In this document: positions 1-64,000 of the stretch, in pieces
Position numbering within the stretch: position 1 is the stretch's first letter
Layout of the letters: each line of letters begins with the position of its first letter
Assembly: GCF_000154825.1 (NCBI RefSeq)
Contig: NZ_DS560015.1
Span: 273,052-337,051 of the forward strand
Source of the DNA: Anaerofustis stercorihominis DSM 17244
Lineage (GTDB): Bacteria > Bacillota > Clostridia > Eubacteriales > Anaerofustaceae
Direction of reading: 5' to 3'
DNA: 64,000 nucleotides
Program-made: the position numbers and the translations under genes
Notes under the pieces: model-generated
The model's input: only the letters and a program-made list of their open reading frames with translations
The model's database searches: none
Told to the model about the DNA's origin: nothing

Positions 1-1
1 A

Positions 2-568
2 AAAGATATCCTTTTCGGTATGGATAGCAGCAATATAAAAGCAGGACAAATCAAATGTGCGGTGTCACCTCTGTATATACATGAAAATGAAGAGAAGTGT
101 TTAAAAGCCGCTGCCTATGCTCAAAGAAAAACAAATGCTCCCATATGGATTCATCACGGGGGTATTATGGGAATGGAAATACTGGATATATTAGAGGAAA
201 GCGGAGCGGATTTATCAAAAGTGGTTTTGGGACATGTAGACAGAAACCCCGATACCTTTGATTATAAACAAATCGCAAAAAGAGGATGTTATATGTCTGT
301 TGATAATCTTGCAAGGCTTTACAGATATCCCCTTGAGGAAAATATAAGGATACTTAAAGACCTTTTGGATATGGATAAATTAGATTGGATATTCATAAGT
401 GCGGATTTCGGAAGATATACGTACTACAAAGCTTACGGGGGTGGTCCGGGGCTTGAATATATCATCAAAAAGTTTATCCCGAGATTTATGAAAGAATGTG
501 AATTGAGTGAAGAAGATATAAAACAAATATTTATAAATAATCCAAAGGCTGTTTATGGATGTTTTTAA
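2..568 (+). CDS. Phosphotriesterase-family amidohydrolase, 5' end outside window
   Basis: The reading frame is open from the first bases, so the N-terminal part lies outside the window and the first internal ATG at 20 is not the true start. About 188 residues of a family that is usually 300-340 long remain. Visible motifs are WIHHGG and LGHVDR, which fit metal-binding histidines, then ISADFG, which fits the late metal-binding Asp, and a C-terminal IFINNPKAVYG typical of these TIM-barrel hydrolases. Family members include sugar lactonases, which suits the dehydrogenase and aldolase genes that follow 10-20 bp downstream. The substrate is not visible from sequence. Confidence 0.8.
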   Translation, partial: KDILFGMDSSNIKAGQIKCAVSPLYIHENEEKCLKAAAYAQRKTNAPIWIHHGGIMGMEILDILEESGADLSKVVLGHVDRNPDTFDYKQIAKRGCYMSVDNLARLYRYPLEENIRILKDLLDMDKLDWIFISADFGRYTYYKAYGGGPGLEYIIKKFIPRFMKECELSEEDIKQIFINNPKAVYGCF

Positions 569-586
569 AGAAAGTAAGTGATAATA

Positions 587-1684
587 ATGAGTTTAAATAT
601 ATTTTCTCCCATTGAAATAAATGGACATAAAATAAAAAACAGAATAGTCATGCCTGCAATGGTGAGTTTTAACTATGAAGTAAAAGACGGAGAAGTTAAC
701 GATAAGATAATAGAACATTATACGTTAAGAGCAAAAGGAGGCGTTGGCTTAATTATAATAGAAGCAATTTGTGTGGATGAAAAACTTAACTGCAGATTGA
801 CAAAAGGTGAGCTGGGACTCTGGGACGATGAACTTATTAAAGGTCATAAAAAACTGGTAAGTGAAATACATAATGAGAACTGTACTGTACTGGCACAGCT
901 CAGTCATGCAGGGATAAAAGGTATAACGGAGGCGAATATAGCTCCTTCCGATTTTGAAGGGACTATAATAAATAAAGCCTTTAAGGCAAAAGAGATGACG
1001 GTTCCTCAAATAAAAGAGATAAAAGATAAATTTGTAAAAGCGGCACTCAGAGCAAAAAGAGCAAAGTATGATGGCGTTGAAATACATTGTGCTCATTCAT
1101 ATTTGCTGAGTGATTTTATTTCTCCGTTATCGAACAAAAGAAATGATGAATATGGAGGGTCCTTAGATAAAAGGATGAAACTTCCTTTAGAAATTTTAAA
1201 AGAAATAAGAAAAGAATGTGGTAATGATTTTATTATTTCAGTAAGAATGGGTTTTGACGAACCTACAATAGATGAAGGAATAAAAATTGCAAAAATGTTT
1301 GATACCTGCGGTTCCGATATAATTCATATTTCTACGGGGTTCGGTTCCAGCGGGTATATGAGTGAAAGCATTATGCCTAAAGCTCCGAATGATTTTCCTT
1401 TGAATATCAGGATTTGGGCAAGTTCACAAATAAAACCTTATTTAAGCTGTAAAGTAATAGCCGTGGGAGGAATTAGAAATGCAGAAGATGCAAATACAGT
1501 GATTTTTGAAGGCTACGGCGATTTTGCGGCAGTGGGAAGAGGGCTTTTATGTGACCCTGAATTTGTAAACAAAATCAAAGAAAATAAAAAAATTGCAAAT
1601 TGCTTTAATTGTAATAAATGTATGTGGAGCAGCGGTATGGAAAAATGCCCCGGAAGAAAAAAATATTTGGACAGTTTAAAATAA
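587..1684 (+). CDS. NADH:flavin oxidoreductase, Old Yellow Enzyme family
   Basis: A 365-residue FMN TIM-barrel oxidoreductase. Motifs include LAQLSHAG, then HCAHSYLLSDFISP followed by NKRNDEYGGS, the family signature, and a C-terminal phosphate-binding part with GGIRNAEDA and AAVGRGLLCDPEF. A terminal cluster CFNCNKCMW...C resembles the 4Fe-4S ligands of 2,4-dienoyl-CoA reductase-like members, but the extra flavodoxin/NAD domain of those enzymes is absent. ATG 587 is preferred over an in-frame GTG at 578. It probably reduces an activated C=C bond in the pathway of this operon; the substrate is unknown. Confidence 0.85.
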   Translation: MSLNIFSPIEINGHKIKNRIVMPAMVSFNYEVKDGEVNDKIIEHYTLRAKGGVGLIIIEAICVDEKLNCRLTKGELGLWDDELIKGHKKLVSEIHNENCTVLAQLSHAGIKGITEANIAPSDFEGTIINKAFKAKEMTVPQIKEIKDKFVKAALRAKRAKYDGVEIHCAHSYLLSDFISPLSNKRNDEYGGSLDKRMKLPLEILKEIRKECGNDFIISVRMGFDEPTIDEGIKIAKMFDTCGSDIIHISTGFGSSGYMSESIMPKAPNDFPLNIRIWASSQIKPYLSCKVIAVGGIRNAEDANTVIFEGYGDFAAVGRGLLCDPEFVNKIKENKKIANCFNCNKCMWSSGMEKCPGRKKYLDSLK

Positions 1685-1707
1685 TCATAGAAAAGAGATG
1701 ATAGTTT

Positions 1708-2586
1708 ATGTTAGTAAGTATGGATAAACTCTTAAATAAAGCTAAAAAAGAGAAATATGCCGTAGCGTCTGCCAATGTATTCAGTGACAGAAGTGTAAAA
1801 GCATGTTTCGAAGCTGCAAATAATTTAAATGCACCGATTATAATTTCCGCAACTTCCTATGTTCCCATGGAAGAAATCGCACTTCTAGTAAATTATTATA
1901 AAGATAAATATGAAAATGTTTCGGTATCATTAAATCTTGATCACGGTTCGGATTTTGATGTGGCTATGAGAGCTATAAGGTGCGGTTTTACTTCCGTTAT
2001 GATAGATAAATCCACGCTTGAATTTGAAGAAAACGTGAGATATGTAAAAGAAGTCGTAAAAGCCGCTCACGCCGTAGGTGTAAGCGTTGAAGCAGAGCTC
2101 GGACATGTCGGCAAAGGCTTTGAATACGATGAAACCAGAGACAGCGGACTTACAAGGACCGATGAAGCTTTTGATTATGTGAAAAAAACCGAAGTGGATG
2201 CTCTTGCTGTAGCGGTAGGGACTTCGCACGGAGTATATAAAGGTGTTCCTAATCTCGATTTTGATCTGCTTAATGACTTGAGTAATATTGTGAACGTACC
2301 TCTTGTCCTTCACGGAGGTTCCGGAACGGGTGATGATAAATTAAAAAAAGCGGTCCAATGCGGAATTCAAAAAGTTAATTTATCTACTGATTTATCCGGT
2401 GCATATATATCTTCCTGCTCAAAATATATCAAAGAAGCAGGAGAAATTATAGATAAAGATTTTAACGTTACTTATAAAGGTAACAGGACTGTTTTTACCA
2501 ATACTTGCCTGGATATGGGGTTAAATGGTTACAGAGATCTATTGTCACATTACATAGAGTTGTTCGGCGGTAAAGGTAAAGCATGA
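1708..2586 (+). CDS. Class II fructose-bisphosphate aldolase family protein
   Basis: A 292-residue zinc-dependent ketose-bisphosphate aldolase. NLDHGSDFD holds the catalytic Asp and a zinc His, GFTSVMIDKS and VEAELGHVGKG are family signatures, and LHGGSGTGDDKL followed by VNLSTDL supplies the remaining zinc His and the phosphate-binding loop. Its setting among lactonase-like and dehydrogenase genes suggests that it cleaves a pathway-specific ketose phosphate rather than serving central glycolysis; that part is inference. It sits 23 bp after the flavin oxidoreductase gene in the same operon. Confidence 0.88.
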   Translation: MLVSMDKLLNKAKKEKYAVASANVFSDRSVKACFEAANNLNAPIIISATSYVPMEEIALLVNYYKDKYENVSVSLNLDHGSDFDVAMRAIRCGFTSVMIDKSTLEFEENVRYVKEVVKAAHAVGVSVEAELGHVGKGFEYDETRDSGLTRTDEAFDYVKKTEVDALAVAVGTSHGVYKGVPNLDFDLLNDLSNIVNVPLVLHGGSGTGDDKLKKAVQCGIQKVNLSTDLSGAYISSCSKYIKEAGEIIDKDFNVTYKGNRTVFTNTCLDMGLNGYRDLLSHYIELFGGKGKA

Positions 2587-2608
2587 TTGAAGTGTTGGAG
2601 ATATAAAT

Positions 2609-3664
2609 ATGGAAGAAATTAAAAATATAAGATTTGGATGTCTTACGAAAAAAGGATGTGCCGAGGTTCATGAGATGCCTCTTAAGGATTTAAAGGATAA
2701 TGAAGTTTTGATAAAACAATTGGCATGTAATATATGTACTGCCGATTATACCCAGTGGCTGGGGCTGCGTGAGCATAACGGTTATCCCATAAGCGGAGGA
2801 CATGAGGGAAGCGGTGTTGTAATAAAAAAGGGCTTAAATGTATCTGATTTGGAAATCGGAGATTTTGTTGCACTTGCAAATAATTACTGCGGTTCATGTG
2901 AATTCTGCCGAAGCGGAAGAGAAAGCGAGTGCCGTATTAGAGCCACATATGACGACCATGGTATTTACAAAGGCAGGATGGGCTTTGCCGACTATTTTAT
3001 TCGCCCGGTAACGAGTGTAATAAAAATGAATAAGGAGCTGACACCAGGTGAAGCGGCATTCCTGGAACCTGTGGCTACTGTTGTAAAGGGAATTAAAAAG
3101 TTAAGGCTCAAACCTTTTGAAAAAGTCGTAGTCATAGGAGCAGGGACTATGGGCATGCTTAATGCTTTTGTTGCAAGAGCTTACGGAGCACAAGTTATCA
3201 TAAGCGAAATGATGGAAAATAAACTGGATACAGCAAAAAAATTAGGATTTTCAACGATAAATCCGTCTAAGGAAAATGCAGTAGACAAAGTAATGGAATT
3301 TACTTCAAATAAAGGTGCGGATATCGTAATCATAGCTGTCGGAAATACAAACGCAAATATAGAAGCGTCAAAAATGCTGAAAAAAATGGATGGGAAAATG
3401 CTTTTATTTGCGGCAAGTTATCCGTCTCCCGAAATAGGTATCACCGCAAACGACATTCATTACAGGAGAATAGAAGTTATAGGAACCTATTTGGCAGATT
3501 TGAAAGACTTTTTGAATGCGGCAGATCTATTAAATACAAAAAAAATAGATGTCAGTAAACTTATAGAGAAAAATACATATTATCTGGATGATATAAATGA
3601 AGCTTTTAAGGAGGCTTCCACACCCGGAAAATATAGAGTCAGTGTACTTTTACATAAGGAATAA
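2609..3664 (+). CDS. Zinc-dependent medium-chain alcohol/polyol dehydrogenase
   Basis: A 351-residue MDR-family dehydrogenase. Catalytic zinc ligands are expected in NICTADYTQW and GGHEGSG, and the structural zinc cluster is CGSCEFCRSGRESEC. The Rossmann fold starts at GAGTMGMLNAFVARAYGA. The C-terminal half resembles sorbitol and threonine dehydrogenases. It is the first of two such enzymes in this operon, and the two differ enough to act on different intermediates. The start has a GGAG site nearby. Confidence 0.85.
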   Translation: MEEIKNIRFGCLTKKGCAEVHEMPLKDLKDNEVLIKQLACNICTADYTQWLGLREHNGYPISGGHEGSGVVIKKGLNVSDLEIGDFVALANNYCGSCEFCRSGRESECRIRATYDDHGIYKGRMGFADYFIRPVTSVIKMNKELTPGEAAFLEPVATVVKGIKKLRLKPFEKVVVIGAGTMGMLNAFVARAYGAQVIISEMMENKLDTAKKLGFSTINPSKENAVDKVMEFTSNKGADIVIIAVGNTNANIEASKMLKKMDGKMLLFAASYPSPEIGITANDIHYRRIEVIGTYLADLKDFLNAADLLNTKKIDVSKLIEKNTYYLDDINEAFKEASTPGKYRVSVLLHKE

Positions 3665-3676
3665 AAGGAGAATAAA

Positions 3677-4735
3677 ATGAGCGATAAAATAAAACTTGCA
3701 CTTAGTGCTGAGTTATTACCCGATGACATGAAGAAAATAAAAGAAAAATATGATGTGAAAATTTTACCATGGACGGGAAGCGACTATCTTCCGACTAAGG
3801 AAGATATAATAAGTGAATGTATTGATAATGAAGTCGTCCTTATATATACAGACCCCATGCCAAAAGAATGTATCGATGTTCTATCAAAAAACGGTTTGAA
3901 ACTGCTTGGGTGTGCGAGAGCGACGCCGAACAATATAGACTGGAAAGCGGCAAAGGATAATAATATACCGATTATTCATGCTCCGGGAAGAAATGCACAC
4001 ACCGTTGCAGAGTATACTGTCGGGATGCTGCTTGCTATATGCAAAAGGATAGGTTTTTCATATCACGGTTTGATGGATGGCAGATTTCTTGCGGATGAAA
4101 AAGATATTTATGATGTTCCCGAAAGAAAAGACGTCATATGGCGTTTTAAAGACAGAGAAAATCCAAGGTCATCTTATCCTTGGAGCATTGATGTTTATGA
4201 TAGAACAATAGGTCTTGTGGGGCTCGGTGCGATAGGACAGAATGTAGCTCTTATTTGCAAGGGTATGGGGATGAACGTAATAGCTTACGATCCATATCAA
4301 AGTGATGAAATATTCTCTAAATTAGATGTAAAAAAAGCCGAAGATTATAGAGAAATGCTTCCTGAGTGCGATTTTGTAAGTGTACATCTTAATGTTACCG
4401 AAGACACTAGGTCAATGATCAATGATGAGTGGTTTGATTTAATGAGAATAGACGCATACTTTATCAATACCGCAAGAGCCGCCGTTGTAGACCAGAAGGC
4501 ACTTATAGAAGCTCTTGAAAACAAGAAGATAGCATTTGCTGCTATTGATGTCATGTGGGATGAACCCGCTCCGAAAAATCATCCTCTCCTTAAAATGGAT
4601 AATGTACTCATAACTCCTCATATGGGAGGCATATCTTCCGATGTAAAAAAATGGGCTTCTCAGATGGTTACTGATGAACTTATGAGGTATGCAAACAAAG
4701 AAAAGAACATCAGATTATGGACAAGACTTGAATAA
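3677..4735 (+). CDS. D-2-hydroxyacid dehydrogenase (phosphoglycerate dehydrogenase-like)
   Basis: A 352-residue NAD-dependent 2-hydroxyacid dehydrogenase. The Rossmann motif is GLVGLGAIGQNVA; catalytic residues are visible as Arg in NTARAAVVD, Glu in WDEPAP and His in ITPHMGG. An insertion between the substrate domain and the Rossmann domain (about residues 135-165) makes it longer than typical members. It has an AAAAGGAG ribosome site and lies 12 bp after the preceding gene. It likely oxidises or reduces a hydroxyacid formed downstream of the lactonase-like enzyme. Confidence 0.85.
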   Translation: MSDKIKLALSAELLPDDMKKIKEKYDVKILPWTGSDYLPTKEDIISECIDNEVVLIYTDPMPKECIDVLSKNGLKLLGCARATPNNIDWKAAKDNNIPIIHAPGRNAHTVAEYTVGMLLAICKRIGFSYHGLMDGRFLADEKDIYDVPERKDVIWRFKDRENPRSSYPWSIDVYDRTIGLVGLGAIGQNVALICKGMGMNVIAYDPYQSDEIFSKLDVKKAEDYREMLPECDFVSVHLNVTEDTRSMINDEWFDLMRIDAYFINTARAAVVDQKALIEALENKKIAFAAIDVMWDEPAPKNHPLLKMDNVLITPHMGGISSDVKKWASQMVTDELMRYANKEKNIRLWTRLE

Positions 4736-4748
4736 AGGAGTGAATAAT

Positions 4749-5783
4749 ATGAAAGCACTTGTACTAAAAGGAAAATGTAAGGTTGATTATGAAGATGTAG
4801 AAACGCCGAAGTGTCCTAAAAGAGGTCTTCTTTTAAAAATAGAAGCCGTGGGGCTTTGCGGCAGTGATGTCAGGACTTATGCGTTCGGACACCATAATGT
4901 AGAGTATCCCGCCGTACTTGGGCACGAAAATGTGGGAAGGATAATAGAAGTATCTGAAGGTGTAGATGGATACGAAGTTGGAGAGCGTATCATGATGCAT
5001 CCGGGTATACCATGCGGGAAATGTACTTATTGTCAAAGCGGGCTTCAGTCACTTTGTGAAAACAGGCTGACATATGGACATACTATTTATGGCGGAATGG
5101 CGGAATATATGGCTGTTCCGAAAGAAGGTATAGACAGAGGGCTTATACTAAAAGTTCCAAAAAATATAAAAAGTGAAGAGATAGTTACCGTTGAACTTCT
5201 TTCTTCTGTACTCAATGCACAGGAAAATGCGGGAGTGAACATAGGTGATACAGTAGTTATAATCGGGACCGGTCCAATTGGATGTCTTCACTCCGAAATA
5301 TCCAGATTAAAGGGAGCAAAGAAAATAATCATGGTTGATTTGAAAGCTTCCCGTCTTGAGATGTGCAAACAGTTCAGCGGTACGGATTTTATAGATTCTT
5401 CCAAGTACGATCCGATAGAAAAAGTCATGGAACTGACTGGCGGAATTGGGGCAGATCATGTAATAGTTGCGGCTCCTTCTGCGGATGCTCATTATCAAGG
5501 ACTTAGGATGCTCAAAAAAAGAGGTACTCTTGTACTGTTCGGCGGACTGAATAAAGATAATCCATGGACCAAGCTGGACGCAAATTTAATTCATTACAGA
5601 GAACTTACCATAAAAGGTGCTTTCGGATACGGATTTTCCGTATTTTCCAAAGCATTCGATATAGTATGCAACAAAATGCTCAGGGGTAATATAGTGACAC
5701 ATATAATTCCATTGAAAGATATGGAAAAAGGTGTGTCTTTAATTAAAAAGGGTGAAGCTTTAAAAGTAGTAATGAAGCCATAA
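4749..5783 (+). CDS. Zinc-dependent medium-chain alcohol/polyol dehydrogenase
   Basis: A 344-residue MDR dehydrogenase. The ATG at 4749 follows an AAAGGAGTG site placed on the stop codon of the previous gene, so the longer upstream reading is rejected. Motifs are GLCGSDVRTY and LGHENVG for the catalytic zinc, CGKCTYCQSGLQSLC for the structural zinc, and GTGPIGCLHSEI for NAD binding. It is the last gene of the operon, before a strong terminator. A sorbitol- or sugar-alcohol-type substrate is plausible but not shown. Confidence 0.85.
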   Translation: MKALVLKGKCKVDYEDVETPKCPKRGLLLKIEAVGLCGSDVRTYAFGHHNVEYPAVLGHENVGRIIEVSEGVDGYEVGERIMMHPGIPCGKCTYCQSGLQSLCENRLTYGHTIYGGMAEYMAVPKEGIDRGLILKVPKNIKSEEIVTVELLSSVLNAQENAGVNIGDTVVIIGTGPIGCLHSEISRLKGAKKIIMVDLKASRLEMCKQFSGTDFIDSSKYDPIEKVMELTGGIGADHVIVAAPSADAHYQGLRMLKKRGTLVLFGGLNKDNPWTKLDANLIHYRELTIKGAFGYGFSVFSKAFDIVCNKMLRGNIVTHIIPLKDMEKGVSLIKKGEALKVVMKP

Positions 5784-5810
5784 AATGATATATAAAAACA
5801 TAGAAACAAA

Positions 5811-5838
5811 AAACATCTTTCTTTTAAAGATGTTTTTT
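5811..5838 (+). terminator. Intrinsic terminator of the catabolic operon
   Basis: A perfect 10 bp stem, AAACATCTTT with AAAGATGTTT, encloses a 5-base loop and is followed by a T tract. Confidence 0.9.
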
Positions 5839-6153
5839 TCTTTCATGAAAAATATTTTGTAATATTTAAAACAGTTAAATTTCTTATAAAATATTGAAAA
5901 ATTATATTTACCGCTATTTATTTTTTATTACTTATTAATTATAGGCAAAAATGATAAATATAAAATTTATTGAAAAAATAATGCCGTATAAAGATAAAGA
6001 GTAGAGAAAAGGAAAAGAATGTTTAAAAATATAAAGTACTAAAATAAAAAAGTATGAATAATGTATATATTTAAAATACCTAATAACTCAATGGATAATT
6101 ATCTTGATTTTTAGAAAAAATAAAAGTTAGATTATTTATATAAGGATAAAAAT
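5839..6153. other. AT-rich gap without recognisable gene
   Basis: About 315 bp of very AT-rich sequence between the operon terminator and the DUF2971 gene. No convincing open frame, repeat or structured RNA is seen; it presumably holds the promoter of the next gene. Confidence 0.5.
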
Positions 6154-6954
6154 ATGTTTTATAAAGATTATTTCAATAAATCGGTAAAGTCGGCAACGGA
6201 ATATAAAATAAGATATTTAAAATATTTACTTAATGATAGTAATATTTATAAATTTATTCAATTTAATGATAACGAAGAAGAAAATCTTTTAAAACTGGAA
6301 TCCCTTAAAAACGGTACTTTGTGGTTTAGTTATTACAGATATTTAAACGATCCTACGGAATATAAGATAGAATACAATATCAGAAAGACACAAAAGAATA
6401 CAAATCTTAGCAGGGAAGAGATAGAATATTTAAACGGTTCAATGAAAGAGATGTATGACGTGTGCTGTTTTTCGTATAAATATAACGATTATATGTGGGA
6501 TATTTATGCAAATGACGGAAACGGTCTGTGTATAGTGTTTCAGTCCCTTGACCTTGATATGCTTTATCCTATAGATTATATCGAAAAGAATAAAATCCCA
6601 TTTACAAATTTGATAATCAATTCTTTCAAAGCTTTGGATGAGGGGATAATAACGAATATCCCAATGGCTGTTCTTCCCTTCGTCGTGAAAAATCCAATGA
6701 ACGGATATTTGAATTCCACTAAGGAGAATGAGATAAGGATGTTATATTCATTCTATTCTGATAAGGATATAACGGACGGAAAACTGTATCCCGATATAAA
6801 AATGAGAAGCGGTTATCTCGGATTGAACGTCCCTTACGATAAAGTTGATTTAAGACTTAAAAAAGTTATAATCGGAAAAGGGTGCAGCGCAGAGCTCCTG
6901 GAGAAAATCCTTGAGATTTGTGAAGAGAATGATTATGATTATGAGATAAAGTAG
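6154..6954 (+). CDS. DUF2971 domain-containing protein
   Basis: A 266-residue soluble protein. The N-terminal LKNGTLWFSYYRYLNDPTEY and the central CCFSYKYNDYMWDIYAND with GNGLCIVFQ match the two signature blocks of DUF2971 (an N-D-P block, and a W-x3-A/Y-A-x-x-G-x-C block). The function of this family is unknown. It stands alone, with no transmembrane segments, convergent with the MerR gene. Confidence 0.75.
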   Translation: MFYKDYFNKSVKSATEYKIRYLKYLLNDSNIYKFIQFNDNEEENLLKLESLKNGTLWFSYYRYLNDPTEYKIEYNIRKTQKNTNLSREEIEYLNGSMKEMYDVCCFSYKYNDYMWDIYANDGNGLCIVFQSLDLDMLYPIDYIEKNKIPFTNLIINSFKALDEGIITNIPMAVLPFVVKNPMNGYLNSTKENEIRMLYSFYSDKDITDGKLYPDIKMRSGYLGLNVPYDKVDLRLKKVIIGKGCSAELLEKILEICEENDYDYEIK

Positions 6955-6996
6955 GGGAATTAAATAGTTCTTTATAAAAGGTAGTAGGGCAGAACC

Positions 6997-7749
6997 CTAA
7001 ATATCCCATATTTCAATAAAAGCTTCATAGTAATCATATTTCCCATTATCATAATCGGTCAGCAGATACCTTGCAATGAGTTTTCCAACTTGGTATCCTC
7101 TTTTACTAAGTTCTTTCACGTGTTTGAACACATCTGTATTTAAGCTGTAGTAATCCTGTTTTAATATGAATCTTGCATATTTATATTTCCCTTTTTCGTT
7201 TTTCCATAGTACATTGTCTTTTTCTGTTACATTATCCGTGATAAATCCGTATTTATATATATTTTTTTCTCTGTCGATGAAGTAAACAAAATGTCCCGGC
7301 GCCGAAGAGTACTTATTTAAAATCTCTCTGTTTGACATTTCAAATTCTATTACCGTTCCGATATTGTTTATTTCATTTACGATTTCATAAGGATTTTCCT
7401 TTAAATAGTAGAAAGTTTTCGTTTGTTCCAGTCTTTCATCGATTAAATTCCTAGTCTTTTTTAAATTTTTGATTTGTTCATTGATTATTTTTTTATTATT
7501 TATGAGTATCTGTTCTATATCTTCGGTACTTTTAAAGTTTATTTCCTTTAATTCTTTTATTGGGATATTAAGCTTTCTGTAAAATAAGATATCAAGAATT
7601 TCAAATATAGACGAGACTGAGAACTCTCTGTATTCATTGTTATAATTTCTGTCAAGACTTATAAGTCCTTCGCTTTCCCAGTATCTTATTGTTGATTTCG
7701 GAATTCCCAAAGTTTTTGAAATAGTTCCTATATTAAATTTATCTTCCAT
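6997..7749 (-). CDS. MerR-family transcriptional regulator
   Basis: The N-terminal winged helix reads FNIGTISKTLGIPKSTIRYWESEG, typical of MerR proteins, followed by a dimerisation coiled coil and a C-terminal effector domain of about 150 residues. ATG 7749 has an AGGAG site; an upstream in-frame start at 7797 would run into the promoter. The gene is divergent from a MATE pump, and the shared gap has a promoter with a 19 bp spacer, so it is probably a drug- or metabolite-responsive activator of that pump. Confidence 0.88.
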   Translation of the reverse strand: MEDKFNIGTISKTLGIPKSTIRYWESEGLISLDRNYNNEYREFSVSSIFEILDILFYRKLNIPIKELKEINFKSTEDIEQILINNKKIINEQIKNLKKTRNLIDERLEQTKTFYYLKENPYEIVNEINNIGTVIEFEMSNREILNKYSSAPGHFVYFIDREKNIYKYGFITDNVTEKDNVLWKNEKGKYKYARFILKQDYYSLNTDVFKHVKELSKRGYQVGKLIARYLLTDYDNGKYDYYEAFIEIWDI

Positions 7750-7786
7750 AATTATCTCCTTTATTAAAATTATATATAAAAACCTA

Positions 7787-7817
7787 TTGACATTCAAGTA
7801 ACTTTAAGGTTTATAAT
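7787..7817 (+). promoter_or_regulatory. MerR-type promoter (19 bp spacer) of the MATE gene
   Basis: TTGACA at 7787-7792 and TATAAT at 7812-7817 are separated by 19 bp, the overlong spacing typical of promoters activated by MerR proteins through DNA untwisting. The spacer holds the imperfect dyad TTCAAGT-A-ACTTTAA at 7793-7807, similar in type to SoxR-class operators. Confidence 0.75.
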
Positions 7818-7853
7818 CAGTAACGTCAGTTAAATAAATGAGAGGAGGAAATT

Positions 7854-9185
7854 ATGAATAATAGTATTTCAAAAGAATTTAACTTGAGTTCCCTTATAAA
7901 ATTCAGTTTGCCTACGATTATTATGATGCTATTTATGGCTCTTTATACTATCGTAGACGGAGTATTCGTATCAAGGATTGTGGGAATAAACGGACTTAGC
8001 GCAATAAATATAATTGAGCCTCTCATGAATTTGTTTTTTGGGGCAGCAATTATGTTTGGTACGGGAGGAAGTGCGATAATAGGAAGGAAGATCGGGGAGA
8101 AAAAAGACGATGAAGCAAACGGAGATCTATCTTTGATAGTCCTTACCGTGTTTATTATAAGTGCAGTGATGTCGGTGATTTCTCTTTTATTCCTGGATAA
8201 AATAATATACTTTTTAGGAGCCAGCGATGTATTGTTTAAATATTGCTATGACTATCTAAAAATATGTCTGACCTTTATCCCTTTGCTTATGTTTCAGCTC
8301 GTGTTCAGCAGTCTGTTCGTAACTGCGGGTAAGCCTGCATTGGGACTTGCTTTTACGATAATTGCGGGAATAACCAATATATTTTTGGACTATATTTTTA
8401 TGGTGCCTATGGATATGGGGATTTCCGGAGCTGCTTTGGGGACTACTATAGGATATATGATACCGTCTGCTGCGGGACTTATATTCTTCATATTTAATAA
8501 AAAAGGACTTCATTTCGGGAAAATCGATAAGAACTTAAAGGTACTTACAAAGTGCATGACAAACGGAGCTTCCGAAATGGTGGGACATGTTTCCATGTGT
8601 ATAACGAACTGGATGTTCAACGTTACTCTTATGAGGATGCTCGGAGAACAAGGAGTTGCGGCTATATCCCTTTTACTTTATGCACAGTTTTTGTTCAACT
8701 CCATGTATATGGGTTTCTCCAGCGGGGTTGCTCCTATTATAAGTTATAACTTCGGGAGTGAAAATAAACTTCAGCTGCAAAGGATATTTAAGAACAGTAT
8801 CAAGATAATAATGGTATCTACGGTGACAATATTTGTTATGTCCCTTGTATTTGCACAGGATGTGGTTTCGATTTTCATTCCAAAAAGCAGTGATACGTAT
8901 GGACTTGCAATAAGAGCATATTTATTATTCTCGGTAACGTTCCTGTTCTCGGGTTTTAATATTTTTGCTTCATCTATGTTTACCGCACTGTCGAACGGAA
9001 AAATATCCGCACTTATATCATTTATGAGGACTTTTGTTTTCATTGCGGGAGCTATAATCCTTCTGCCGCTTATCATAGGTGTGGACGGATTGTGGCTTGC
9101 AATTCCCATAGCGGAAGTGCTTGCACTTATAATATCCATAATTTGTATAGTAAAACAGAAGGATAGGTATAATTATATTAATTAA
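7854..9185 (+). CDS. MATE-family multidrug/metabolite efflux transporter
   Basis: A 443-residue integral membrane protein with about 12 predicted helices. The start FSLPTIIMMLFMALYTIVDGVFVS and later LSAINIIEPL are characteristic of MATE transporters, which export cationic drugs or metabolites using Na+ or H+. It has an AGGAGG site and is transcribed from the MerR-type promoter shared with the divergent regulator. The substrate is not predictable. Confidence 0.9.
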   Translation: MNNSISKEFNLSSLIKFSLPTIIMMLFMALYTIVDGVFVSRIVGINGLSAINIIEPLMNLFFGAAIMFGTGGSAIIGRKIGEKKDDEANGDLSLIVLTVFIISAVMSVISLLFLDKIIYFLGASDVLFKYCYDYLKICLTFIPLLMFQLVFSSLFVTAGKPALGLAFTIIAGITNIFLDYIFMVPMDMGISGAALGTTIGYMIPSAAGLIFFIFNKKGLHFGKIDKNLKVLTKCMTNGASEMVGHVSMCITNWMFNVTLMRMLGEQGVAAISLLLYAQFLFNSMYMGFSSGVAPIISYNFGSENKLQLQRIFKNSIKIIMVSTVTIFVMSLVFAQDVVSIFIPKSSDTYGLAIRAYLLFSVTFLFSGFNIFASSMFTALSNGKISALISFMRTFVFIAGAIILLPLIIGVDGLWLAIPIAEVLALIISIICIVKQKDRYNYIN

Positions 9186-9186
9186 A

Positions 9187-9267
9187 AAACAAAGGGGTAC
9201 TGCCTCTTTGTTTTTATTTATAAGAGGAATATTTTAACCTTACATAAAAGCCTTACGGCTTTTTTTA
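9187..9267 (+). terminator. Two tandem intrinsic terminators
   Basis: The first hairpin pairs AAACAAAG-GGG with CCT-CTTTGTTT at 9187-9213 and has a T tail. The second pairs AAAAGCC with GGCTTTT at 9246-9262 and has seven T residues. Confidence 0.8.
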
Positions 9268-9337
9268 TTTTGTTATGGGGATTTTCCCGGGGTAATGTGC
9301 TATAATAGAACAAAAATTATTTTCAGAGGTTATATAT

Positions 9338-9808
9338 ATGGCTATAGATTTGGTAAAAGAATATTTTGATAAATTTAATATAAAAGATAAAGTGCTGGAG
9401 TTCGATGTATCCAGTGCAACAGTGGAGCTTGCGGCAAAGGCATTGAACACCGAAGGAGCGAGGATCGCAAAGACTCTGTCATTTAAGGATAAAGCAGAAG
9501 ACAACAACTGTATATTGGTAGTCACAGCGGGAGATGCAAGAATAGATAACAAAAAATTCAAGGCAGAATTTAATCAAAAGGCGAAAATGTTAAGTGCGGA
9601 TGAAGTTGAAGAGTTCACAAATCACAAGATAGGCGGTGTATGTCCTTTTGCAAATCCTCAGGGAGTAAAAACATATCTTGATGTTTCGATGAAAAGGTTC
9701 GATACCGTTTTCCCTGCATGCGGAAGTGCGAACAGTGCCATAGAACTGACATGTGACGAACTTTTTAAATACTCCAATGCCTTAAAATGGGTCGATGTTA
9801 CGCAGTAA
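9338..9808 (+). CDS. YbaK/EbsC-type aminoacyl-tRNA deacylase
   Basis: A 156-residue single-domain protein of the YbaK/ProX editing family, which hydrolyses mischarged tRNAs such as Cys-tRNA(Pro). Motifs are EGARIAKTLSFK, which has the conserved lysine region, then VVTAGDARIDNKKFK, then HKIGGVCPFANP, the conserved G-G-V/S-P-F block, and FPACGSANSAIELT. Length is normal for the family. It is monocistronic. Confidence 0.88.
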   Translation: MAIDLVKEYFDKFNIKDKVLEFDVSSATVELAAKALNTEGARIAKTLSFKDKAEDNNCILVVTAGDARIDNKKFKAEFNQKAKMLSADEVEEFTNHKIGGVCPFANPQGVKTYLDVSMKRFDTVFPACGSANSAIELTCDELFKYSNALKWVDVTQ

Positions 9809-10321
9809 TAAATATATATAATTATAATTTTGATATTATAAAGTTTTAAATTATTATAAGTAAAAAGATATAACGTTATATGTAGTATGGGGTTTAATGA
9901 TAAAATATAAAAATTACATAAATGTTTTTAATGATTTTATATTAAGTAGTGATAATTCTTTTATAATTAATTTACGTTATATAATAAGAAAATAAAATTG
10001 ATTTTAATCCTCTGGTTTTTCTTATTTTAAATTGGGATTTAATGAACTTTTTTATAAAGGGGTTATGAAATTCAACAATAAAAGTAAAAATGGTACTAAA
10101 ACTAAACATATATAATTTAGTTAAGCTCGACGGTTATATAATGTATGTAACGATGATTTATGACTTGTTTTTTATATTTATTATCCTTATACTATTTTAA
10201 TTTTTAATTATGGTTCATATTTTGCATTTTACTTGATTGTAAGAAGTTGAATGATAATAAGATTTATTTTGTTTTTTGATTATTTTTATAAGAAATCTAA
10301 AGAGAAAGGGAGGTGATAGAG
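9809..10321. other. Long AT-rich gap
   Basis: About 510 bp with no convincing gene. The only coding-like item is a 16-codon frame at 10065 that starts after AAAGGGG and is rich in Lys, Asn and Thr; it is too short to call. Confidence 0.4.
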
Positions 10322-10825
10322 ATGAAATTTGAATTAAAAAACTGGGACGAAAAGTATATAAAAGATGTGGCCAAACATGCAAATAATGAAAAAATCGCAA
10401 GTAAATTGAGGGATGTTTTCCCATATCCTTATACTTATGAAGATGCAGAGTGGTACGTTAAGGACTGCATTTTAAACGAGGGGAATAACAATATAACAAG
10501 AGCTATAGTTATAAACGGTGAAGCAGTGGGCAGTATAGGCGTTTTTGTCATGGATGATGTGTACAAAAAAAGTGCAGAAATAGGCTACTGGCTGGGTGAA
10601 GATTACTGGGGCAAAGGTATTATGAGCGAAGCTGTAAATATAATCATAAAAGAAGCTTTTGATAGGTTCGATATAGTGAGGATACATGCAGAGATTTTTT
10701 CAAATAACCCGGGTTCAAAGGGAGTTCTTGAAAAAGCCGGGTTTAAATTTGAAGGCAGGAAAGAAAAAAGCATATATAAAAATGGCGAAATTTTAGATAG
10801 CCTCGTTTACGCTTATATAAAATAA
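10322..10825 (+). CDS. GNAT-family N-acetyltransferase (RimJ/RimL-like)
   Basis: A 167-residue acetyltransferase. YEDAEWYVKDCIL, IGYWLGEDYWGKGIMSEAV and NPGSKGVLEKAGFKFEGR form the usual RimJ/L-like acetyl-CoA fold; the Q/R-x-x-G-x-A-type loop is in WGKGIMSEA. ATG 10322 follows a strong GGGAGGTGA site, so the in-frame GTG at 10313, which lies inside that site, is not used. Substrates may be ribosomal proteins, amino acids or antibiotics; none is indicated. Confidence 0.85.
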   Translation: MKFELKNWDEKYIKDVAKHANNEKIASKLRDVFPYPYTYEDAEWYVKDCILNEGNNNITRAIVINGEAVGSIGVFVMDDVYKKSAEIGYWLGEDYWGKGIMSEAVNIIIKEAFDRFDIVRIHAEIFSNNPGSKGVLEKAGFKFEGRKEKSIYKNGEILDSLVYAYIK

Positions 10826-10856
10826 GGATTTGGTATCTTCCAAGTCCTTATTTTTT
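10822..10856 (+). terminator. Intrinsic terminator
   Basis: AATAAGGA-TTGG pairs with CCAA-TCCTTATT around a TATCTT loop, followed by T residues. It partly overlaps the end of the acetyltransferase gene. Confidence 0.85.
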
Positions 10857-10896
10857 GTTCGATTTAATTTAACTGGTATTGAATATCAGTTAAAAT

Positions 10897-11787
10897 TTAA
10901 AATAATGAAAGTTGTTCAACTTCAATACTCTTTTTAAAATCTCTTATACCTTTCATGTAATTCCCGCTGACTTCATACTTTCTTCTTACATCATTTATTT
11001 TTTTATACATTTCTTCTTTATATTCTTTTGATACGTAAGCACCTTTGCCGTATACGTTCTTGACATTTTCATATTCATCGTGGAAATAATCCTTTACGAA
11101 ATCCATAAATACTTTTTTTGTATCTCCTTTTAAATTAAGGGGACCGGTAAGTATATAATTTATGTCAATGTCTTTTCCATAGGCAAAAATTTCCTCCAGA
11201 TTATCTCTGTCATCGGTTATATACGGCATTATGGGCATGGTATGGATAGCTCGGCTGGCTTTGGTTTTCTTCATTTCTCTGAGCATATTCACTCTTCTTT
11301 TTGAGCTTACGCTGCCGGGTTCTATTATCCTTCTCCTGTCTTCATCCATTACGGTTATTGTTGAAGCGATATTTACATAAGTCAGCCTTGAAAGTTCATC
11401 TATGAGTTCGATATCCCTCAGTATCAAATCCGATTTTGTGGAGATAATGACAGGCTGTTCGTATTTTATCATCAGCTTTAGTATCTCGGGCATTATTTTA
11501 TACTTTTCTTCTATGGGCTGATAAGAATCGGTGACGCTTCCCAAGTTTATGACATCTTTATTTCTCTTTCTTCTGAGTTCCTTTTCAAGGACTTCGACTA
11601 TATTTGTTTTAACAAAAACATCTCCGAAAAAATTATCCGACTGTAAGTATCTGTTGGAATATATTGCATAGCAGTATTTACATCCGTGAGTACAGCCTCT
11701 GTATACATTTAAATCAAGATGATAGGGGAGTCTTGAATTTGATATCCTGTTTATCGCGCTTTTACATGTTATTTCTTTTATTGTCAT
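10897..11787 (-). CDS. SPL-family radical SAM protein, probable DNA repair photolyase-like
   Basis: A 296-residue radical SAM enzyme. The cluster motif is CTHGCKYCYA (C-x3-C-x2-C), set in LDLNVYRGCTHGC as in spore-photoproduct-lyase-like COG1533 proteins. Later blocks such as GSVTDSYQPIE and ISTKSDLILRD match this group. ATG 11787 with an AAGGAC site is chosen because a longer reading would cover the promoter. The promoter carries a LexA-like box, which supports a DNA-damage role. It has no spore-specific neighbours. Confidence 0.85.
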   Translation of the reverse strand: MTIKEITCKSAINRISNSRLPYHLDLNVYRGCTHGCKYCYAIYSNRYLQSDNFFGDVFVKTNIVEVLEKELRRKRNKDVINLGSVTDSYQPIEEKYKIMPEILKLMIKYEQPVIISTKSDLILRDIELIDELSRLTYVNIASTITVMDEDRRRIIEPGSVSSKRRVNMLREMKKTKASRAIHTMPIMPYITDDRDNLEEIFAYGKDIDINYILTGPLNLKGDTKKVFMDFVKDYFHDEYENVKNVYGKGAYVSKEYKEEMYKKINDVRRKYEVSGNYMKGIRDFKKSIEVEQLSLF

Positions 11788-11811
11788 AATATTGTCCTTG
11801 TATATATTATT

Positions 11812-11862
11812 AGAACTTTTGTTCGTTGTATTTATTATAACAAAATAAAGCCCTTTTATCAA
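11812..11862 (-). promoter_or_regulatory. SigA promoter with LexA (SOS) box
   Basis: On the minus strand TTGATA (11857-11862) and TATAAT (11834-11839) are 17 bp apart. Eight bp further on lies CGAACAAAAGTTCT (11812-11825), a near-consensus Gram-positive SOS box with GAAC-N4-GTTC symmetry, in position to block transcription start. Confidence 0.75.
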
Positions 11863-11928
11863 TACTTTTGTACTGGTGTTCTTATAACAGCTTTGCCTCT
11901 TGAATGTTGTTTCTTATAAAGAAAACTC

Positions 11929-11959
11929 TTGACTCTGACACTATGCCAGGGTTTATAAT
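11929..11959 (+). promoter_or_regulatory. MerR-type promoter of the GyrI-like gene
   Basis: TTGACT and TATAAT are separated by 19 bp. The spacer holds the dyad CTGACA-CTA-TGCCAG at 11935-11949. It matches the promoter of the MerR/GyrI gene at 35746-35776 in 26 of 31 positions, pointing to one shared regulator. Confidence 0.75.
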
Positions 11960-11989
11960 AAGAATAACGAATTAAAGGAAGTGTAAAAA

Positions 11990-12646
11990 ATGGAAAAATT
12001 TGATTACAAAAAAGAATATAAAGATTTATATATGCCTAAAAAGAAACCGTCTATCATAGATGTTCCAAAGATGAATTTTATAATGGTAAAAGGAAAGGGA
12101 AATCCCAATACATCGATAGAATATAAGAATGCCATGGAAATACTCTACGGGCTTTCGTTTACCATAAAAATGAGCAAAATGAGTAAAGACCCCATGGATA
12201 GGATAGAGGGATATTTTGAATATGTGGTTCCTCCTTTGGAAGGGCTTTGGTGGCTTGATGAAGGAGGTTTTGACGGTATAAACATAACTGATAAGGACAA
12301 GTTTCAGTGGTATTCCATGATAAGACAGCCCGAGTTTGTAACGAGAGATGTATACGAATATGCACTTGAAAAGTTTTCAAAAAAGAAACCTGAGGTTGAT
12401 TTATCAAATACTCGGTTTAAAACCATTGAAGAGGGGTTATGCGTCCAGATAATGCATATGGGATCCTATGATGATGAACCAGCTTCGATAGCAAAGATGA
12501 ATGAGTTCATAGAAAAAGAGGGGTACGAAACCGATATAAATGATGAAAGGCTTCATCATGAAATATATCTTTCCGACCCGAGAAAAGTCAAGAATATAAA
12601 TAATTTGAAGACGGTTATTCGTCATCCTGTTAAAAAAAGAAAATAG
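11990..12646 (+). CDS. GyrI-like small-molecule-binding domain protein
   Basis: A 218-residue stand-alone GyrI-like domain protein. The start FDYKKEYKDLYMPKKKPSIIDVP and MNFIMVKGKGNPN are typical of this soluble group, whose members bind or hydrolyse small hydrophobic compounds. The promoter has a MerR-type 19 bp spacer whose operator also occurs before a MerR regulator that itself has a GyrI-like C-terminal domain (35807). Drug sequestration or detoxification is therefore a reasonable guess. Its stop codon TAG is the first base triplet of a palindromic repeat. Confidence 0.85.
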   Translation: MEKFDYKKEYKDLYMPKKKPSIIDVPKMNFIMVKGKGNPNTSIEYKNAMEILYGLSFTIKMSKMSKDPMDRIEGYFEYVVPPLEGLWWLDEGGFDGINITDKDKFQWYSMIRQPEFVTRDVYEYALEKFSKKKPEVDLSNTRFKTIEEGLCVQIMHMGSYDDEPASIAKMNEFIEKEGYETDINDERLHHEIYLSDPRKVKNINNLKTVIRHPVKKRK

Positions 12647-12811
12647 GGGCTCTGCCCCTAAAACCCCGCAAAGTTTTTTCCGAAGCAAAAAAACTTTGAG
12701 TTAAATGCTTCCGCTGGGCGCGGTGCCTTATAACGCGACCGGATTTTCTGCAAAATGCTGCCCGCATTTTGCGTAACAGTCGCTGCTCCGCCCTTTTGGG
12801 CAGGGATGTTG
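12645..12811 (+). repeat. Palindrome-rich interspersed repeat, copy 1 (single unit)
   Basis: It starts on the stop codon with AGGGGC-tct-GCCCCT. Then come AACCCCGC and an AT-rich hairpin AAAGTTTTTT/AAAAAAACTTT with loop CCGAAGC, and then the large nested hairpin at 12735-12784. That hairpin has outer stem GCGACCG/CAGTCGC, inner stem GCAAAATGC/GCATTTTGC and loop TGCCC. A last small hairpin GCCCttttGGGC follows. Confidence 0.85.
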
Positions 12812-12923
12812 TATTAATTTATTTCTGAAATTTTTTACTTAGTTACTGAAATCAAGTATTTGAGGAATATAAAAAACAAAATAGTTTACATCGTTGTGTC
12901 ATTTGGAAATTTAAGAAGCTCCT

Positions 12924-13640
12924 GTATCTTCAAAGATGTTTAAGCCTATCTTATCTCTGTATAAAAATAATTTTAAGGTCATTCTTATAGATTTTTTAGG
13001 CTGTGGTAAATCGGATAGGGTAGAAAAGTTCGATACTGATTTATGGATAGATCAGGGGAAGCAAGTTACTAAACTTATAAAGCATCTGGGGTACGATAAA
13101 GTAAGTCTTATGGGAACCAGCGGAGGTGCATGGGCGGCAATAAATGCGGCGCTTTACTGTCCTAAGCTAATAAATAAAGTAGTTGCAGACAGCTTTGACG
13201 GAAGAAAACTAGGCGATACTTTTAAAGAAGATTTGATAGAAGAAAGAAGAAATGCAAAGAAAAGTATTTTTACTAAATGCTTTTATAAATGGTGTCATGG
13301 TAAAGATTGGGAAAATGCAGTGGACTCTGACACAGAGGTGCTTATAAAAATGTCTGCGGAAGATGTTCCTTTATTTTATAGACCTATAAAGGAATGATCC
13401 GTTCCGCTTCTTCTTACAGTCAGCATTGGAGATGAAATGATAAAAAAGGATTTTATCATAGGGATAGAAAAAGAGTGGGTAACCATTCTTTTTTAATATG
13501 AACTGCTGCAAAATATCCTCTATATTATAAATATGAGTATTGTTGTTATAATATTTGCCAGTATTATTATACTTCTCGGAAGAATATTTTTAATTGTTGT
13601 CATATCATATAACGATAATTAACTTAACGGTGTTTTTTTA
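12924..13640 (+). pseudogene. Truncated duplicate of the 23.3-25.0 kb hydrolase locus
   Basis: Three blocks are collinear with the locus at 23346-25000. Bases 12924-13447 read as identical to 23346-23869 and encode 153 residues of the alpha/beta hydrolase (12936-13397) without its N-terminus or nucleophile-side leader. Bases 13470-13555 match the terminator and the C-terminal end of the convergent membrane protein. Bases 13570-13640 match the start of the small membrane protein gene at 24893. The later blocks are clearly more diverged than the first. An in-frame TGA at 13395-13397 is shared with the parent. No ribosome site precedes the open frame, so it is probably not expressed. Confidence 0.85.
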
Positions 13641-13704
13641 TATATTAATAATTTTAATTGACATAATTTTTATTTTGTTATATGATAAAAAAAAGGAGAA
13701 AAAA

Positions 13705-14388
13705 ATGAAAGATTATGAAATTTTAGGCGGTAGTTTACCCACTGTAGTATGTAATCTTGCTCCAGGTGAGACAATGATTACCGAAAGCGGAAGTATGAGT
13801 TGGATGTCACCTAATATCAGAATGGAAACAACCACAGGTGGAGGTATGAAAAAAATGCTTGGTAGGTTAGCTTCCGGAGAATCTATGTTCCAAAACAAGT
13901 ATACAGCACAAAATACAGAAGGGAAAATTGCATTTTCTTCTAGTTTCCCTGGTGCAATTATTCCTTTTGAAATCGCTCCTGGAAAGAATATGATTGTTCA
14001 AAAAAGTGCTTTTCTTGCGGCTGAAGAAAGTGTTGAGCTTTCTATGTATTTTCAGAAAAAGCTCGGTAAAGGGTTATTCGGCGGAGAAGGATTGATAATG
14101 CAAAAACTTAGCGGACAAGGAACTGCATTTATAGAAATTGACGGAGGTAGTGTAGAATATGATTTAGCACCTGGTGAAGAGCTTATTGTAAGTACTGGAT
14201 ATCTTGCAGCTATGGAAGAAACTTGCTCAATGGATGTACAAATGGTAAAAGGAGCAAAAAATATTTTACTTGGCGGAGAAGGTTTATTCAATACTGTAGT
14301 TAAAGGACCTGGAAAAGTTATTCTTCAAACAATGCCAATAAGTAATGTTGCTGAATTATTAATTCCGTTTATAGAAAATAATAAGTAA
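13705..14388 (+). CDS. AIM24 family (TIGR00266) protein
   Basis: A 227-residue soluble beta-rich protein. The opening YEILGGSLPTVVCNLAPGE, then ESGSMSWMSP, and the glycine-rich LLGGEGLFNTVVKGPGKV match TIGR00266/AIM24. The family function is not established in bacteria. ATG 13705 has an AAAAGGAG site; an upstream extension to 13594 would lie inside the decayed duplicate and encodes only a random hydrophobic stretch. Confidence 0.87.
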   Translation: MKDYEILGGSLPTVVCNLAPGETMITESGSMSWMSPNIRMETTTGGGMKKMLGRLASGESMFQNKYTAQNTEGKIAFSSSFPGAIIPFEIAPGKNMIVQKSAFLAAEESVELSMYFQKKLGKGLFGGEGLIMQKLSGQGTAFIEIDGGSVEYDLAPGEELIVSTGYLAAMEETCSMDVQMVKGAKNILLGGEGLFNTVVKGPGKVILQTMPISNVAELLIPFIENNK

Positions 14389-14423
14389 TATACACATAAT
14401 TTTTTTATTAAATCTTAAAGTGT

Positions 14424-14450
14424 AAAAAAGACACCTTATGGTGTCTTTTT
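14424..14450. terminator. Bidirectional intrinsic terminator
   Basis: AAAAAGACACC and GGTGTCTTTTT pair around TTAT between the convergent AIM24 and GGGtGRT genes, giving a T tail in either direction. Confidence 0.88.
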
Positions 14451-14460
14451 TATTTACTAA

Positions 14461-15459
14461 TTATTTATGAGCTTCTTCGATTGCAACAGAAACCGAAACT
14501 GTAGCACCAACCATAGGGTTGTTACCCATACCGATAAGTCCCATCATTTCTACGTGAGCAGGAACTGATGAAGAACCGGCGAATTGAGCGTCTGAATGCA
14601 TTCTTCCCATTGTATCTGTCATACCGTAAGAAGCAGGACCTGCAGCCATGTTGTCAGGATGAAGTGTTCTTCCTGTACCACCACCGCTTGCTACCGAGAA
14701 GTATTTTTTACCTTCTTGTACGCATTCTTTCTTGTATGTACCTGCAACAGGATGTTGGAATCTTGTTGGATTTGTTGAGTTACCTGTGATAGATACGTCA
14801 ACTCCTTCTTTATGCATGATGGCAACGCCTTCTCTAACATCATCGGCACCGTAACATCTTACTTTAGCTCTAGGGCCGTCAGAGTAAGCTGTTTCGTTTA
14901 CGATGTTTAATTCTCCTGTATAGTAATCAAATTTTGTTTGTACATATGTGAAGCCATTGATTCTTGAGATAATTTGAGCAGCGTCTTTACCAAGACCATT
15001 TAAAATTACTCTTAAGTCTTTGTTTCTAACTTTGTTAGCTGAGTTGGCGATACCGATGGCGCCTTCTGCAGCAGCGAATGATTCGTGACCTGCAAGGAAT
15101 GCGAAACATTCTGTTTCTTCTGAAAGTAACATACTTGCAAGGTTACCGTGACCTAAACCTACTTTTCTGTCATCTGCAACCGAACCCGGGATACAAAATG
15201 CTTGTAGTCCTTCACCTATAACTTTTGCAGCTTCTACAGCTGTAGTAGCTCCTCTTTTAATAGCAAGTGCAGCACCTACTATATAAGCCCAACATGCGTT
15301 TTCAAAACAAATAGGTTGGATTCCTTTTACTATAGCTGCAACGTCGATACCTTTATCATCACAGATTTGTTTTGCTTCTTCAAGTGACTTGATACCGTCT
15401 TTATTTAAAGCTTCTTCAATTTGTTTAATTCTTCTTTCGTAACTTTCAAATAATGCCAT
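14461..15459 (-). CDS. GGGtGRT protein
   Basis: A 332-residue protein of the GGGtGRT family, named for the sequence seen here as SGGGTGRTLHPDNM. Homologues in anaerobic Firmicutes are almost always encoded beside a NifU-like scaffold gene, as here (15 bp apart, scaffold first). The biochemical role is unknown; involvement in iron-sulfur cluster or selenium/sulfur chemistry is only suggested by the pairing. Cysteines occur in several conserved positions. It has a GGAGG site. Confidence 0.9.
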   Translation of the reverse strand: MALFESYERRIKQIEEALNKDGIKSLEEAKQICDDKGIDVAAIVKGIQPICFENACWAYIVGAALAIKRGATTAVEAAKVIGEGLQAFCIPGSVADDRKVGLGHGNLASMLLSEETECFAFLAGHESFAAAEGAIGIANSANKVRNKDLRVILNGLGKDAAQIISRINGFTYVQTKFDYYTGELNIVNETAYSDGPRAKVRCYGADDVREGVAIMHKEGVDVSITGNSTNPTRFQHPVAGTYKKECVQEGKKYFSVASGGGTGRTLHPDNMAAGPASYGMTDTMGRMHSDAQFAGSSSVPAHVEMMGLIGMGNNPMVGATVSVSVAIEEAHK

Positions 15460-15474
15460 TTTATTTCCTCCCTC

Positions 15475-16167
15475 CTACTCGTTTCTTGGGTCGATAGTTT
15501 TTACCGCTTCATCGAATCTGCCATATTTACCGCTGGCTTTTTCGATAGCTTCCATAGCGTCGACACCTTTTTTAATGTTTTGCATCATAACACCTAGGTT
15601 TACATATTTGTAACCGATGATTTCATCGTTTTTATCCAAACCGATTTCTGTTATGTAACCTTCAGATAATTCTAAGTATCTAGGTCCTTTTTTAGTTGTT
15701 GCATAGCAAGTACCTGTTTGACTTCTGTGTCCTTTACCTAAGTCTTCAAGACCTGCTCCGATTGCAAGACCGCCTTCAGAGAATGCTGATTGAGATCTGC
15801 CGTAAACTATTTGCAAGAATAATTCTCTCATAGCTGTGTTGATAGCATCACAGACAAGGTCTGTGTTTAAAGCTTCAAGTAAAGTTTTACCGATTAAGAT
15901 TTCGCTTGCCATAGCAGCTGAATGTGTCATTCCCGAACATCCAAGAGTTTCAACCAAAGCTTCTTCGATTATACCGTCTTTAATGTTTAAAGTCAGTTTA
16001 CAAGCTCCTTGTTGAGGTGCACACCAACCAACACCGTGTGTAAGACCGCTGATATCTTTGATTTCTTTTGACTGTACCCATTTTCCTTCTTCAGGAATAG
16101 GTGCAGGGCCATGATTTGCGCCTTTTTTAACTACGCACATGTTTTCTACTTCTGTTGTATAAATCAT
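15475..16167 (-). CDS. NifU-like iron-sulfur cluster assembly scaffold protein
   Basis: A 230-residue protein with an N-terminal NifU/IscU-like fold. Conserved cysteine contexts are GVGWCAPQQGACKL and ETLGCSGMTHSAAM. It lacks the C-terminal Nfu domain of full NifU. First gene of the operon with the GGGtGRT gene; ATG 16167 follows TTAGGAGGT. A promoter and a small palindrome lie upstream. Cluster assembly is inferred from the family. Confidence 0.85.
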   Translation of the reverse strand: MIYTTEVENMCVVKKGANHGPAPIPEEGKWVQSKEIKDISGLTHGVGWCAPQQGACKLTLNIKDGIIEEALVETLGCSGMTHSAAMASEILIGKTLLEALNTDLVCDAINTAMRELFLQIVYGRSQSAFSEGGLAIGAGLEDLGKGHRSQTGTCYATTKKGPRYLELSEGYITEIGLDKNDEIIGYKYVNLGVMMQNIKKGVDAMEAIEKASGKYGRFDEAVKTIDPRNE

Positions 16168-16188
16168 ATTTACCTCCTAATAAACTTC

Positions 16189-16250
16189 ACAAATGTATAT
16201 TTGTCTTTTAAAGTCCAATTCATTTTAACATAATATTTCTTCACTTTCAA
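16189..16250 (-). promoter_or_regulatory. Promoter and palindrome upstream of the NifU-like operon
   Basis: TTGAAA (16245-16250) and TAAAAT (16222-16227) on the minus strand are 17 bp apart. Downstream lies ACAAAT-N4-ATTTGT (16189-16204), a perfect 6 bp dyad that could be an operator. Confidence 0.5.
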
Positions 16251-16279
16251 TTAAACTTTTGTCAAAAAAAATAAAAAAA

Positions 16280-16298
16280 CAGAGAAATTATTTCTCTG
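16280..16298 (-). terminator. Terminator hairpin after the DtxR-type gene
   Basis: CAGAGAAA and TTTCTCTG pair around a short loop just after the stop codon on the minus strand, and are followed by T residues in that direction. Confidence 0.75.
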
Positions 16299-16299
16299 C

Positions 16300-16674
16300 T
16301 TATTTTTCCATACATTTCTTGGCATGTGCTTTGATTTTTTCAAAACTGTCAGTACTTATCACATGTTCCATTCTGCATGCATCTTCCATTGCAATTTTTT
16401 CTTCTACGCCCAAAGTTATTAAAAATTTCCCAAGAGTGACATGCTTTTCGTAAACCGCACCGGCAACCTCTTTACCTTCTTCGGTAAGTTTTATAAGTCC
16501 GCTTTCATCAACTGTTATATATCCCTTTTCTTTGATCAGTTTTATGGCTCTCGATACACTGGGTCTGGAAAAATCAAGTTCGTTTGCTATATCTATAGAC
16601 CTAACATTGCCCTTTCTCTTTTGTAAAATAAGTATTGTTTCTAAATAGTTTTCTTGTGATTCCTTTGTCTTCAT
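16300..16674 (-). CDS. DtxR/MntR-family metal-dependent transcriptional regulator
   Basis: A 124-residue regulator. The N-terminal winged helix reads QENYLETILILQKRKGNVR followed by DIANELDFSRPSVSRAI. The metal-binding dimerisation domain has EKHVTLGKFLITLGV and DACRMEHVISTDSFEKI, with the Cys, Glu and His expected to bind Fe(II) or Mn(II). It lacks the SH3-like third domain of DtxR, as in MntR-type members. It is divergent from the FeoB-associated mini-gene, and may also control the GTTAGC operators at 22.5 kb. Confidence 0.88.
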   Translation of the reverse strand: MKTKESQENYLETILILQKRKGNVRSIDIANELDFSRPSVSRAIKLIKEKGYITVDESGLIKLTEEGKEVAGAVYEKHVTLGKFLITLGVEEKIAMEDACRMEHVISTDSFEKIKAHAKKCMEK

Positions 16675-16828
16675 ATAATATATACTCCATAAAAATAATT
16701 ACATCCATTATAACATAAATTTTATTTTGTCAATATAAATATTAAATAATGTATATATATTTGTTTTAATAATGTATCAATATCATGTTTTTATGATAAA
16801 ATTATAAAAAACATGGTGGGAGAGAGAT

Positions 16829-16981
16829 ATGAATTTAAGTTCTTATATAATACTTGGAATAATTTTAATTTTGTTTTTATTTGCATTAATAAAAGTTATA
16901 AAAAACAGGGGGAAGTGCAGCTGCGGTTGTGATGACTGTCCGAGCAGGGGGAGTTGTCATGAGGAGAAGAAAGAGAAGTGA
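16829..16981 (+). CDS. FeoB-associated Cys-rich membrane protein
   Basis: A 50-residue protein: one N-terminal transmembrane helix (about residues 5-24), a short basic stretch, then a tail with CSCGCDDCPSRGSC and a charged end. This layout matches the small FeoB-associated Cys-rich family that normally follows feoB in Firmicutes ferrous-iron operons. No feoA or feoB is present in the window, so this copy is solitary. The GGGAGAGAG ribosome site is good. Its neighbour is a DtxR-type metal regulator. Confidence 0.8.
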   Translation: MNLSSYIILGIILILFLFALIKVIKNRGKCSCGCDDCPSRGSCHEEKKEK

Positions 16982-17087
16982 GACTAATATTTATATCTGT
17001 TTTTATAATATAAATTTAACATAATATTTAATTTTTAATAATGGATAATAACTTAATATGTTTTTACTAACAAAAAGGGGAAGGAAA

Positions 17088-19263
17088 ATGAAAAAGCTAA
17101 CAAAAATAATAACAATGTTATTGGCAGTATTGATGATTTTAACATCGGTTCCGATAAATGTTTTTGCTTCTGAAAATAAAACATTTAATGACATCAATAC
17201 TCAAAGTATGGAAGATGATAAAGAAATAGTTATCGAAGAAGAAAAAGAAGAAGTTTCTTCCGATAGGGGAGAGAAAGAAGAAGTTAAATCTAACGAAGAG
17301 AAGTCTACCGTAAAAGAAGAAACAAAAAAGGAAGTAAAAGAATCTTCCGATAAAGATGAAAATAAAACTAGTAAAGAATCATCTATACCTAAAACTAAGA
17401 AAACTTTAAGCAAAAGTGCAAGAGCTGTTTCTTCCATAAATATAGAAAAAGTCAAATATGACGGAGAAGAACACGATATAGAAATCATAGACGGTGTTAA
17501 AACAATCAAAGTTGGAAAACCAAATATAAAAATAGAACTCATTTATTCATATGAAGGCACCGGATCCTGTATGATAAGTTCCGGCGATAATTATAAAATT
17601 GCTTTTATAGGTGATGGAGAAGAATATAGGTCAATAGATATAGGAAGTAAGATGTATCTTTATATCGGAAATGAAAAAGGTACTACAGTAGAAACAATAA
17701 GTGATGAAAATTATAATATTAAAGATACTATAAAAATTATTGCAGAAGATAATATCCCAACAACCGGAATAGCATTAAAACAAAGCGATATCACATTAGA
17801 AAGAACAAAGACTTACCAATTAAAAGAAAATATCGAGCCTTGGAACGCAAGCAATACTACTGTAACATGGTCTAGTGACGATCCGACAGTTGCAAGCGTT
17901 GATTCTAAAGGTAAAGTAACAGCAAAAAAAAGTAGGCAGTGCGGTTATAACAGCGACAAACTCTAACGGACAAACAGCAAGCTGTAATGTAACCGTAAAA
18001 GAAAGTAAAGTTACAAGTATAAAATTAAACAGAACAAGTTTTAATACTTCTTATAAAAAGAACGTACAGCTAAAAGCAACCGTTTCTCCTTCTTATGCGG
18101 AAAACAAAAGTATAAAATGGTTTACATCAAACAGTAAGATCGCCACAGTTACATCCGGCGGTTATGTAAAAACTACAGGAAGATACGGAAGTTGTTATAT
18201 ATATGCAAAGGCAGCAGACGGAAGCGGTAAATACTCAAGATGTAAAGTTACTACATTTAAGAATAGAGTTAAGAGTCTAAAGATAAGTAAAAGCAAAGTT
18301 ACAATATCCAAAAAGGGTAGGACCTATAAATTAAAAGCCAGTGTAAAAGGTAAAAACTCTTCTTACAGGGCTAGCAATACAGGTATTAAATGGAAAAGTT
18401 CAAATAAGAAAATAGCTACAGTATCATCAAGCGGTAAAGTAAAAGCTAAAAGATACGGAAAATGTTATATCTACGCATATGCAAAAGATAATAAGAAGAT
18501 CAAGAAGAGATGTAAAGTAACGGTCAAGACAGTGAAATTAAAGAAAATGTCAGCTTCAGCTTACGTTGAATTTACTAACTTCTCTAATTTCAAAAAAGGA
18601 CTTATCGGTTCTAAGAAGAAGATAAGCGTTAAATTGAATCCTTCATCGCCTACGGATAACAAAGTATATTACAAATCTTCAAATAAGAAAGTTGCTACAG
18701 TAAATTCAAAAGGAACAGTAACAGCTAAGGGTTATGGTATGTGTAATATAACCGTAACTACTCGTGCGAAAGTTAAAGGCAAAAAAATCAAGAAGACAGT
18801 TCCGGTATATGTAAACGGCGGTAAGTATTACTACGTTAACGGTTGGAAGATGTCTATAGTATTAAACGAAGTAAACAAAAGAAGAAAAGCTAAAGGATAT
18901 TCACCGCTTGTATGGACAAATTCATCTTATGAAAATAAAAGAGTAAGATCATGGACTAATAGATTTTATTCATGGACGGATAATAAGTTTTATAAAATGG
19001 GAGAAAAAGATTTAAGAAATGTACATGATGATAATTGGATAGATAAGCATATAAGTGGACAGCAGTTTAGTGAAAGTGTAGGAACAATAGGTAGTAAAAA
19101 TTCTTATAAAACACAAAAACAAAGGGATTCTAGATTAAAAAGTTCTACAAATAGAATTATAGTACATGATAATAAGATAGTAACAAATAAAAATATTAAA
19201 TACTTTGTTGCATGGCATTGTAATGGTAAATATTATAATTTTAGTAATATAAGAAGTTACTAA
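17088..19263 (+). pseudogene. Secreted surface protein with Ig-like (Big_2) repeats, frameshifted at an A8 run
   Basis: A signal peptide (residues 1-31, ending VFAS) follows ATG 17088 with a GGGGAAGG site. Next come a Glu/Lys-rich linker and then about four Big_2-type repeats, each with WxSSNxxIATVxxxGxVxA, and a C-terminal tail starting near 18830. That tail (VLNEVNKRRKAKGYSPLVWT) is faintly CAP/SCP-like. The frame breaks inside the run of eight A at 17924-17931, after GKVTAKK. With seven A the frame continues to 19263, giving about 724 residues. It may be phase-variable, a true pseudogene or a base-calling error. Confidence 0.8.
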
Positions 19264-19283
19264 TAATTTATAAAGGGGTTAAT

Positions 19284-19670
19284 ATGGATAATAAAATTTT
19301 ATCAATACTTGTTTTGAGCTGCTTTCTTCTAATGTTAAACTTTGTAACACTTTTTTATTATATTTATTCAGAAAAAAAATATAGAAAAGAACTCTTGGTA
19401 GGATTGAAGCAGATTAAGAGTGATAATAGTATCTTTTCTAAAGTGTATAAAGAATATAAAATAAAATTTGGTAATAGAGAAGATTATTATTATGACTTTG
19501 GAGAACTTCATCCGGTAAAAATCCAGAAAGAAGGAAAAACATTAATAGTACATTACGGTAACAAAAATAAGGTATATAGTAACTATGATTATTATAAAGT
19601 AAATAATAAAGGTGAAGGTGATTTAGATATAAATAGAATGGTAGATTATTATAAACAAGAAATAGAATAG
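19284..19670 (+). CDS. Small membrane-anchored protein, unrecognised
   Basis: A 128-residue protein with one N-terminal hydrophobic helix (about residues 6-28) and then a Lys/Tyr-rich extracytoplasmic part. No family was recognised. It lies 20 bp after the Ig-repeat surface protein with a good AAAGGGG site, shares its base composition and ends at a strong terminator, so the two are probably one operon. Confidence 0.65.
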   Translation: MDNKILSILVLSCFLLMLNFVTLFYYIYSEKKYRKELLVGLKQIKSDNSIFSKVYKEYKIKFGNREDYYYDFGELHPVKIQKEGKTLIVHYGNKNKVYSNYDYYKVNNKGEGDLDINRMVDYYKQEIE

Positions 19671-19683
19671 TATAAGAAATATT

Positions 19684-19714
19684 AAAAAAAGACAACAAAA
19701 AAGTTGTCTTTTTT
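19684..19714 (+). terminator. Intrinsic terminator
   Basis: AAAAAAGACAAC and GTTGTCTTTTTT pair around six A residues. Confidence 0.9.
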
Positions 19715-19834
19715 ATTTAGATACCTATAACAGGAGAAGACTTATAAAAGATTTTCTATCAAAAGCATCAAAGACTTAAATTATATTATTAATATTTATG
19801 TGTGTTGTGCAGTTAATCGTTATTTTTTGATTAT

Positions 19835-20289
19835 CGAATATATTGGTTTAAATAATACTTTTAAATATAAAAAATAATGAATATATGCTTACTAATTTCT
19901 TATATTCCTTTTGTATAACTTTGTTATTCTCTCTATCCTCCACATTATTATATTTTGACTTTATTTTAAATTTAATTATCAATGACAGGATAAAGATCAA
20001 TTTAATAAAATATTTTGCCCCAGCTTCTTTTGGCGTTTATTTATTACATGTTCAGCCTTTGGTTTGGAATAAAATAATAAAAAATGGATTTGTTTTTATT
20101 GGTAATTTTCGAACAAGCGTTATACCTTTTTCACTCATTGCATGTGGATTTTTGATTTTAATAACCGGACTTATAATCGATAATTTAAGAATCATAATAT
20201 TTAAAATATTGAGAATTGATAAAATACCTGATAAAATAGAAAATATGATAAATTATATAATTAAAAAAAGAAGTACTGAAAGTATATAA
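19835..20289 (+). pseudogene. C-terminal relic of an acyltransferase-3 family membrane protein
   Basis: The open part (19885-20289, 134 residues) holds three hydrophobic helices and FGVYLLHVQPLVW, the conserved late motif of acyltransferase-3 membrane enzymes such as O-acetyltransferases. The family is normally 330-380 residues long, and everything before this is missing. Just upstream another frame reads IEYIGLNNTFKYKK before stops, which looks like decayed upstream sequence of the same gene. There is no ribosome site at 19885. Confidence 0.7.
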
Positions 20290-20292
20290 TTT

Positions 20293-20877
20293 TCAGTACT
20301 TCTTCATATATAGTCCCTCCGTTTTTGAGTATGCGTAAAATATCCCACGACCGGAGTATCTGAACCTTGCTTCTGCATTGCCTTCAGGATATAGTTTATT
20401 TAGATATACTTTGTCATAGGTCACATATGCAATGAATGATATATAGTTTTCTTTGGTCATTGCATGGTCCATATGAACATAGAATTCATTATCGATAAAA
20501 TCTACTTTGATAAGTTCTTTATCCAAACTATCGCTTACATTAAGTTCTTTCAGCGGGGAAGAACAGCATGAAGCATTTATTTCATTTGTGCTTATTATTA
20601 TATTGTCACATTTATCGCAGACATAAAACTTGGTGTTTTTCATATTTCCTCCTTTATTATCGTTTGTACTTATTTCTCCCGTAAGTAAATAATCTATTTG
20701 AGTGTCAAGTACTTCGGACAAAGAGCTTAAAATGCTTATATCCGGAAGTCCGTTTCCCGTTTCCCATTTTGATATTGTCTTGTCGCTTACGTTTAGCATA
20801 TCTCCTATCTCTTTTTGAGTCATATCCTTTTTTATTCTTAAAGTTTTTATCAAGTTTCCTATTTTTATATTATTCAT
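20293..20877 (-). CDS. XRE regulator fused to a desulfoferrodoxin-like domain
   Basis: A 194-residue two-domain protein. Residues 4-60 form an HTH of the XRE type (RIKKDMTQKEIGDMLNVSDKTISKWETG). After a linker, YVCDKCDNIIISTNEINASCC resembles the Cys4 zinc/iron knuckle of desulfoferrodoxin, and the rest (YVHMDHAMTKENYISFIAYVT) resembles a superoxide-reductase-like beta fold. This fusion is known from clostridial regulators; redox or metal sensing is inferred. It starts 3 bp after the GIY-YIG gene, so the two are co-transcribed. Confidence 0.8.
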   Translation of the reverse strand: MNNIKIGNLIKTLRIKKDMTQKEIGDMLNVSDKTISKWETGNGLPDISILSSLSEVLDTQIDYLLTGEISTNDNKGGNMKNTKFYVCDKCDNIIISTNEINASCCSSPLKELNVSDSLDKELIKVDFIDNEFYVHMDHAMTKENYISFIAYVTYDKVYLNKLYPEGNAEARFRYSGRGIFYAYSKTEGLYMKKY

Positions 20878-20880
20878 TCT

Positions 20881-21240
20881 TTAATTCCTTTTCTTTTTCA
20901 TCCTTTTAGCTTTAGCATTTGATGATAAACATTCTTCCAAAAGCTCATCAAGTTTTTTTAATGCTTTTTCTTTATCTTCTTCTGATTTTATCTCAAGTCT
21001 TTTATATATTTTAATTTCAAAGTTATCGGCTCCGTATTCATTCCATAATTCCTGTAAATATTTATTTGGATATGAACCGCTGTTCAGCTTTACTTTGTTG
21101 CTGTTTAATTTTGCCTTTATATCATTTGCCGTTACTAGGAATACTTCATTTGTTTTAATACATTCATATGATAAAATACCCATTTCGGGAGTTCTGTTTT
21201 TATACTCATATATCATCTGTTTTCTTTTTTCTCTATCCAT
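20881..21240 (-). CDS. GIY-YIG nuclease family protein
   Basis: A 119-residue protein. MGILSYECIKTNEVFLV is a divergent start of the GIY-YIG fold, followed by KLNSGSYPNKYLQELWNEYG and NFEIKIYK. This small stand-alone group is common in Firmicutes and its function is not established. It is first in an operon with the XRE/desulfoferrodoxin-like regulator and has a GAGG site. Confidence 0.72.
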   Translation of the reverse strand: MDREKRKQMIYEYKNRTPEMGILSYECIKTNEVFLVTANDIKAKLNSNKVKLNSGSYPNKYLQELWNEYGADNFEIKIYKRLEIKSEEDKEKALKKLDELLEECLSSNAKAKRMKKKRN

Positions 21241-21306
21241 TTTATTACCTCGAATGATATTATATCATATATAAATGTTTTTGAACTCTACGCTTGGTGG
21301 AATAAA

Positions 21307-21333
21307 AAAAGAAGCATATTTCTATGCTTCTTA
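21307..21333 (-). terminator. Intrinsic terminator after the flavodoxin gene
   Basis: AAGAAGCATA and TATGCTTCTT pair around TTTC. The T tract follows on the minus strand. Confidence 0.85.
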
Positions 21334-21350
21334 AACAAAATAATTATTAT

Positions 21351-21773
21351 TTATGCAAGAGATTTACCCAAATTCTTTAAATCATCATTGATGCTGTCAT
21401 CGGGAGCTCCGCAGCAAATCACGCTTTCTGATGTAAGGTTTGCACCGTCTTCTTTACACATATCTTCCCAATTTCTCATCCATTCTCCGTCGCCCCAGCC
21501 GTAAGAACCGAATAAAGCTATATTTTTTCCGCTTAACTTGCTTTCAACATCCATGAACATCGGTTCAAATTCACTTTCTTCCAGCTGTTCGCTTCCCATA
21601 GAAGGACATCCGAAGGCGATCCCGTCGTAGTTTTCAACCATATCACCGCTGAAATCCGCAGACATGAAAATATCTGCCTGACTTCCCGCTTCTTCGAGAC
21701 CTGCTTTGACCATATCAGCCATTGCTTCGGTGTTACCTGTTCCGCTCCAGTATACAACTGCTATTTTTTTCAT
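21351..21773 (-). CDS. Flavodoxin
   Basis: A 140-residue short-chain flavodoxin. The FMN phosphate loop is WSGTGNTEAMADMV; the flavin-stacking loops are GCPSMGSEQLEE and FGSYGWGDGEW. It would replace ferredoxin as an electron carrier under iron limitation. It is the second gene after a DUF3793 gene, 17 bp downstream, and both are governed by a promoter with two GTTAGC palindromes. Confidence 0.92.
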   Translation of the reverse strand: MKKIAVVYWSGTGNTEAMADMVKAGLEEAGSQADIFMSADFSGDMVENYDGIAFGCPSMGSEQLEESEFEPMFMDVESKLSGKNIALFGSYGWGDGEWMRNWEDMCKEDGANLTSESVICCGAPDDSINDDLKNLGKSLA

Positions 21774-21790
21774 ATTTCACCTCTTAAAGT

Positions 21791-22360
21791 TTATTTTTTA
21801 TTTTGAATGCTTACGGTAAGCTTTGATATCGTACTGCCGCTTAAAAAAAGCTTAGAATATATTTTTTTGCATTTGTTAAATTTATTGAATATCTTAACCG
21901 CTTCACATTCGTTGCAGTACACTTTCCAGCATCCCGAGCACTTACTGTTTTGTCCGGCATTTTCTATAAATCCTTTGACATCCTCAAGGGGATATCCTAA
22001 AAACATTCCTATTTCATGGGGAAATTCTTCGCTTTCCCTAAGTCTTGTTTTTAATCTTTTTATCATGTAATATGTATTAAAATCTTCATATCCGTACTTA
22101 TATAAAAATTTTTTTGCATTTTCATTATTTATATCTTCTCTGAGTTTCTTTACTCTGTAAACATATATAAGAGCAGTGTCAGTGTTTTGTTTGATTATTT
22201 CAAGGATTATTCCTTTCTTGTTTAATTCTCTGTTCCATTTCTTTACGTCGGCTTTGAGTGCTGTCTCGTCATCATATGGATAGTTGAACAAATTTGCAGT
22301 CTTTAGACCGCCGAGAGTGGGGGAACAATGCTCAATTAAATATTTCTCAAACAAAATCAT
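21791..22360 (-). CDS. DUF3793 family protein
   Basis: A 189-residue protein from ATG 22360, which has a GAGGTG site; a longer reading to 22399 lacks one. The start LIEHCSPTLGGLKTANLF and the late Cys-rich segment CSGCWKVYCNECEA match DUF3793. In clostridia this gene commonly precedes flavodoxin, and an iron-related role is suspected but unproven. The cysteines could bind iron. Confidence 0.8.
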   Translation of the reverse strand: MILFEKYLIEHCSPTLGGLKTANLFNYPYDDETALKADVKKWNRELNKKGIILEIIKQNTDTALIYVYRVKKLREDINNENAKKFLYKYGYEDFNTYYMIKRLKTRLRESEEFPHEIGMFLGYPLEDVKGFIENAGQNSKCSGCWKVYCNECEAVKIFNKFNKCKKIYSKLFLSGSTISKLTVSIQNKK

Positions 22361-22491
22361 ACACCTCGCATTTCTGATAGAATGGTAATGGTACCGCATA
22401 AAACAAATATTTGGAAGTTATGGCTATTTTAGGGTGTGCACAGTATGCAGTACCTTTCATTCTATTAAATATAAAAAGAGATAAATATTAT

Positions 22492-22593
22492 GTTAGTCCT
22501 TGCTAACAAAATATATGTAATACATATATATTCATTATGAGTGTTAGCTATTGCTAACAAAGATAAGATACCATTATTTCTATAATTTGTCAA
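22492..22593 (-). promoter_or_regulatory. Promoter with two GTTAGC palindromic operators
   Basis: TTGACA (22588-22593) and TATCTT (22565-22570) on the minus strand are 17 bp apart. Directly downstream is the perfect dyad GTTAGC-N4-GCTAAC (22543-22558), and 51 bp further on a near copy (22492-22507, one mismatch). Both have the same TTGCTAACAAA edge on the plus strand. They are candidate sites for the DtxR-type or a Fur-type metal repressor. Confidence 0.65.
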
Positions 22594-22699
22594 CACCTTT
22601 TTTATAATTTCTAAAATCAATATTATTAAGGATTTTAATTATATTATTAAACTGTTCTTTATGTTATATTTAAATAAAAAGATATAAAGGAAGATATTT

Positions 22700-23128
22700 A
22701 TGAAGATAAGGGAAATAAAAGAAGAGGAGATTTCCTCGGCTCTTGGTTTGGTATGGAAAGTATTCTTGAAATACGAAGCACCTTCTTATCCAAATGAGGG
22801 AATAGAGGAATTTAAAAGCTTTTTAAACAGCAGTGAAGAAATATCCAAGTTAAATATATACGCTTGTTTTAAGGATGAAGAAATTATAGGTGTAATTGCT
22901 ATTAGAGAAAGTCATATATCTCTATTTTTTGTTGATGACAAATATCATAGAACAGGTATAGGAAGAAAGTTATTTGATTATATAAGAAGTATTGTTAGTC
23001 ATGATATTACGGTAAATTCTTCACCATATGCTGTGGAAGTATACCATAAGCTTGGTTTTACCGATACCGATAAGGAACAAATGTCAAATGGGATAATATA
23101 TACTCCCATGATTTATAAAGGAATATGA
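22700..23128 (+). CDS. GNAT-family N-acetyltransferase
   Basis: A 142-residue acetyltransferase. ISLFFVDDKYHRTGIGRKLFDYI contains the R-x-G-I/x-G-x-K/R acetyl-CoA loop, and YAVEVYHKLGFTDTDKEQ with TPMIYKGI gives the usual C-terminal block. Similar small proteins act on amino acids, peptides or drugs. It has a GGAAG site and is monocistronic. Confidence 0.85.
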   Translation: MKIREIKEEEISSALGLVWKVFLKYEAPSYPNEGIEEFKSFLNSSEEISKLNIYACFKDEEIIGVIAIRESHISLFFVDDKYHRTGIGRKLFDYIRSIVSHDITVNSSPYAVEVYHKLGFTDTDKEQMSNGIIYTPMIYKGI

Positions 23129-23258
23129 TATAATACTGATATAATAAATAATAAAAGGAGAAAAGTGATGGGTATCTGGACTGAATAGTAAGCGAGGCTT
23201 TATTTTTTATTGCCTTGCTAATCATTTATTTAAATAAAAAAATGAATTGGGGGCATAT

Positions 23259-24008
23259 ATGTCATATTTTAAATATAAAAACAAGAATGTATATTACTGC
23301 GAAATAGGTAATGGGAAACCGGTAATGTTCCTTCACGGTAATGGGGTATCTTCAAAGATGTTTAAGCCTATCTTATCTCTGTATAAAAATAATTTTAAGG
23401 TCATTCTTATAGATTTTTTAGGCTGTGGTAAATCGGATAGGGTAGAAAAGTTCGATACTGATTTATGGATAGATCAGGGGAAGCAAGTTACTAAACTTAT
23501 AAAGCATCTGGGGTACGATAAAGTAAGTCTTATGGGAACCAGCGGAGGTGCATGGGCGGCAATAAATGCGGCGCTTTACTGTCCTAAGCTAATAAATAAA
23601 GTAGTTGCAGACAGCTTTGACGGAAGAAAACTAGGCGATACTTTTAAAGAAGATTTGATAGAAGAAAGAAGAAATGCAAAGAAAAGTATTTTTACTAAAT
23701 GCTTTTATAAATGGTGTCATGGTAAAGATTGGGAAAATGCAGTGGACTCTGACACAGAGGTGCTTATAAAAATGTCTGCGGAAGATGTTCCTTTATTTTA
23801 TAGACCTATAAAGGAATGATCCGTTCCGCTTCTTCTTACAGTCAGCATTGGAGATGAAATGATAAAAAATGATTTTATCTCAGAATATGAAGAAATCGTT
23901 GGAGAAATCGGAGCGGGGGATATCCATATTTTTAAAAAAGGAAAACATCCCGCTGTCATATCAAATGCCAAAGAAGCGTCAAAAATCATAACAGACTTTC
24001 TTAAATAG
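23259..24008 (+). pseudogene. Alpha/beta hydrolase with in-frame TGA
   Basis: The frame from ATG 23259 (GGGGG site) to TAG 24008 is 250 codons, the normal size of this hydrolase group, but a TGA at 23817-23819 interrupts it after RPIKE. Beyond it the same frame continues as SVPLLLTVSIGDEMIK and ends with KKGKHPAVISNAKEAS, which carries the catalytic Asp/His side. Upstream are the oxyanion motif FLHGNG and the nucleophile region GTSGGAW. In this copy the elbow reads G-T-S-G-G. A truncated duplicate at 12924 has the same TGA. TGA ends other genes here, so a nonsense mutation is most likely. Confidence 0.8.
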
Positions 24009-24035
24009 AAAAAGAGTGGGTAACCACTCTTTTTT
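24009..24035. terminator. Bidirectional terminator
   Basis: AAAAAGAGTGG and CCACTCTTTTT pair around a short loop between convergent genes; a one-base variant exists in the duplicate at 13471-13497. Confidence 0.85.
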
Positions 24036-24531
24036 AATATGAACCGCTGCAAAATATCCTTTCTATTATGAAGACGAGTACGGTTGTTATAGTATTTGCA
24101 AGTATTATTCTTTTAAATAATTTAGTTTTATTTTGGGTATAACTTTTAAGTATCCCATAAACGATAGGCAGTTCTATTATTACAGTCATTAGTAAATATA
24201 TAAAGCAGACATTATATGTTGGAATGTTATCAAGACATTCCTTAAATGTGTAACCTACTTCAGCACCAAATCCTTGAATGTAAATGTATGGTGCCGCAAA
24301 AGAAACCAAATTTGCCAAAGTAATTACTGTAATCACTATTATCCATTTCTTTTCGTCAAGACAGTTTATTGTCATAAGGACTTCTATAGTTAAGGTAATA
24401 ATAATAACCAAAGGCAATAGATCAAATGGTCTTTTATCAACCCAGCCCCATGAGGAATTTGCATAAACGTTTTCTAAGCATAATAAAGCCGATAGTAGTG
24501 TAAATACACCGAGTAAGAATTTCTTTTTCAT
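24034..24531 (-). CDS. Small multi-pass membrane protein, unrecognised
   Basis: A 165-residue protein with a signal-like N-terminus (cut expected after VYA) and about four further hydrophobic helices, with polar segments WGWVDKRPFD and KECLDNIPTYN between them. No family was recognised. It has a GGAAATAATC-type weak ribosome site. Its 3' end was carried along in the duplicated block at 13.5 kb. Confidence 0.6.
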   Translation of the reverse strand: MKKKFLLGVFTLLSALLCLENVYANSSWGWVDKRPFDLLPLVIIITLTIEVLMTINCLDEKKWIIVITVITLANLVSFAAPYIYIQGFGAEVGYTFKECLDNIPTYNVCFIYLLMTVIIELPIVYGILKSYTQNKTKLFKRIILANTITTVLVFIIERIFCSGSY

Positions 24532-24610
24532 GATTATTTCCTCTTTTTTATATGTAATATATTTAAATTATAACATAATACTTGAATATATAAAATTTTC
24601 AAATAATTAT

Positions 24611-24674
24611 GTAAAGGAACATTGACAAAACTTATATTAAGGCATATAATAATGTAAAGGAACCTTGTCAAAAA
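24611..24674 (+). promoter_or_regulatory. Promoter with two direct operator repeats of the XRE gene
   Basis: TTGACA (24622-24627) and TATAAT (24645-24650) are 17 bp apart. ATGTAAAGGAAC followed by TTG-CAAAA occurs twice, 43 bp apart: one copy overlaps the -35, the other lies between the -10 and the ribosome site. The second is the dyad AAGG-AA-CCTT with extended arms. This suggests autoregulation. Confidence 0.65.
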
Positions 24675-24687
24675 GGAGATGTTGTAT

Positions 24688-24906
24688 TTGGAAAACAAAG
24701 TAGAAGAATTAAGGAAGAAGATTGGATTAAATCAGGAGAATTTTGCAAAACAGCTCAGTGTGTCGAGGCAGACTATAAGTTCCATAGAAAATGGGAAGTA
24801 TAATCCTTCTCTCGAATTGGCTTTTGAAATTGCGGATTTCTTTGATAAAAGGATAGAAGAAGTTTTTATACATGAAAGGAAAGATGATAAACATGAAAAA
24901 GAATAA
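24688..24906 (+). CDS. XRE-family HTH regulator (YozG-like)
   Basis: A 72-residue single-domain HTH: LRKKIGLNQENFAKQLSVS then RQTISSIENGKYNPSLELA. TTG 24688 lies nine bases after AAAGGAG, whereas ATG 24679 would touch that site, so TTG is preferred. Overlaps the next gene by 14 bp. Such tiny regulators usually repress a co-transcribed membrane protein gene, as here. Confidence 0.8.
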   Translation: MENKVEELRKKIGLNQENFAKQLSVSRQTISSIENGKYNPSLELAFEIADFFDKRIEEVFIHERKDDKHEKE

Positions 24907-25339
24907 TCTTATGCTCGGAATATTATATGCTGTTCTCGGAAGTGTATTTTTAATAATTGCCATATCAAATAACGAAAACAAATTAAGCGGTGTCCTTTGG
25001 GGGCTTACCGGAGCTATGGCCGGAATGGGGTTTGCAATCATTTATAAATATATATACTGGACACGTCCGAAGAACAAGGAAAGATACGCTGAAATGCTTG
25101 AAAATGAAAGAATAGATATGCACGATGAATTAAAGGAAAAGATTAGAGATAAAAGCGGACGTTATGCTTATGTCATCGCTCTTGTCGCAATAGCACTTTC
25201 AATGATGGTCTTTTCAGTCCTTTCCAGTCTTGAAATAATAAAAGAGGGTAAATTGATAGTGTTGTATCTCGGGGGGCTTTTAATTTTCTTATATGTGATA
25301 GGGATAATTATTTATAAAAGGCTTCTTAAAAAATATTGA
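24893..25339 (+). CDS. Small membrane protein paired with the XRE regulator
   Basis: A 148-residue protein with two N-terminal helices (about 4-24 and 31-50), a charged cytoplasmic stretch with YAEMLENERIDMHDELKEKI, and two C-terminal helices. This four-helix layout resembles DUF2178/DUF3796-type proteins encoded after small HTH genes. Start ATG 24893 lies inside the end of the HTH gene. The function is unknown. Confidence 0.65.
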   Translation: MKKNNLMLGILYAVLGSVFLIIAISNNENKLSGVLWGLTGAMAGMGFAIIYKYIYWTRPKNKERYAEMLENERIDMHDELKEKIRDKSGRYAYVIALVAIALSMMVFSVLSSLEIIKEGKLIVLYLGGLLIFLYVIGIIIYKRLLKKY

Positions 25340-25387
25340 TTTTATATATATTTAACTAAAATAAAAGTAAGGAAAAAGCCTCTTTTC

Positions 25388-25489
25388 ATTGTTGAAAAAA
25401 TCAATGAAATAATAGGATATTTAAAAAATTTAAGTGATGAACAAATTGAAAATATTTTATCATTGGTTAAGGATTTGAATAAACAGTAA
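25388..25489 (+). pseudogene. Possible short gene remnant
   Basis: A 33-codon frame without ATG, GTG or TTG start, reading IVEKINEIIGYLKNLSDEQIEN and so on to a stop. It looks like the C-terminal helix pair of a small regulator. It has no ribosome site and may be chance. Confidence 0.3.
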
Positions 25490-25494
25490 AAAAT

Positions 25495-25518
25495 AAAACA
25501 CTTAATTAAAGTGTTTTT
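25495..25518 (+). terminator. Intrinsic terminator
   Basis: AAAACACTT and AAGTGTTTT pair around a short AT loop with a T tail. Confidence 0.8.
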
Positions 25519-25604
25519 TATTTAGCATAAATTAATAGATATAGATATTATTAAATGTTATGAAAACTAAGAGAAATAAAAATAGTAAGAATTTTGTTTT
25601 ATAG

Positions 25605-25762
25605 GGATAGGGGTAGCGGTCGTTTGGAGAAATTGTGGGTAACAATTTCCCAAAATTCGACCGCGTTAAAGAGCCTTCACGGCGAATGAGTGAAAGAACT
25701 TTTACCCCTTTTTTGTTTCTTCGGACAAAAAAGGGCAGGGTTCCTAAGGGACGGAGTCCCTT
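25605..25762 (-). repeat. Palindrome-rich interspersed repeat, copy 2 (single unit)
   Basis: Reverse orientation relative to copy 1. The nested hairpin at 25616-25664 has outer stem GCGGTCG/CGACCGC and inner stem GAAATTGT/ACAATTTC. The AT hairpin at 25705-25735 is CCCTTTTTTGT/ACAAAAAAGGG with loop around CTTCGG. It ends with AAGGGAC-GGA-GTCCCTT. It lies about 95 bp before the acidic membrane protein gene. Confidence 0.85.
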
Positions 25763-25856
25763 ACATCTTTGTTTTTTATTAAGAAAAACCTAAAATCTTT
25801 TATTTTTATGTAATTTATGGTATTATAAAAATGAATGAATTTAAGGTAGGAATTAT

Positions 25857-28391
25857 ATGAAAAAGAAAAGAATTTTAGCTTTTATAATGATATTTTTAAT
25901 AGCCTTGACTACCCTTAGTACTACGGTTTTTGGGTTTAATTCTTATGAAGAATATTTTAACGGAAAATATTCATATAGTCTAAAAATTCCTAAAGATAAA
26001 AAGAACGTAATAATGGAGACCAATCAGTCTTCGGTTTTGATACCATACAGCGAACAGATAAGACTTGAAATAAATGTTGAAGATGTATCTACGCTTCTTA
26101 CAAATAAAGAGCAGGAGAATTATAACGAGAGAGATCTTGAAAAATTAACTCTTAAAAGCGACGTCTTTGAAAATACATATGCGTCCGAAGCTTACATGCA
26201 GAAGAATGCGGTAAAACTCATAAAAAAATTCGCACCTTCTCCGACGCTGACAAGCATAGAAAGCTTCAAAATGGACAGAAGGAATTCTTTTAAGATATTT
26301 TATAATACAAAGATAACAGGTGCGGATAATAAAGCTGCTACGGGTCATGGGTTAATATTATTTACAATAGACGGGGGCAGAGTATACTACTTTGTATTTA
26401 CCGATAACTCTTTAAAACAAGCCAATATCACGGATTATGATTTTATAGATAAGGCGATTTCGACTGTTAACCTAGAAGATTTTGATTATACTCCGTTTAT
26501 TCTAATAGGTATCCTATGTATACTTTTGTATGTCCTTTTGATGAGCTTATATTTAAAAGCGGAAAGAAGAGCGGAAGAACGCAGGGAAAGAAAGAGAAGG
26601 GAAAAAGAACTCAAGAGAAGAAGAGCTTTAGGTATAGAGCCTATCAGTCAGGATGAAGACTACGAATATTATGATGAAATAGTCCTAGAGGAAGCGGACG
26701 AAAGCGACGAAGTCGACGGGGAAAGTGTATTTACCGTTGAACAGATAATGAAGCTATACCCTAGTCTTAAAGATATAAAAATAAAACCTCGCAGTGACGG
26801 TAAAGACCAAATAGAAACTCCGGAAACGGAAAATAAAAATATAATAGACTATAAAGAAATAGAGGAAGACCTTGATAAGAAAATCAAGGCTGATGAAGAC
26901 AGAAAATCAAAAGAAAATGAAGTAAAAGAAGAAAAAGACACTGCGGAAGAAATCGAAGAAAAAGAAAACAATTTTGAAGAAAGTAAATCCGCAGAAGTTG
27001 GTGACGGGCTTGCGGCGATGACTCCGGTAAGTAAGAGCGAAGGCTTCTACGAATTAAGAGAAGAAGATGATAAACTGAAAGAAGAAATCGGATTTGAACT
27101 TGCGGGAAGACGGGAAAAAGGCGATAAGCTATCCGTAAAAAATGATAATATTTATGATGATGACGGCGAGGGTTTTGTATTCGAAGATATAAGCGAAGAA
27201 GATATCGGTAACAAAAATGATAATCTTGATTTGAGTTTCAGAGAAGAGTATCAAAGTCCCGAAGACTTAATAAATACGGCTGACTTCGGTAAAGAGATCG
27301 ATGACGACAGTGTGTCAGACCTTGATTACAGCTTTGAAGATGAAGCAGATGGGGATATCCCTATGGATGAAGTGAATATCGACCAAGCTGATATAGTCGA
27401 TAATTCAGAAATCGGTGATGAGTTGTTTGAAGATATATTAAACGATACCGAACTCGACACCATGAACAACGAATATATGACCGATGAAACTGAAAATAAG
27501 GTTAATATCGTTGAAGATGAAGTCGAAACGGCTAAAGCCGAAGGTACAGCAGAGAATAGTTTGGTAAATACAGATAACACAGATGAAGATATTAATAGTT
27601 CCGATGATGTTTTAGAAGAAGACTCCAAGGATAAATTATCGGGAAATGATGACGCTGATTTAAATAAATCCGATAATGATATAGATGATGTGTCTGTATC
27701 AGATGAGAGTGATGCGGATGAAGTCGTTTCCGATGAAGTGGTTGATGAAAGCATATCAAAGGATGAAGAAATAAACAGTGAAACATTTAATGATACTGAA
27801 GATGATAAAGCAGAAGTATTTGAAAATACTGATACTGTTAAATCCGAGGAAGAAGCTTCAGATAATAAATATTCGGAAGAAGATGTAAATACCGATAATG
27901 AAGAGATTTCAGAAGACATTAATAATGCGGAAGAAACTTCTGATGAGGACGGTTTTGAAGGTATTTACGACGAAGTCTTAAAAAGTGAAGAAACATTAAA
28001 TAATGAAGACTTGACTGATAATGAAGACAACAGCATTGAAGATGAATTGTCACAAGAAACGGAAGAGACTTTAAGCGAAGAGGACATCGATAGTATAATC
28101 AGCGAAATAGACGAAGAGAGTGATAGCAAAAAGACTGATACTGTCCTTGACAATATTGAGAGCGGGATTGAAACACAAAGTTCGGAAGGTACTTATACGG
28201 AGAATGATTTAGAAGATAAAGAAGTATCTGTCGATAAAACGGAAGAAGAAAACCGTGAGCAGGAAACAAAAGGCGATATGACTCAAGACTTCAAAGATAA
28301 TGAAATAGATGAAGTCCTTATATCCAATGATAAAAAAGAAGTAACGGATGAGTTTTCTCAGATGGTTGATTTCTTGGATAGCGAAGAGTAA
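25857..28391 (+). CDS. Very acidic single-pass membrane protein, unrecognised
   Basis: An 844-residue protein. Residues 1-24 are a signal peptide, 25-205 an extracytoplasmic domain with SYSLKIPKDKKNVI, like a PsbP/DcrB-type lipid- or envelope-protein fold. A transmembrane helix lies at about 213-233, then a dense basic stretch (RRAEERRERKRREKELKRRR). Some 600 residues of Asp/Glu-rich disordered sequence follow. The tail is repetitive in composition (EEDI, DNEE, SDE) without exact repeats. The cytoplasmic side is expected to be the acidic tail if the basic stretch obeys the positive-inside rule. No function is proposed. Confidence 0.7.
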   Translation: MKKKRILAFIMIFLIALTTLSTTVFGFNSYEEYFNGKYSYSLKIPKDKKNVIMETNQSSVLIPYSEQIRLEINVEDVSTLLTNKEQENYNERDLEKLTLKSDVFENTYASEAYMQKNAVKLIKKFAPSPTLTSIESFKMDRRNSFKIFYNTKITGADNKAATGHGLILFTIDGGRVYYFVFTDNSLKQANITDYDFIDKAISTVNLEDFDYTPFILIGILCILLYVLLMSLYLKAERRAEERRERKRREKELKRRRALGIEPISQDEDYEYYDEIVLEEADESDEVDGESVFTVEQIMKLYPSLKDIKIKPRSDGKDQIETPETENKNIIDYKEIEEDLDKKIKADEDRKSKENEVKEEKDTAEEIEEKENNFEESKSAEVGDGLAAMTPVSKSEGFYELREEDDKLKEEIGFELAGRREKGDKLSVKNDNIYDDDGEGFVFEDISEEDIGNKNDNLDLSFREEYQSPEDLINTADFGKEIDDDSVSDLDYSFEDEADGDIPMDEVNIDQADIVDNSEIGDELFEDILNDTELDTMNNEYMTDETENKVNIVEDEVETAKAEGTAENSLVNTDNTDEDINSSDDVLEEDSKDKLSGNDDADLNKSDNDIDDVSVSDESDADEVVSDEVVDESISKDEEINSETFNDTEDDKAEVFENTDTVKSEEEASDNKYSEEDVNTDNEEISEDINNAEETSDEDGFEGIYDEVLKSEETLNNEDLTDNEDNSIEDELSQETEETLSEEDIDSIISEIDEESDSKKTDTVLDNIESGIETQSSEGTYTENDLEDKEVSVDKTEEENREQETKGDMTQDFKDNEIDEVLISNDKKEVTDEFSQMVDFLDSEE

Positions 28392-28392
28392 T

Positions 28393-28430
28393 AAAAAGAG
28401 TGAGGGAGATATTTTCCCTTGCTCTTTTTG
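28393..28430 (+). terminator. Intrinsic terminator
   Basis: AAAAAGAG-GAGGG pairs with CCCT-GCTCTTTTT, with a loop of about ten bases. Confidence 0.8.
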
Positions 28431-28503
28431 CGATTTACCACTAGGATTTTATTTTGTTTTGTAGTAAAATATAATAAGAATAATTATTATAACGGAGGAA
28501 ATT

Positions 28504-29415
28504 ATGCCTGCTAGTGAAGCGTGTCTTGAATGTAACAGAAAAAGATATACCAAGTTTGCAAATGACAATATCGATAAAGATAAAATAGCGAACTTTTTAG
28601 AAGAAGTGGAAGAAGCGATAGTCAAAGCTCCTTATCAGGAACTTGAATCTACCTGGGAAAGGATTGCGAGAAAGTATGTAAAAAGCGATGATATACATAA
28701 GAAAGAAAAAGAAATGTATCAGCAGTGCATACTGTCTATGAAAGACGATATCGAAAAAATGCTTGATGAAAGCGACGATATAATAAACGATGCCATTAAG
28801 TTTGCGATAGCCGGGAATGTAATAGACTTTGCTACAAGACCGGACCTTACTTTGGAGGAACTTAAAGAAGTCATAAACGGAGTAAAGAATATCAAATTCG
28901 ACGAAGAATTATATTCGAAATTTATAGAAGAACTAGAAAACGCAAAAGAAGTCGTTATACTTCTGGATAATGTGGGAGAAGTTGTTTTGGATTCTCTCTT
29001 ATGTAAAAAGCTTAAGACGGTTTATCCCGATAAGCATATAACGGTTGTGCCCGCATCTTATCCCATTTCAAGCGATACAACAGCTAAAGAAGCTTATGAA
29101 AGCGGTATAGCCGATTATGCGGATATAGTACCAAACGGTAATGATATAGTAGGTACATATCTGCCAAAATGCTCAAAAGAATGTATTGACGTTTTGGATA
29201 GAGCTGATATAATAATCTCTAAAGGCATGGCGAATTTCGAAGTCATGTCGGGAAGTAAATATAATGTATATTACTTCTTCTTATGCAAATGTAAATTTTA
29301 CTGTGAAGCGCTGGACGCTGAAATGATGCAGGAAATGTTTATAAGTGATAAATATTCCAACGTAGGAAAAAGAATGGAAAAAACATGGAAGGAATTAGGA
29401 AGAACAGATGAATAA
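28504..29415 (+). CDS. DUF89/ARMT1-like metal-dependent phosphatase
   Basis: A 303-residue protein. The N-terminal CLEC pair, the central LLDNVGEVVLD (metal-binding D-N-x-G-E) and the late DIIISKGMANFEVMSG match COG1578 damage-control phosphatases, which remove phosphate from reactive or wasteful sugar phosphates such as fructose phosphates. It overlaps the hxlB-like gene by 8 bp, implying translational coupling and a shared hexulose-phosphate role. AACGGAGG site. Confidence 0.85.
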   Translation: MPASEACLECNRKRYTKFANDNIDKDKIANFLEEVEEAIVKAPYQELESTWERIARKYVKSDDIHKKEKEMYQQCILSMKDDIEKMLDESDDIINDAIKFAIAGNVIDFATRPDLTLEELKEVINGVKNIKFDEELYSKFIEELENAKEVVILLDNVGEVVLDSLLCKKLKTVYPDKHITVVPASYPISSDTTAKEAYESGIADYADIVPNGNDIVGTYLPKCSKECIDVLDRADIIISKGMANFEVMSGSKYNVYYFFLCKCKFYCEALDAEMMQEMFISDKYSNVGKRMEKTWKELGRTDE

Positions 29416-29953
29416 AAGAAGAGAAGTAGCAAATGAATTAGTAGAATTAATGGATAAAGTAAGCGATGAACAAATAGAAAAATTCGAAGAAGTTTTGGAA
29501 GGTGCCAACAGGATCTTTACATCTGGAATGGGCAGAAGCGGATTTATGATGAGAGGTTTCGCAATGAGACTTATGCATATGGGATATAAGACATATGTGG
29601 TAGGAGAAACTACTACTCCGGCAATCCTTGAAGGTGATTTGCTTGTACTCGGTTCAGGTTCCGGTAAGACTTCAGGACTTGTGGCAATGGCTAAAAAAGC
29701 CAAAGAAATGGGAGCAAAAATCGCTTTGATATCTTCTAACGATAAAGACGGGATAGCGGAACTTGCAGACGTTGTAATTACGGTAGGGGCACAGACAAAA
29801 GATAAGTCCGACAGCGGAAGTTCAATACAGCCTATGGGTACATTATTTGAACAGGGGTTACTTCTTGTATGTGATTCCGTAATACTCGATATCATGGAAG
29901 ACCTTGATACCGACGGAGCCGAAATGTACAAAAACCATGCAAATTTAGAATAA
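29408..29953 (+). CDS. hxlB: 6-phospho-3-hexuloisomerase
   Basis: A 181-residue SIS-domain protein. TSGMGRSGFMMRGFAMRLMHM, VVGETTTPAI and LVLGSGSGKTSGL are characteristic of HxlB, which interconverts 3-hexulose-6-phosphate and fructose-6-phosphate. The C-terminal SIQPMGTLFEQGLLL has the conserved catalytic Glu region. The aldolase partner HxlA is absent from the window; the partner here is a DUF89 phosphatase. Confidence 0.87.
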   Translation: MNKRREVANELVELMDKVSDEQIEKFEEVLEGANRIFTSGMGRSGFMMRGFAMRLMHMGYKTYVVGETTTPAILEGDLLVLGSGSGKTSGLVAMAKKAKEMGAKIALISSNDKDGIAELADVVITVGAQTKDKSDSGSSIQPMGTLFEQGLLLVCDSVILDIMEDLDTDGAEMYKNHANLE

Positions 29954-29962
29954 TTTTAATAT

Positions 29963-29998
29963 TGACACCGCTGACAATATACAGCGGTGTATTTTTTT
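29963..29998 (+). terminator. Intrinsic terminator
   Basis: ACACCGCTG and CAGCGGTGT pair around ACAATATA, then a long T tract. Confidence 0.92.
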
Positions 29999-30013
29999 AT
30001 AAAGAGGGAAGTT

Positions 30014-31625
30014 ATGAAAAAGTATTTAAAAAGTTTTGTTGTATTTTGTTTGGTGTTTAGTTTCATTTTTACAAATTTTTACGGAAGTTTGAATGTCATA
30101 AATGCGGATAATATAAAGGAAGAATACTCCGATATTACGAAAGAATTAAGTGAAAACGATAATGATACCAAAGAAAAAGATGATAAAAATAAACAAACAA
30201 ATGATAAAACAGTTAATGACGAAATAGGTAAAGATAAATCTGACGAAAAATAAGAAAATGATAAAGAAGCAAAAAAAGAAAAAAGAAGTAAGAAAACCAA
30301 GGATATAAAAGAAGAAACGGAAGCCGAAGCTATCTCTCTCGATTTTAAAAATAAAAAGATATCAAAGGGTCAGTCTTATACTTTAAATGTCAGGTTCTTA
30401 CCTGACGGATCAGAAAAAAGCGAGCTTATATTTAAGAGCGAGAACACAAAGGTCGTAAGCGTAAGTTCAAAGGGTGTCATAAAAGGGTTAAATTACGGGC
30501 AGACTGTTATTGATATAAAAACCAAGGACGAAAAGCTAAGTACAAAAGTAACGATTCAAGTGGTTCCGAAGTATCCTACGGTAAAACTGAAAAATTACTT
30601 AAGCAAATCCATAAAGATATCGTGGAATAAAATAAGCGATGTACACGGATATAAAATTTATTTTAAGACGAGCAAAAGCGGAGAATATAATTATCTCACA
30701 TCGGTGAGTAAGACGGGAAATTCTTTTGTTCACAGAAAACTTACCGGTAATAAAGTTTATTATTATAAAGTAGTTTCATATGTAAAAGTAAAAGATAAGA
30801 ATATATATAGTACATATAGCGAGAAATCTTTAAAAGCGGTATCAAAGTCTTATGTAACCGTCATGCTGGATTCGGGACACAGAGGAAAATATGGAAGAGA
30901 CTATGGAGCAAAGGGGATAGATAAAAAAAACATGGGAAGTTAGTCTTAACGATAAGTTTGTTTCGGCTTTGGCGAAGAAGCTTAAAAAAGAAGGGTATAA
31001 TGTCATATATACAAGAAAACCATATAAAAAATTATCATTTAAAAATTTAAGGGAGCTTTCAAAATACGCCAATAAAAAAAATCCGGACTTATTCGTCAGT
31101 ATTCATCATAATTCGAGTACATCAAAGAAAGCAAAGGGATATGCAGTGTATTATTCCACATATAAAAAGTACCTTGATAATAAAGGATTATACGTAAAAA
31201 TCTATTCAAAGAAATATGGAAGCGGCAGGAAGTATTATAAAGTAAGCAAAATAAAATACTCAAAATCGGGAAGTCCTACAATATATTTTAAGTTTGGTAA
31301 GAAGACAAAGAAAATCAGTCCGTCAACGGGACTTAGATATAACATTATAGATAAATCTCCCTGTGCAAGTGCCGTTAACACGAAAAAAGCCGCATCTTAT
31401 GTAAGTAAAGAGATAAAAACATCTAAGATACTCCGACCTTTCGAAGGCGGTTTGGTTGAAAATGATTTTATAGTTACTTCGGAAACAAACGCTCCTTCTT
31501 TTATGCTTGAAGCGGGATTTGTATCCAATAAATCGGAACTTAATAAACTTAAGAATTCCAAATTCAGAGATAAATATACTACTTGTCTTGTTAAAGGAAT
31601 AAACAAATATTTTGGGGTAAAATAA
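30014..31625 (+). pseudogene. N-acetylmuramoyl-L-alanine amidase, interrupted by TAA and by a frameshift at A8
   Basis: Start ATG 30014 with AGAGGGAAG, then a signal peptide, a Lys/Asp/Glu-rich linker, a Big_2-like domain (SLDFKNKKISKGQSYTLNV...), an FN3-like domain (ISWNKISDVHGYKIYFKT) and a C-terminal amidase_3 domain. Zinc ligands are visible in LDSGHRGKYG, TWEVSLND, SIHHNSS and FMLEAGFVS. The frame is broken twice: a TAA at 30251-30253 in the linker, and an extra A in the run of eight at 30923-30930, just before the second zinc ligand. With seven A the domain is intact. Total length would be about 537 codons. Confidence 0.83.
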
Positions 31626-31697
31626 TATTAAATTTTCATTAGAAATATAATGTAAATTTTTTATGTATGATATAATACATAAAAGGAGAAAAGCAAA

Positions 31698-32156
31698 ATG
31701 AATTTTACAAGTGAAAACATGATACTTATTTGGCTGATACTTCTGGTTTTATTTGTTGTAATAGAAGTTTTGACCACTCAGCTTGTATCCATTTGGTTTG
31801 CCGGAGGCTCTTTGATATCTCTTATACTAAGCTTTTTGGATGTTAATATCGTGATACAGGTAATAGTATTTTTTATAACATCCATAATATTCTTATGTAT
31901 AACTTATCCGCTGTATCACAAATATGTTAAAAGTGAAATCGTACCTTTGAATGCGGATAGTTTGATAGGGATGTATGCGGTAGTTATAAAGGAGATAAAT
32001 AATAAGGAAGCTGTAGGGCAGGTTAAAGTCAAGGGACAGGTATGGTCGGCTCTTAATGAAATCGACGAAATAATTCCCGAAGGCGAAGAAGTAAAGATCA
32101 TAAAAATCGAAGGCGTACATGTCATCGTACAAAAAAAAGAAAAAGAAAGAGGTTAG
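31698..32156 (+). CDS. NfeD-family membrane protein
   Basis: A 152-residue short NfeD: two to three transmembrane helices (WLILLVLFVVIEVLTTQLV, then ASLISLILSFLDV-like and IVIQVIVFFITSIIFLCIT) and a C-terminal OB-fold with GMYAVVIKEI and KVKGQVWSAL. NfeD proteins are encoded with SPFH proteins and help organise membrane microdomains or quality control. Followed after 3 bp by the SPFH gene. Confidence 0.88.
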   Translation: MNFTSENMILIWLILLVLFVVIEVLTTQLVSIWFAGGSLISLILSFLDVNIVIQVIVFFITSIIFLCITYPLYHKYVKSEIVPLNADSLIGMYAVVIKEINNKEAVGQVKVKGQVWSALNEIDEIIPEGEEVKIIKIEGVHVIVQKKEKERG

Positions 32157-32159
32157 AAA

Positions 32160-33095
32160 ATGTTCGCAATTTTATTATTCATTATTCTTATAGTATTTAT
32201 TATGGCAGTGCTTGTATTAAACGTTAAAATCGTTGCACAGTCATATGCTTACGTAATAGAAAGGCTCGGTTCCTACAGGACAACATGGGAAACGGGACTT
32301 CACATCAAGATACCTTTCATTGAAGTCGTTGCAAAGAAAGTATCTTTAAAAGAGCAGGTTATCGACTTCCCGCCTCAGCCGGTTATAACGAAAGATAACG
32401 TAACTATGCAGATTGATACTGTAGTGTATTTTCAAATAACAGACCCTAAACTTTATACTTACGGGGTTGAAAGACCAATACAGGCTATCGAAGTACTTAC
32501 TGCAACTACACTTAGAAATATCATAGGGGATATGGAGCTTGATGAAACTTTGACAAGCAGGGATGTAGTAAATACAAAGCTTAGAGTTATTCTTGATGAA
32601 GCTACAGACCCATGGGGAATAAAAGTAAACAGAGTAGAACTTAAGAATATCCTTCCTCCTAGAGAAATCCAGGATGCAATGGAAAAACAGATGAAGGCTG
32701 AAAGAGAAAGAAGAGAAAGTATCCTTAGAGCCGAAGGTGAAAAGAAGAGTGCCATACTCATCGCCGAAGGTGAAAAGGAAGCGGCTATCCTTAGAGCCGA
32801 AGCATCAAAACAAAGTAAGATAAAAGAAGCCGAAGGTAATGCTGAAGCTGTAATCAAAATGCAGGAAGCCAATGCCGAAGGTATCAGGATGATAAACGAA
32901 GCAAAGGCGGGACAGGAATATATCGCACTTAAATCTCTTGAAACATTCTCTGAAGTTTCAAAGGGTAAATCTACAAAAATTATCATTCCTTCCGAAATCC
33001 AAAATATGGCAGGTTTGTTATCTTCTTTAAAAGAAACCGTAATAGACGGCGATATCGAAGAAAACGAAGCAAAAGAAGCTAAGAAGGAACAATAA
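32160..33095 (+). CDS. SPFH/band 7 (stomatin/QmcA-like) membrane protein
   Basis: A 311-residue protein with an N-terminal membrane anchor (residues 1-22), an SPFH domain (YVIERLGSYRTTWETGLH, then DNVTMQIDTVVYFQITDP) and a long Ala/Glu-rich coiled coil (about 175-245) for oligomerisation. This is the classic stomatin/QmcA layout. Paired with NfeD. ARGE-like repeats such as AEGEKKSAIL and AEGEKEAAIL are seen. Confidence 0.92.
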   Translation: MFAILLFIILIVFIMAVLVLNVKIVAQSYAYVIERLGSYRTTWETGLHIKIPFIEVVAKKVSLKEQVIDFPPQPVITKDNVTMQIDTVVYFQITDPKLYTYGVERPIQAIEVLTATTLRNIIGDMELDETLTSRDVVNTKLRVILDEATDPWGIKVNRVELKNILPPREIQDAMEKQMKAERERRESILRAEGEKKSAILIAEGEKEAAILRAEASKQSKIKEAEGNAEAVIKMQEANAEGIRMINEAKAGQEYIALKSLETFSEVSKGKSTKIIIPSEIQNMAGLLSSLKETVIDGDIEENEAKEAKKEQ

Positions 33096-33099
33096 TAAA

Positions 33100-33522
33100 A
33101 TGTCAAAAAAAGTTCTTGTTATAAACGGACCGAATATCAATATGCTGGGCAGAAGAGAAAAGGATCTTTACGGAAAAGAAGATTATGCCTATCTGTGTGA
33201 TATTATCAACAAAAAAGCAAATGAACTTGATTATGAAGTGGAGATGTATCAGTCCAACAGTGAGGGAAGTATCATAACGAAGATACAGCAGTCTCTCGAT
33301 GAAGCGGATGATATAATCATCAATCCCGCGGCTTATACGCATACTTCTGTTGGTATCCTTGATGCACTGAAAATGTTCAAAGGAAAAATCATTGAAGTTC
33401 ATATAAGTGATATAAGCGAGAGGGAAGAGTTTAGGAAACATTCTTATGTGTCTTATGTCGCTACAAAGAGGATCATCGGAAAAGGGCTTGAAGGTTATCT
33501 TTTGGCTTTGGAAGAATTATAA
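33100..33522 (+). CDS. aroQ: Type II 3-dehydroquinate dehydratase
   Basis: A 140-residue enzyme of the shikimate pathway. The catalytic Tyr-containing loop NMLGRREKDLYG, the SNSEGSIITKIQ block, NPAAYTHTSVGILDAL and the EVHISDI with catalytic His are all present. Located 4 bp after the SPFH gene, so co-transcribed with nfeD-SPFH although unrelated in function; no other aro genes are near. Confidence 0.94.
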   Translation: MSKKVLVINGPNINMLGRREKDLYGKEDYAYLCDIINKKANELDYEVEMYQSNSEGSIITKIQQSLDEADDIIINPAAYTHTSVGILDALKMFKGKIIEVHISDISEREEFRKHSYVSYVATKRIIGKGLEGYLLALEEL

Positions 33523-33546
33523 AATTGGGGGAATACCCATTAAATT

Positions 33547-33582
33547 AAAAAAAGTCCCAGTAAAATTACTGGGACTTTTTTT
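33547..33582 (+). terminator. Intrinsic terminator of the nfeD-SPFH-aroQ operon
   Basis: AAAAAGTCCCAGT and ACTGGGACTTTTT pair around AAAATT, followed by T residues. Confidence 0.92.
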
Positions 33583-33583
33583 G

Positions 33584-34112
33584 TGCAAGACGAAGTCTTG
33601 CCACTTTTTTGCAGGACTTTGTCCTGCTAGCTACATCAAGGGCTTTGCCCTTAAACCCTTATAAGGGGCGCTGTCCCTAAAACCCCGGCACTTTTTAAAA
33701 GATTAAAAAGTGCCAAAAAATCTCCGCTCAAGCCGCGGTGGCTTATAGCGACTGGATTTCCTCAGAAAATCTACCCGATTTTCTGGGAACAGTCGCTAAC
33801 CCCACCCCCTTTACATTGAAAGTTTTATATTTTATTAAAGGTTATAACTCTTTTAGGTAATATGCGGGTGAGTTACATCAGTAAGTTTAATATTCTTTTT
33901 GCTGAAGGCTTTAGCACCACGCAGTGGAAGAATTTGACTGTTTACCCATTAATAAATGGGCTGGATTTTATTAAAATCCAGATGTGCCTTGGCATATTAA
34001 ACAACACGAGCGGATTTGCGTCAGCAAGATTTGAGAGTTTCCATAAGTTTATTTTTTCTTTGGAAAAAACTTCGTCGGGTTTTTAAGGGGTGCAAGGGGC
34101 AGTGCCCCTATG
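33584..34112. repeat. Palindrome-rich interspersed repeat, copy 3 (two inverted units)
   Basis: The left unit starts with hairpins GCAAGAC/GTCTTGC, GCAGGAC/GTCCTGC and AAGGGC/GCCCTT. It continues with GGCACTTTTT/AAAAAGTGCC (33687-33714) and the nested hairpin at 33747-33797 (outer AGCGACTG/CAGTCGCT, inner CAGAAAATC/GATTTTCTG). The right unit is inverted, with CCCATT/AATGGG, CTGGATTTT/AAAATCCAG and TGCC/GGCA hairpins, and ends GGGGC-agt-GCCCC. Confidence 0.85.
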
Positions 34113-34167
34113 TAGTTTATTTATAAAAGAAAATGCAGTATTTTGTAATTTATGTGAAAAAATTGTA

Positions 34168-34196
34168 TTGTCGTGATGACATAAAAATGATATAAT
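34168..34196 (+). promoter_or_regulatory. SigA promoter of the NCS2 permease gene
   Basis: TTGTCG (34168-34173) and TATAAT (34191-34196) are 17 bp apart. No purine riboswitch is seen in the 38 bp leader. Confidence 0.6.
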
Positions 34197-34233
34197 GAAG
34201 TCTGATTTATTATTATTTATAGGGAGGAACAGA

Positions 34234-35577
34234 ATGTTCGAAAAACTTTTTAAATTGAAAAGCAAAGGCAGCAATGTTAAGACTGAAATCATTGCCGGTG
34301 TTACTACATTCCTTACAATGGCTTACATTTTAGGTGTAAATCCGGGAATGCTTGCATCAACCGGAATGAATTTCCAATCGGTTTTCTTGGCAACTGCCAT
34401 TGCATCGGGTGTTGCAAGTATAATCATGGGACTTCTTGCGAATTATCCGGTTGGTTTAGCTCCTGGTATGGGAGTTAACGCATTCTTTACTTATACTGTT
34501 TGCATGACTTTCAAATACACTTGGCAGGAAGCTTTGGCGGCAGTATTGATTTCAGGGGTTATTTTCCTTATTATTTCCGTAACCGGAGTAAGAAAGGCAA
34601 TAATCAATTCAATTCCAAAAAACATGAAACTTGCTATCGGAGCGGGTATCGGTTTCTTTATCGCATTTATCGGTCTTAAAAATGCGGGTATCGTAGTTGC
34701 TGACCCATCTACATATGTAGCTATGGGGAATCTCACAAACCCTACGGTTATCCTTGCATGCTTTGGACTTATAGTGACAGTTGCACTTCTATGTAAAAAA
34801 GTAAATGCGGCAGTATTCTACGGAATGATAATCACTGCTGTTGTAGGTGTTGTTGCCGGAATGTTTGGTGTGAGCGGAATGCCTGCACTTCCAACGGGTA
34901 TCGTATCATTTGATTTTTCTATGCCTACATTCGGTGCTTGTTTTGAAGGTATATCTTCATTATTCTCAAAACCATCATTTATCATGGTAATCTTTACATT
35001 CCTATTTATCGACTTTTTCGATACAGCGGGAACTTTGGTTGCTGTAGGTAACAAAATTGGTTTGGTTAATGATAACGGAGAAATGGAAAATATTGAAAAA
35101 GCACTTGTTGCCGATTCAGTAGGTACATGTGTCGGTGCCGTATGCGGTACATCAACCGTTACATCATTCGTTGAATCAGGTTCAGGTGTTGCTGCGGGCG
35201 GAAGGACAGGTCTTACTGCTTGTACTACAGGGGTATTATTCTTCTTATCTATTTTATTTATGCCGCTTCTTACAGTAGTTAACTCTATCCAAGTAGGAGA
35301 ATTATTCTTATCACCTGTTACAAGTGCACCTCTAATCATTGTTGGTGTTTTAATGGCTCAGCAGCTTAAGGAAATAGAATGGGATGATATTTCCGTTGCG
35401 GTTGCTGCATTCACTACGGTTATTACAATGGTACTTACTTACTCTATCTCAAACGGTATCGCAGTAGGTTTTGTATTCTATGTAGTTTCTAAAGTATTCA
35501 GCGGAAAAGCAAAAGAAATCAATCCTATAACATGGGTATTACTGGTTATATTCCTGATATATCTTATACTTTTATAA
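34234..35577 (+). CDS. NCS2-family purine permease (AzgA/PbuG-like)
   Basis: A 447-residue permease with about 12-14 helices. TTFLTMAYILGVNPGML, NYPVGLAPGMGVNAFFTYTV and FLFIDFFDTAGTLVAVG are signatures of AzgA-type guanine/hypoxanthine/adenine transporters; the GTSTVTSFVESGSGVAAGGR block is also typical. ATG 34234 has a GGGAGG site; the upstream frame from 34195 overlaps the promoter. Monocistronic with its own terminator. Confidence 0.92.
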   Translation: MFEKLFKLKSKGSNVKTEIIAGVTTFLTMAYILGVNPGMLASTGMNFQSVFLATAIASGVASIIMGLLANYPVGLAPGMGVNAFFTYTVCMTFKYTWQEALAAVLISGVIFLIISVTGVRKAIINSIPKNMKLAIGAGIGFFIAFIGLKNAGIVVADPSTYVAMGNLTNPTVILACFGLIVTVALLCKKVNAAVFYGMIITAVVGVVAGMFGVSGMPALPTGIVSFDFSMPTFGACFEGISSLFSKPSFIMVIFTFLFIDFFDTAGTLVAVGNKIGLVNDNGEMENIEKALVADSVGTCVGAVCGTSTVTSFVESGSGVAAGGRTGLTACTTGVLFFLSILFMPLLTVVNSIQVGELFLSPVTSAPLIIVGVLMAQQLKEIEWDDISVAVAAFTTVITMVLTYSISNGIAVGFVFYVVSKVFSGKAKEINPITWVLLVIFLIYLILL

Positions 35578-35593
35578 AAGTATAAATAAAAAT

Positions 35594-35626
35594 AAAACCT
35601 CTCTATATCGATAGGGAGGTTTTTTA
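35594..35626 (+). terminator. Intrinsic terminator
   Basis: AAACCTCTCTA and TAGGGAGGTTT pair around TATCGA, then a T tract. Confidence 0.88.
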
Positions 35627-35745
35627 TTTAATATAACATTTATAGTATTTTGTCCTGCTGCTTATCATAGAATGAAAACTAGGATAACTTATAAGTAATA
35701 GAGTCTTACTTAATTATTTATTTCCTCAAAAAGAAAAATAAAGTA

Positions 35746-35776
35746 TTGACTCTTACACTATGTCAGGATATAGAAT
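35746..35776 (+). promoter_or_regulatory. MerR-type promoter of the MerR/GyrI regulator
   Basis: TTGACT and TAGAAT are 19 bp apart, and the spacer contains CTTACA-CTA-TGTCAG. It matches the promoter at 11929-11959 closely, so this regulator probably activates itself and the GyrI-like gene. Confidence 0.75.
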
Positions 35777-35806
35777 GTATTTGAGCTCAAAAAACGGAGG
35801 TTTATC

Positions 35807-36619
35807 ATGATAAAAATAGGACGTTTCTCAAAGTTGTCTTTAGTAAGTGTGAGAATGCTGAGACATTTTGATAAGCTTGATTTATTAAAACCCACATATG
35901 TGGACGAAGAAAGCGGATACAGGTATTATGACGAGAGTCAGCTTATAAAGGTAAGCAATATAATACTGCTTCAGAAAATGGGGTTTAGTTTAAGCGATAT
36001 CAAGATAATTTTAGATAAAAACACTACTAAGGAAGAAATAAAAAATTATTTAATAAAGTATAAGAATGACAAGGAAGAAGAATTAAACAAGGTCAAAGAA
36101 CAGCTTGCTTTAATCGATAAAAACATTCTTAGGCTTAGTAGGAGTGAAAATATTATGAAATACAATATCGAAAGAAAAATCATACCCGCATATAAAATAG
36201 CATATATAAGAGATATCATACCGACTTTCGCTGATGAAGGGATGTTATGGGGAAGACTGATGAAAGGTCTTTACAGTAACTATCCAAATGCGGTGGATCC
36301 TCAGTTCAATATGGCAATTTATCACGATAAAGAATACAAAGATACAAACGTAGACGTAGAAGTAGGCGTAAGCATAAAAGACAGTGTAAAGGAAGTAGGG
36401 GAAATAAAAGTAAAAGATATGCCGAAGATGAATGTATTAAGTATAATCTTTAATGGAAGCTATGAGCAAATAGGAGATATAAATATCGAGGCGGTGGAAT
36501 ATGCAAAGAAAAACGACTTGGAATTTATAGGACCTATGTTCTCCATATATCATAAAGGTCCGGAAGAAGTAAAGAGTGTGGAAGAACAAGTGACGGAGTG
36601 CTGTTATCCCGTTAAGTAA
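35807..36619 (+). CDS. MerR-family regulator with GyrI-like effector domain
   Basis: A 270-residue BmrR/TipAS-like regulator. The HTH reads MIKIGRFSKLSLVSVRMLRHFD then LKPTYVDEESGYRYYDESQL. A coiled coil follows (about 75-115), then a GyrI-like ligand domain from residue 125 (ERKIIPAYKIAYIRDI...GPMFSIYHK). Ligands of this class are hydrophobic drugs. Start ATG 35807 with CGGAGG. Likely regulon: itself and the GyrI-like gene at 11990. Confidence 0.9.
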   Translation: MIKIGRFSKLSLVSVRMLRHFDKLDLLKPTYVDEESGYRYYDESQLIKVSNIILLQKMGFSLSDIKIILDKNTTKEEIKNYLIKYKNDKEEELNKVKEQLALIDKNILRLSRSENIMKYNIERKIIPAYKIAYIRDIIPTFADEGMLWGRLMKGLYSNYPNAVDPQFNMAIYHDKEYKDTNVDVEVGVSIKDSVKEVGEIKVKDMPKMNVLSIIFNGSYEQIGDINIEAVEYAKKNDLEFIGPMFSIYHKGPEEVKSVEEQVTECCYPVK

Positions 36620-36622
36620 AGT

Positions 36623-36655
36623 TAAAACCGATGTACATTTGTACATTGGTTTTTT
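36623..36655 (+). terminator. Intrinsic terminator
   Basis: AAAACC-ATGTAC pairs with GTACAT-GGTTTT around ATTT, followed by T residues. Confidence 0.85.
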
Positions 36656-36733
36656 ATTAAATTTTATTAAGAAAATATTAAATTTATGTAATTAAGTGTA
36701 TTTATATGATAAAATATAAGACATGGTGAGACT

Positions 36734-36916
36734 ATGAAAGATAAAGTATGTCCTAAATGTAATATTAAAAATGTTGAAGAAATGATGTACGGGATGATGT
36801 ATTTTGAAGCCTGTGAAGCTTTCGGAGGAAAAGAAGAGTTTTACGGAGGCTGTTCTCCCGACGATAAAACAAGACCTGATTATATCTGCTTAAGCTGCGG
36901 ATATGAATGGAAATAA
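36734..36916 (+). CDS. Small zinc-ribbon protein, unrecognised
   Basis: A 60-residue protein with N-terminal CPKCNIKN and C-terminal CLSCGYEW, the two knuckles of a zinc ribbon, separated by an acidic, Met/Gly-rich middle (MMYGMMYFEACEAFGGKEEF). The start has GGTGAG. It precedes the alarmone synthetase gene by 39 bp. A nucleic-acid or protein adaptor role is possible but not shown. Confidence 0.65.
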   Translation: MKDKVCPKCNIKNVEEMMYGMMYFEACEAFGGKEEFYGGCSPDDKTRPDYICLSCGYEWK

Positions 36917-36955
36917 AATAATATTTTAAACAACAGTAGAGGGTAATTTTGATAT

Positions 36956-37642
36956 ATGAATATGGAAAAAGATTTGAACAGAACGTTTGTCAGTACGGTA
37001 AACCTGCCCAGTGACGCAAAGAAATATTTCATGGAAGATAGCGAAGAATACAAGGAAGCTATGATGAAATACAGCTGTGCCATAAAGGAAGTAAAGACAA
37101 AACTTGAAGTTTTGAATGAAGAGCTTGCCGTAAAAAGAGCGAACAGTCCGATTGAGTTTATAAAGTCAAGGCTCAAAAAGCCGGAAAGCATTGCCGCAAA
37201 GCTTGAAAATCTGGGGCTTGAAGTAAGTGTTCAGTCAGCTATGGACAATTTAAACGATATTGCCGGAATAAGGATAGTTTGTTCTTTCCTTGACGATATA
37301 TATGCTCTGGCAAAAATGATTGCAAAGCAGGACGATATAAATGTCATAGCCGTAAAGGATTATATCAAGACACCTAAGCCAAATGGATACAGAAGCTATC
37401 ATATGATAGTGGAGATTCCTGTATTCTTTTCGGATAAAAAGCAGTTTCTGAGAGTCGAAATCCAAATAAGGACTATTGCCATGGACTTTTGGGCAACTTT
37501 GGAACATCAGTTAAAATATAAAAAAGACGTTGTAGACGCAGATACGATAATCAACGAACTCAAGGAGTGTGCTACTCTAATTTCCTATACCGATATGAAA
37601 ATGCAGGAAATCAAAGATAAGATACATTCTACCGAAGAATAA
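36956..37642 (+). CDS. Small alarmone synthetase (RelQ/YjbM-like)
   Basis: A 228-residue GTP pyrophosphokinase with only the synthetase domain. Motifs are RLKKPESIAAKL for ATP binding, NDIAGIRIVC, IKTPKPNGYRSYHMIV for the G-loop, and EIQIRTIAMDFWATLEHQLK. It makes (p)ppGpp from ATP and GDP/GTP without a hydrolase domain. ATG 36962 is an alternative start two codons later. The stop codon is followed after about 30 bp by a palindromic repeat. Confidence 0.9.
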   Translation: MNMEKDLNRTFVSTVNLPSDAKKYFMEDSEEYKEAMMKYSCAIKEVKTKLEVLNEELAVKRANSPIEFIKSRLKKPESIAAKLENLGLEVSVQSAMDNLNDIAGIRIVCSFLDDIYALAKMIAKQDDINVIAVKDYIKTPKPNGYRSYHMIVEIPVFFSDKKQFLRVEIQIRTIAMDFWATLEHQLKYKKDVVDADTIINELKECATLISYTDMKMQEIKDKIHSTEE

Positions 37643-37671
37643 ATTTTAGTATCAAAATGTACGAAACACTT

Positions 37672-37925
37672 CAATAAGGGGTTCTTCCCCTTAAACCTTA
37701 TGCAGGGCTCTGCCCTACAATCCGCCAATATTTTTCCAAAGATAAAAATATTGGATAAAAATCTTTCACTCAAACGCCGTGATGGCTTATAACGCGGTCG
37801 AATTTGACTATTCGCTGTTCGTCAGAACAGATAAATTTAATAAATGTTAAATTTATTCAAGCTTTAGCTTGATGAATTACACGAGCGGATTTGCTTTAGC
37901 AATATTTGCGAGTTTTTTTATTTAA
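37672..37925 (+). repeat. Palindrome-rich interspersed repeat, copy 4
   Basis: AAGGGG-ttctt-CCCCTT and AGGGC-tct-GCCCT lead into CCAATATTTTT/AAAAATATTGG (37725-37754, loop CCAAAGA), then GATAAAAATCTTTCACTC and a decayed nested-hairpin part. It ends with AAGCTTTAGCTT and GAGCGGATTTGCTTTAGCAA, the second conserved module. Confidence 0.75.
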
Positions 37926-38058
37926 TCTCTATCCTAGATTTTTTAAACGATCGCTATCCCAACCTATTTTTATGAAAAATCTGCTATATAATAAATTACT
38001 TTTTTACCCTTATAAATAAAGTTTTTTTCTTAAACTTAAGATAAAACCTTTATTTATA

Positions 38059-38295
38059 AGAGGGGTAGGGTAGCGACTGTTTCGCAAAATGCGGGAAGCA
38101 TTTTGCAGAAAATCCAGTCGCTATAAGCCTCCGCGGCTTGAGCGGAGATTTTTTTGGTACTTTTTAATCTTTTAAAAAGTGCTGGGGTGCGGGGTAAAAC
38201 CCCGCAAAAGAGGTTTGGGAAACTTCCCGAGGTATTGGGACGAAGTCCTGATAAGATTATTTTAAGGGTAAAAGGGATGTGCCCTTTAGATATTG
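38059..38295 (-). repeat. Palindrome-rich interspersed repeat, copy 5
   Basis: Inverted relative to copy 4, which lies 130 bp before it. The nested hairpin at 38072-38122 has outer stem AGCGACTG/CAGTCGCT, inner stem GCAAAATGC/GCATTTTGC and loop GGGAA. The AT hairpin is TACTTTTTAA/TTAAAAAGTG. Hairpins GGGGT-aaa-ACCCC and AAGGG/CCCTT close the unit, just before the TPP riboswitch. Confidence 0.82.
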
Positions 38296-38340
38296 ACATA
38301 ATCCTACAATTATGCTAGCATAAAATTACAAATTTAATAT

Positions 38341-38472
38341 ATAAGCAGGGGAGCTTTTTGCTGAGAGGAAAAATTAATTTTCGACCCTTAACCTGATGTG
38401 GATAATGCCAACGTAGGAAGCATTTAATGATGATTATTAAACGGGAATCCGAATTGGTTTCTCGTTTTTTTT
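38341..38472 (+). ncRNA. TPP riboswitch with terminator
   Basis: The thi-box landmarks are in order: GGGGAGC (38348), CTGAGAGG (38361), GACCCTT (38383), AACCTGAT, then GGATAATGCCAACGTAGGAA. A terminator stem, AAACGGGAA-CC with GG-TTTCTCGTTT, ends in eight T at 38465-38472. High TPP should favour termination before cytX. The eight bases ATAAGCAG at the very start are complementary to CTGCTTAT just after the terminator. Confidence 0.95.
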
Positions 38473-38497
38473 CTGCTTATATGGAAAGGAAAAGTTT

Positions 38498-39685
38498 ATG
38501 GAAAATAAGAAGACAAGCGTATTTGACAATTCTCTTATTTGGTTCGGTGCGGGAGTTTCCATTGCGGAAATAATGACGGGGACTTTGATAGCACCCCTCG
38601 GATTTACAAAGGGACTCTTTGCAATACTGCTGGGACATTTGATAGGATGTGCACTTATGTATTTTGCGGGAATTATCGGGGGAAGAACCGAAAGGAGTGC
38701 TATGGAGACGGTAAAGATGTCTTTCGGAGAAAAGGGTTCACTTCTTTTTTCAACTCTTAATGTACTTCAGCTTGTGGGCTGGACAGCAGTAATGATTATC
38801 GGAGGAGCAAAAGCGGTAAGTATTATATCGAATTCATTCCTCGGTTCTCCTTTGGAGTCTCTTTGGTGCATAGTTATAGGCGCACTTATAATTTTATGGG
38901 TGGTTATAGGAATAACCAATCTGGGAAAAGTGAATACGGTTGCTATGGGCGGATTATTCCTGCTTACCATTGTATTGAGCACTGTTATATTTAAAGGTAA
39001 TATAGTAAATCCTTCCGCAGGAGGACTAAGTTTCGGTTCTGCTGTGGAACTCAGCGTTGCAATGCCTCTTTCGTGGCTACCTTTGATATCCGACTATATA
39101 AAAGAAGCAAAAGAACCGGGTAAATCCGCATTCGCAAGTGTAGGTGTTTATTTTATATCAAGTTCTTGGATGTACGTTATTGGAATGGGAGCGGCTTTGT
39201 TTACAAAAAGCAGTGACATAGCGGTAATAATGCTTCAGGCGGGGCTTGGTATCTTAGGGGTAATCATAATAATACTCTCTACAGTGACTACTACATTCCT
39301 CGACGCATATTCCGCAGGAGTGAGCAGTGTAAGTATAAGTAAGAAACTGAGTGAAAAAAAGGTTGCAATAATAGTTTGTATAATAGGTACTCTACTTGCG
39401 ATATTTACTCCCATAGAAGAGTTTGAGAATTTCCTTTATCTGATAGGCTCTGTCTTTGCTCCTATGATTGCGGTTCAAATAGCGGACTATTTCTTTTTAA
39501 AGAAAGATTACAGTGCACTAAGTGTAAATAAAACAAATATAATACTTTGGCTTATAGGATTTATAACCTACAGAGTATTCATGAGGATAGATACTCCTAT
39601 CGGCAATACTCTTCCCGTAATGATAATAGTAATGATTTTATGTATTATAGTAAATAAAATGTTCGGAGGTAAAAAAGAATGTTAA
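38498..39685 (+). CDS. cytX: Putative hydroxymethylpyrimidine transporter CytX
   Basis: A 395-residue permease of the NCS1 group with about 12 helices (WFGAGVSIAEIMTGTLIAPLG, LGHLIGCALMYFAGIIGGRT, PLSWLPLISDY). In thiamin operons this protein is assigned as the importer of the pyrimidine moiety HMP. It is first after the TPP riboswitch and overlaps thiM by 7 bp. GGAAAGG site. Confidence 0.9.
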   Translation: MENKKTSVFDNSLIWFGAGVSIAEIMTGTLIAPLGFTKGLFAILLGHLIGCALMYFAGIIGGRTERSAMETVKMSFGEKGSLLFSTLNVLQLVGWTAVMIIGGAKAVSIISNSFLGSPLESLWCIVIGALIILWVVIGITNLGKVNTVAMGGLFLLTIVLSTVIFKGNIVNPSAGGLSFGSAVELSVAMPLSWLPLISDYIKEAKEPGKSAFASVGVYFISSSWMYVIGMGAALFTKSSDIAVIMLQAGLGILGVIIIILSTVTTTFLDAYSAGVSSVSISKKLSEKKVAIIVCIIGTLLAIFTPIEEFENFLYLIGSVFAPMIAVQIADYFFLKKDYSALSVNKTNIILWLIGFITYRVFMRIDTPIGNTLPVMIIVMILCIIVNKMFGGKKEC

Positions 39686-40503
39686 AAGAAATGATGGAAA
39701 ACGTAAGAAAGAAAACTCCTCTTATTCATAACATAACAAACTATGTTACGGTAAACGACTGTGCGAATATACTTCTTGCATGCGGCGGGTCTCCCATAAT
39801 GGCGGACGATAGCAATGAAGCGGAAGAAATTACAACTATTTGCGGCGGACTGAATATAAATATCGGTACGCTCAATAAGAATACTATACCTTCAATGATA
39901 CTTGCGGGAAAGAAAGCAAACGAACTTTCTCATCCTGTTATACTCGACCCCGTAGGAGCGGGAGCTTCGACTCTTAGGACTTCTACTGCAAATGATTTGC
40001 TTAAAGAAATCAATTTCAGCGTTATAAAAGGCAATATATCGGAAATAAAGACCCTTGCTGTGGGAAGCGGTACCACAAAAGGTGTTGACGCGGATATAGC
40101 GGATAAAGTGACAGATGAAAATATAGATGACGCAGTTAAGTTTGTAAAAGAATTCTCGGCTAAAACGGGAGCGGTAATCATCGTTACAGGAGAAACAGAT
40201 ATAATAGCCGACAGTAAAAAAGCTTATATAGTAAAAAACGGTCATGCAATGATGTCAAATATTACGGGAACCGGATGTATGCTTTCCGCAATGACTGCCG
40301 CTTACATAACAGCTAACAATGATAATATGCTTGAAGCCTGTCTTGCAAGCGTATGCTTAATGGGATATGCGGGAGAAATCGCTTATAAGAAGATGATTGA
40401 AACAGGAGCAGGTAATTCCACATTCAGAAATTATTTGATAGATACGATATTTAACTTAACAAGTGAAGAACTTGAAAGAGGAGCAAAGTATGAAAGTAAA
40501 TAG
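39679..40503 (+). CDS. thiM: Hydroxyethylthiazole kinase
   Basis: A 274-residue ribokinase-like enzyme phosphorylating the thiazole alcohol for salvage. PLIHNITNYVTVNDCANILLA, ILDPVGAGASTLR, IKGNISEIKTL and the catalytic NITGTGCMLSA are textbook ThiM blocks. It overlaps cytX and is overlapped by the thiE start region, so translation is coupled. Confidence 0.95.
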   Translation: MLKEMMENVRKKTPLIHNITNYVTVNDCANILLACGGSPIMADDSNEAEEITTICGGLNINIGTLNKNTIPSMILAGKKANELSHPVILDPVGAGASTLRTSTANDLLKEINFSVIKGNISEIKTLAVGSGTTKGVDADIADKVTDENIDDAVKFVKEFSAKTGAVIIVTGETDIIADSKKAYIVKNGHAMMSNITGTGCMLSAMTAAYITANNDNMLEACLASVCLMGYAGEIAYKKMIETGAGNSTFRNYLIDTIFNLTSEELERGAKYESK

Positions 40504-41137
40504 TGAAGATATGCTTTTATATGCGGTTACCGACAGAGCTTGGACGGAAAGTGAGGATTTATATTCTCAAGTCAAAAAAGCCTTAAAAGGCGGTATCACA
40601 TTTTTACAGCTGAGAGAAAAGGAACTTGATGAAGAAACATTTTTAAAGGAAGCGTTAAAGATAAAAGAACTTGCAAAGGAATACGACGTTCCATTTGTGA
40701 TAAACGATAACGTGGATATAGCAGTTAAATCCGACGCAGACGGAGTACACGTGGGACAAAGCGATATGGAAGCGGGAGATGTAAGAAAGAAGATAGGTAA
40801 GGATAAAATACTGGGAGTCTCCGCTTCTAATTTAAAGGAAGCAAAGCTTGCGGAAGAAAAGGGAGCCGATTACCTCGGTGTAGGGGCTGTGTTCTCGACT
40901 TCAACAAAGCTGGACGCAGATGAAGTTTCTTTCGATACCTTAAAGGAGATATGCGATAACGTCAGTATCCCCGTAGTAGCAATAGGGGGTATAAGTAAGG
41001 ATAATATTTTAAAGCTTAAAGGAACGAATGTAGATGGGGTTGCGGTCGTATCTGCTATATTTGCAAGCTCTGATATAGTAAATGATACCAAGGAACTTCT
41101 TAAACTTTCAAAGGAAATGGTAAAAGGAGATAAGTAA
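40490..41137 (+). CDS. thiE: Thiamine-phosphate synthase
   Basis: A 215-residue TIM-barrel enzyme joining HMP-PP and thiazole phosphate. LREKELDEETF, VINDNVDIAVKSDADGVHVGQSD, GVSASNLKEA, LGVGAVFSTSTK and VAIGGISKDN are the expected blocks. ATG 40490 follows GAAAGAGGAG inside the end of thiM; a start at 40463 is rejected because it lacks a site. Confidence 0.95.
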   Translation: MKVNSEDMLLYAVTDRAWTESEDLYSQVKKALKGGITFLQLREKELDEETFLKEALKIKELAKEYDVPFVINDNVDIAVKSDADGVHVGQSDMEAGDVRKKIGKDKILGVSASNLKEAKLAEEKGADYLGVGAVFSTSTKLDADEVSFDTLKEICDNVSIPVVAIGGISKDNILKLKGTNVDGVAVVSAIFASSDIVNDTKELLKLSKEMVKGDK

Positions 41138-41138
41138 T

Positions 41139-41921
41139 ATGAAGAAAGTACTTACGATAGCTGGTTCTGATTCCAGCGGAGGCGCGGGTATCCAAGCTGA
41201 TATAAAAACGATAACCGCTCACAAGATGTATGCAATGAGTGCCATAACCGCACTTACAGCACAGAATACAACCGGGGTTTACGGAGTCATGGACGCAGAT
41301 GCGGACTTTGTTAAAAATCAAATCGACTGTATTTTTACGGATATAAGACCCGACGCAGTAAAAATAGGTATGGTTTCCAATATTGAGATAATAAAAGCCA
41401 TTGCCGAAAAACTGATTGAATATAAGGCTGATAATATAGTAGTTGACCCCGTAATGGTAGCGACGAGCGGAAGCAGGCTTATCAGTGAAGACGCAATGGA
41501 AACTTTGATAAAAGAACTTCTTCCTCTCGGAAGCGTTATAACTCCAAATATCCCCGAAGCGGAAGTATTATCGGGAATTGATATAAAAAGCGAAGAAGAC
41601 ATGATAAAAGCGGCAGAAATAATATCTGAAAATATAGACGGAGCCATACTCATTAAAGGCGGTCACTATGATGATAACGCAAATGATCTGCTTTACGATA
41701 ATGGTAATATCCACTGGTTCAAGGGTAAGAGGGTAGATACAAAGAACACTCACGGAACGGGATGTACTTTGTCTTCAGCAATTGCATGCAACTTAGCTGC
41801 GGGATATTCGAAAGAAGAAAGTATTAAAAACGCAAAGGAATATATAACCGGAGCGCTTAAAGACGGATTGGATCTCGGAAAAGGTTCGGGTCCGCTTAAT
41901 CATATGTATAACCTTGGTTAA
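41139..41921 (+). CDS. thiD: Hydroxymethylpyrimidine/phosphomethylpyrimidine kinase
   Basis: A 260-residue bifunctional kinase. TIAGSDSSGGAGIQADIKT, VVDPVMVATSGSRL, TPNIPEAEVLSG and KNTHGTGCTLSSAIA match ThiD. Last gene of the salvage operon; with thiM and thiE it allows thiamin to be made from imported HMP and thiazole. There are no de novo genes (thiC, thiG) here. Its TAA stop is part of the first hairpin of a palindromic repeat. Confidence 0.95.
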   Translation: MKKVLTIAGSDSSGGAGIQADIKTITAHKMYAMSAITALTAQNTTGVYGVMDADADFVKNQIDCIFTDIRPDAVKIGMVSNIEIIKAIAEKLIEYKADNIVVDPVMVATSGSRLISEDAMETLIKELLPLGSVITPNIPEAEVLSGIDIKSEEDMIKAAEIISENIDGAILIKGGHYDDNANDLLYDNGNIHWFKGKRVDTKNTHGTGCTLSSAIACNLAAGYSKEESIKNAKEYITGALKDGLDLGKGSGPLNHMYNLG

Positions 41922-42382
41922 GGGCTTTGCCCTTTAACCGCTCTGTAGGGCTCTGCCCTACGACCCGCCAATTTTTACTTGTCTAAAAATTGGATTTAAC
42001 GACCCCGCCGGGTGCGGTACCTTAGCCTTCGTGGAAGAGATATTAAACTTATTGTGGTTTATCATATTCCAATTACCTAAAAGAGTTATTTACTCTAAAA
42101 TTAGAAAAAACTTTTAATGTAAAGGGTTGGGATAGCTTCTCTTCCAAGAAACGCGGGGCAGCGTTTCTTAGGAAATCGAGAAGCGTTAATAGCCACCACG
42201 GCTTGAGTGGAAGCATTTGACTGTTTACCCATTTGAAAAATGGGCTGGATTTTTAATCCAGATGTGCCTTGGCACATTAAACAACACGAGCAGATTTGCG
42301 TTAGCAATATTTGCGAGTTTCTTTAAGTTGTTTTTTGCTTCGGAAAAATATTCGCAGGGTTTAAGGGACGGAGTCCCTTATA
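41920..42382. repeat. Palindrome-rich interspersed repeat, copy 6 (two inverted units)
   Basis: It starts on the thiD stop: TAAGGGCTTTGCCCTTTA, then TAGGGC/GCCCTA and CCAATTTTT/AAAAATTGG (41968-41993). The inverted unit has the nested hairpin at 42135-42184 with a different outer stem, GCTTCTC/GAGAAGC, and inner stem AAGAAACGC/GCGTTTCTT. CCCATTT/AAATGGG, CTGGATT/AATCCAG and GTGCC/GGCAC hairpins follow, and it ends AAGGGAC/GTCCCTT. Confidence 0.85.
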
Positions 42383-42481
42383 AAGGATGTACTTACCCTT
42401 GTAAGTCAGTATTTAATATGATATAATACATTTGAAAATAATTTATATTTTCTTGGCTAATATTCAGTTACGAATAAAAAT

Positions 42482-42517
42482 AAAACTCGTTAAACTATAA
42501 CGAGTTTTATTTTTTTA
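42482..42517 (+). terminator. Intrinsic terminator
   Basis: AAAACTCGTT and AACGAGTTTT pair around AAACTAT, followed by a T tract. It lies between the repeat and the thioredoxin gene. Confidence 0.85.
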
Positions 42518-42559
42518 TGTTAGAATTATAAAATAAAATTATACATCGGAGGTAAAATA

Positions 42560-43060
42560 ATGAATAAGAAAATACTTAGGATAGTAATTCCCGTTTTGAT
42601 AGTTATATCGGTCATAGGGATTTATATAGTTAAAAATAATAATGATAATGCTTTGGGAAACAGCGGTTCGGATACAAGTTCGGCAACTTTTGATTTAAAT
42701 GAACTAAAAAAAGAAAAGCTTCCCATAGTCCTTGATTTTTCCAGTGCTACGTGTCCTCCCTGCAGAGAGATGGAGCCCACTCTTCATAAATTAAAAGAAG
42801 AATACAAAGGTAAAGTTATCATAAAATCAATAAGCGTTGACGCAGATGTTAAGGGGATAGAAGATTTTCCCGTAAAGGTAACACCGACTTTATTCTTTTT
42901 TGATGAAAAAGGCAATCCTTATAAACCTAGTAAGGATATAGATATTCAAATGATAGAATATTCTTCAAAGGCGGATAACAAACATATCTATACTGCCAGA
43001 GAAGGACTGCTTACTGAAGATGAATTCCTTAAAATATTCAAGGATATGGGAATAAAATAG
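42560..43060 (+). CDS. Membrane-anchored thioredoxin-like protein
   Basis: A 166-residue protein with an N-terminal anchor (residues 5-24) and a thioredoxin fold with active site SSATCPPCREMEP (C-P-P-C) and cis-proline in VKVTPTLFFF. It should act outside the membrane on thiols. The CcdA-like gene 1 bp downstream would supply electrons from the cytoplasm, so the pair forms a reductive thiol relay. Confidence 0.87.
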   Translation: MNKKILRIVIPVLIVISVIGIYIVKNNNDNALGNSGSDTSSATFDLNELKKEKLPIVLDFSSATCPPCREMEPTLHKLKEEYKGKVIIKSISVDADVKGIEDFPVKVTPTLFFFDEKGNPYKPSKDIDIQMIEYSSKADNKHIYTAREGLLTEDEFLKIFKDMGIK

Positions 43061-43061
43061 T

Positions 43062-43754
43062 ATGATAAATAATATTTTAGAAAGTATTTCAAGTATTATT
43101 ACATCAAATATATACCTCGCTCCCATAGTTGCATTCTTTGCGGGGATACTCGTTTCCTTTACTCCGTGTTCGCTTTCATCAATTCCTTTGATAGTCGGAT
43201 ATGTGGGCATGAACGGGAAAGAGGATACGAAGAAACTCTTTAAGCTCTCTGTGACCTTTGCGGTGGGTACAGCACTTACTTTTACCGTCCTCGGTACTCT
43301 TGCTTCAATGCTCGGGAAAGTAATGACACTCAGCGGACAGTGGTTTTATATAGTTCTTGGTGTAATAATGGTGCTTATGGCTCTTCAGACTTTTGAGCTT
43401 TTCAATTTTATCCCTTCCACTTATCTGGTTTCAAAGAATGAAAAGAGAGGATACGGCGGAGCACTTCTTTCGGGTATACTTGCGGGAGTATTTTCTTCTC
43501 CCTGTTCCACTCCCGTACTTGTCGTGATACTTGGGATAGTTGCGGGAAGCGGAAATATATTATGGGGAATATTGCTTCTTGTTTGTTATTCGATAGGCCA
43601 CGGTATACTCACCGTTATGGTAGGAACCAGTTTGGGACTTGCAAATAAGATAACCAATAACGAAAAGTATGGAAAATTACAGCTTTTTATCAAAATATTC
43701 CTGGGTATATCAATGCTTTTGATTGCATTTTATATGTTTTATTTAGGTTTTTAA
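43062..43754 (+). CDS. CcdA/DsbD-type transmembrane thiol transporter
   Basis: A 230-residue protein with six helices. FFAGILVSFTPCSLSSIPLIVGYVG and GVFSSPCSTPVLVVILG hold the conserved Cys pair (T-P-C and S-P-C-S-T-P) that carries electrons across the membrane. No cytochrome c genes are near, so its partner is most likely the adjacent anchored thioredoxin. Confidence 0.88.
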   Translation: MINNILESISSIITSNIYLAPIVAFFAGILVSFTPCSLSSIPLIVGYVGMNGKEDTKKLFKLSVTFAVGTALTFTVLGTLASMLGKVMTLSGQWFYIVLGVIMVLMALQTFELFNFIPSTYLVSKNEKRGYGGALLSGILAGVFSSPCSTPVLVVILGIVAGSGNILWGILLLVCYSIGHGILTVMVGTSLGLANKITNNEKYGKLQLFIKIFLGISMLLIAFYMFYLGF

Positions 43755-43788
43755 ATAAATATGTTTTTTTCTTTAGGGGGCGTAACGG

Positions 43789-45186
43789 TTGGAAAACGAA
43801 TTGGAAAATGAATTAGACAATAAGGATGATAATAATGAAGACAAACAATATATAAAGATGACGGAAACGAAGATATCAAAGCTCATCACTTCTCTTGCCG
43901 TACCTACCATAGTAAGTATGCTGGTAACTTCGGTGTACAATATGGCGGATACTTACTTCGTTTCAAAGCTTGGGACAAGTGCTTCGGGTGCCGTGGGGAT
44001 AGTATTTTCTCTTATGGCGATAATCCAGGCGATAGGGTTCACTCTCGGAATGGGTTCGGGAAGCCTTATATCAAGACTTCTCGGTGCGAAGAGGGATGAA
44101 AAGGCAAACGAAGTCGGTTCAACGGGATTTTTCCTCGCTGTACTTGCGGGTATCTTATTAGCAGTCTTCGGTCTTATATTCATAGACCCTCTGATGAAAG
44201 TGCTCGGTTCAACTGATACTATTTTGCCATATGCAAAGGGTTATGCGGGATATATCTTATTCGGGGCACCTATAATGATGGCTTCTTTCGTAATGAATAA
44301 TATTTTAAGAGCCGAAGGAAAAGCAGACCTCGCAATGATAGGAATAGGTACCGGAGGGATTTTAAATATTATTTTAGACCCCATATTTATATTTACTTTC
44401 GACCTTGGTATATCGGGAGCCGCTATTGCGACCATACTATCTCAGCTTATAAGCTTCTTTATTCTCCTTTCGCACTTTTTATCAAAGAGAAGCGAAGTAA
44501 AGCTTCATATAAGAAACTTTACCAGAGAGTTTGAAACCTGTTCAATGATAATAAAGACGGGACTTCCGTCTCTAGCGAGACAGGGGCTTGCCAGTATAGC
44601 TACGGTAATGCTGAACGTTGCGGCGGCAGGATACGGTGATGCGGCTGTTGCGGCAATGTCTATCGTCGGAAAGATATTCATGTTCATATTCTCTATTATG
44701 ATAGGTTTCGGTCAGGGATATCAGCCTGTTCTCGGATTTAATTACGGAGCTAAGAGATATGACAGGGTAAAACAAGCATTCACTTTTACTTTGAAAACGG
44801 GTATGATAGTCATGACTGTCTTTGCCGTTTTTGCATTTATATTTGCTCCGCAGTTAATAAAAGCTTTTATAGCCGATGATATGAAAGTCATAAAAATAGG
44901 AACAGAGGCTTTTAGATTTCAGTGTGCGATAATACCTATCGTACCTCTTGGAGTAATCGCAAATATGACCTTTCAGTCTATCGGGAAATCTTTTACCGCG
45001 ACTATACTTTCCTCTCTCAGACAGGGGATATTCTTTATTCCTTTGATACTGATACTTCCAAATATCTTCGGCGTTGTAGGGGTGGAGATGACGCAGACTG
45101 TTGCGGATTTATGTACATTCTTTGTGTGTCTGCCTTTTATGATCAATTTTGTCAAGGATATAGGAAGTAAAACCGTGGAAAATTAA
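43789..45186 (+). CDS. MATE-family efflux transporter
   Basis: A 465-residue membrane protein with about 12 helices and an acidic N-terminal extension. LAVPTIVSMLVTSVYNMADTYFVS and GSGSLISRLLGAKR are typical of the DinF/NorM-like clostridial MATE group. TTG 43789 follows AGGGGGC; ATG 43858 would remove only the acidic extension and is an alternative. It is not closely similar to the MATE protein at 7854. Confidence 0.88.
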   Translation: MENELENELDNKDDNNEDKQYIKMTETKISKLITSLAVPTIVSMLVTSVYNMADTYFVSKLGTSASGAVGIVFSLMAIIQAIGFTLGMGSGSLISRLLGAKRDEKANEVGSTGFFLAVLAGILLAVFGLIFIDPLMKVLGSTDTILPYAKGYAGYILFGAPIMMASFVMNNILRAEGKADLAMIGIGTGGILNIILDPIFIFTFDLGISGAAIATILSQLISFFILLSHFLSKRSEVKLHIRNFTREFETCSMIIKTGLPSLARQGLASIATVMLNVAAAGYGDAAVAAMSIVGKIFMFIFSIMIGFGQGYQPVLGFNYGAKRYDRVKQAFTFTLKTGMIVMTVFAVFAFIFAPQLIKAFIADDMKVIKIGTEAFRFQCAIIPIVPLGVIANMTFQSIGKSFTATILSSLRQGIFFIPLILILPNIFGVVGVEMTQTVADLCTFFVCLPFMINFVKDIGSKTVEN

Positions 45187-45198
45187 TATAAAATTAAT

Positions 45199-45238
45199 GT
45201 AAAAAGACTATAAAACTTTTGTTAAATAGTCTTTTTTA
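45199..45238 (+). terminator. Intrinsic terminator
   Basis: AAAAAGACTAT and ATAGTCTTTTT pair around a 14-base loop. Confidence 0.8.
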
Positions 45239-45272
45239 GTATATAGTATATATATAATTATAGGAGGGAAAA

Positions 45273-45749
45273 ATGAAAGAACTGATAATCAAAGAAAAAA
45301 TAATGTCATTTTTGGATAGTTATGATGTTTACGATAAAAACGGAGATGTGATATATAGAATAAAAGGAAGTATTTCTTTGGGACACTGTTTTAAAGTATA
45401 TAATAAACATGATGAAGAGGTAGCAATTTTAAAGGAAGAACTCTTAAAGCTCCTTCCGAGCTTTAAGATAATAGTAAATGATGAATGTATTGGTCATATC
45501 AAAAAGGAACTTACCTTTTTAAGACCGAAATTCAATATAGAATTTAAAGGCTGGAAAGTCAAAGGAAATATTTGGGAATGGGATTACAGCATTTATGATG
45601 AAAGAAATACCATAGCCGAGATTTCAAAGAAGATAATAAGTTTTACGGATACATATACAATCAAAGTTTTTAACGACGAAGACGAGCTTAATGTGCTGTT
45701 TATCGTAGCGGCAATAGATGCAATAAAATGTTCTCAGTCGGGAAATTAA
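45273..45749 (+). CDS. LURP-one-related (DUF567) family protein
   Basis: A 158-residue protein. Repeated short blocks (DSYDVYDKNGDVIYRIKGS, FKVYNKHDEEVAILKEE, WDYSIYDERNTIAEISKK) are typical of the tubby-like beta-barrel LURP-one fold. Function in bacteria is unknown; related scramblase-like proteins act at membranes. 14 bp before the glycerophosphodiesterase gene, so probably co-transcribed. Confidence 0.8.
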   Translation: MKELIIKEKIMSFLDSYDVYDKNGDVIYRIKGSISLGHCFKVYNKHDEEVAILKEELLKLLPSFKIIVNDECIGHIKKELTFLRPKFNIEFKGWKVKGNIWEWDYSIYDERNTIAEISKKIISFTDTYTIKVFNDEDELNVLFIVAAIDAIKCSQSGN

Positions 45750-45763
45750 GGTAAAGAGACAAT

Positions 45764-47572
45764 ATGAAGAAGTTCTTTAAAGGCTTTAAGGATATATTAA
45801 AACGGTGTTTTAAATTAATTAAATATAATATTGCCGATTTGATTTTATTTGAGATAATATATAAGTCTTTTATCCTTTTTGCGGTACTTTTCTGTGAAGA
45901 TTTATTTAAGTACGCTGTAAAGATATCGGGGATAACTCATTTGACTCCCGACAATGTGATTTTGATGATTAAAAATCCGTTGTCGGCAGTTATATGTATT
46001 ATTCTTGTATTTATATTTGTATATTTAACTTTACTGGAGATATTTGGGATAATCATTTATTTTGAGAGTGCCAAAAATAGGATAAAACTAAGTTTCATAA
46101 GGATTTTTACAGAAGCCTTTAAAAGGTCGTTTATGATATTTAAGCCCAGGAATATGTTTATAGCCTTTATGGTACTTCTGTTTCCTTTAAACAATATTTA
46201 TCTTACTTCCGGGTATTTGAATTCGGTTCGTATTCCGGAATTCATACTGGACTTTATAAAAGAAAATGTAATTCTCAGCATAGTATATATTATTATTCTT
46301 ATTCTTATTTATATAGTACTCTTCAAATATATATTCTCTATATTTGAAATAGTGATAAATAAGACGGATTTTAAAAGTGCCTGCAAAAAAAGCAGTAAGA
46401 TATTAAAGGGTAAGTTTATAAAAAGCGTATCTTATTTTATCATGTTTATGATATTTCAATTATTACTGACACTCTTTATTGTTATAATAGCTTATTTATT
46501 CATCATATTAAAAATAAAATTATTCTATACGGGTACGGATATAGAAAACTATTATTGGCTTTGCGTGACTTCATTTAATAATTTTTTCAGCGTCTTATTA
46601 TCCATATTTATATTGATATTCAATATTGCCTTTTTGTCGGTATTATACTACGGGTATGATGTCATGGAAGATGATAATTATATACTAAAAAATAAGAGAA
46701 GATTTGACTGTAAGAGTACTTTAAAAACTGTAGTTAAATATATAGTTATAATAATGATACTTTTAGTGTATTCCGATACTTTTTATTTAAACGGGAATAT
46801 AAATAACGTTCAAATCGTAGCTCACAGAGCGGGAAGTTCTTTCGGACCTGAGAATACGGTGTCAGCCCTTAAAGAAGCTATTAAAGCAGAGGCGGACTGT
46901 GCCGAGATAGATGTTCAGCAGACCAAGGATAAAAATCTTATAGTTATGCACGATACCGATTTTAAAAGGATTTCGGGTGTGGACAAAAAAGTTTGGGAAG
47001 TAAATTTAAAGGAAGTCAAGACTTATGACGCGGGAAGTTACTTTTCTTCTGATTTAAGTAATGAAAAATACCCGACACTGGAAGAAATGCTGAAAGCCGC
47101 AAAAGGAAAGATCGACTTGATGATAGAACTTAAAAGCACGGGGCATGAAAAAGATCTTGAAAAGAAGACGATTGAGCTTATCAAGAAATATAAAATGGAA
47201 AATCAGTGTATATTATCATCCATGAATTATAACATACTTAAAAAATCCAAAGAAATAGATAAGGATATAAGGACATGTTATATAACCACACTTTTTTACG
47301 GAGATGTAAGGGAACTTAAATATGCGGATGAACTGTCCGTGGAAGCTACTTTTATAAATAATATAATCGTTTCCGACGCACATTTCAATAAAAAGAAAAT
47401 ATACGCGTGGACGGTAAATAGAGAAGAAAATATAAGAAATTTATTAAAGACCGGGCTTGACGGTATAGTGACGGACAACCCTTACTTTACAAAATATGTA
47501 ATTGAAAACAGGAATAAAGATATGCTTGCCCAGGATATATATGATAATTTTTACGGAGACAATAATATATAG
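45764..47572 (+). CDS. Membrane glycerophosphodiester phosphodiesterase
   Basis: A 602-residue protein. The first ~340 residues form a membrane domain with about eight helices of the glycerophosphoryl diester phosphodiesterase membrane type. The C-terminal GDPD domain has QIVAHRAGSSFGPENT, AEIDVQQTKDKNLIVMHD and MIELKS, which carry the catalytic histidines and metal ligands, and ends with VDNPYF-like TDNPYF. It releases glycerol-3-phosphate from lipid head groups or teichoic acids outside the cell. Confidence 0.9.
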   Translation: MKKFFKGFKDILKRCFKLIKYNIADLILFEIIYKSFILFAVLFCEDLFKYAVKISGITHLTPDNVILMIKNPLSAVICIILVFIFVYLTLLEIFGIIIYFESAKNRIKLSFIRIFTEAFKRSFMIFKPRNMFIAFMVLLFPLNNIYLTSGYLNSVRIPEFILDFIKENVILSIVYIIILILIYIVLFKYIFSIFEIVINKTDFKSACKKSSKILKGKFIKSVSYFIMFMIFQLLLTLFIVIIAYLFIILKIKLFYTGTDIENYYWLCVTSFNNFFSVLLSIFILIFNIAFLSVLYYGYDVMEDDNYILKNKRRFDCKSTLKTVVKYIVIIMILLVYSDTFYLNGNINNVQIVAHRAGSSFGPENTVSALKEAIKAEADCAEIDVQQTKDKNLIVMHDTDFKRISGVDKKVWEVNLKEVKTYDAGSYFSSDLSNEKYPTLEEMLKAAKGKIDLMIELKSTGHEKDLEKKTIELIKKYKMENQCILSSMNYNILKKSKEIDKDIRTCYITTLFYGDVRELKYADELSVEATFINNIIVSDAHFNKKKIYAWTVNREENIRNLLKTGLDGIVTDNPYFTKYVIENRNKDMLAQDIYDNFYGDNNI

Positions 47573-47633
47573 ATTTAATTAATTTTATTTATATATTAAA
47601 AAAAATTTAAAAACAAACAATACAGGACAAAAT

Positions 47634-47990
47634 ATGAAATATTTATATCAATTTTTAATAATAGCATTAATAACGTTTATAAGCGAACTATTAAATTATA
47701 TGATTCCGCTGACAATTCCCGCAAGTATTTACGGACTTGTTATAATGCTCGTTTTACTTAAAAGCGGGGTACTGAAACTTAAATATATTAAAGATGTAGG
47801 GGGCTTTTTGCTGGATACCATGCCTATCATGTTTGTACCTATAGGAGTCGAAATAATAACAATATATTCTGCTATGACCGATTTCATTTTCCCTGCGACA
47901 GTAATAACAATAGTGACTACTATAATCGTAATGGTCGTTACCGGTCTGGTATCGCAGAAAATCATAAGAAGAGATAAGGAGGATATTTAA
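47634..47990 (+). CDS. lrgA: CidA/LrgA family holin-like protein
   Basis: A 118-residue protein with four helices (LIIALITFISELLNYMIPL, PASIYGLVIMLVLLKSG, DTMPIMFVPIGVEI, TIVTTIIVMVVTGLVSQ). Belongs to the CidA/LrgA group that influences autolysis and small-molecule (pyruvate) transport. Its stop overlaps the ATG of the LrgB gene by one base. Confidence 0.88.
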   Translation: MKYLYQFLIIALITFISELLNYMIPLTIPASIYGLVIMLVLLKSGVLKLKYIKDVGGFLLDTMPIMFVPIGVEIITIYSAMTDFIFPATVITIVTTIIVMVVTGLVSQKIIRRDKEDI

Positions 47991-48679
47991 TGGTATTTCT
48001 GACAAATTCTCTTTATTTCGGAATACTCATAACTATTCTCGGATATTTTATAGGGGATTATTTAAGGAAAAAGCTTAACTTAAGCATATTAAATCCCATA
48101 CTTATAGGGATCATCTTCGTGGGAGTAATAATAACATTATGTAAAGTTGAATATAAGACATACTATGAAGGGGCAAAGTATATAAGCTTTTTACTGACTC
48201 CCGCTACCATATGTCTTGCGATACCGCTCTATGAAGAGTTTGAGATATTAAAACATAATCTAAAAGCGGTAATACTAGGAATAACCGCAGGGGTACTATC
48301 CAGTCTGGGAAGCATTCTTGCCTTTTCATATATGTTTATGCTGACACATGAACAGTATATAACGCTTCTTCCCAAATCCATAACCACAGCAATAGGTATG
48401 TCATTAAGCAGTGAATTGGGGGGTATACCGTCTTTAACGGTTGCGATAATAATCATTACCGGGATATTCGGAAATCTTATAGGGGAATATGTATGTAAGA
48501 TGTTCAAAATCACGGAGCCTGTTTCTGTTGGACTTGCTTTCGGAACTGCTTCTCATGCAGTCGGGACTGCAAAAGCATTGGAACTTGGAGAAGTAGAGGG
48601 AGCAATGAGCGGACTTTCCGTCGCCGTTTCGGGGATTATAACCGTAGTGCTTGCAAATGTATTTGCTGTATTATTATAA
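47990..48679 (+). CDS. lrgB: LrgB family protein
   Basis: A 229-residue protein with about seven helices. SFLLTPATICLAIPLYEE, SSELGGIPSLTVAIIIITG and FGTASHAVGTAKALELGEVEGAMSGL are hallmark LrgB/CidB blocks. Works with LrgA. Its TAA stop is the start of a palindromic repeat. No LytSR two-component regulator is present in the window. Confidence 0.92.
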   Translation: MVFLTNSLYFGILITILGYFIGDYLRKKLNLSILNPILIGIIFVGVIITLCKVEYKTYYEGAKYISFLLTPATICLAIPLYEEFEILKHNLKAVILGITAGVLSSLGSILAFSYMFMLTHEQYITLLPKSITTAIGMSLSSELGGIPSLTVAIIIITGIFGNLIGEYVCKMFKITEPVSVGLAFGTASHAVGTAKALELGEVEGAMSGLSVAVSGIITVVLANVFAVLL

Positions 48680-49109
48680 GGGCTGTCAGCCTTTTACAAC
48701 TCGATCATGTTTTTCTTGTCCAGTTCGCAAATCTTGCTAAAGCAAATTTACTGCACAGCATAACTTCGAAATCATGTTATTAAATGTGTTTCACACATCT
48801 AAAATTTACTAATAGTTACAATATGGACAAAAGAACCTCGTTAGGCACGGTGCTTAAGCCTTTGTGGAAGAGTTATTAAACTTATTTAACGCTTTCATCC
48901 GCAAATCATCTAAACAATTTATTAGCTTTAATTAAAGATAAAATTTTTATTTGTCGGGATGGGAAAGCGACTGTTTCACAAAATGCGGGCAGCATTTTGC
49001 AGAAAATCCAGTCGCTTTAAGCCTCCGCGGCTCGAGCGGAGATTTTTTGGTACTTTTTTATCTTTAAAAAAGTGCCGGGGTTTTAGGGGCAGAGCCCCTA
49101 GGTTGTTTG
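48677..49109. repeat. Palindrome-rich interspersed repeat, copy 7 (two units)
   Basis: It starts on the lrgB stop with TAAGGGCTGTCAGCC. The left part is the decayed second module (GCAAATCTTGCTAAAGCAAAT, AGATGTGT/ACACATCT-like). The right, inverted unit has the nested hairpin at 48966-49016 (AGCGACTG/CAGTCGCT, loop GGGCA), then GCCTCCGCGGC and GGTACTTTTTT/AAAAAAGTGCC. It ends AGGGGC-aga-GCCCCT, 30 bp before yaaA. Confidence 0.85.
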
Positions 49110-49138
49110 TTTCTTAAAAAAGGAAAAGAGAGGTATTT

Positions 49139-49879
49139 ATGAAAGTAATAATTTCACCTGCAAAAAAGATGAAAATCGTATATGATGAAAATAAAAAAAT
49201 AACCGAGCCCGTGTTTTATAAAAAAGCAGCGGTCCTTGCGAAGAAGATAAGAAAGCTCGACCCTATGGAGATAGAGCATATCATGAAAGTAAATCCAAAG
49301 ATAGCCATGGAAGCTTTCATTTATTATAATGATTTCTTCGATTTTAAGCATGAGATACCTGCCATACTTTCATATAACGGGCTGCAGTATACTCATATCA
49401 AGGCTGAAGATTTCTGTGATGAGGAAGCCGAGTTTGCAAATGAAACTTTAAGAATAGTAAGCGGTCTTTATGGAATACTAAAACCATATGACGGAATATG
49501 TCCTTACAGACTTGAAATGCAGTGTAAACTTGATATTAACGGGAAAAACTTATATAAATACTGGTCTAACAATATATATAAAGAACTTTTTAAAGATAAA
49601 GAAGAAGTGATAAACCTTGCCTCGGGAGAGTATTCAAAGGTGGTAAGTCCTTATCTTAAAGATAAAGACAGGTTTATAACCGTAGATTTTAAATGTAATC
49701 ACAAAGGTAAAATTAGAACTTTGCCCACCGAAGCAAAGACTTTAAGAGGTGAAATGAGCAGGTATATAGTTAAGAATAAGATAAAATCAAGTAAAGAGCT
49801 TAAAGATTTTACGTACGAAGGATACAAATATTCTTCCGAAAGGTCCGGTAAGGACAAATATATATTCCTTAAAATATAG
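49139..49879 (+). CDS. yaaA: Peroxide stress protein YaaA (DUF328)
   Basis: A 246-residue DNA- and iron-associated protein limiting oxidative damage in E. coli. The start MKVIISPAKKM, then YNGLQYTHIKAEDF, LRIVSGLYGILKPYD and YRLEMQCKL are the family blocks, and ASGEYSKVV and the late GEMSRYIV are conserved. The next gene, a thiol peroxidase 9 bp downstream, supports a peroxide-defence operon. Confidence 0.92.
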   Translation: MKVIISPAKKMKIVYDENKKITEPVFYKKAAVLAKKIRKLDPMEIEHIMKVNPKIAMEAFIYYNDFFDFKHEIPAILSYNGLQYTHIKAEDFCDEEAEFANETLRIVSGLYGILKPYDGICPYRLEMQCKLDINGKNLYKYWSNNIYKELFKDKEEVINLASGEYSKVVSPYLKDKDRFITVDFKCNHKGKIRTLPTEAKTLRGEMSRYIVKNKIKSSKELKDFTYEGYKYSSERSGKDKYIFLKI

Positions 49880-49888
49880 GAGGAAAAT

Positions 49889-50338
49889 ATGTTAGAAGTA
49901 AAAACAAAAGCACCTGACTTTACGCTTAAAGATAAAGACGGGAAAGAAGTGAGCTTATCGGATTTTAAAGGGAAAAAGGTAGTAGTTTATTTTTATCCGA
50001 AAGATGATACTCCGGGATGTACAAAACAGGCGTGCAATTTCAGAGATAATTTCAATACATTCGTAAGTAATGATATCGCGGTCATAGGTATAAGCAGAGA
50101 TGATGAGACATCTCATGCAGACTTTATAAATAAATATGACTTGCCTTTTATCCTGCTTTCTGACCCATCTGAAAAAGTATTAAAAGCGTATGACGTTTTG
50201 GATGAAAACAGTCCTACTTTGGGAGTTGTCAGAACGACTTATGTTATAGATGAAAACGGGATTATAGAAAAAGCTAATTCAAATGTAAAAGCCGAAATCG
50301 ACGGTGAAGATGTGCTTAATTATTTAGGAGTTCTATAA
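49889..50338 (+). CDS. bcp: Thioredoxin-dependent thiol peroxidase (Bcp/PrxQ)
   Basis: A 149-residue peroxiredoxin. APDFTLKDKDGKEVSLSDFKG and FYPKDDTPGCTKQACNFRD hold the peroxidatic Cys (T-P-G-C-T); the resolving Cys five residues later is at KQAC. RTTYVIDENG is the usual late block. Operon partner of yaaA. Its TAA stop is the start of a decayed palindromic repeat. Confidence 0.94.
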   Translation: MLEVKTKAPDFTLKDKDGKEVSLSDFKGKKVVVYFYPKDDTPGCTKQACNFRDNFNTFVSNDIAVIGISRDDETSHADFINKYDLPFILLSDPSEKVLKAYDVLDENSPTLGVVRTTYVIDENGIIEKANSNVKAEIDGEDVLNYLGVL

Positions 50339-50480
50339 GGAGCGTTGCCCCTTAAACTCCAGTCCTTTTTTGTCTCTCGTAAGACTAGAACGCTTACTAA
50401 ATTTTATGTTATAAAACTTAGATGTGGTAACACATTTGATAACATGATCAATTTGCAAAAGGGGAAAATTTAAAATTTAC
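50336..50480 (+). repeat. Palindrome-rich interspersed repeat, copy 8 (decayed)
   Basis: It starts on the bcp stop codon: TAAGGAGCGTTGCCCCTTA, followed by AACTCCAGTCC. Further on AGATGTGGTAACACATTT and AACATGATCAATTTGC match the second module in worn form. The nested hairpin is lost. Confidence 0.6.
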
Positions 50481-50537
50481 ACGATAATTATTTATGGAAG
50501 TTAGGAAAATAAGAATAGCTATGAAGATCGTAAATTT

Positions 50538-50565
50538 AAAAAGCTCCTTATAGGAGCTTTTTTAT
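50538..50565 (+). terminator. Intrinsic terminator (shared island border motif)
   Basis: AAAAAGCTCCT-tat-AGGAGCTTTTT. A near copy stands at 56697-56721 on the left side of the second small-regulator island. Confidence 0.88.
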
Positions 50566-50594
50566 TATTTATACACATACTACTTAATACTACC

Positions 50595-50635
50595 TTGACA
50601 ATTTAGTCGCTACAATATATACTATTAGTAGCGAC
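50595..50635 (+). promoter_or_regulatory. Promoter with GTCGCTAC/GTAGCGAC operator
   Basis: TTGACA (50595-50600) and TATACT (50618-50623) are 17 bp apart. GTCGCTAC at 50606-50613 lies in the spacer and its exact inverse GTAGCGAC at 50628-50635 lies just after the -10: the layout of an autorepressor site for the ribbon-helix-helix protein that follows. Confidence 0.7.
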
Positions 50636-50661
50636 ATGAAAGCGAGGTGGAGAATTACATA

Positions 50662-50835
50662 ATGGCTAGATTAGGCAGAAAACCTTCAGAAAATCCTAAA
50701 AATATTATGCTTAGAATTAGAATTGATAAAGAAACATTAGCAAGATTAGACTTTTGTTGTGAAAAAGAAAATGTTAATCGTTCCGAATTTCTAAGAAATG
50801 GGATAGATGAAAAGTATGCAGAATTGAACAAATAA
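50662..50835 (+). CDS. Ribbon-helix-helix (CopG/Arc-like) regulator
   Basis: A 57-residue protein: basic N-terminus (MARLGRKPSENPKN), the strand IMLRIRIDKETLARLD, then helices with CCEKENVNRSEFLRNGI. The pattern (strand, helix, N-R-S-E-F/A) is typical of RHH repressors. ATG 50662 is 11 bases after GAGGTGG; a GTG at 50647 lies within that site. Close in type to the gene at 57402-57563. Confidence 0.8.
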   Translation: MARLGRKPSENPKNIMLRIRIDKETLARLDFCCEKENVNRSEFLRNGIDEKYAELNK

Positions 50836-50837
50836 AA

Positions 50838-50879
50838 AAGGTAGCCCACGACCCGGCAAAAGGTATTTGTGGACTACCG
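50838..50879 (+). other. Imperfect hairpin GGTAG-CCAC/GTGG-CTACC
   Basis: GGTAGCCCAC (from 50841) and GTGGACTACC (to 50878) pair with small bulges after an A-rich stretch. It lies directly after the ribbon-helix-helix gene and may be a weak terminator or mRNA end. Confidence 0.4.
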
Positions 50880-50882
50880 ACC

Positions 50883-50927
50883 CCAAACGGAGTATGTAAA
50901 TATTATACACTGCATACCTCTGTTTGG
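50883..50927. promoter_or_regulatory. Long inverted repeat before the 53-residue gene
   Basis: CCAAACGGAGTATG and CATA-C-CTCTGTTTGG are near-perfect inverse arms around 16 bases containing TATTATACACT, which resembles a -10 element. Likely an operator. Confidence 0.5.
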
Positions 50928-50952
50928 CAAGAAAATAAACGGAGGTATCTTT

Positions 50953-51114
50953 ATGAATAACTTAGATTATATTGATGTAATTATAGATGAAGAACATCTT
51001 AAAAAATTAAATGAATACTGTAAAGCAAAAAATTTAAATCATGAAACTGCTGTTTGTAAAGTATTAAAAGATACTATAGAAAAAAGAAATAAATTTTATT
51101 TAGGTAATCTTTGA
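50953..51114 (+). CDS. Small KLNEYCK-type ribbon-helix-helix-like protein
   Basis: A 53-residue protein from ATG 50953 with a GGAGGT site. YIDVIIDEEHLKKLNEYCKAKN and LKDTIEKRNK fit a short strand followed by two helices. It shares KLNEYCK-x-KN with the 51-residue protein at 57116-57271, so the two are paralogues. It overlaps the start region of the HTH gene that follows. Confidence 0.65.
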   Translation: MNNLDYIDVIIDEEHLKKLNEYCKAKNLNHETAVCKVLKDTIEKRNKFYLGNL

Positions 51115-51121
51115 GGAAAAT

Positions 51122-51349
51122 ATCACGGCAATATCAGAAGTTATCGGGAACAGGATCATAGAACTTTGCAGTGAAAGAGATTTATCGATAAATAAATTAG
51201 CCAAATTGTCCAACGTAGCTGTATCGACAATAGATAATATAGTAAATGGGCGATGCAGTAATCCAAGGATATTCACAATCAAAAAAATATGCGAAGGCTT
51301 TGGTATGTCTGTCATTGAATTTTTTGATTTTGAGGGTTTAAAAAAATAA
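51122..51349 (+). CDS. XRE-type HTH protein with apparent ATC start
   Basis: A 75-residue frame with a clear HTH: IIELCSERDLSINKLAKLSNV, then STIDNIVNGRCSNPRIFTIKK and GMSVIEFFDF. No ATG, GTG or TTG exists in frame before the HTH. The codon ATC at 51122 stands five bases after GAGGA and gives an N-terminus of the same length as the paralogue at 57703. Either it starts at a non-standard codon, probably coupled to the gene before it, or its start is mutated. Confidence 0.65.
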   Translation: MTAISEVIGNRIIELCSERDLSINKLAKLSNVAVSTIDNIVNGRCSNPRIFTIKKICEGFGMSVIEFFDFEGLKK

Positions 51350-51353
51350 TATA

Positions 51354-51381
51354 AAAGCTATCATTTCTGATAGCTTTTTTG
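51354..51381 (+). terminator. Intrinsic terminator
   Basis: AAAAGCTATC and GATAGCTTTT pair around ATTTCT, and lie between the convergent HTH and DegV genes. Confidence 0.85.
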
Positions 51382-51390
51382 TTTAAATAT

Positions 51391-52278
51391 TTAGTTCAAA
51401 TACTTTTTAAATTCTCCGTCGCTTTCGTTTTCAAATACTGCTGCGATAACACCCGGACCCGTATGTGCTCCTATAGCACAGCCAACATAACTTATTATGA
51501 CTTCTTTAACCTTATATTTTTCTTTTAAAATTTCCGCAAGTTCTATTGCTTCTTCTTCTCTGTCTCCGTGAACGACACCTATTATTTGGTCTTCAAGGTC
51601 TTTTCCTCTTTCACCCACAAGTTCTATGATTTTATTTATAGCTTTTTTTCTGCCTCTTACCTTAGCGAAAGCCTTTAATGCTCCGTTTTCATCTATATCT
51701 ATCATAGGTTTTATATTTAAGCTTCCGCCCACTACGAATGATAATCTGGAAAGTCTCCCGCCTTTGTATAAATATTCCAATGTTTCCACAGTTACGATAT
51801 GTTCCATGTGTTCTGTGAAGTGCTTGGCGGCTCTTATTATCGTTTCCTTGTCTGCTCCGTTTCTCTGCATTTTAAGCAACTTGTAAACAGGGATACCAAA
51901 TCCAAGTGAAGCACACTTTGTATCTATTATCGTTATATCAAAATCAGGATATGTTTCTAAAAGCTCGTCCTTTGCAAGGTTAGCTGCGTTGAACGTCCCC
52001 GCAACTCCTGTTGAGAAGCACATATAAAGTACTTCGTCTCCGCTTTTTGCATATGGTTCAAAATTGCTTTTAAACATTTCAGTATTGATATGATATGTTT
52101 TTATATCTTTTGTTTTATCTTCAAGTGTTGAATAAAAATCCTTTGGAAAAATCGTCTCTCCATCGAAATAATCTTTTTCGTCTATAACAACGGGAGTTGG
52201 TATAACATGAAGATCAAATTCGTCTATTATATTTTTTGGCACATCACTTGCTGAGTCTGTAATTATCTTAAAGGCCAT
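51391..52278 (-). CDS. DegV family fatty-acid-binding protein
   Basis: A 295-residue protein. KIITDSASDVPKNIIDEFDLHVIPTPV, LYMCFSTGVAGTFNAA, VETLEYLYKGGRLSR and the final GCAIGAHTGPGVIAA are the DegV signatures. DegV/FakB proteins bind fatty acids, and some present them to FakA for phosphorylation; no fakA is near. CGGAGGG site; monocistronic. Confidence 0.93.
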   Translation of the reverse strand: MAFKIITDSASDVPKNIIDEFDLHVIPTPVVIDEKDYFDGETIFPKDFYSTLEDKTKDIKTYHINTEMFKSNFEPYAKSGDEVLYMCFSTGVAGTFNAANLAKDELLETYPDFDITIIDTKCASLGFGIPVYKLLKMQRNGADKETIIRAAKHFTEHMEHIVTVETLEYLYKGGRLSRLSFVVGGSLNIKPMIDIDENGALKAFAKVRGRKKAINKIIELVGERGKDLEDQIIGVVHGDREEEAIELAEILKEKYKVKEVIISYVGCAIGAHTGPGVIAAVFENESDGEFKKYLN

Positions 52279-52607
52279 GATTCCCTCCGTATCTTCTTTT
52301 TATCTATAAATACTATACTATATATTCGTAAAATTTTCAAAACATTAATTAAATTTTAATATAACAGAGAAAATTATTCTTCTTGAAGTTATCATTGTTT
52401 GGATATATAATTAATAACGAAAGATTTACCAAAAGAACAAATGAGAATAAATTATTTGAAATGAAATTTCTTACAAATTTCTTGTGAAAATAAAGATAAT
52501 ATCAGAAATGATTGTAAATGAAATATTTAGATGTATTTATAATTTTATATTAGCAATTTAAATCAATGTGGAATATAAGTTTAAACAAATAAATTTTAGG
52601 AGAGCAA
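52279..52607. other. AT-rich divergent gap
   Basis: About 330 bp between the divergent degV and prmA genes. It must hold both promoters; no repeat or structured element is evident. Confidence 0.5.
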
Positions 52608-53555
52608 ATGAATTACAACGAAATAAGTATTTATACAAAGAGCGAAGGCATAGATATACTAACGAATGCTTTGACGGAAATCGGAATTGACAGTTTCCTA
52701 ATCGAAGATAAAGCCGATTTTGAAAACTTCCTGACAGATAACAGAGAGACTTGGGATTTGGTTGACGAGGACTTAATGAAGAAAAAGGATACTCCGACAA
52801 ACGTCAAAGTTTATATATTGGAAGATGAAAATCAAAATGAAGTAATAACTAAATTAAAAGATAAATTGAATATACTTAAGGCGGCAGACAGTGAAGATAT
52901 TCTCGGAAGCCTTGATTTGGGTTTTAACGATATAAAAGAGGAAGACTGGGCAAATAACTGGAAGAAATATTTCAAGCCTTCAAAAGTAGGTGAAAAGCTT
53001 GTGGTCAAGCCTACATGGGAAGATTATGATAATAATGAAGACAGGATAATACTGGAAATAGACCCGGGGGCAAGCTTCGGTACGGGAACTCACGAGACTA
53101 CAAGACTATGTCTAATGGGGCTTGAAAAGTATATAAAAGGGGGAGAAGACGTTATCGACGTCGGCTGCGGAAGCGGTATACTTTCCATTGCCGCGGTAAA
53201 ACTCGGTAGCTCACATGTAACAGGAGTTGATATAGACCCTATGTGTATTGAGACTTCTTCTTATCTATCCAAGATAAACCATGTTGAAGATAAATTTGAT
53301 GTGTTTATCGGAGACCTTGCGGAAAAGGTAGATATCAAAGCGGACATAATAGTTGCGAATATATTCGCTCATATAATAAAAAGGCTTACTCCCGATACGA
53401 ACAGGATACTTAAAAAAGGAGGTATCTTTATCTCAAGCGGGATAATCGAAGAAACCGTTGATACTGTAGTGGAAAGCTACAAAGAAAATAATTTTGAAAT
53501 ACTTGAAGTTAATAATATGGGGGAATGGTATAGTGTTGTGGGGAAAAGACTTTAA
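52608..53555 (+). CDS. prmA: Ribosomal protein L11 methyltransferase
   Basis: A 315-residue SAM methyltransferase. The N-terminal substrate domain leads into DPGASFGTGTHETTRLCL, VIDVGCGSGILSIAAVKLG, VTGVDIDPM and VANIFAHII, all PrmA blocks. It methylates L11 on the ribosome. Not in its common dnaJ-rsmE operon here. Its stop codon is the start of a palindromic repeat. Confidence 0.94.
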   Translation: MNYNEISIYTKSEGIDILTNALTEIGIDSFLIEDKADFENFLTDNRETWDLVDEDLMKKKDTPTNVKVYILEDENQNEVITKLKDKLNILKAADSEDILGSLDLGFNDIKEEDWANNWKKYFKPSKVGEKLVVKPTWEDYDNNEDRIILEIDPGASFGTGTHETTRLCLMGLEKYIKGGEDVIDVGCGSGILSIAAVKLGSSHVTGVDIDPMCIETSSYLSKINHVEDKFDVFIGDLAEKVDIKADIIVANIFAHIIKRLTPDTNRILKKGGIFISSGIIEETVDTVVESYKENNFEILEVNNMGEWYSVVGKRL

Positions 53556-54250
53556 GGAAGCCTTATACCCTTGTAGGGTTCCACCCTACGACCCGCCAGT
53601 ATTTTTCCGAAGCAAAACATACTGGATAAAATGCTTCCACTGCGTGGTGCTTAGGCTTCGCCAAAAGAGATCTTTAACTTACTGAAAAATATCAATCGCT
53701 ATTTACCTGAAAAAGTTATTGCCTTTAATAAAATTTAAAACTTTTTTATGGTAGCTTCTTTTCTAAAGAATGCGGGTAACATTTTTCCGAAAATTGAGAA
53801 ACGTTAAGAGTCTTCAATGCGACATCGTGAAAGCATGTATCTCTTTTTGCCAGACCGAAAACGCTAAAAGGATTTTAGATATTTTAACCGATAAGAAAAT
53901 TTACAAATTATCTTAGGGGAATTTGTTGCACGGTATAACTACGAATTTATTTTATTAAATATGCTAAAACATGTCTAAGCTCAATAAATTAAACTTGGTA
54001 AGGTTTTTTTGAAATCTTAAAATAGTCACAATATCACGGAGCAGAGGTCAATATGACTTCTTGGTTTACTGTATGGCGAACGCCATTTATGGTCTTTTGC
54101 GAGTGGTTATTATACACATAAGCAAATTTTTATTAAGATAAATTTGTTATTTATAGCTTGTGTTATAAATCTAAATTTTGTCATACATAATTTAATAAAC
54201 CTATTTTTTTGTTTTTTTATTGACAAAAATGGCAGGGTTTGTAATAGACT
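53553..54250. repeat. Palindrome-rich interspersed repeat, copy 9 (compound, partly decayed)
   Basis: It starts on the prmA stop with TAAGGAAGCCTTA, then GTAGGG-ttcca-CCCTAC, CGACCCGC and CCAGTATTTT/CATACTGG (53596-53625, loop CCGAAGC). The nested hairpin at 53753-53804 is worn. Beyond about 53900 only traces of the second module (TTGTTGCACGGTATAAC) remain, and the rest up to 54300 is AT-rich sequence without a gene. Confidence 0.7.
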
Positions 54251-54314
54251 AAGTTTTGTATAAAGAATAGTTAGGTATTGCCTTAAAAGAATATTTCATT
54301 GAAAGAGGTAACAA

Positions 54315-55016
54315 TTGAAAGTAGCATTAATAAACGGACAGAACCATAAAGGCTCGACTTATAATATAGGTAAGATTTTAGCTTTGAAACTTACCGATGA
54401 AGAGAATATAAAAGAGGTATTCCTTCCAAGAGACATGCCTGAATTTTGTACGGGGTGTACTGCTTGCTTCATGAAAAGTGAAACACTGTGTCCTCATTAT
54501 GAATTGGTTCATCCCATTGATAAGATAATTCATGATAGCGACGTTTTAATATTCACGACCCCCACGTATGTATTTTATTCGTCAGGTTCCATGAAAGCAT
54601 TTCTCGACCATTTCGGTTATAGATGGCTTGTTCACAGACCCGAAGCTGTCATGTTCAAAAAGCAGGCGGTTTGTATTTCCACTGCGGCAGGCGGAGGAAT
54701 GAAGAAAGCCTGCAAGGATATAAAGGACAGTCTTGATTTTTGGGGTATACCGAAGACTTACCTTTTCGCTGTAGCAGTATACTCGGTCAAATGGAGTGAA
54801 GTAAGTGAAAAGGTCAGAGCTAAAATAGAAAAGAAGACGGATACTTTGGCGAGGAAGCTTAAAAAGCATGAGGGTAAGGCAAGAGTAAATTTAAAAACGA
54901 GGATTTATTTTTACGGGATACGCCTTGCTCAAAAAAGAGGCGGGCTCAATAAAGCCGACGTCGAATACTGGATAGAAAAAGGTTATACCGAAGAGAAAAG
55001 ACCTTGGAAAAATTAG
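54315..55016 (+). CDS. NAD(P)H-dependent flavin oxidoreductase (iron-sulfur flavoprotein-like)
   Basis: A 233-residue flavodoxin-fold protein. INGQNHKGSTYNIGK is the FMN loop, FCTGCTACFMKSETLCPH a Cys-rich segment seen in this family that may bind a 4Fe-4S cluster, and TPTYVFYSSGSMKAFLDH and STAAGGGMKKA are typical. TTG 54315 follows AAAGAGGT. Possibly co-transcribed with the alcohol dehydrogenase 50 bp downstream. Confidence 0.82.
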   Translation: MKVALINGQNHKGSTYNIGKILALKLTDEENIKEVFLPRDMPEFCTGCTACFMKSETLCPHYELVHPIDKIIHDSDVLIFTTPTYVFYSSGSMKAFLDHFGYRWLVHRPEAVMFKKQAVCISTAAGGGMKKACKDIKDSLDFWGIPKTYLFAVAVYSVKWSEVSEKVRAKIEKKTDTLARKLKKHEGKARVNLKTRIYFYGIRLAQKRGGLNKADVEYWIEKGYTEEKRPWKN

Positions 55017-55065
55017 TTTACAATAAAATTAAATATAATAATCTTTAAATCAATGGAGGTAGATT

Positions 55066-56253
55066 ATGCAAAAATTTGATTATTACACACCTACGAAAGT
55101 AATTTTCGGTAAGGGTACGGAAAATAAAGTAGGAAAAGAAATGAAGAAAGACGGAGCAAAAAAAGCATATATCGTTTACGGCGGTAAGAGTGCTAAGAAA
55201 AGCGGGCTTTTGGATAAAGTCGAAAAGTCTTTGAAAGATGAAAATATCGAATATAAGATGATTGGCGGTGTAAAGCCTAATCCGAGATTATCTCTTGCAA
55301 GAGAAGGAGTTAAGGAAGCAAAAGAATTCGGTGCGGATTTTATCCTTGCGGTTGGCGGAGGCAGCGTTATCGACACTGCAAAAGGTATCGCTCACGGCGT
55401 AGCAAATCCCGATACGGATATTTGGGATTTCTGGGAAGGAAAAGCTAAAGTCGAAAAATCTCTTCCCGTAGGAGTTATACTTACTATTTCGGCTGCGGGA
55501 AGCGAAATGAGTAATTCTGCAGTACTTACCAACGAAGAAACGGGAATGAAGAGAGGTCTTTCAACGGATTTCAACAGACCTAAATTTGCGATAATGGATC
55601 CCGAACTTACTTATACTCTTCCTGATTATCAGGTAGGCTGCGGTGTAGTTGATATCATGATGCACACAATGGACAGATACTTTACGGATTTGACCGATTG
55701 TCAGAATGATTTAACAGATGAAATAGCGGAAAGTTTGCTTAGAATAGTCATAAAAAACGGAAGAGTTGCTTGTAAAAATAAAGAAGACTACCATGCAATG
55801 AGCGAAATAATGTGGGCAGGTTCTCTTTCTCATAACGGTCTAACCGGTCTTGGTGCACCTATGGACTTTGCAACTCATAGACTGGGTCATTCATTGAGTG
55901 CGAAATTCGATGTTGCTCACGGTGCTTCTCTTTCTGCAATGTGGCCTCATTGGGCAAATTATGTAAAACATAAAGACATTGAAAGATTTGCGAGATACGC
56001 TAGAAATGTATGGGGGATAACGGAAGGTACAGATGAAGAATTAGCCGACAAAGGTATCGAAGCTACAGTGGAATTCTTTAAATCAATAAATATGCCTACA
56101 TGTTTCAGCGAGCTTGGAATAGGTATACAGGATGAAGACGGTCTTAGAGAACTTACAAACAGATGTTTCTATGTAAAAGGGACTAAAGTTGGTAAACTTA
56201 TTCCTTTAACGGAAGAGGATATTTATCCTATTTATGTGAGTGCTAATAAATAA
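55066..56253 (+). CDS. Iron-containing alcohol dehydrogenase (butanol dehydrogenase-like)
   Basis: A 395-residue group III alcohol dehydrogenase. VGGGSVIDTAKGIAHG binds NAD(P), and GCGVVDIMMHTMDRYF, MDFATHRLGHSLSA and DVAHGASLSAMWP supply the metal Asp/His ligands. Closest in pattern to the BdhA/YqhD group reducing aldehydes to alcohols in fermentation. GGAGGT site. Confidence 0.93.
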   Translation: MQKFDYYTPTKVIFGKGTENKVGKEMKKDGAKKAYIVYGGKSAKKSGLLDKVEKSLKDENIEYKMIGGVKPNPRLSLAREGVKEAKEFGADFILAVGGGSVIDTAKGIAHGVANPDTDIWDFWEGKAKVEKSLPVGVILTISAAGSEMSNSAVLTNEETGMKRGLSTDFNRPKFAIMDPELTYTLPDYQVGCGVVDIMMHTMDRYFTDLTDCQNDLTDEIAESLLRIVIKNGRVACKNKEDYHAMSEIMWAGSLSHNGLTGLGAPMDFATHRLGHSLSAKFDVAHGASLSAMWPHWANYVKHKDIERFARYARNVWGITEGTDEELADKGIEATVEFFKSINMPTCFSELGIGIQDEDGLRELTNRCFYVKGTKVGKLIPLTEEDIYPIYVSANK

Positions 56254-56660
56254 AGGTTATAAGGTCTTTCAGCCCTTAATAACTCGACCAATATTTTTTC
56301 GAAGATAAAAATAACTTAGGGAAACTCGCAAATCTTGCTGACGCAAATCCGTTGCACAGCATAACTTCGAAATCGTGTTGCTTAATGTGCCAAGGCACAT
56401 CTAGATTAAAAATCCAGCCCATTTTTCAAATGGGTAAGCAGTCAAAATCTCCGCTCGCCGCGGTGGCTAAGAGCTTCGCCAAAAGGGATATTAAACTTAC
56501 TGAAGTGGGTCAATCGTAAATCACCTAAAAGATTTATTAGTTTTAATAATAGATAAAACTTTCGTTGAAAAAATGTGCTAATTCAAAAGAGATAGGACGT
56601 ATAACTTATTTTACTGCGCGGTGCTTAACCTTCGGCAGAAGGGATCTAAAAGTCACTATG
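56251..56660. repeat. Palindrome-rich interspersed repeat, copy 10 (compound)
   Basis: It starts on the alcohol dehydrogenase stop (TAAAGGTTATAAGG). The second module is well preserved in reverse: GCAAATCTTGCTGACGCAAAT, CGAAATCGTGTTGCTTAATGT, GTGCC/GGCAC, ATTAAAAATCCAG and CCCATTT/AAATGGG. CTCGCCGCGGTGGC follows, then a decayed remainder. Confidence 0.75.
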
Positions 56661-56696
56661 GTTTCACATTGCGTCGTTTCATTTAAAAATGTAAAA

Positions 56697-56723
56697 AGCT
56701 CCTATTAAGGAGCTTTTTATTAA
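56697..56723 (+). terminator. Intrinsic terminator (shared island border motif)
   Basis: AAAAAGCTCCT-att-AAGGAGCTTTTT. It is nearly the same as the hairpin at 50538, also on the left of a small-regulator island. Confidence 0.85.
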
Positions 56724-56792
56724 TATTCGACAATTTTATATCACTTGTTAGAATAATATCTTATAATAATTTAACCAAATAATAAAAGAACC

Positions 56793-57119
56793 TTACATAA
56801 GGTTCTTTTTTTTCCTCTTATAGTTCTTAAATTTATTTTCGTCTGATATGGAAACAAATAAGAATATACTTTCAATTATTTGTCTGAGGTTATTTACCGC
56901 TTCCTTATATCCTCTGATAAAACATTCCTTTTCAGCAAAGTAAGCATAATCTCCGATATCCTGCTCTATTTTTCGGAATACTTCATCTCCTACGATATCG
57001 TTTATCTTTTTGATGATAATAAATCTTTCATTATTGATTTCTTCAAATCCGTCTCTGCTTTGATTGATATCACTGTTTATATATTTTTCATATATTTCTT
57101 CCAATATCCGATTTTTCAT
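56793..57119 (-). CDS. Small helical protein next to RHH gene, unrecognised
   Basis: A 108-residue, highly charged, helical protein (RILEEIYEKYINSDINQS..., CFIRGYKEAVNNLRQIIESI). Its shape recalls small DUF6809-type helical proteins found with mobile regulatory genes, but that is a guess. Its ATG overlaps the stop of the upstream RHH-like gene (ATGA), so the pair is coupled as in toxin-antitoxin operons, without any recognised toxin motif. Confidence 0.6.
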   Translation of the reverse strand: MKNRILEEIYEKYINSDINQSRDGFEEINNERFIIIKKINDIVGDEVFRKIEQDIGDYAYFAEKECFIRGYKEAVNNLRQIIESIFLFVSISDENKFKNYKRKKKNLM

Positions 57120-57271
57120 TTTTCTTCCGCCAATGCTTTATGATAATCATTTACTATATCGCTTATTACTTTTGAGTAGTCTACATTTTTTATTTTGCAG
57201 TATTCATTTAGTTTAGAATATTCTTCTTTGGTCAGTTCTAATGTTATGCTTTCTTTCTTTTTATTATTCAT
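57116..57271 (-). CDS. Small KLNEYCK-type ribbon-helix-helix-like protein
   Basis: A 51-residue protein from ATG 57271 with a perfect AGGAGG site. SITLELTKEEYSKLNEYCKIKN then DYSKVISDIVNDYHKALAEE suggests one strand and two helices. Paralogue of the 53-residue protein at 50953. It overlaps the next gene by four bases. Confidence 0.7.
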   Translation of the reverse strand: MNNKKKESITLELTKEEYSKLNEYCKIKNVDYSKVISDIVNDYHKALAEEK

Positions 57272-57315
57272 TTAAATCCTCCTATGTTTTATTTTGTGTT
57301 GTTGAAAAACCATAG

Positions 57316-57346
57316 GAAGTATGATAGAATATTTTTATCATACTTC
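57316..57346. promoter_or_regulatory. Perfect 11 bp inverted repeat upstream of the RHH-like pair
   Basis: GAAGTATGATA and TATCATACTTC flank nine AT bases about 45-75 bp before ATG 57271. Probable operator for one of the island regulators; a TATTCT -10 may sit in its spacer on the minus strand. Confidence 0.55.
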
Positions 57347-57401
57347 GGTATGGTAAGTGTAAGGAGCTTGTGTTTTTAGTAGGGTGCAGGCTCCTTTTAA
57401 T

Positions 57402-57563
57402 TTAACCTAATTTTCTAATTCCCTGTCTAATTGCTTCAGACCTTTCAATATTGTTCTTTTCGCAATATTTTTTTAGGATTTCACTGGTTTCTTTATCAAG
57501 TCTCACAGTGATTCTTTCATTCATGGAATTTTCGTTCTTAGGTCTTCCAGTTCGTGGAGACAT
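57402..57563 (-). CDS. Ribbon-helix-helix (CopG/Arc-like) regulator
   Basis: A 53-residue protein: MSPRTGRPKNENSMN, strand ERITVRLDKETSEIL, helices KKYCEKNNIERSEAIRQGI. The G-R-P/K-P/K start and the R-S-E-A/F-I/L-R-x-G-I end match the RHH protein at 50662. ATG 57563 follows AGGAGG; a start at 57587 lies within the operator. Its promoter has two TGTC-N-GACA sites. Confidence 0.82.
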   Translation of the reverse strand: MSPRTGRPKNENSMNERITVRLDKETSEILKKYCEKNNIERSEAIRQGIRKLG

Positions 57564-57577
57564 ATATACACCTCCTT

Positions 57578-57622
57578 TGTCTGACACAATATAATTATAG
57601 TCTATGTCGGACAGTAAATCAA
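57578..57622 (-). promoter_or_regulatory. Promoter with two TGTCNGACA operators
   Basis: On the minus strand TTGATT (57617-57622) and TATAAT (57594-57599) are 17 bp apart. TGTCCGACA lies in the spacer (57605-57613) and TGTCAGACA after the -10 (57578-57586), the same layout as before the paralogue at 50662 but with another operator word. Confidence 0.7.
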
Positions 57623-57702
57623 TATAAAAGTAGGATAAAGTAAGATTTATTTTTTACTAATAGAATTTTATGCGATATTCTATTTTATATGGAGTTCTTA
57701 TA

Positions 57703-57933
57703 ATGGATACGGTAGAAGCAATTAAAATAAGGATTTTGCAGTTGTGTGAGGAAGAGAGTATTAGTATAAATAAATTGGCAAATTACAGTGGTTTAGCTCC
57801 TTCTACATTAAAAGGCATTTTATATGATAGAAGCAGAAATCCTAAAATAATTACTCTAAAAATAATTTGTGATGGTCTAAATATAACCTTGGCAGAATTT
57901 TTCACATCATCTGAATTTAATGATCTTGAATAG
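57703..57933 (+). CDS. XRE-type HTH regulator
   Basis: A 76-residue HTH protein: RILQLCEEESISINKLANYSGL, then PSTLKGILYDRSRNPKIITLK and ICDGLNITLAEFF. ATG 57703 follows GGAG; the upstream ATG at 57670 has no site. Same fold, size and block order as the ATC-start gene at 51122. Divergent from the RHH gene. Confidence 0.82.
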   Translation: MDTVEAIKIRILQLCEEESISINKLANYSGLAPSTLKGILYDRSRNPKIITLKIICDGLNITLAEFFTSSEFNDLE

Positions 57934-58034
57934 GAAATCAAATAATATATCAAGAGACAATTCTTCTTAGAGTTTTTTTTATTGTATCTTTTTATTATAA
58001 AGGCAAAAATTTAGAAAAAGAAATTTTTATTTAA

Positions 58035-58195
58035 CGTGGGGTCGGGGTAGCGGTCGTTTGGAGAAAGTGCGGGCAGCTCTTTCTCAAAATCCGACCGCGT
58101 AAGAGCCTCCACGGCAATTGAGTGGAAGCATTTAATCCATTTTTGTTGCTTTGGACAAAAATGGTCGGGTTCTTAAGGGCGGACAGCCCTTAAAG
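58035..58195 (-). repeat. Palindrome-rich interspersed repeat, copy 11 (single unit)
   Basis: The nested hairpin at 58050-58098 has outer stem GCGGTCG/CGACCGC, inner stem GAGAAAG/CTTTCTC and the loop TGCGGGCAG. Then GCCTCCACGGC, ATTGAGTGGAAGCATTTAAT and the AT hairpin CCATTTTTGT/ACAAAAATGG (58137-58165). It ends TTAAGGGC-gga-GCCCTTAA-like. Confidence 0.85.
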
Positions 58196-58299
58196 GCTTG
58201 TTTATTTAAATAAAAGCAATAAATATCATATTAATTTCATATAAATCACATTAAAGATACATATACATAAAATAATATATGATTAAATCATAAGGATGA

Positions 58300-58450
58300 A
58301 AGAGGTGATAAAAAGGTGGATGACCTGCACGACCTGAAAAGGTATATAAAATTATATAATGCTCATTTTTTAGTGAGATTTAATTCATTTTGTTGGTATA
58401 GCCAATCACTACAGGAGTAGGGATGTTTTGGTTATGCTTTTTTTAATACA
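58300..58450 (+). promoter_or_regulatory. Leader with short ORF and attenuator-like hairpin before the P-type ATPase
   Basis: A 34-codon frame (GTG 58316 to TAG 58420) follows AGAGGTGA. Its end lies inside a hairpin in which TAGCCAA pairs with TTGGTTA around an inner CTAC/GTAG stem, followed by TGC and seven T (about 58398-58442). Stop codon and terminator overlap as in attenuation. No known riboswitch class was matched. Confidence 0.4.
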
Positions 58451-58479
58451 TTAAAACAACATTATGAAGGAGACAAAAA

Positions 58480-61146
58480 ATGAGTAATAATAATGAAAAT
58501 AAGGTTTTTTATCACTCCCTTGGTGTAGAAGATATGCTGAAAAGTTTGAATACTACAACTGAAGGGTTAAGCGATAAAGAAGCCTTGGATAGATTAAATA
58601 AATATGGTGCAAATGAACTGAAGAAAGCACCTAAAAAATCTATTTTTGAAATGCTTAAGGAACAATTATCAGATGTAATGGTCCTTATATTGATAGCGGC
58701 TGCGCTGCTGTCCGTTATTTTGAACGAATGGACGGAAGCCATCGTGATAATGGTGATTGTAATAATTGACGCTGTAATAGGTATAGTTCAGGAGAAAAAA
58801 GCCGTAGATGCAATGGAGGCATTGAAAAGTATGTCCGCACCTACCGCAAGGGCGCTTAGAGAAGGTGAAGAAAGCATCGTTAAGGCAAGGGAACTTGTTA
58901 TAGGCGATGTGGTGATATTGGAAGACGGCTGTATAGTCCCCGCAGATATGAGGCTTATTGAATCCGCAAACCTAAAGATAGAAGAAGCCTCTCTTACAGG
59001 AGAGTCCGTTCCCTCCGAAAAAGATTGGGAGGACGTGTTTGAAAGAGATATACCTCTCGGGGACAGGACGAATATGGCGTATACTTCTTCCATAGTAACT
59101 TACGGAAACGGTATAGGGGTGGTGACCGCTACGGGTATGGATACAGAAGTCGGCAGTATTGCGGGAATGCTGGAAAAAGAAGATGACTTTGATACACCTC
59201 TAAAGAGGAAGCTGAATTCTGTAGGCAAAATACTCAGCGTAGTAGGTATAGTAGTTTGTGTACTTATGTTTATTTTAGGATATATGTATCAAAAGCCATT
59301 GATACCTCTTCTTATGACTGCCATTTCTCTTGCCATTTCAATCATTCCCGAAGGACTTCCCGCTACCGCAACGATAGTAATGGCTCTCGGTGTACAAAGA
59401 ATGGCAAAGAAAAATGCACTTGTCAGAAAGCTTCCCGCAGTGGAGACGCTCGGGAGTGCGACTGTAATATGCTCCGATAAAACAGGCACGCTTACAAAAA
59501 ATCAAATGACCGTAACTCATATAGCCATGAACGGAGATTTTGAAAAGGGAGAAGCTACAGAAGTAAAAGCTGCGGGAGAAAAGTATGAGCACATATATAA
59601 AGATTTGATTTCAGCCGCCGCACTTTGTAACAATGCAAGCCTTGACCTGGATAATGAGGGAGAGATTTTGGGAGATCCAACGGAAGGAGCCCTCATATAT
59701 CTTGCAAAAGATTTTGGTATAGACCACGAAGACTATGAAGATGAACATGAAAGAGAATTTGAACAGCCCTTTGATTCAGATAGAAAGAGAATGAGTACCG
59801 TTCATATAATGGACGGAGAAATAACATCTTTCACAAAGGGTGCTGTAGACGAAATGTTACCTCTTTGTACGAAGATATTAACAGAACAAGGCGTAAGAGA
59901 CATAACCGAAGAAGACAAAGCTAATATAATTAATCTTTGCCGTAAGATGTCTGAAGACGCTCTAAGAGTCCTTGGTTTTGCCAAGAGGATTTTAGATGAG
60001 ATCCCCGAAGAAGATGATGAAGATATCGAATTTGATATGATATTTCTCGGTGCAGTGGGAATGATAGACCCTCCGAGGGAAGAAGTCATAGACGCGGTAG
60101 AGACTTGTCATAAAGCGGGCATAAGGACTATAATGATAACCGGAGACCATAAGATAACCGCTATGGCAATAGCTAAAAAGCTTCATATATATAAAGACGG
60201 GAACACCGTTATATCAGGTGATGAGCTCGATAATATGAATGATGACGAACTTGATAAACTTGTAGGTACAGCGGCTGTTTTTGCAAGAGTTTCTCCAAAA
60301 GATAAGCTTAGGATAATAAAATCTCTAAAAAGAGTAGGGGAAGTGGCTGCAATGACGGGGGACGGCGTAAACGACTCTCCTGCTTTAAAAGCTGCCGATA
60401 TAGGTGTTGCAATGGGTAAAAGCGGTACCGACGTAGCTAAGGACAGTGCCGATATGATTTTGATGGACGATAATTTTACTACCATTGAATATGCAATAAA
60501 AGAGGGAAGAAGAGTATATAGGAACATACAAAAGGTTATTCAATTCCTTCTTGCGGGTAATATCGCAGAAATACTTACTCTGTTTATAGCGACTGTCTTA
60601 AATTGGGACGCACCCATACTTGCCGTTCATGTGCTTTTGATAAACCTGGCAACGGATACTCTTCCCGCACTTGCTCTGGGTGTGGATCCTGCGGGAAGAA
60701 ATATAATGAAGCATAAACCTATAAAGTCAAATTCATTATTTGAAAAAGGACTGGTTGTGAGGGTATTGCTTCACGGTTTATATATAATGATTGCTACGAT
60801 ATCCGCTTATCAAATAGGAATACATATCGATTCTCATGAGGTTGGAATGACGATGGCTTTCTTAGTTCTTGCTATATCTCAGTTATTTCATGCACTCAAC
60901 CAAAGGTCGAACACTCAGTCTGCTTTTACCACAAAGAACGGACACAACAAATACTTGTTTTTGGCAATGGTAGCTTCTGGTATGATACTTGCTCTTACAA
61001 TATGTATACCACAGCTTAGAGAATTTTTCAGCCTTACTACGCTAAGATTTGAAGAATGGAAGATAGTCGGTGTATTCTCATTGCTGCCACTATTGTTGGT
61101 TGAAATAACAAAACTATTAAAAAGGACTTTTCATTTTGAAATATAA
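58480..61146 (+). CDS. Cation-transporting P-type ATPase (PIIA, calcium-type)
   Basis: An 888-residue pump with the full set of P-type motifs: SLTGES in the actuator domain, IPEGLPA in M4, CSDKTGTLT with phosphorylated Asp 333, DPPREEV, and MTGDGVNDSPALKAADIG in the hinge. Length, N-terminal HSLGVEDMLKSLN and C-terminal helices match PacL/SERCA-like calcium pumps, some of which move Mn2+. GAAGGAG site. The leader contains an attenuator-like structure. Confidence 0.93.
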   Translation: MSNNNENKVFYHSLGVEDMLKSLNTTTEGLSDKEALDRLNKYGANELKKAPKKSIFEMLKEQLSDVMVLILIAAALLSVILNEWTEAIVIMVIVIIDAVIGIVQEKKAVDAMEALKSMSAPTARALREGEESIVKARELVIGDVVILEDGCIVPADMRLIESANLKIEEASLTGESVPSEKDWEDVFERDIPLGDRTNMAYTSSIVTYGNGIGVVTATGMDTEVGSIAGMLEKEDDFDTPLKRKLNSVGKILSVVGIVVCVLMFILGYMYQKPLIPLLMTAISLAISIIPEGLPATATIVMALGVQRMAKKNALVRKLPAVETLGSATVICSDKTGTLTKNQMTVTHIAMNGDFEKGEATEVKAAGEKYEHIYKDLISAAALCNNASLDLDNEGEILGDPTEGALIYLAKDFGIDHEDYEDEHEREFEQPFDSDRKRMSTVHIMDGEITSFTKGAVDEMLPLCTKILTEQGVRDITEEDKANIINLCRKMSEDALRVLGFAKRILDEIPEEDDEDIEFDMIFLGAVGMIDPPREEVIDAVETCHKAGIRTIMITGDHKITAMAIAKKLHIYKDGNTVISGDELDNMNDDELDKLVGTAAVFARVSPKDKLRIIKSLKRVGEVAAMTGDGVNDSPALKAADIGVAMGKSGTDVAKDSADMILMDDNFTTIEYAIKEGRRVYRNIQKVIQFLLAGNIAEILTLFIATVLNWDAPILAVHVLLINLATDTLPALALGVDPAGRNIMKHKPIKSNSLFEKGLVVRVLLHGLYIMIATISAYQIGIHIDSHEVGMTMAFLVLAISQLFHALNQRSNTQSAFTTKNGHNKYLFLAMVASGMILALTICIPQLREFFSLTTLRFEEWKIVGVFSLLPLLLVEITKLLKRTFHFEI

Positions 61147-61294
61147 TGATTTTTATATTTTACTTAAAAAGACTTTATAAGAAGAAAGATTTTAAACTGT
61201 AAGGGATTAGTTCCTTGCAGTTTTTATGTATCTCAATAATATACTTTTATGATATAATTATTAATAAATATTAATATAAATAGTGGGAGAGAAA

Positions 61295-61961
61295 ATGAAA
61301 GCAGTAATATTTGATTTCAACGGGACCATGTTTTTTTGATTCCGACAAGCATGAAAAGGCATGGGAAAAGTATATCGGTGATTTGATAGGCAGAAAAATA
61401 AGCGATAAGGAATTCAAAGAATGTGTACACGGAAGGAACAGTTCATTTATTATCGAACATTTTTTGAATAAGAAAATGGATAAAAGAACACTAATGAAGA
61501 TGTCCGATGAAAAGGAAAGAGTTTACAGAGGACTATGTCTTGAAGATAAAGAAAATTTTCACTTGGTTAAAGGACTTACGGATTTTCTTGATTATTTGAA
61601 AGAAAAGGGAATTAAGATAAATATTGCTACGGCTTCCAATAAAGAAAATATAGATTTTTACTTTGATAATTTTGATTTGGCTAAGTGGTTCGATTACGAT
61701 AAAGTCGTTTTCGATAACGGGACTTTACCGGGGAAACCTGCACCGGATATTTATTTGAAAGCGGCGAAAAATATAGGTGTTGATCCAAAAGACGCAGTAG
61801 TGTTTGAAGATGCGATTTCTGGGATAAAGGCGGCATATAACGGCGGTTTTGATAAAGTAATAGTGATTGCAGATGAAAAGGATAAACCTTATTTTGAAAG
61901 TTTAAATGAAGTTTATGGGGTCATAGAAGATTTTACGGAAGCGAAAAGATATTTGGATTAA
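61295..61961 (+). pseudogene. HAD-superfamily phosphatase/phosphoglucomutase-like, frameshifted at a T7 run
   Basis: ATG 61295 (GGGAGAG site) opens MKAVIFDFNGTM, the HAD nucleophile motif D-x-N-G-T, then hits a TGA because of one extra T in TTTTTTT at 61331-61337. With six T the frame continues FFDSDKHEKAWEKYI to 61961, about 222 residues with the cap domain, NIATASNKEN (motif II), GKPAPDIYLKAAKNIGV and VFEDAISGIKAA (motif IV). It may be a pseudogene, slippage-controlled or a base error. Confidence 0.82.
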
Positions 61962-62097
61962 ACATAGTAATGTTTATTGTAGTGTGTAGCATGAAAATAC
62001 TTTACAAATATATAAAACAATGATAACATAATTATGTTATGATTGTTTTTTTATTAAACGATCTATTACATAAATTCGAAATAAAAGGAGATAAAAT

Positions 62098-62505
62098 ATG
62101 GGTAAATATGGTGAAAAAGCAGTAAAATTACATGATGAAAAATACAACTGCTGTCAGTCTGTTGTATTGGCTTTCGAAGAAGAATTGGGCGTTGACAGAG
62201 ATACTCTTGCAAATCTATCGGCTAACTTAGGCGGAGGTTTAGGCTATGCGGGAGAAGTATGCGGAGCTGTTTCAGGAATGGCTATCGTATCGGGATTTTT
62301 AGGCGGATGGAAAGTTCCTACCGATCAGGAAAGCAAAAAAGTAAGTTATGATACAATAAAAGAACTTGTTGAAGAATTCAGAAAAGAAAATAATTATTCA
62401 CGCTGTGATGAACTTCGTGAGCAGAGAAAAGCAGGCGGGAGCACCTGTGCTGAGCTTATAAGCTGTGCGGCGGATATGGTAGCAAGAAAAATGGGGCTTG
62501 AATAA
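62098..62505 (+). CDS. C_GCAxxG_C_C family protein
   Basis: A 135-residue protein. KYNCCQSVVLAFEEELG, LGGGLGYAGEVCGAVSGM and the late GGSTCAELISC match the C_GCAxxG_C_C family, whose conserved cysteines may bind a redox or metal centre; no activity has been assigned. AAAAGGAG site. First of three close genes with an SDR and a DUF2284 protein. Confidence 0.88.
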   Translation: MGKYGEKAVKLHDEKYNCCQSVVLAFEEELGVDRDTLANLSANLGGGLGYAGEVCGAVSGMAIVSGFLGGWKVPTDQESKKVSYDTIKELVEEFRKENNYSRCDELREQRKAGGSTCAELISCAADMVARKMGLE

Positions 62506-62532
62506 ATACATAACTTAGGAGATTAAAATAAC

Positions 62533-63255
62533 ATGGGTAGTAAATTACAAGATAAGGTAGCTATAGTAACGGGAGCGACCGGAGGTATAGGCAGAGAAAT
62601 CGTAAAAGCTTTGGCTAGTGAAGGTGCTAAAGTTTTAATGGCTGATATAAATGAAGAAGCATTAAAAAGTTTAAAGAAAGAAATCGGAGAAAACATAGAG
62701 TATTACAGCGGTGATTTATGCGATTTGGATACGTGCAGGAAAATCGCAGCACACTGCAAGGATACTTTCGGCAAACTTGATATTTTGGTAAACAGTGTTG
62801 GCGTGGCACTCAGAAAGCCTTTACTTGATGTAACCAAAGAAGAGTTTATGAAGCTTTATGAAGTTAATGTATATACGACTCTTTCGATGACTCAGGCATG
62901 TTATGAGTTATTGAAAGACTCAGACAGTTCAGATATAATTTCCATAGTGTCTTCTTCGGGAATGTATCCTCATATACATCAGGGCGCTTACTGTTCCACA
63001 AAGTATGCACAAAGAGCATTGAATGAAGTTTTAAATATAGAACTTTTCGATGATGATATAAGAGTACATAATTTATATCCTTCTGCTGTTGAAACTCCTA
63101 TGGCTAAAATCGCAAGGGGAGATTTAGCTGAAAATATGTCCTGCAAGCCTGAAGAAATAGCAGAGATAATAGTATTTATTTTATCCAACAGGAATAATTC
63201 GGTTATAGATAATTTGATTATAAGACGTTACACGAAAAGACCTGATGAAATGTAG
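62533..63255 (+). CDS. SDR-family oxidoreductase
   Basis: A 240-residue short-chain dehydrogenase. TGATGGIGREIVKAL binds NAD(P), VNSVGVALRKP replaces the usual N-N-A-G by N-S-V-G, and SIVSSSGMYPHIHQGAYCSTK gives the Ser-Tyr-Lys triad. Substrate unknown. TTAGGAG site, 27 bp after the C_GCAxxG_C_C gene. Confidence 0.9.
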   Translation: MGSKLQDKVAIVTGATGGIGREIVKALASEGAKVLMADINEEALKSLKKEIGENIEYYSGDLCDLDTCRKIAAHCKDTFGKLDILVNSVGVALRKPLLDVTKEEFMKLYEVNVYTTLSMTQACYELLKDSDSSDIISIVSSSGMYPHIHQGAYCSTKYAQRALNEVLNIELFDDDIRVHNLYPSAVETPMAKIARGDLAENMSCKPEEIAEIIVFILSNRNNSVIDNLIIRRYTKRPDEM

Positions 63256-63274
63256 GTAATTGGGGGAAAGTAAA

Positions 63275-63838
63275 ATGGAAGATTTTGCAAAAGTAGCTGT
63301 TGAGCTTGGTGCGACTACCGCTAAGGTGATAGATCCCAAAAGCGTAGTTACGGCACCTTGGACGCTGAATAAGTGTAAATACGGGTGTAAGAATTATAAT
63401 AAAAGACAGTGCTGCCCTCCTATTGCAACTACGTATAAGGAGATGCAGGTCTTACTCGATACTTACGAAAAAGCTCTTTTGATACAGTGTCTCGACCCTT
63501 ATGACGTAAATCATGTACTAAGGAAAATGCTTGATTGGCTCGGTAAACACGGATATTATAAATGTCTCGGATACGGAGCAAAGAAGTGTGAAATATGCAG
63601 AGATGAATACGGAGAAGAATGTTCTTTTCCGGATTGCAAACATGCCGACAAAGTAATACCGCAAATGGACGGAAGCGGGATAGACGTTATTCAGACCGTT
63701 ATCAATAATGGATATGAAGAGCACGGAGTAAAGGCATGGGGAGACAGCACGGGATTTAAAGTTCTTCCTCACGAAAAAGGCGGAAAAGACTGGAGAGAAT
63801 CGGGTATAAACTTTTATGGTATGATTTTATTATATTAA
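63275..63838 (+). CDS. DUF2284 metal-binding protein
   Basis: A 187-residue Cys-rich protein. CKYGCKNYNKRQCCPP, YGAKKCEICRDEYGEECSFPDCKHADKV-like blocks (read as KKCEIC, EECSFPDC, CKHAD) and ESGINFYGMILLY match DUF2284, thought to bind metal or iron-sulfur clusters. ATG 63275 follows GGGGGAAAG; an in-frame TTG at 63260 is less likely. Function unknown. Confidence 0.85.
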   Translation: MEDFAKVAVELGATTAKVIDPKSVVTAPWTLNKCKYGCKNYNKRQCCPPIATTYKEMQVLLDTYEKALLIQCLDPYDVNHVLRKMLDWLGKHGYYKCLGYGAKKCEICRDEYGEECSFPDCKHADKVIPQMDGSGIDVIQTVINNGYEEHGVKAWGDSTGFKVLPHEKGGKDWRESGINFYGMILLY

Positions 63839-63860
63839 AAATCAGATTATGATATATTTT

Positions 63861-63895
63861 ATAGACCTCGCGTTTTGCGGGGTTTATTTTTTGTA
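63861..63895 (+). terminator. Probable intrinsic terminator
   Basis: A-ACCTCGC and GCGGGGT-T pair with one G-T pair around GTTTT, followed by ATTTTTT. Confidence 0.6.
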
Positions 63896-64000
63896 GTATT
63901 TTATCCTGTTTTGGTTAAAGGTTTTCATAACATGTAAATATAATTGTTATAAATGCAAAAGAGATACGAATATTTTATCTTATATAACCTTTAAGGACGG

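Follow-up and report, generated by a model that had tools for sequence, protein, structure and literature searches.

A dispersed four-hairpin intergenic repeat of Anaerofustis with covarying stems and a near-constant loop

The repeats that most resemble the one considered here belong to a few described groups. According to the parts of PMC3116915 on which we draw, REP and REPIN sequences, with their RAYT transposase, are extragenic and present in many copies, and their hairpins lie in inverted arms around a spacer, with compensatory changes in the spacer hairpins. The BOX, RUP and SPRITE repeats of Streptococcus pneumoniae, in the portion of PMC3049150 used here, are short interspersed sequences with a predicted fold and a narrow host range; BOX is modular, and the authors view all three as parasitic and almost absent beyond close relatives. 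Prokaryotic MITEs, in the section of PMC10969869 consulted, are short, non-coding, intergenic and structured, and they are thought to be moved in trans. A process is relevant as well, namely template switching, which in the passages of PMC8794818 cited here copies one hairpin arm onto the other and keeps stems perfect, events that change the loop being rare.

The current analysis concerns an intergenic element of about 145 nt in Anaerofustis stercorihominis DSM 17244, examined within a stretch of 64,000 nt of its genome (the window). It resembles REPINs in being extragenic, multi-copy and hairpin-forming, with inverted arm pairs and compensatory changes, the pneumococcal repeats in being interspersed, foldable and narrow in host range, and MITEs in being short, non-coding, intergenic and structured. 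In contrast to REPINs as described in those parts of PMC3116915, it has a four-hairpin arm, crossing helices and paired arms that are unlike in stem sequence, and no Y1 transposase was found in the four genomes that carry it. From BOX, RUP and SPRITE it is set apart by the description in that portion of PMC3049150, from which its architecture differs, and from MITEs (PMC10969869, same section) by inverted ends that match in structure, not in letters. With the template-switched hairpins of the PMC8794818 passages it shares multi-base paired stem changes, few intermediates and mostly unchanged loops; those cases are RNA genes, whereas the present one is a bacterial repeat that is dispersed and probably mobile and that has crossing helices. 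We file the element as a new variant among the miniature dispersed structured repeats, REPIN- or BOX-like in architecture. Within the literature searched, in the parts of each text that were available, there was no description of this repeat and none that joined Anaerofustis, a repeat and an intergenic location. Our leading reading, to which we give about an even chance, is that the hairpin at 58050-58098 belongs to one arm of a mobile DNA element of Anaerofustis, which would be miniature and non-autonomous. This reading draws upon copy numbers, covariation, the constancy of a loop, a bulge and crossing helices, the pairing of arms, differences between corresponding sites, and gene context.

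Architecture, copies and host range

The element consists of four hairpins on the plus strand, termed H1 to H4, the first of which occupies exactly the coordinates originally predicted (58050-58098). H1 is preceded by a leader, CGGGGTA (58043..58049), in which G 58046, G 58047 and A 58049 recur in 93, 80 and 96 of 99 distinct copies, respectively. Its 7-bp outer stem joins GCGGTCG (58050..58056) to CGACCGC (58092..58098), as indicated by sequence and covariation. The middle stem, TTTG (58057..58060), pairs with CAAA (58085..58088), based upon sequence and the covariation set; its fourth pair varies among copies and is open in the predicted fold, in which TTT is paired with AAA. Sequence and fold together delimit the inner stem, whose arms AGAAAGTGC (58062..58070) and GCTCTTTCT (58076..58084) contain a single T.T mismatch and enclose the loop GGGCA (58071..58075; family consensus GGGYA). 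A conserved, unpaired ATC lies on the 3' side (58089..58091) and reads ATC in 74 and ATT in 11 of the 99 distinct copies. Downstream, H2 (58105..58126, positions counted by eye) is formed by two crossing helices, GCC 58105-58107 with GGC 58113-58115 and TCCAC 58108-58112 with GTGGA 58122-58126. It is followed by H3, CCATTTTTGT-TGCTTTGG-ACAAAAATGG (58137..58164), and by H4, TTAAGGGC-GGACA-GCCCTTAA (58173..58193), which were found in 87 and 67 of 121 downstream regions with 38 and 32 distinct 5' arms, respectively. A full arm thus comprises H1, a pseudoknot-like H2, H3 and H4, and arms are found alone, in tandem, or in outward pairs of near-constant spacing. According to mechanical ORF calls, the copy at 58043-58127 sits between an 87-aa ORF and an 888-aa ORF whose best named relative, at 94% identity, is from A. 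stercorihominis DSM 28733. We take the 888-aa product to be a P-type ATPase.

Copies were sought using three covariance models, R1 (H1 and H2), R2 (built from 30 diverse copies) and R3 (H2 and H3), whose E-values are rough due to a short calibration. In the window, R1 finds eight H1 copies, and the outer and inner stems listed in the original prediction are all present there as paired arms. Two of the copies carry the GCGGTCG outer arm: the one at 58043-58127 (+), which combines GCGGTCG/CGACCGC with GAGAAAG/CTTTCTC, and a single arm with H1 to H3 at 25609..25737 (+; R1 and R3), which has the inner stem GAAATTGT/ACAATTTC. GCGACTG/CAGTCGC with the inner stem GCAAAATGC/GCATTTTGC is found at 38066-38147 (+), the H1 of the right arm of an outward-facing pair spanning 37723..38184 (+); the left arm, 37723-37791 (-), has its H1 interrupted by another repeat, and by eye this adds one interrupted copy at about 37790-37960 (-) to the eight found by R1. 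Small departures from the GCGACTG/GCAAAATGC type are seen in an H1 arm at 48960..49079 (+), part of a composite beginning at about 48676 (by eye), and in a single arm at 12667..12790 (-; H1 match at 12709). Another GCGACTG arm, with the inner stem CAGAAAATC/GATTTTCTG, lies at 33684..33803 (-; H1 match at 33722; R1 and R3) inside a composite of about 33640-34110 (limits by eye). GCTTCTC/GAGAAGC with AAGAAACGC/GCGTTTCTT occupies 42128-42212 (+) in the outward-facing pair 41964..42248, which has its left arm at 41964-42026 (-) and its right arm at 42187-42248 (+). The remaining pair, 53594..53832 (+), joins a left arm at 53594-53656 (-) to a decayed H1 at 53747-53832 (+). A weak left arm at 56415..56472 (-; R3, E 0.0096) was detected without a right arm, and an R3 match at 51313 (E 0.012) was excluded from the arm count. 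TGCGGGCAG occurs three times, versus 0.06 occurrences expected by chance.

Other repeats were also encountered. A second dispersed multi-hairpin repeat, with stretches like TTAAACAACACGAGCAGATTTGCGTTAGCAATATTTGCGAG, is present in the window at 33975-34082, 42255-42362, 56266-56450 and 37861-37915, and is sometimes nested within hairpins of the first element. By eye, H1 or H3 is interrupted by another repeat in some copies (window about 37790-37960, L093:8040 and L100:2241). Two 300-nt direct copies, 100% identical, lie 10.4 kb apart at 12924-13223 and 23346-23645.

Within its own genome, R1 matches the element 66 times at E ≤ 10 and 51 times at E ≤ 0.01. At the latter threshold there are 48 matches in a sister Anaerofustis species (G001), 23 in another Anaerofustis species (G002) and 1 in a related genus of the same family (G009), and no match in the remaining 37 of 41 genomes; counts outside these fetched regions are those returned by the search tool. 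With R2, the carriers among 13 family genomes, and likewise among 67 order genomes, were again these four, with two matches in G009, while a class-wide draw (11 candidates scored per genome) yielded 2 of 391 genomes, both of the own genus. Among the genomes searched, the element is confined to three Anaerofustis species and one related genus. The copy from the latter has the same order of parts by eye, with one extra hairpin and different stems. In the sister species, copies cluster on contigs C5, C8, C27 and C47, tandem copies included (L064:1362-2034). Four phage records gave matches of ≤24 nt at E 0.6, the plasmids searched gave no match, and viral contigs, screened with a single 31-base pattern from H1 of one stem type, gave no exact match. 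R1 likewise found no match on 16 of 80 ATPase loci. Against Rfam 15, two stretches of the element scored far below gathering, and the whole window gave none covering the element; its sole hit was a TPP riboswitch at 38337-38436, downstream of one element arm pair.

Covariation of the stems and constancy of the unpaired parts

The 124 matches in fetched stretches (51 from the own genome, 48 from G001, 24 from G002, for an Anaerofustis total of 123, and 1 from G009) were used to examine pairing. The loop served as an anchor in 112 of these, without use of the pairing itself; the 12 that were dropped had no loop anchor or were shorter than 60 nt (9 had no loop). Full columns were available for 107 copies, 99 of them distinct, after removal of 5 of the 112 with gaps in arm columns, and the further removal of one interrupted copy left 98 rows. 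Among the 99 distinct copies, 97.8% of outer, 83.6% of middle and 96.5% of inner positions pair with the copy's own opposite arm, versus 65.7%, 68.4% and 68.4% when arms are matched with those of other copies. A covariation test was performed as our own R-scape-like computation with a tree-aware null, in which each column receives as many changes as were observed in it, placed on random branches. With the tree in the null, the covariation for which the original prediction asked a test is significant: 9 of the 19 pairs covary at E ≤ 0.005 (98 rows), and each of the ten column pairs that covary most strongly in the 58-column alignment is a predicted pair. The other ten pairs are non-significant singly, namely outer pairs 1 (E 172) and 2 (0.2), all four of the middle stem (1.6-8.1) and four of the inner stem (0.3-93).

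A set of 30 diverse copies gave 215 cells changed on both sides versus 6 changed on one side, with 27 of 28 pairs changed on both sides and 91.1% of positions paired, compared with 36-48% when the register was slid. The claim that pairing is kept while the bases change is thus borne out. Most shuffled and slid controls were far below the observed covariation; the number of further pair types was not above shuffles (51 vs 49.9, 221 of 500). Downstream, the 4-pair H2 helix together with H3 gave 63 both-sided cells and 86.1% pairing, versus 44-62% when slid (28 sequences). Both H2 helices covary in the 30-copy set, the second in the 28-sequence set as well.

Conceivably, a few ancient stem types were simply expanded by copying, such that the covariation is a phylogenetic echo. 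Copies do group into types, the commonest being GCTTTTC/GAAAAGC (14 of 107), GCGGTCG/CGACCGC (10 of 107) and GCGACTG/CAGTCGC (10 of 107), and many are near-identical within species. However, shared descent is already included in the tree-aware null that yields the nine covarying pairs, 66 pair-by-branch double changes were counted in the 98 rows, and in the 107 copies the outer arm pair takes 40 distinct forms and the inner one 43. We consider shared descent alone to be very improbable.

The unpaired parts behave differently from the stems. The loop reads GGGTA in 61, GGGCA in 44 and GGGAA in 5 of the 124 matches, a sum of 110, and 9 have no such loop; this constancy is partly built in, as the copies used to construct both models and anchors carry a GGGYA loop. 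The constancy of the bulge and of H2 is less affected by this bias. AT(C/T) is kept in 85 of the 99 distinct copies. Both crossing helices of H2 are present in 92 of 120 distinct sequences (a few truncated at contig ends), compared with 3.6% of mononucleotide shuffles, and the short helix among those 92 is GCC/GGC in 61 and GGC/GCC in 25. Purines predominate in the H4 loop in 63 of 67 cases. The near-constant loop that had been proposed therefore stands, in the refined form GGGYA, its flanking TGC and GCA being part of the varying stem; of the bulge given as AAAATCC, the AT(C/T) portion is indeed unpaired and constant, while AAA pairs with TTT.

These constant parts also bear upon a different explanation, in which the palindromes are inert with respect to folding, template switching keeps their arms perfect, and mobility or conversion carries them around the genome. 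Arm correction within a palindrome had been named at the outset as the scenario that could overturn selection on a fold. It is a documented process, loop-altering events are rare (both in the cited passages of PMC8794818), and the few intermediates fit it well: the 215 paired versus 6 one-sided cells resemble single-step rewriting, as does an orthologous site (L071/L007) at which the stems were replaced with H3 and H4 kept. Nonetheless, arm copying alone explains the data badly, because it would erase bulges and sometimes flip loops, yet both are mostly constant. AT(C/T), the loop, its polarity and two short crossing helices persist across stem types, none of the loops examined reads as a recurrent H3 loop in reverse complement, and by eye the same constant parts reach a second genus. 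Inert palindromes are accordingly an unlikely explanation. Template switching is a likely source of the paired changes, and a folded single strand under selection is favoured. In this respect the original prediction is supported; the recognition of the loop that it added is something we infer, no binding protein having been found, and the strand in question could be RNA or single-stranded DNA.

The folded strand and gene context

The evidence leans to DNA over RNA as the folded form. Folding of 58040-58200 beats 200 of 200 shuffles as plus-strand RNA (z -5.1) and as DNA (z -6.1), and the minus strand folded as RNA gives z -6.1. If a single RNA strand mattered, G-U pairs should be tolerated above A-C mismatches. 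The outer and inner stems of H1 contain 26 G-U and 15 A-C (p 0.12), a count that leaves out the middle stem, for which the register is not the same in all types; as registered here, the middle stem has 16 and 25, which brings the whole of H1 to 42 and 40. The 141 distinct downstream hairpins, H3 and H4 included, have 20 and 19. As a yardstick from the same sequences, one-direction terminators gave 64 to 29 and two-direction terminators 31 to 25, under a similar strand-neutral scoring. The power of the test is modest, since one-direction terminators themselves gave only 64 to 29.

Gene context was tabulated for 106 of the 124 copies. The copies are intergenic, with 8 of 124 overlapping uncurated ORFs of 81-131 aa. 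Between co-directional neighbours, 30 are in sense and 39 in antisense orientation (nominal p 0.34), with opposite tendencies in the own genome (sense 20:9) and in G001 (antisense 24:9). Convergent genes flank 28 copies and divergent genes 9 (nominal p 0.003). These P values assume independence among copies, an assumption that does not hold for neighbouring ones.

Together, these data allow an RNA-level role to be weighed, in which the arm acts within transcripts, as 3' or 5' untranslated RNA, in stability, termination or processing, and the folded RNA is selected. Strong RNA folding on both strands, the many copies directly after gene ends, a pseudoknot and UUCG-like H3 loops typical of RNA, and the surplus of G-U over A-C in the outer and inner stems are all consistent with such a role. 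On the other hand, that surplus is non-significant, disappears with the middle stem and is absent downstream, the orientation relative to co-directional genes is mixed, DNA folding is equally strong, and no Rfam family matches. We regard an RNA-level element as possible but rather doubtful.

Arm pairs, site differences and candidate movers

An arm census of the window and 28 other stretches of the own genome, performed with R3, gave 78 arms, one of them by R1 only. Neighbouring arms ≤700 nt apart form 19 pairs, of which 13 face outward, none inward, 3 are ++ and 3 --, and the spacing is 157-161 nt in 6 of the 13 outward pairs. In these arms, the inverted hairpin-arm doublets with a regular spacer that characterize REPINs are found. 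Outward pairing is not the sole arrangement, since H1 neighbours ≤300 nt apart in all fetched stretches comprise 8 outward, 12 ++, 2 -- and no inward pairs, the 12 ++ pairs all being in G001 stretches. The foot of a REPIN hairpin carries a GTAG-type tetranucleotide. Here, by eye, the foot is GTAG in many copies and also GAAG, ATAG, GCAG, AAAG and others. Paired arms have unlike H3 stems in 8 of 8 cases where both could be recovered (13 pairs tried) and unlike H1 outer stems in 5 of 5 (8 tried), so the sequence-alike terminal inverted repeats of MITEs are lacking, whereas the element is short, non-coding, intergenic, multi-copy and present or absent between relatives, as MITEs are. By eye, the unpaired portions of left and right arms are alike.

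Five window sites (33722, 38066, 42128, 48960 and 53747) are filled in the own genome and lack the element in the sister species, where R1 found no match at the corresponding places; the stretches concerned measure 486-788 nt in the former versus about 5-311 nt in the latter. Stem types are also partitioned among species, with GTGGTCG, GCATTCC, GCATCGG and GCACTCG (25 copies) found in G001 only, and GCGACTG, GCGGTCG and GCTTCTC common to the own genome and G002 and absent from G001. The commonest types of the own genome belong to the latter group. Seven orthologous sites were compared between the own genome and G002. The same arm is kept at two (L073/L005 and L085/L094), one arm is kept and the other is not at L079/L089, the H1 stems differ beside kept H3 and H4 at L071/L007 as noted above, and stems are unrelated at L081/L088, L087/L092 and L075/L096. 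The copy at L085:1715-1799/L094:1847-1931 has a stem type found nowhere else in the fetched sequence. Between the two species, only 2 of its initial 155 positions differ, and by eye these lie outside the stems, versus 34 differences in the 300 nt beyond. This near-identity looks like selection at that site as opposed to free drift, and it counts against the mobile reading. A target-duplication junction, compared between G002 (L086) and window 11760-12060, was ambiguous, as the relatives are too divergent.

With regard to a mover, a RAYT/IS200 partner was rejected, as no Y1 transposase (PF01797) was found at E ≤ 0.001 in any of the four carriers, while 5 of 14 control genomes were positive. An element of REPIN type could still have been moved by a RAYT transposase since lost from these genomes or missed by the profile; three of the four carrier assemblies are drafts of 70-220 contigs, in which a gene may have gone unseen. 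The outward arm pairs and their regular spacer agree with such an origin, and so do compensatory changes like those reported for REPINs (PMC3116915, in the parts used here). Given the negative profile search in all four carriers, we consider it quite improbable. Retro-mobilisation was rejected too, because the distribution of reverse transcriptases does not track the element: at E ≤ 0.001 none was found in G001, with its 48 copies, or in G009, and three of the five family genomes with a reverse transcriptase are without the element. The sole reverse transcriptase of the own genome, a 319-aa ORF (L204:1378-2337; contig C1 around 222859), lies close to several copies; we take this to be the size of a retron reverse transcriptase. 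The 122 ORFs of 100-900 aa near copies at chosen loci of the own genome and G001 include no transposase among the matches listed (25 of 181 families). A short hydrophobic ORF, by eye like a type I toxin peptide, lies among four clustered copies at L100 (own genome, C5:545500-552000).

Returning to the reading of H1 as part of a mobile DNA element, a possible mechanism can be outlined. In a single-stranded DNA state, during either replication or movement, the arm would fold, and a trans-acting protein would read its shape together with the loop, the bulge and the crossing helices (GGGYA, AT(C/T) and H2) instead of the stem letters. Being moved or kept would thereby select for pairing and leave the stem sequence free to drift, and template switching within the palindromes would probably introduce many paired changes in one step. 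In its fullest form, this is a DNA element recognised by its fold and moved by a non-Y1 enzyme, with a fixed loop, bulge and pseudoknot, stems rewritten pairwise, and new types expanding in separate lineages. So specific a version is tentative, and we hold it to be possible without being probable. Should a mover act on these arms, it is probably not of the Y1 family and would represent a partner new to miniature elements. Furthermore, the 123 Anaerofustis matches, with their paired stem changes at comparable sites, make the evolution of stems, whether by selection through weak intermediates or by one-step template switching, directly countable in bacteria.
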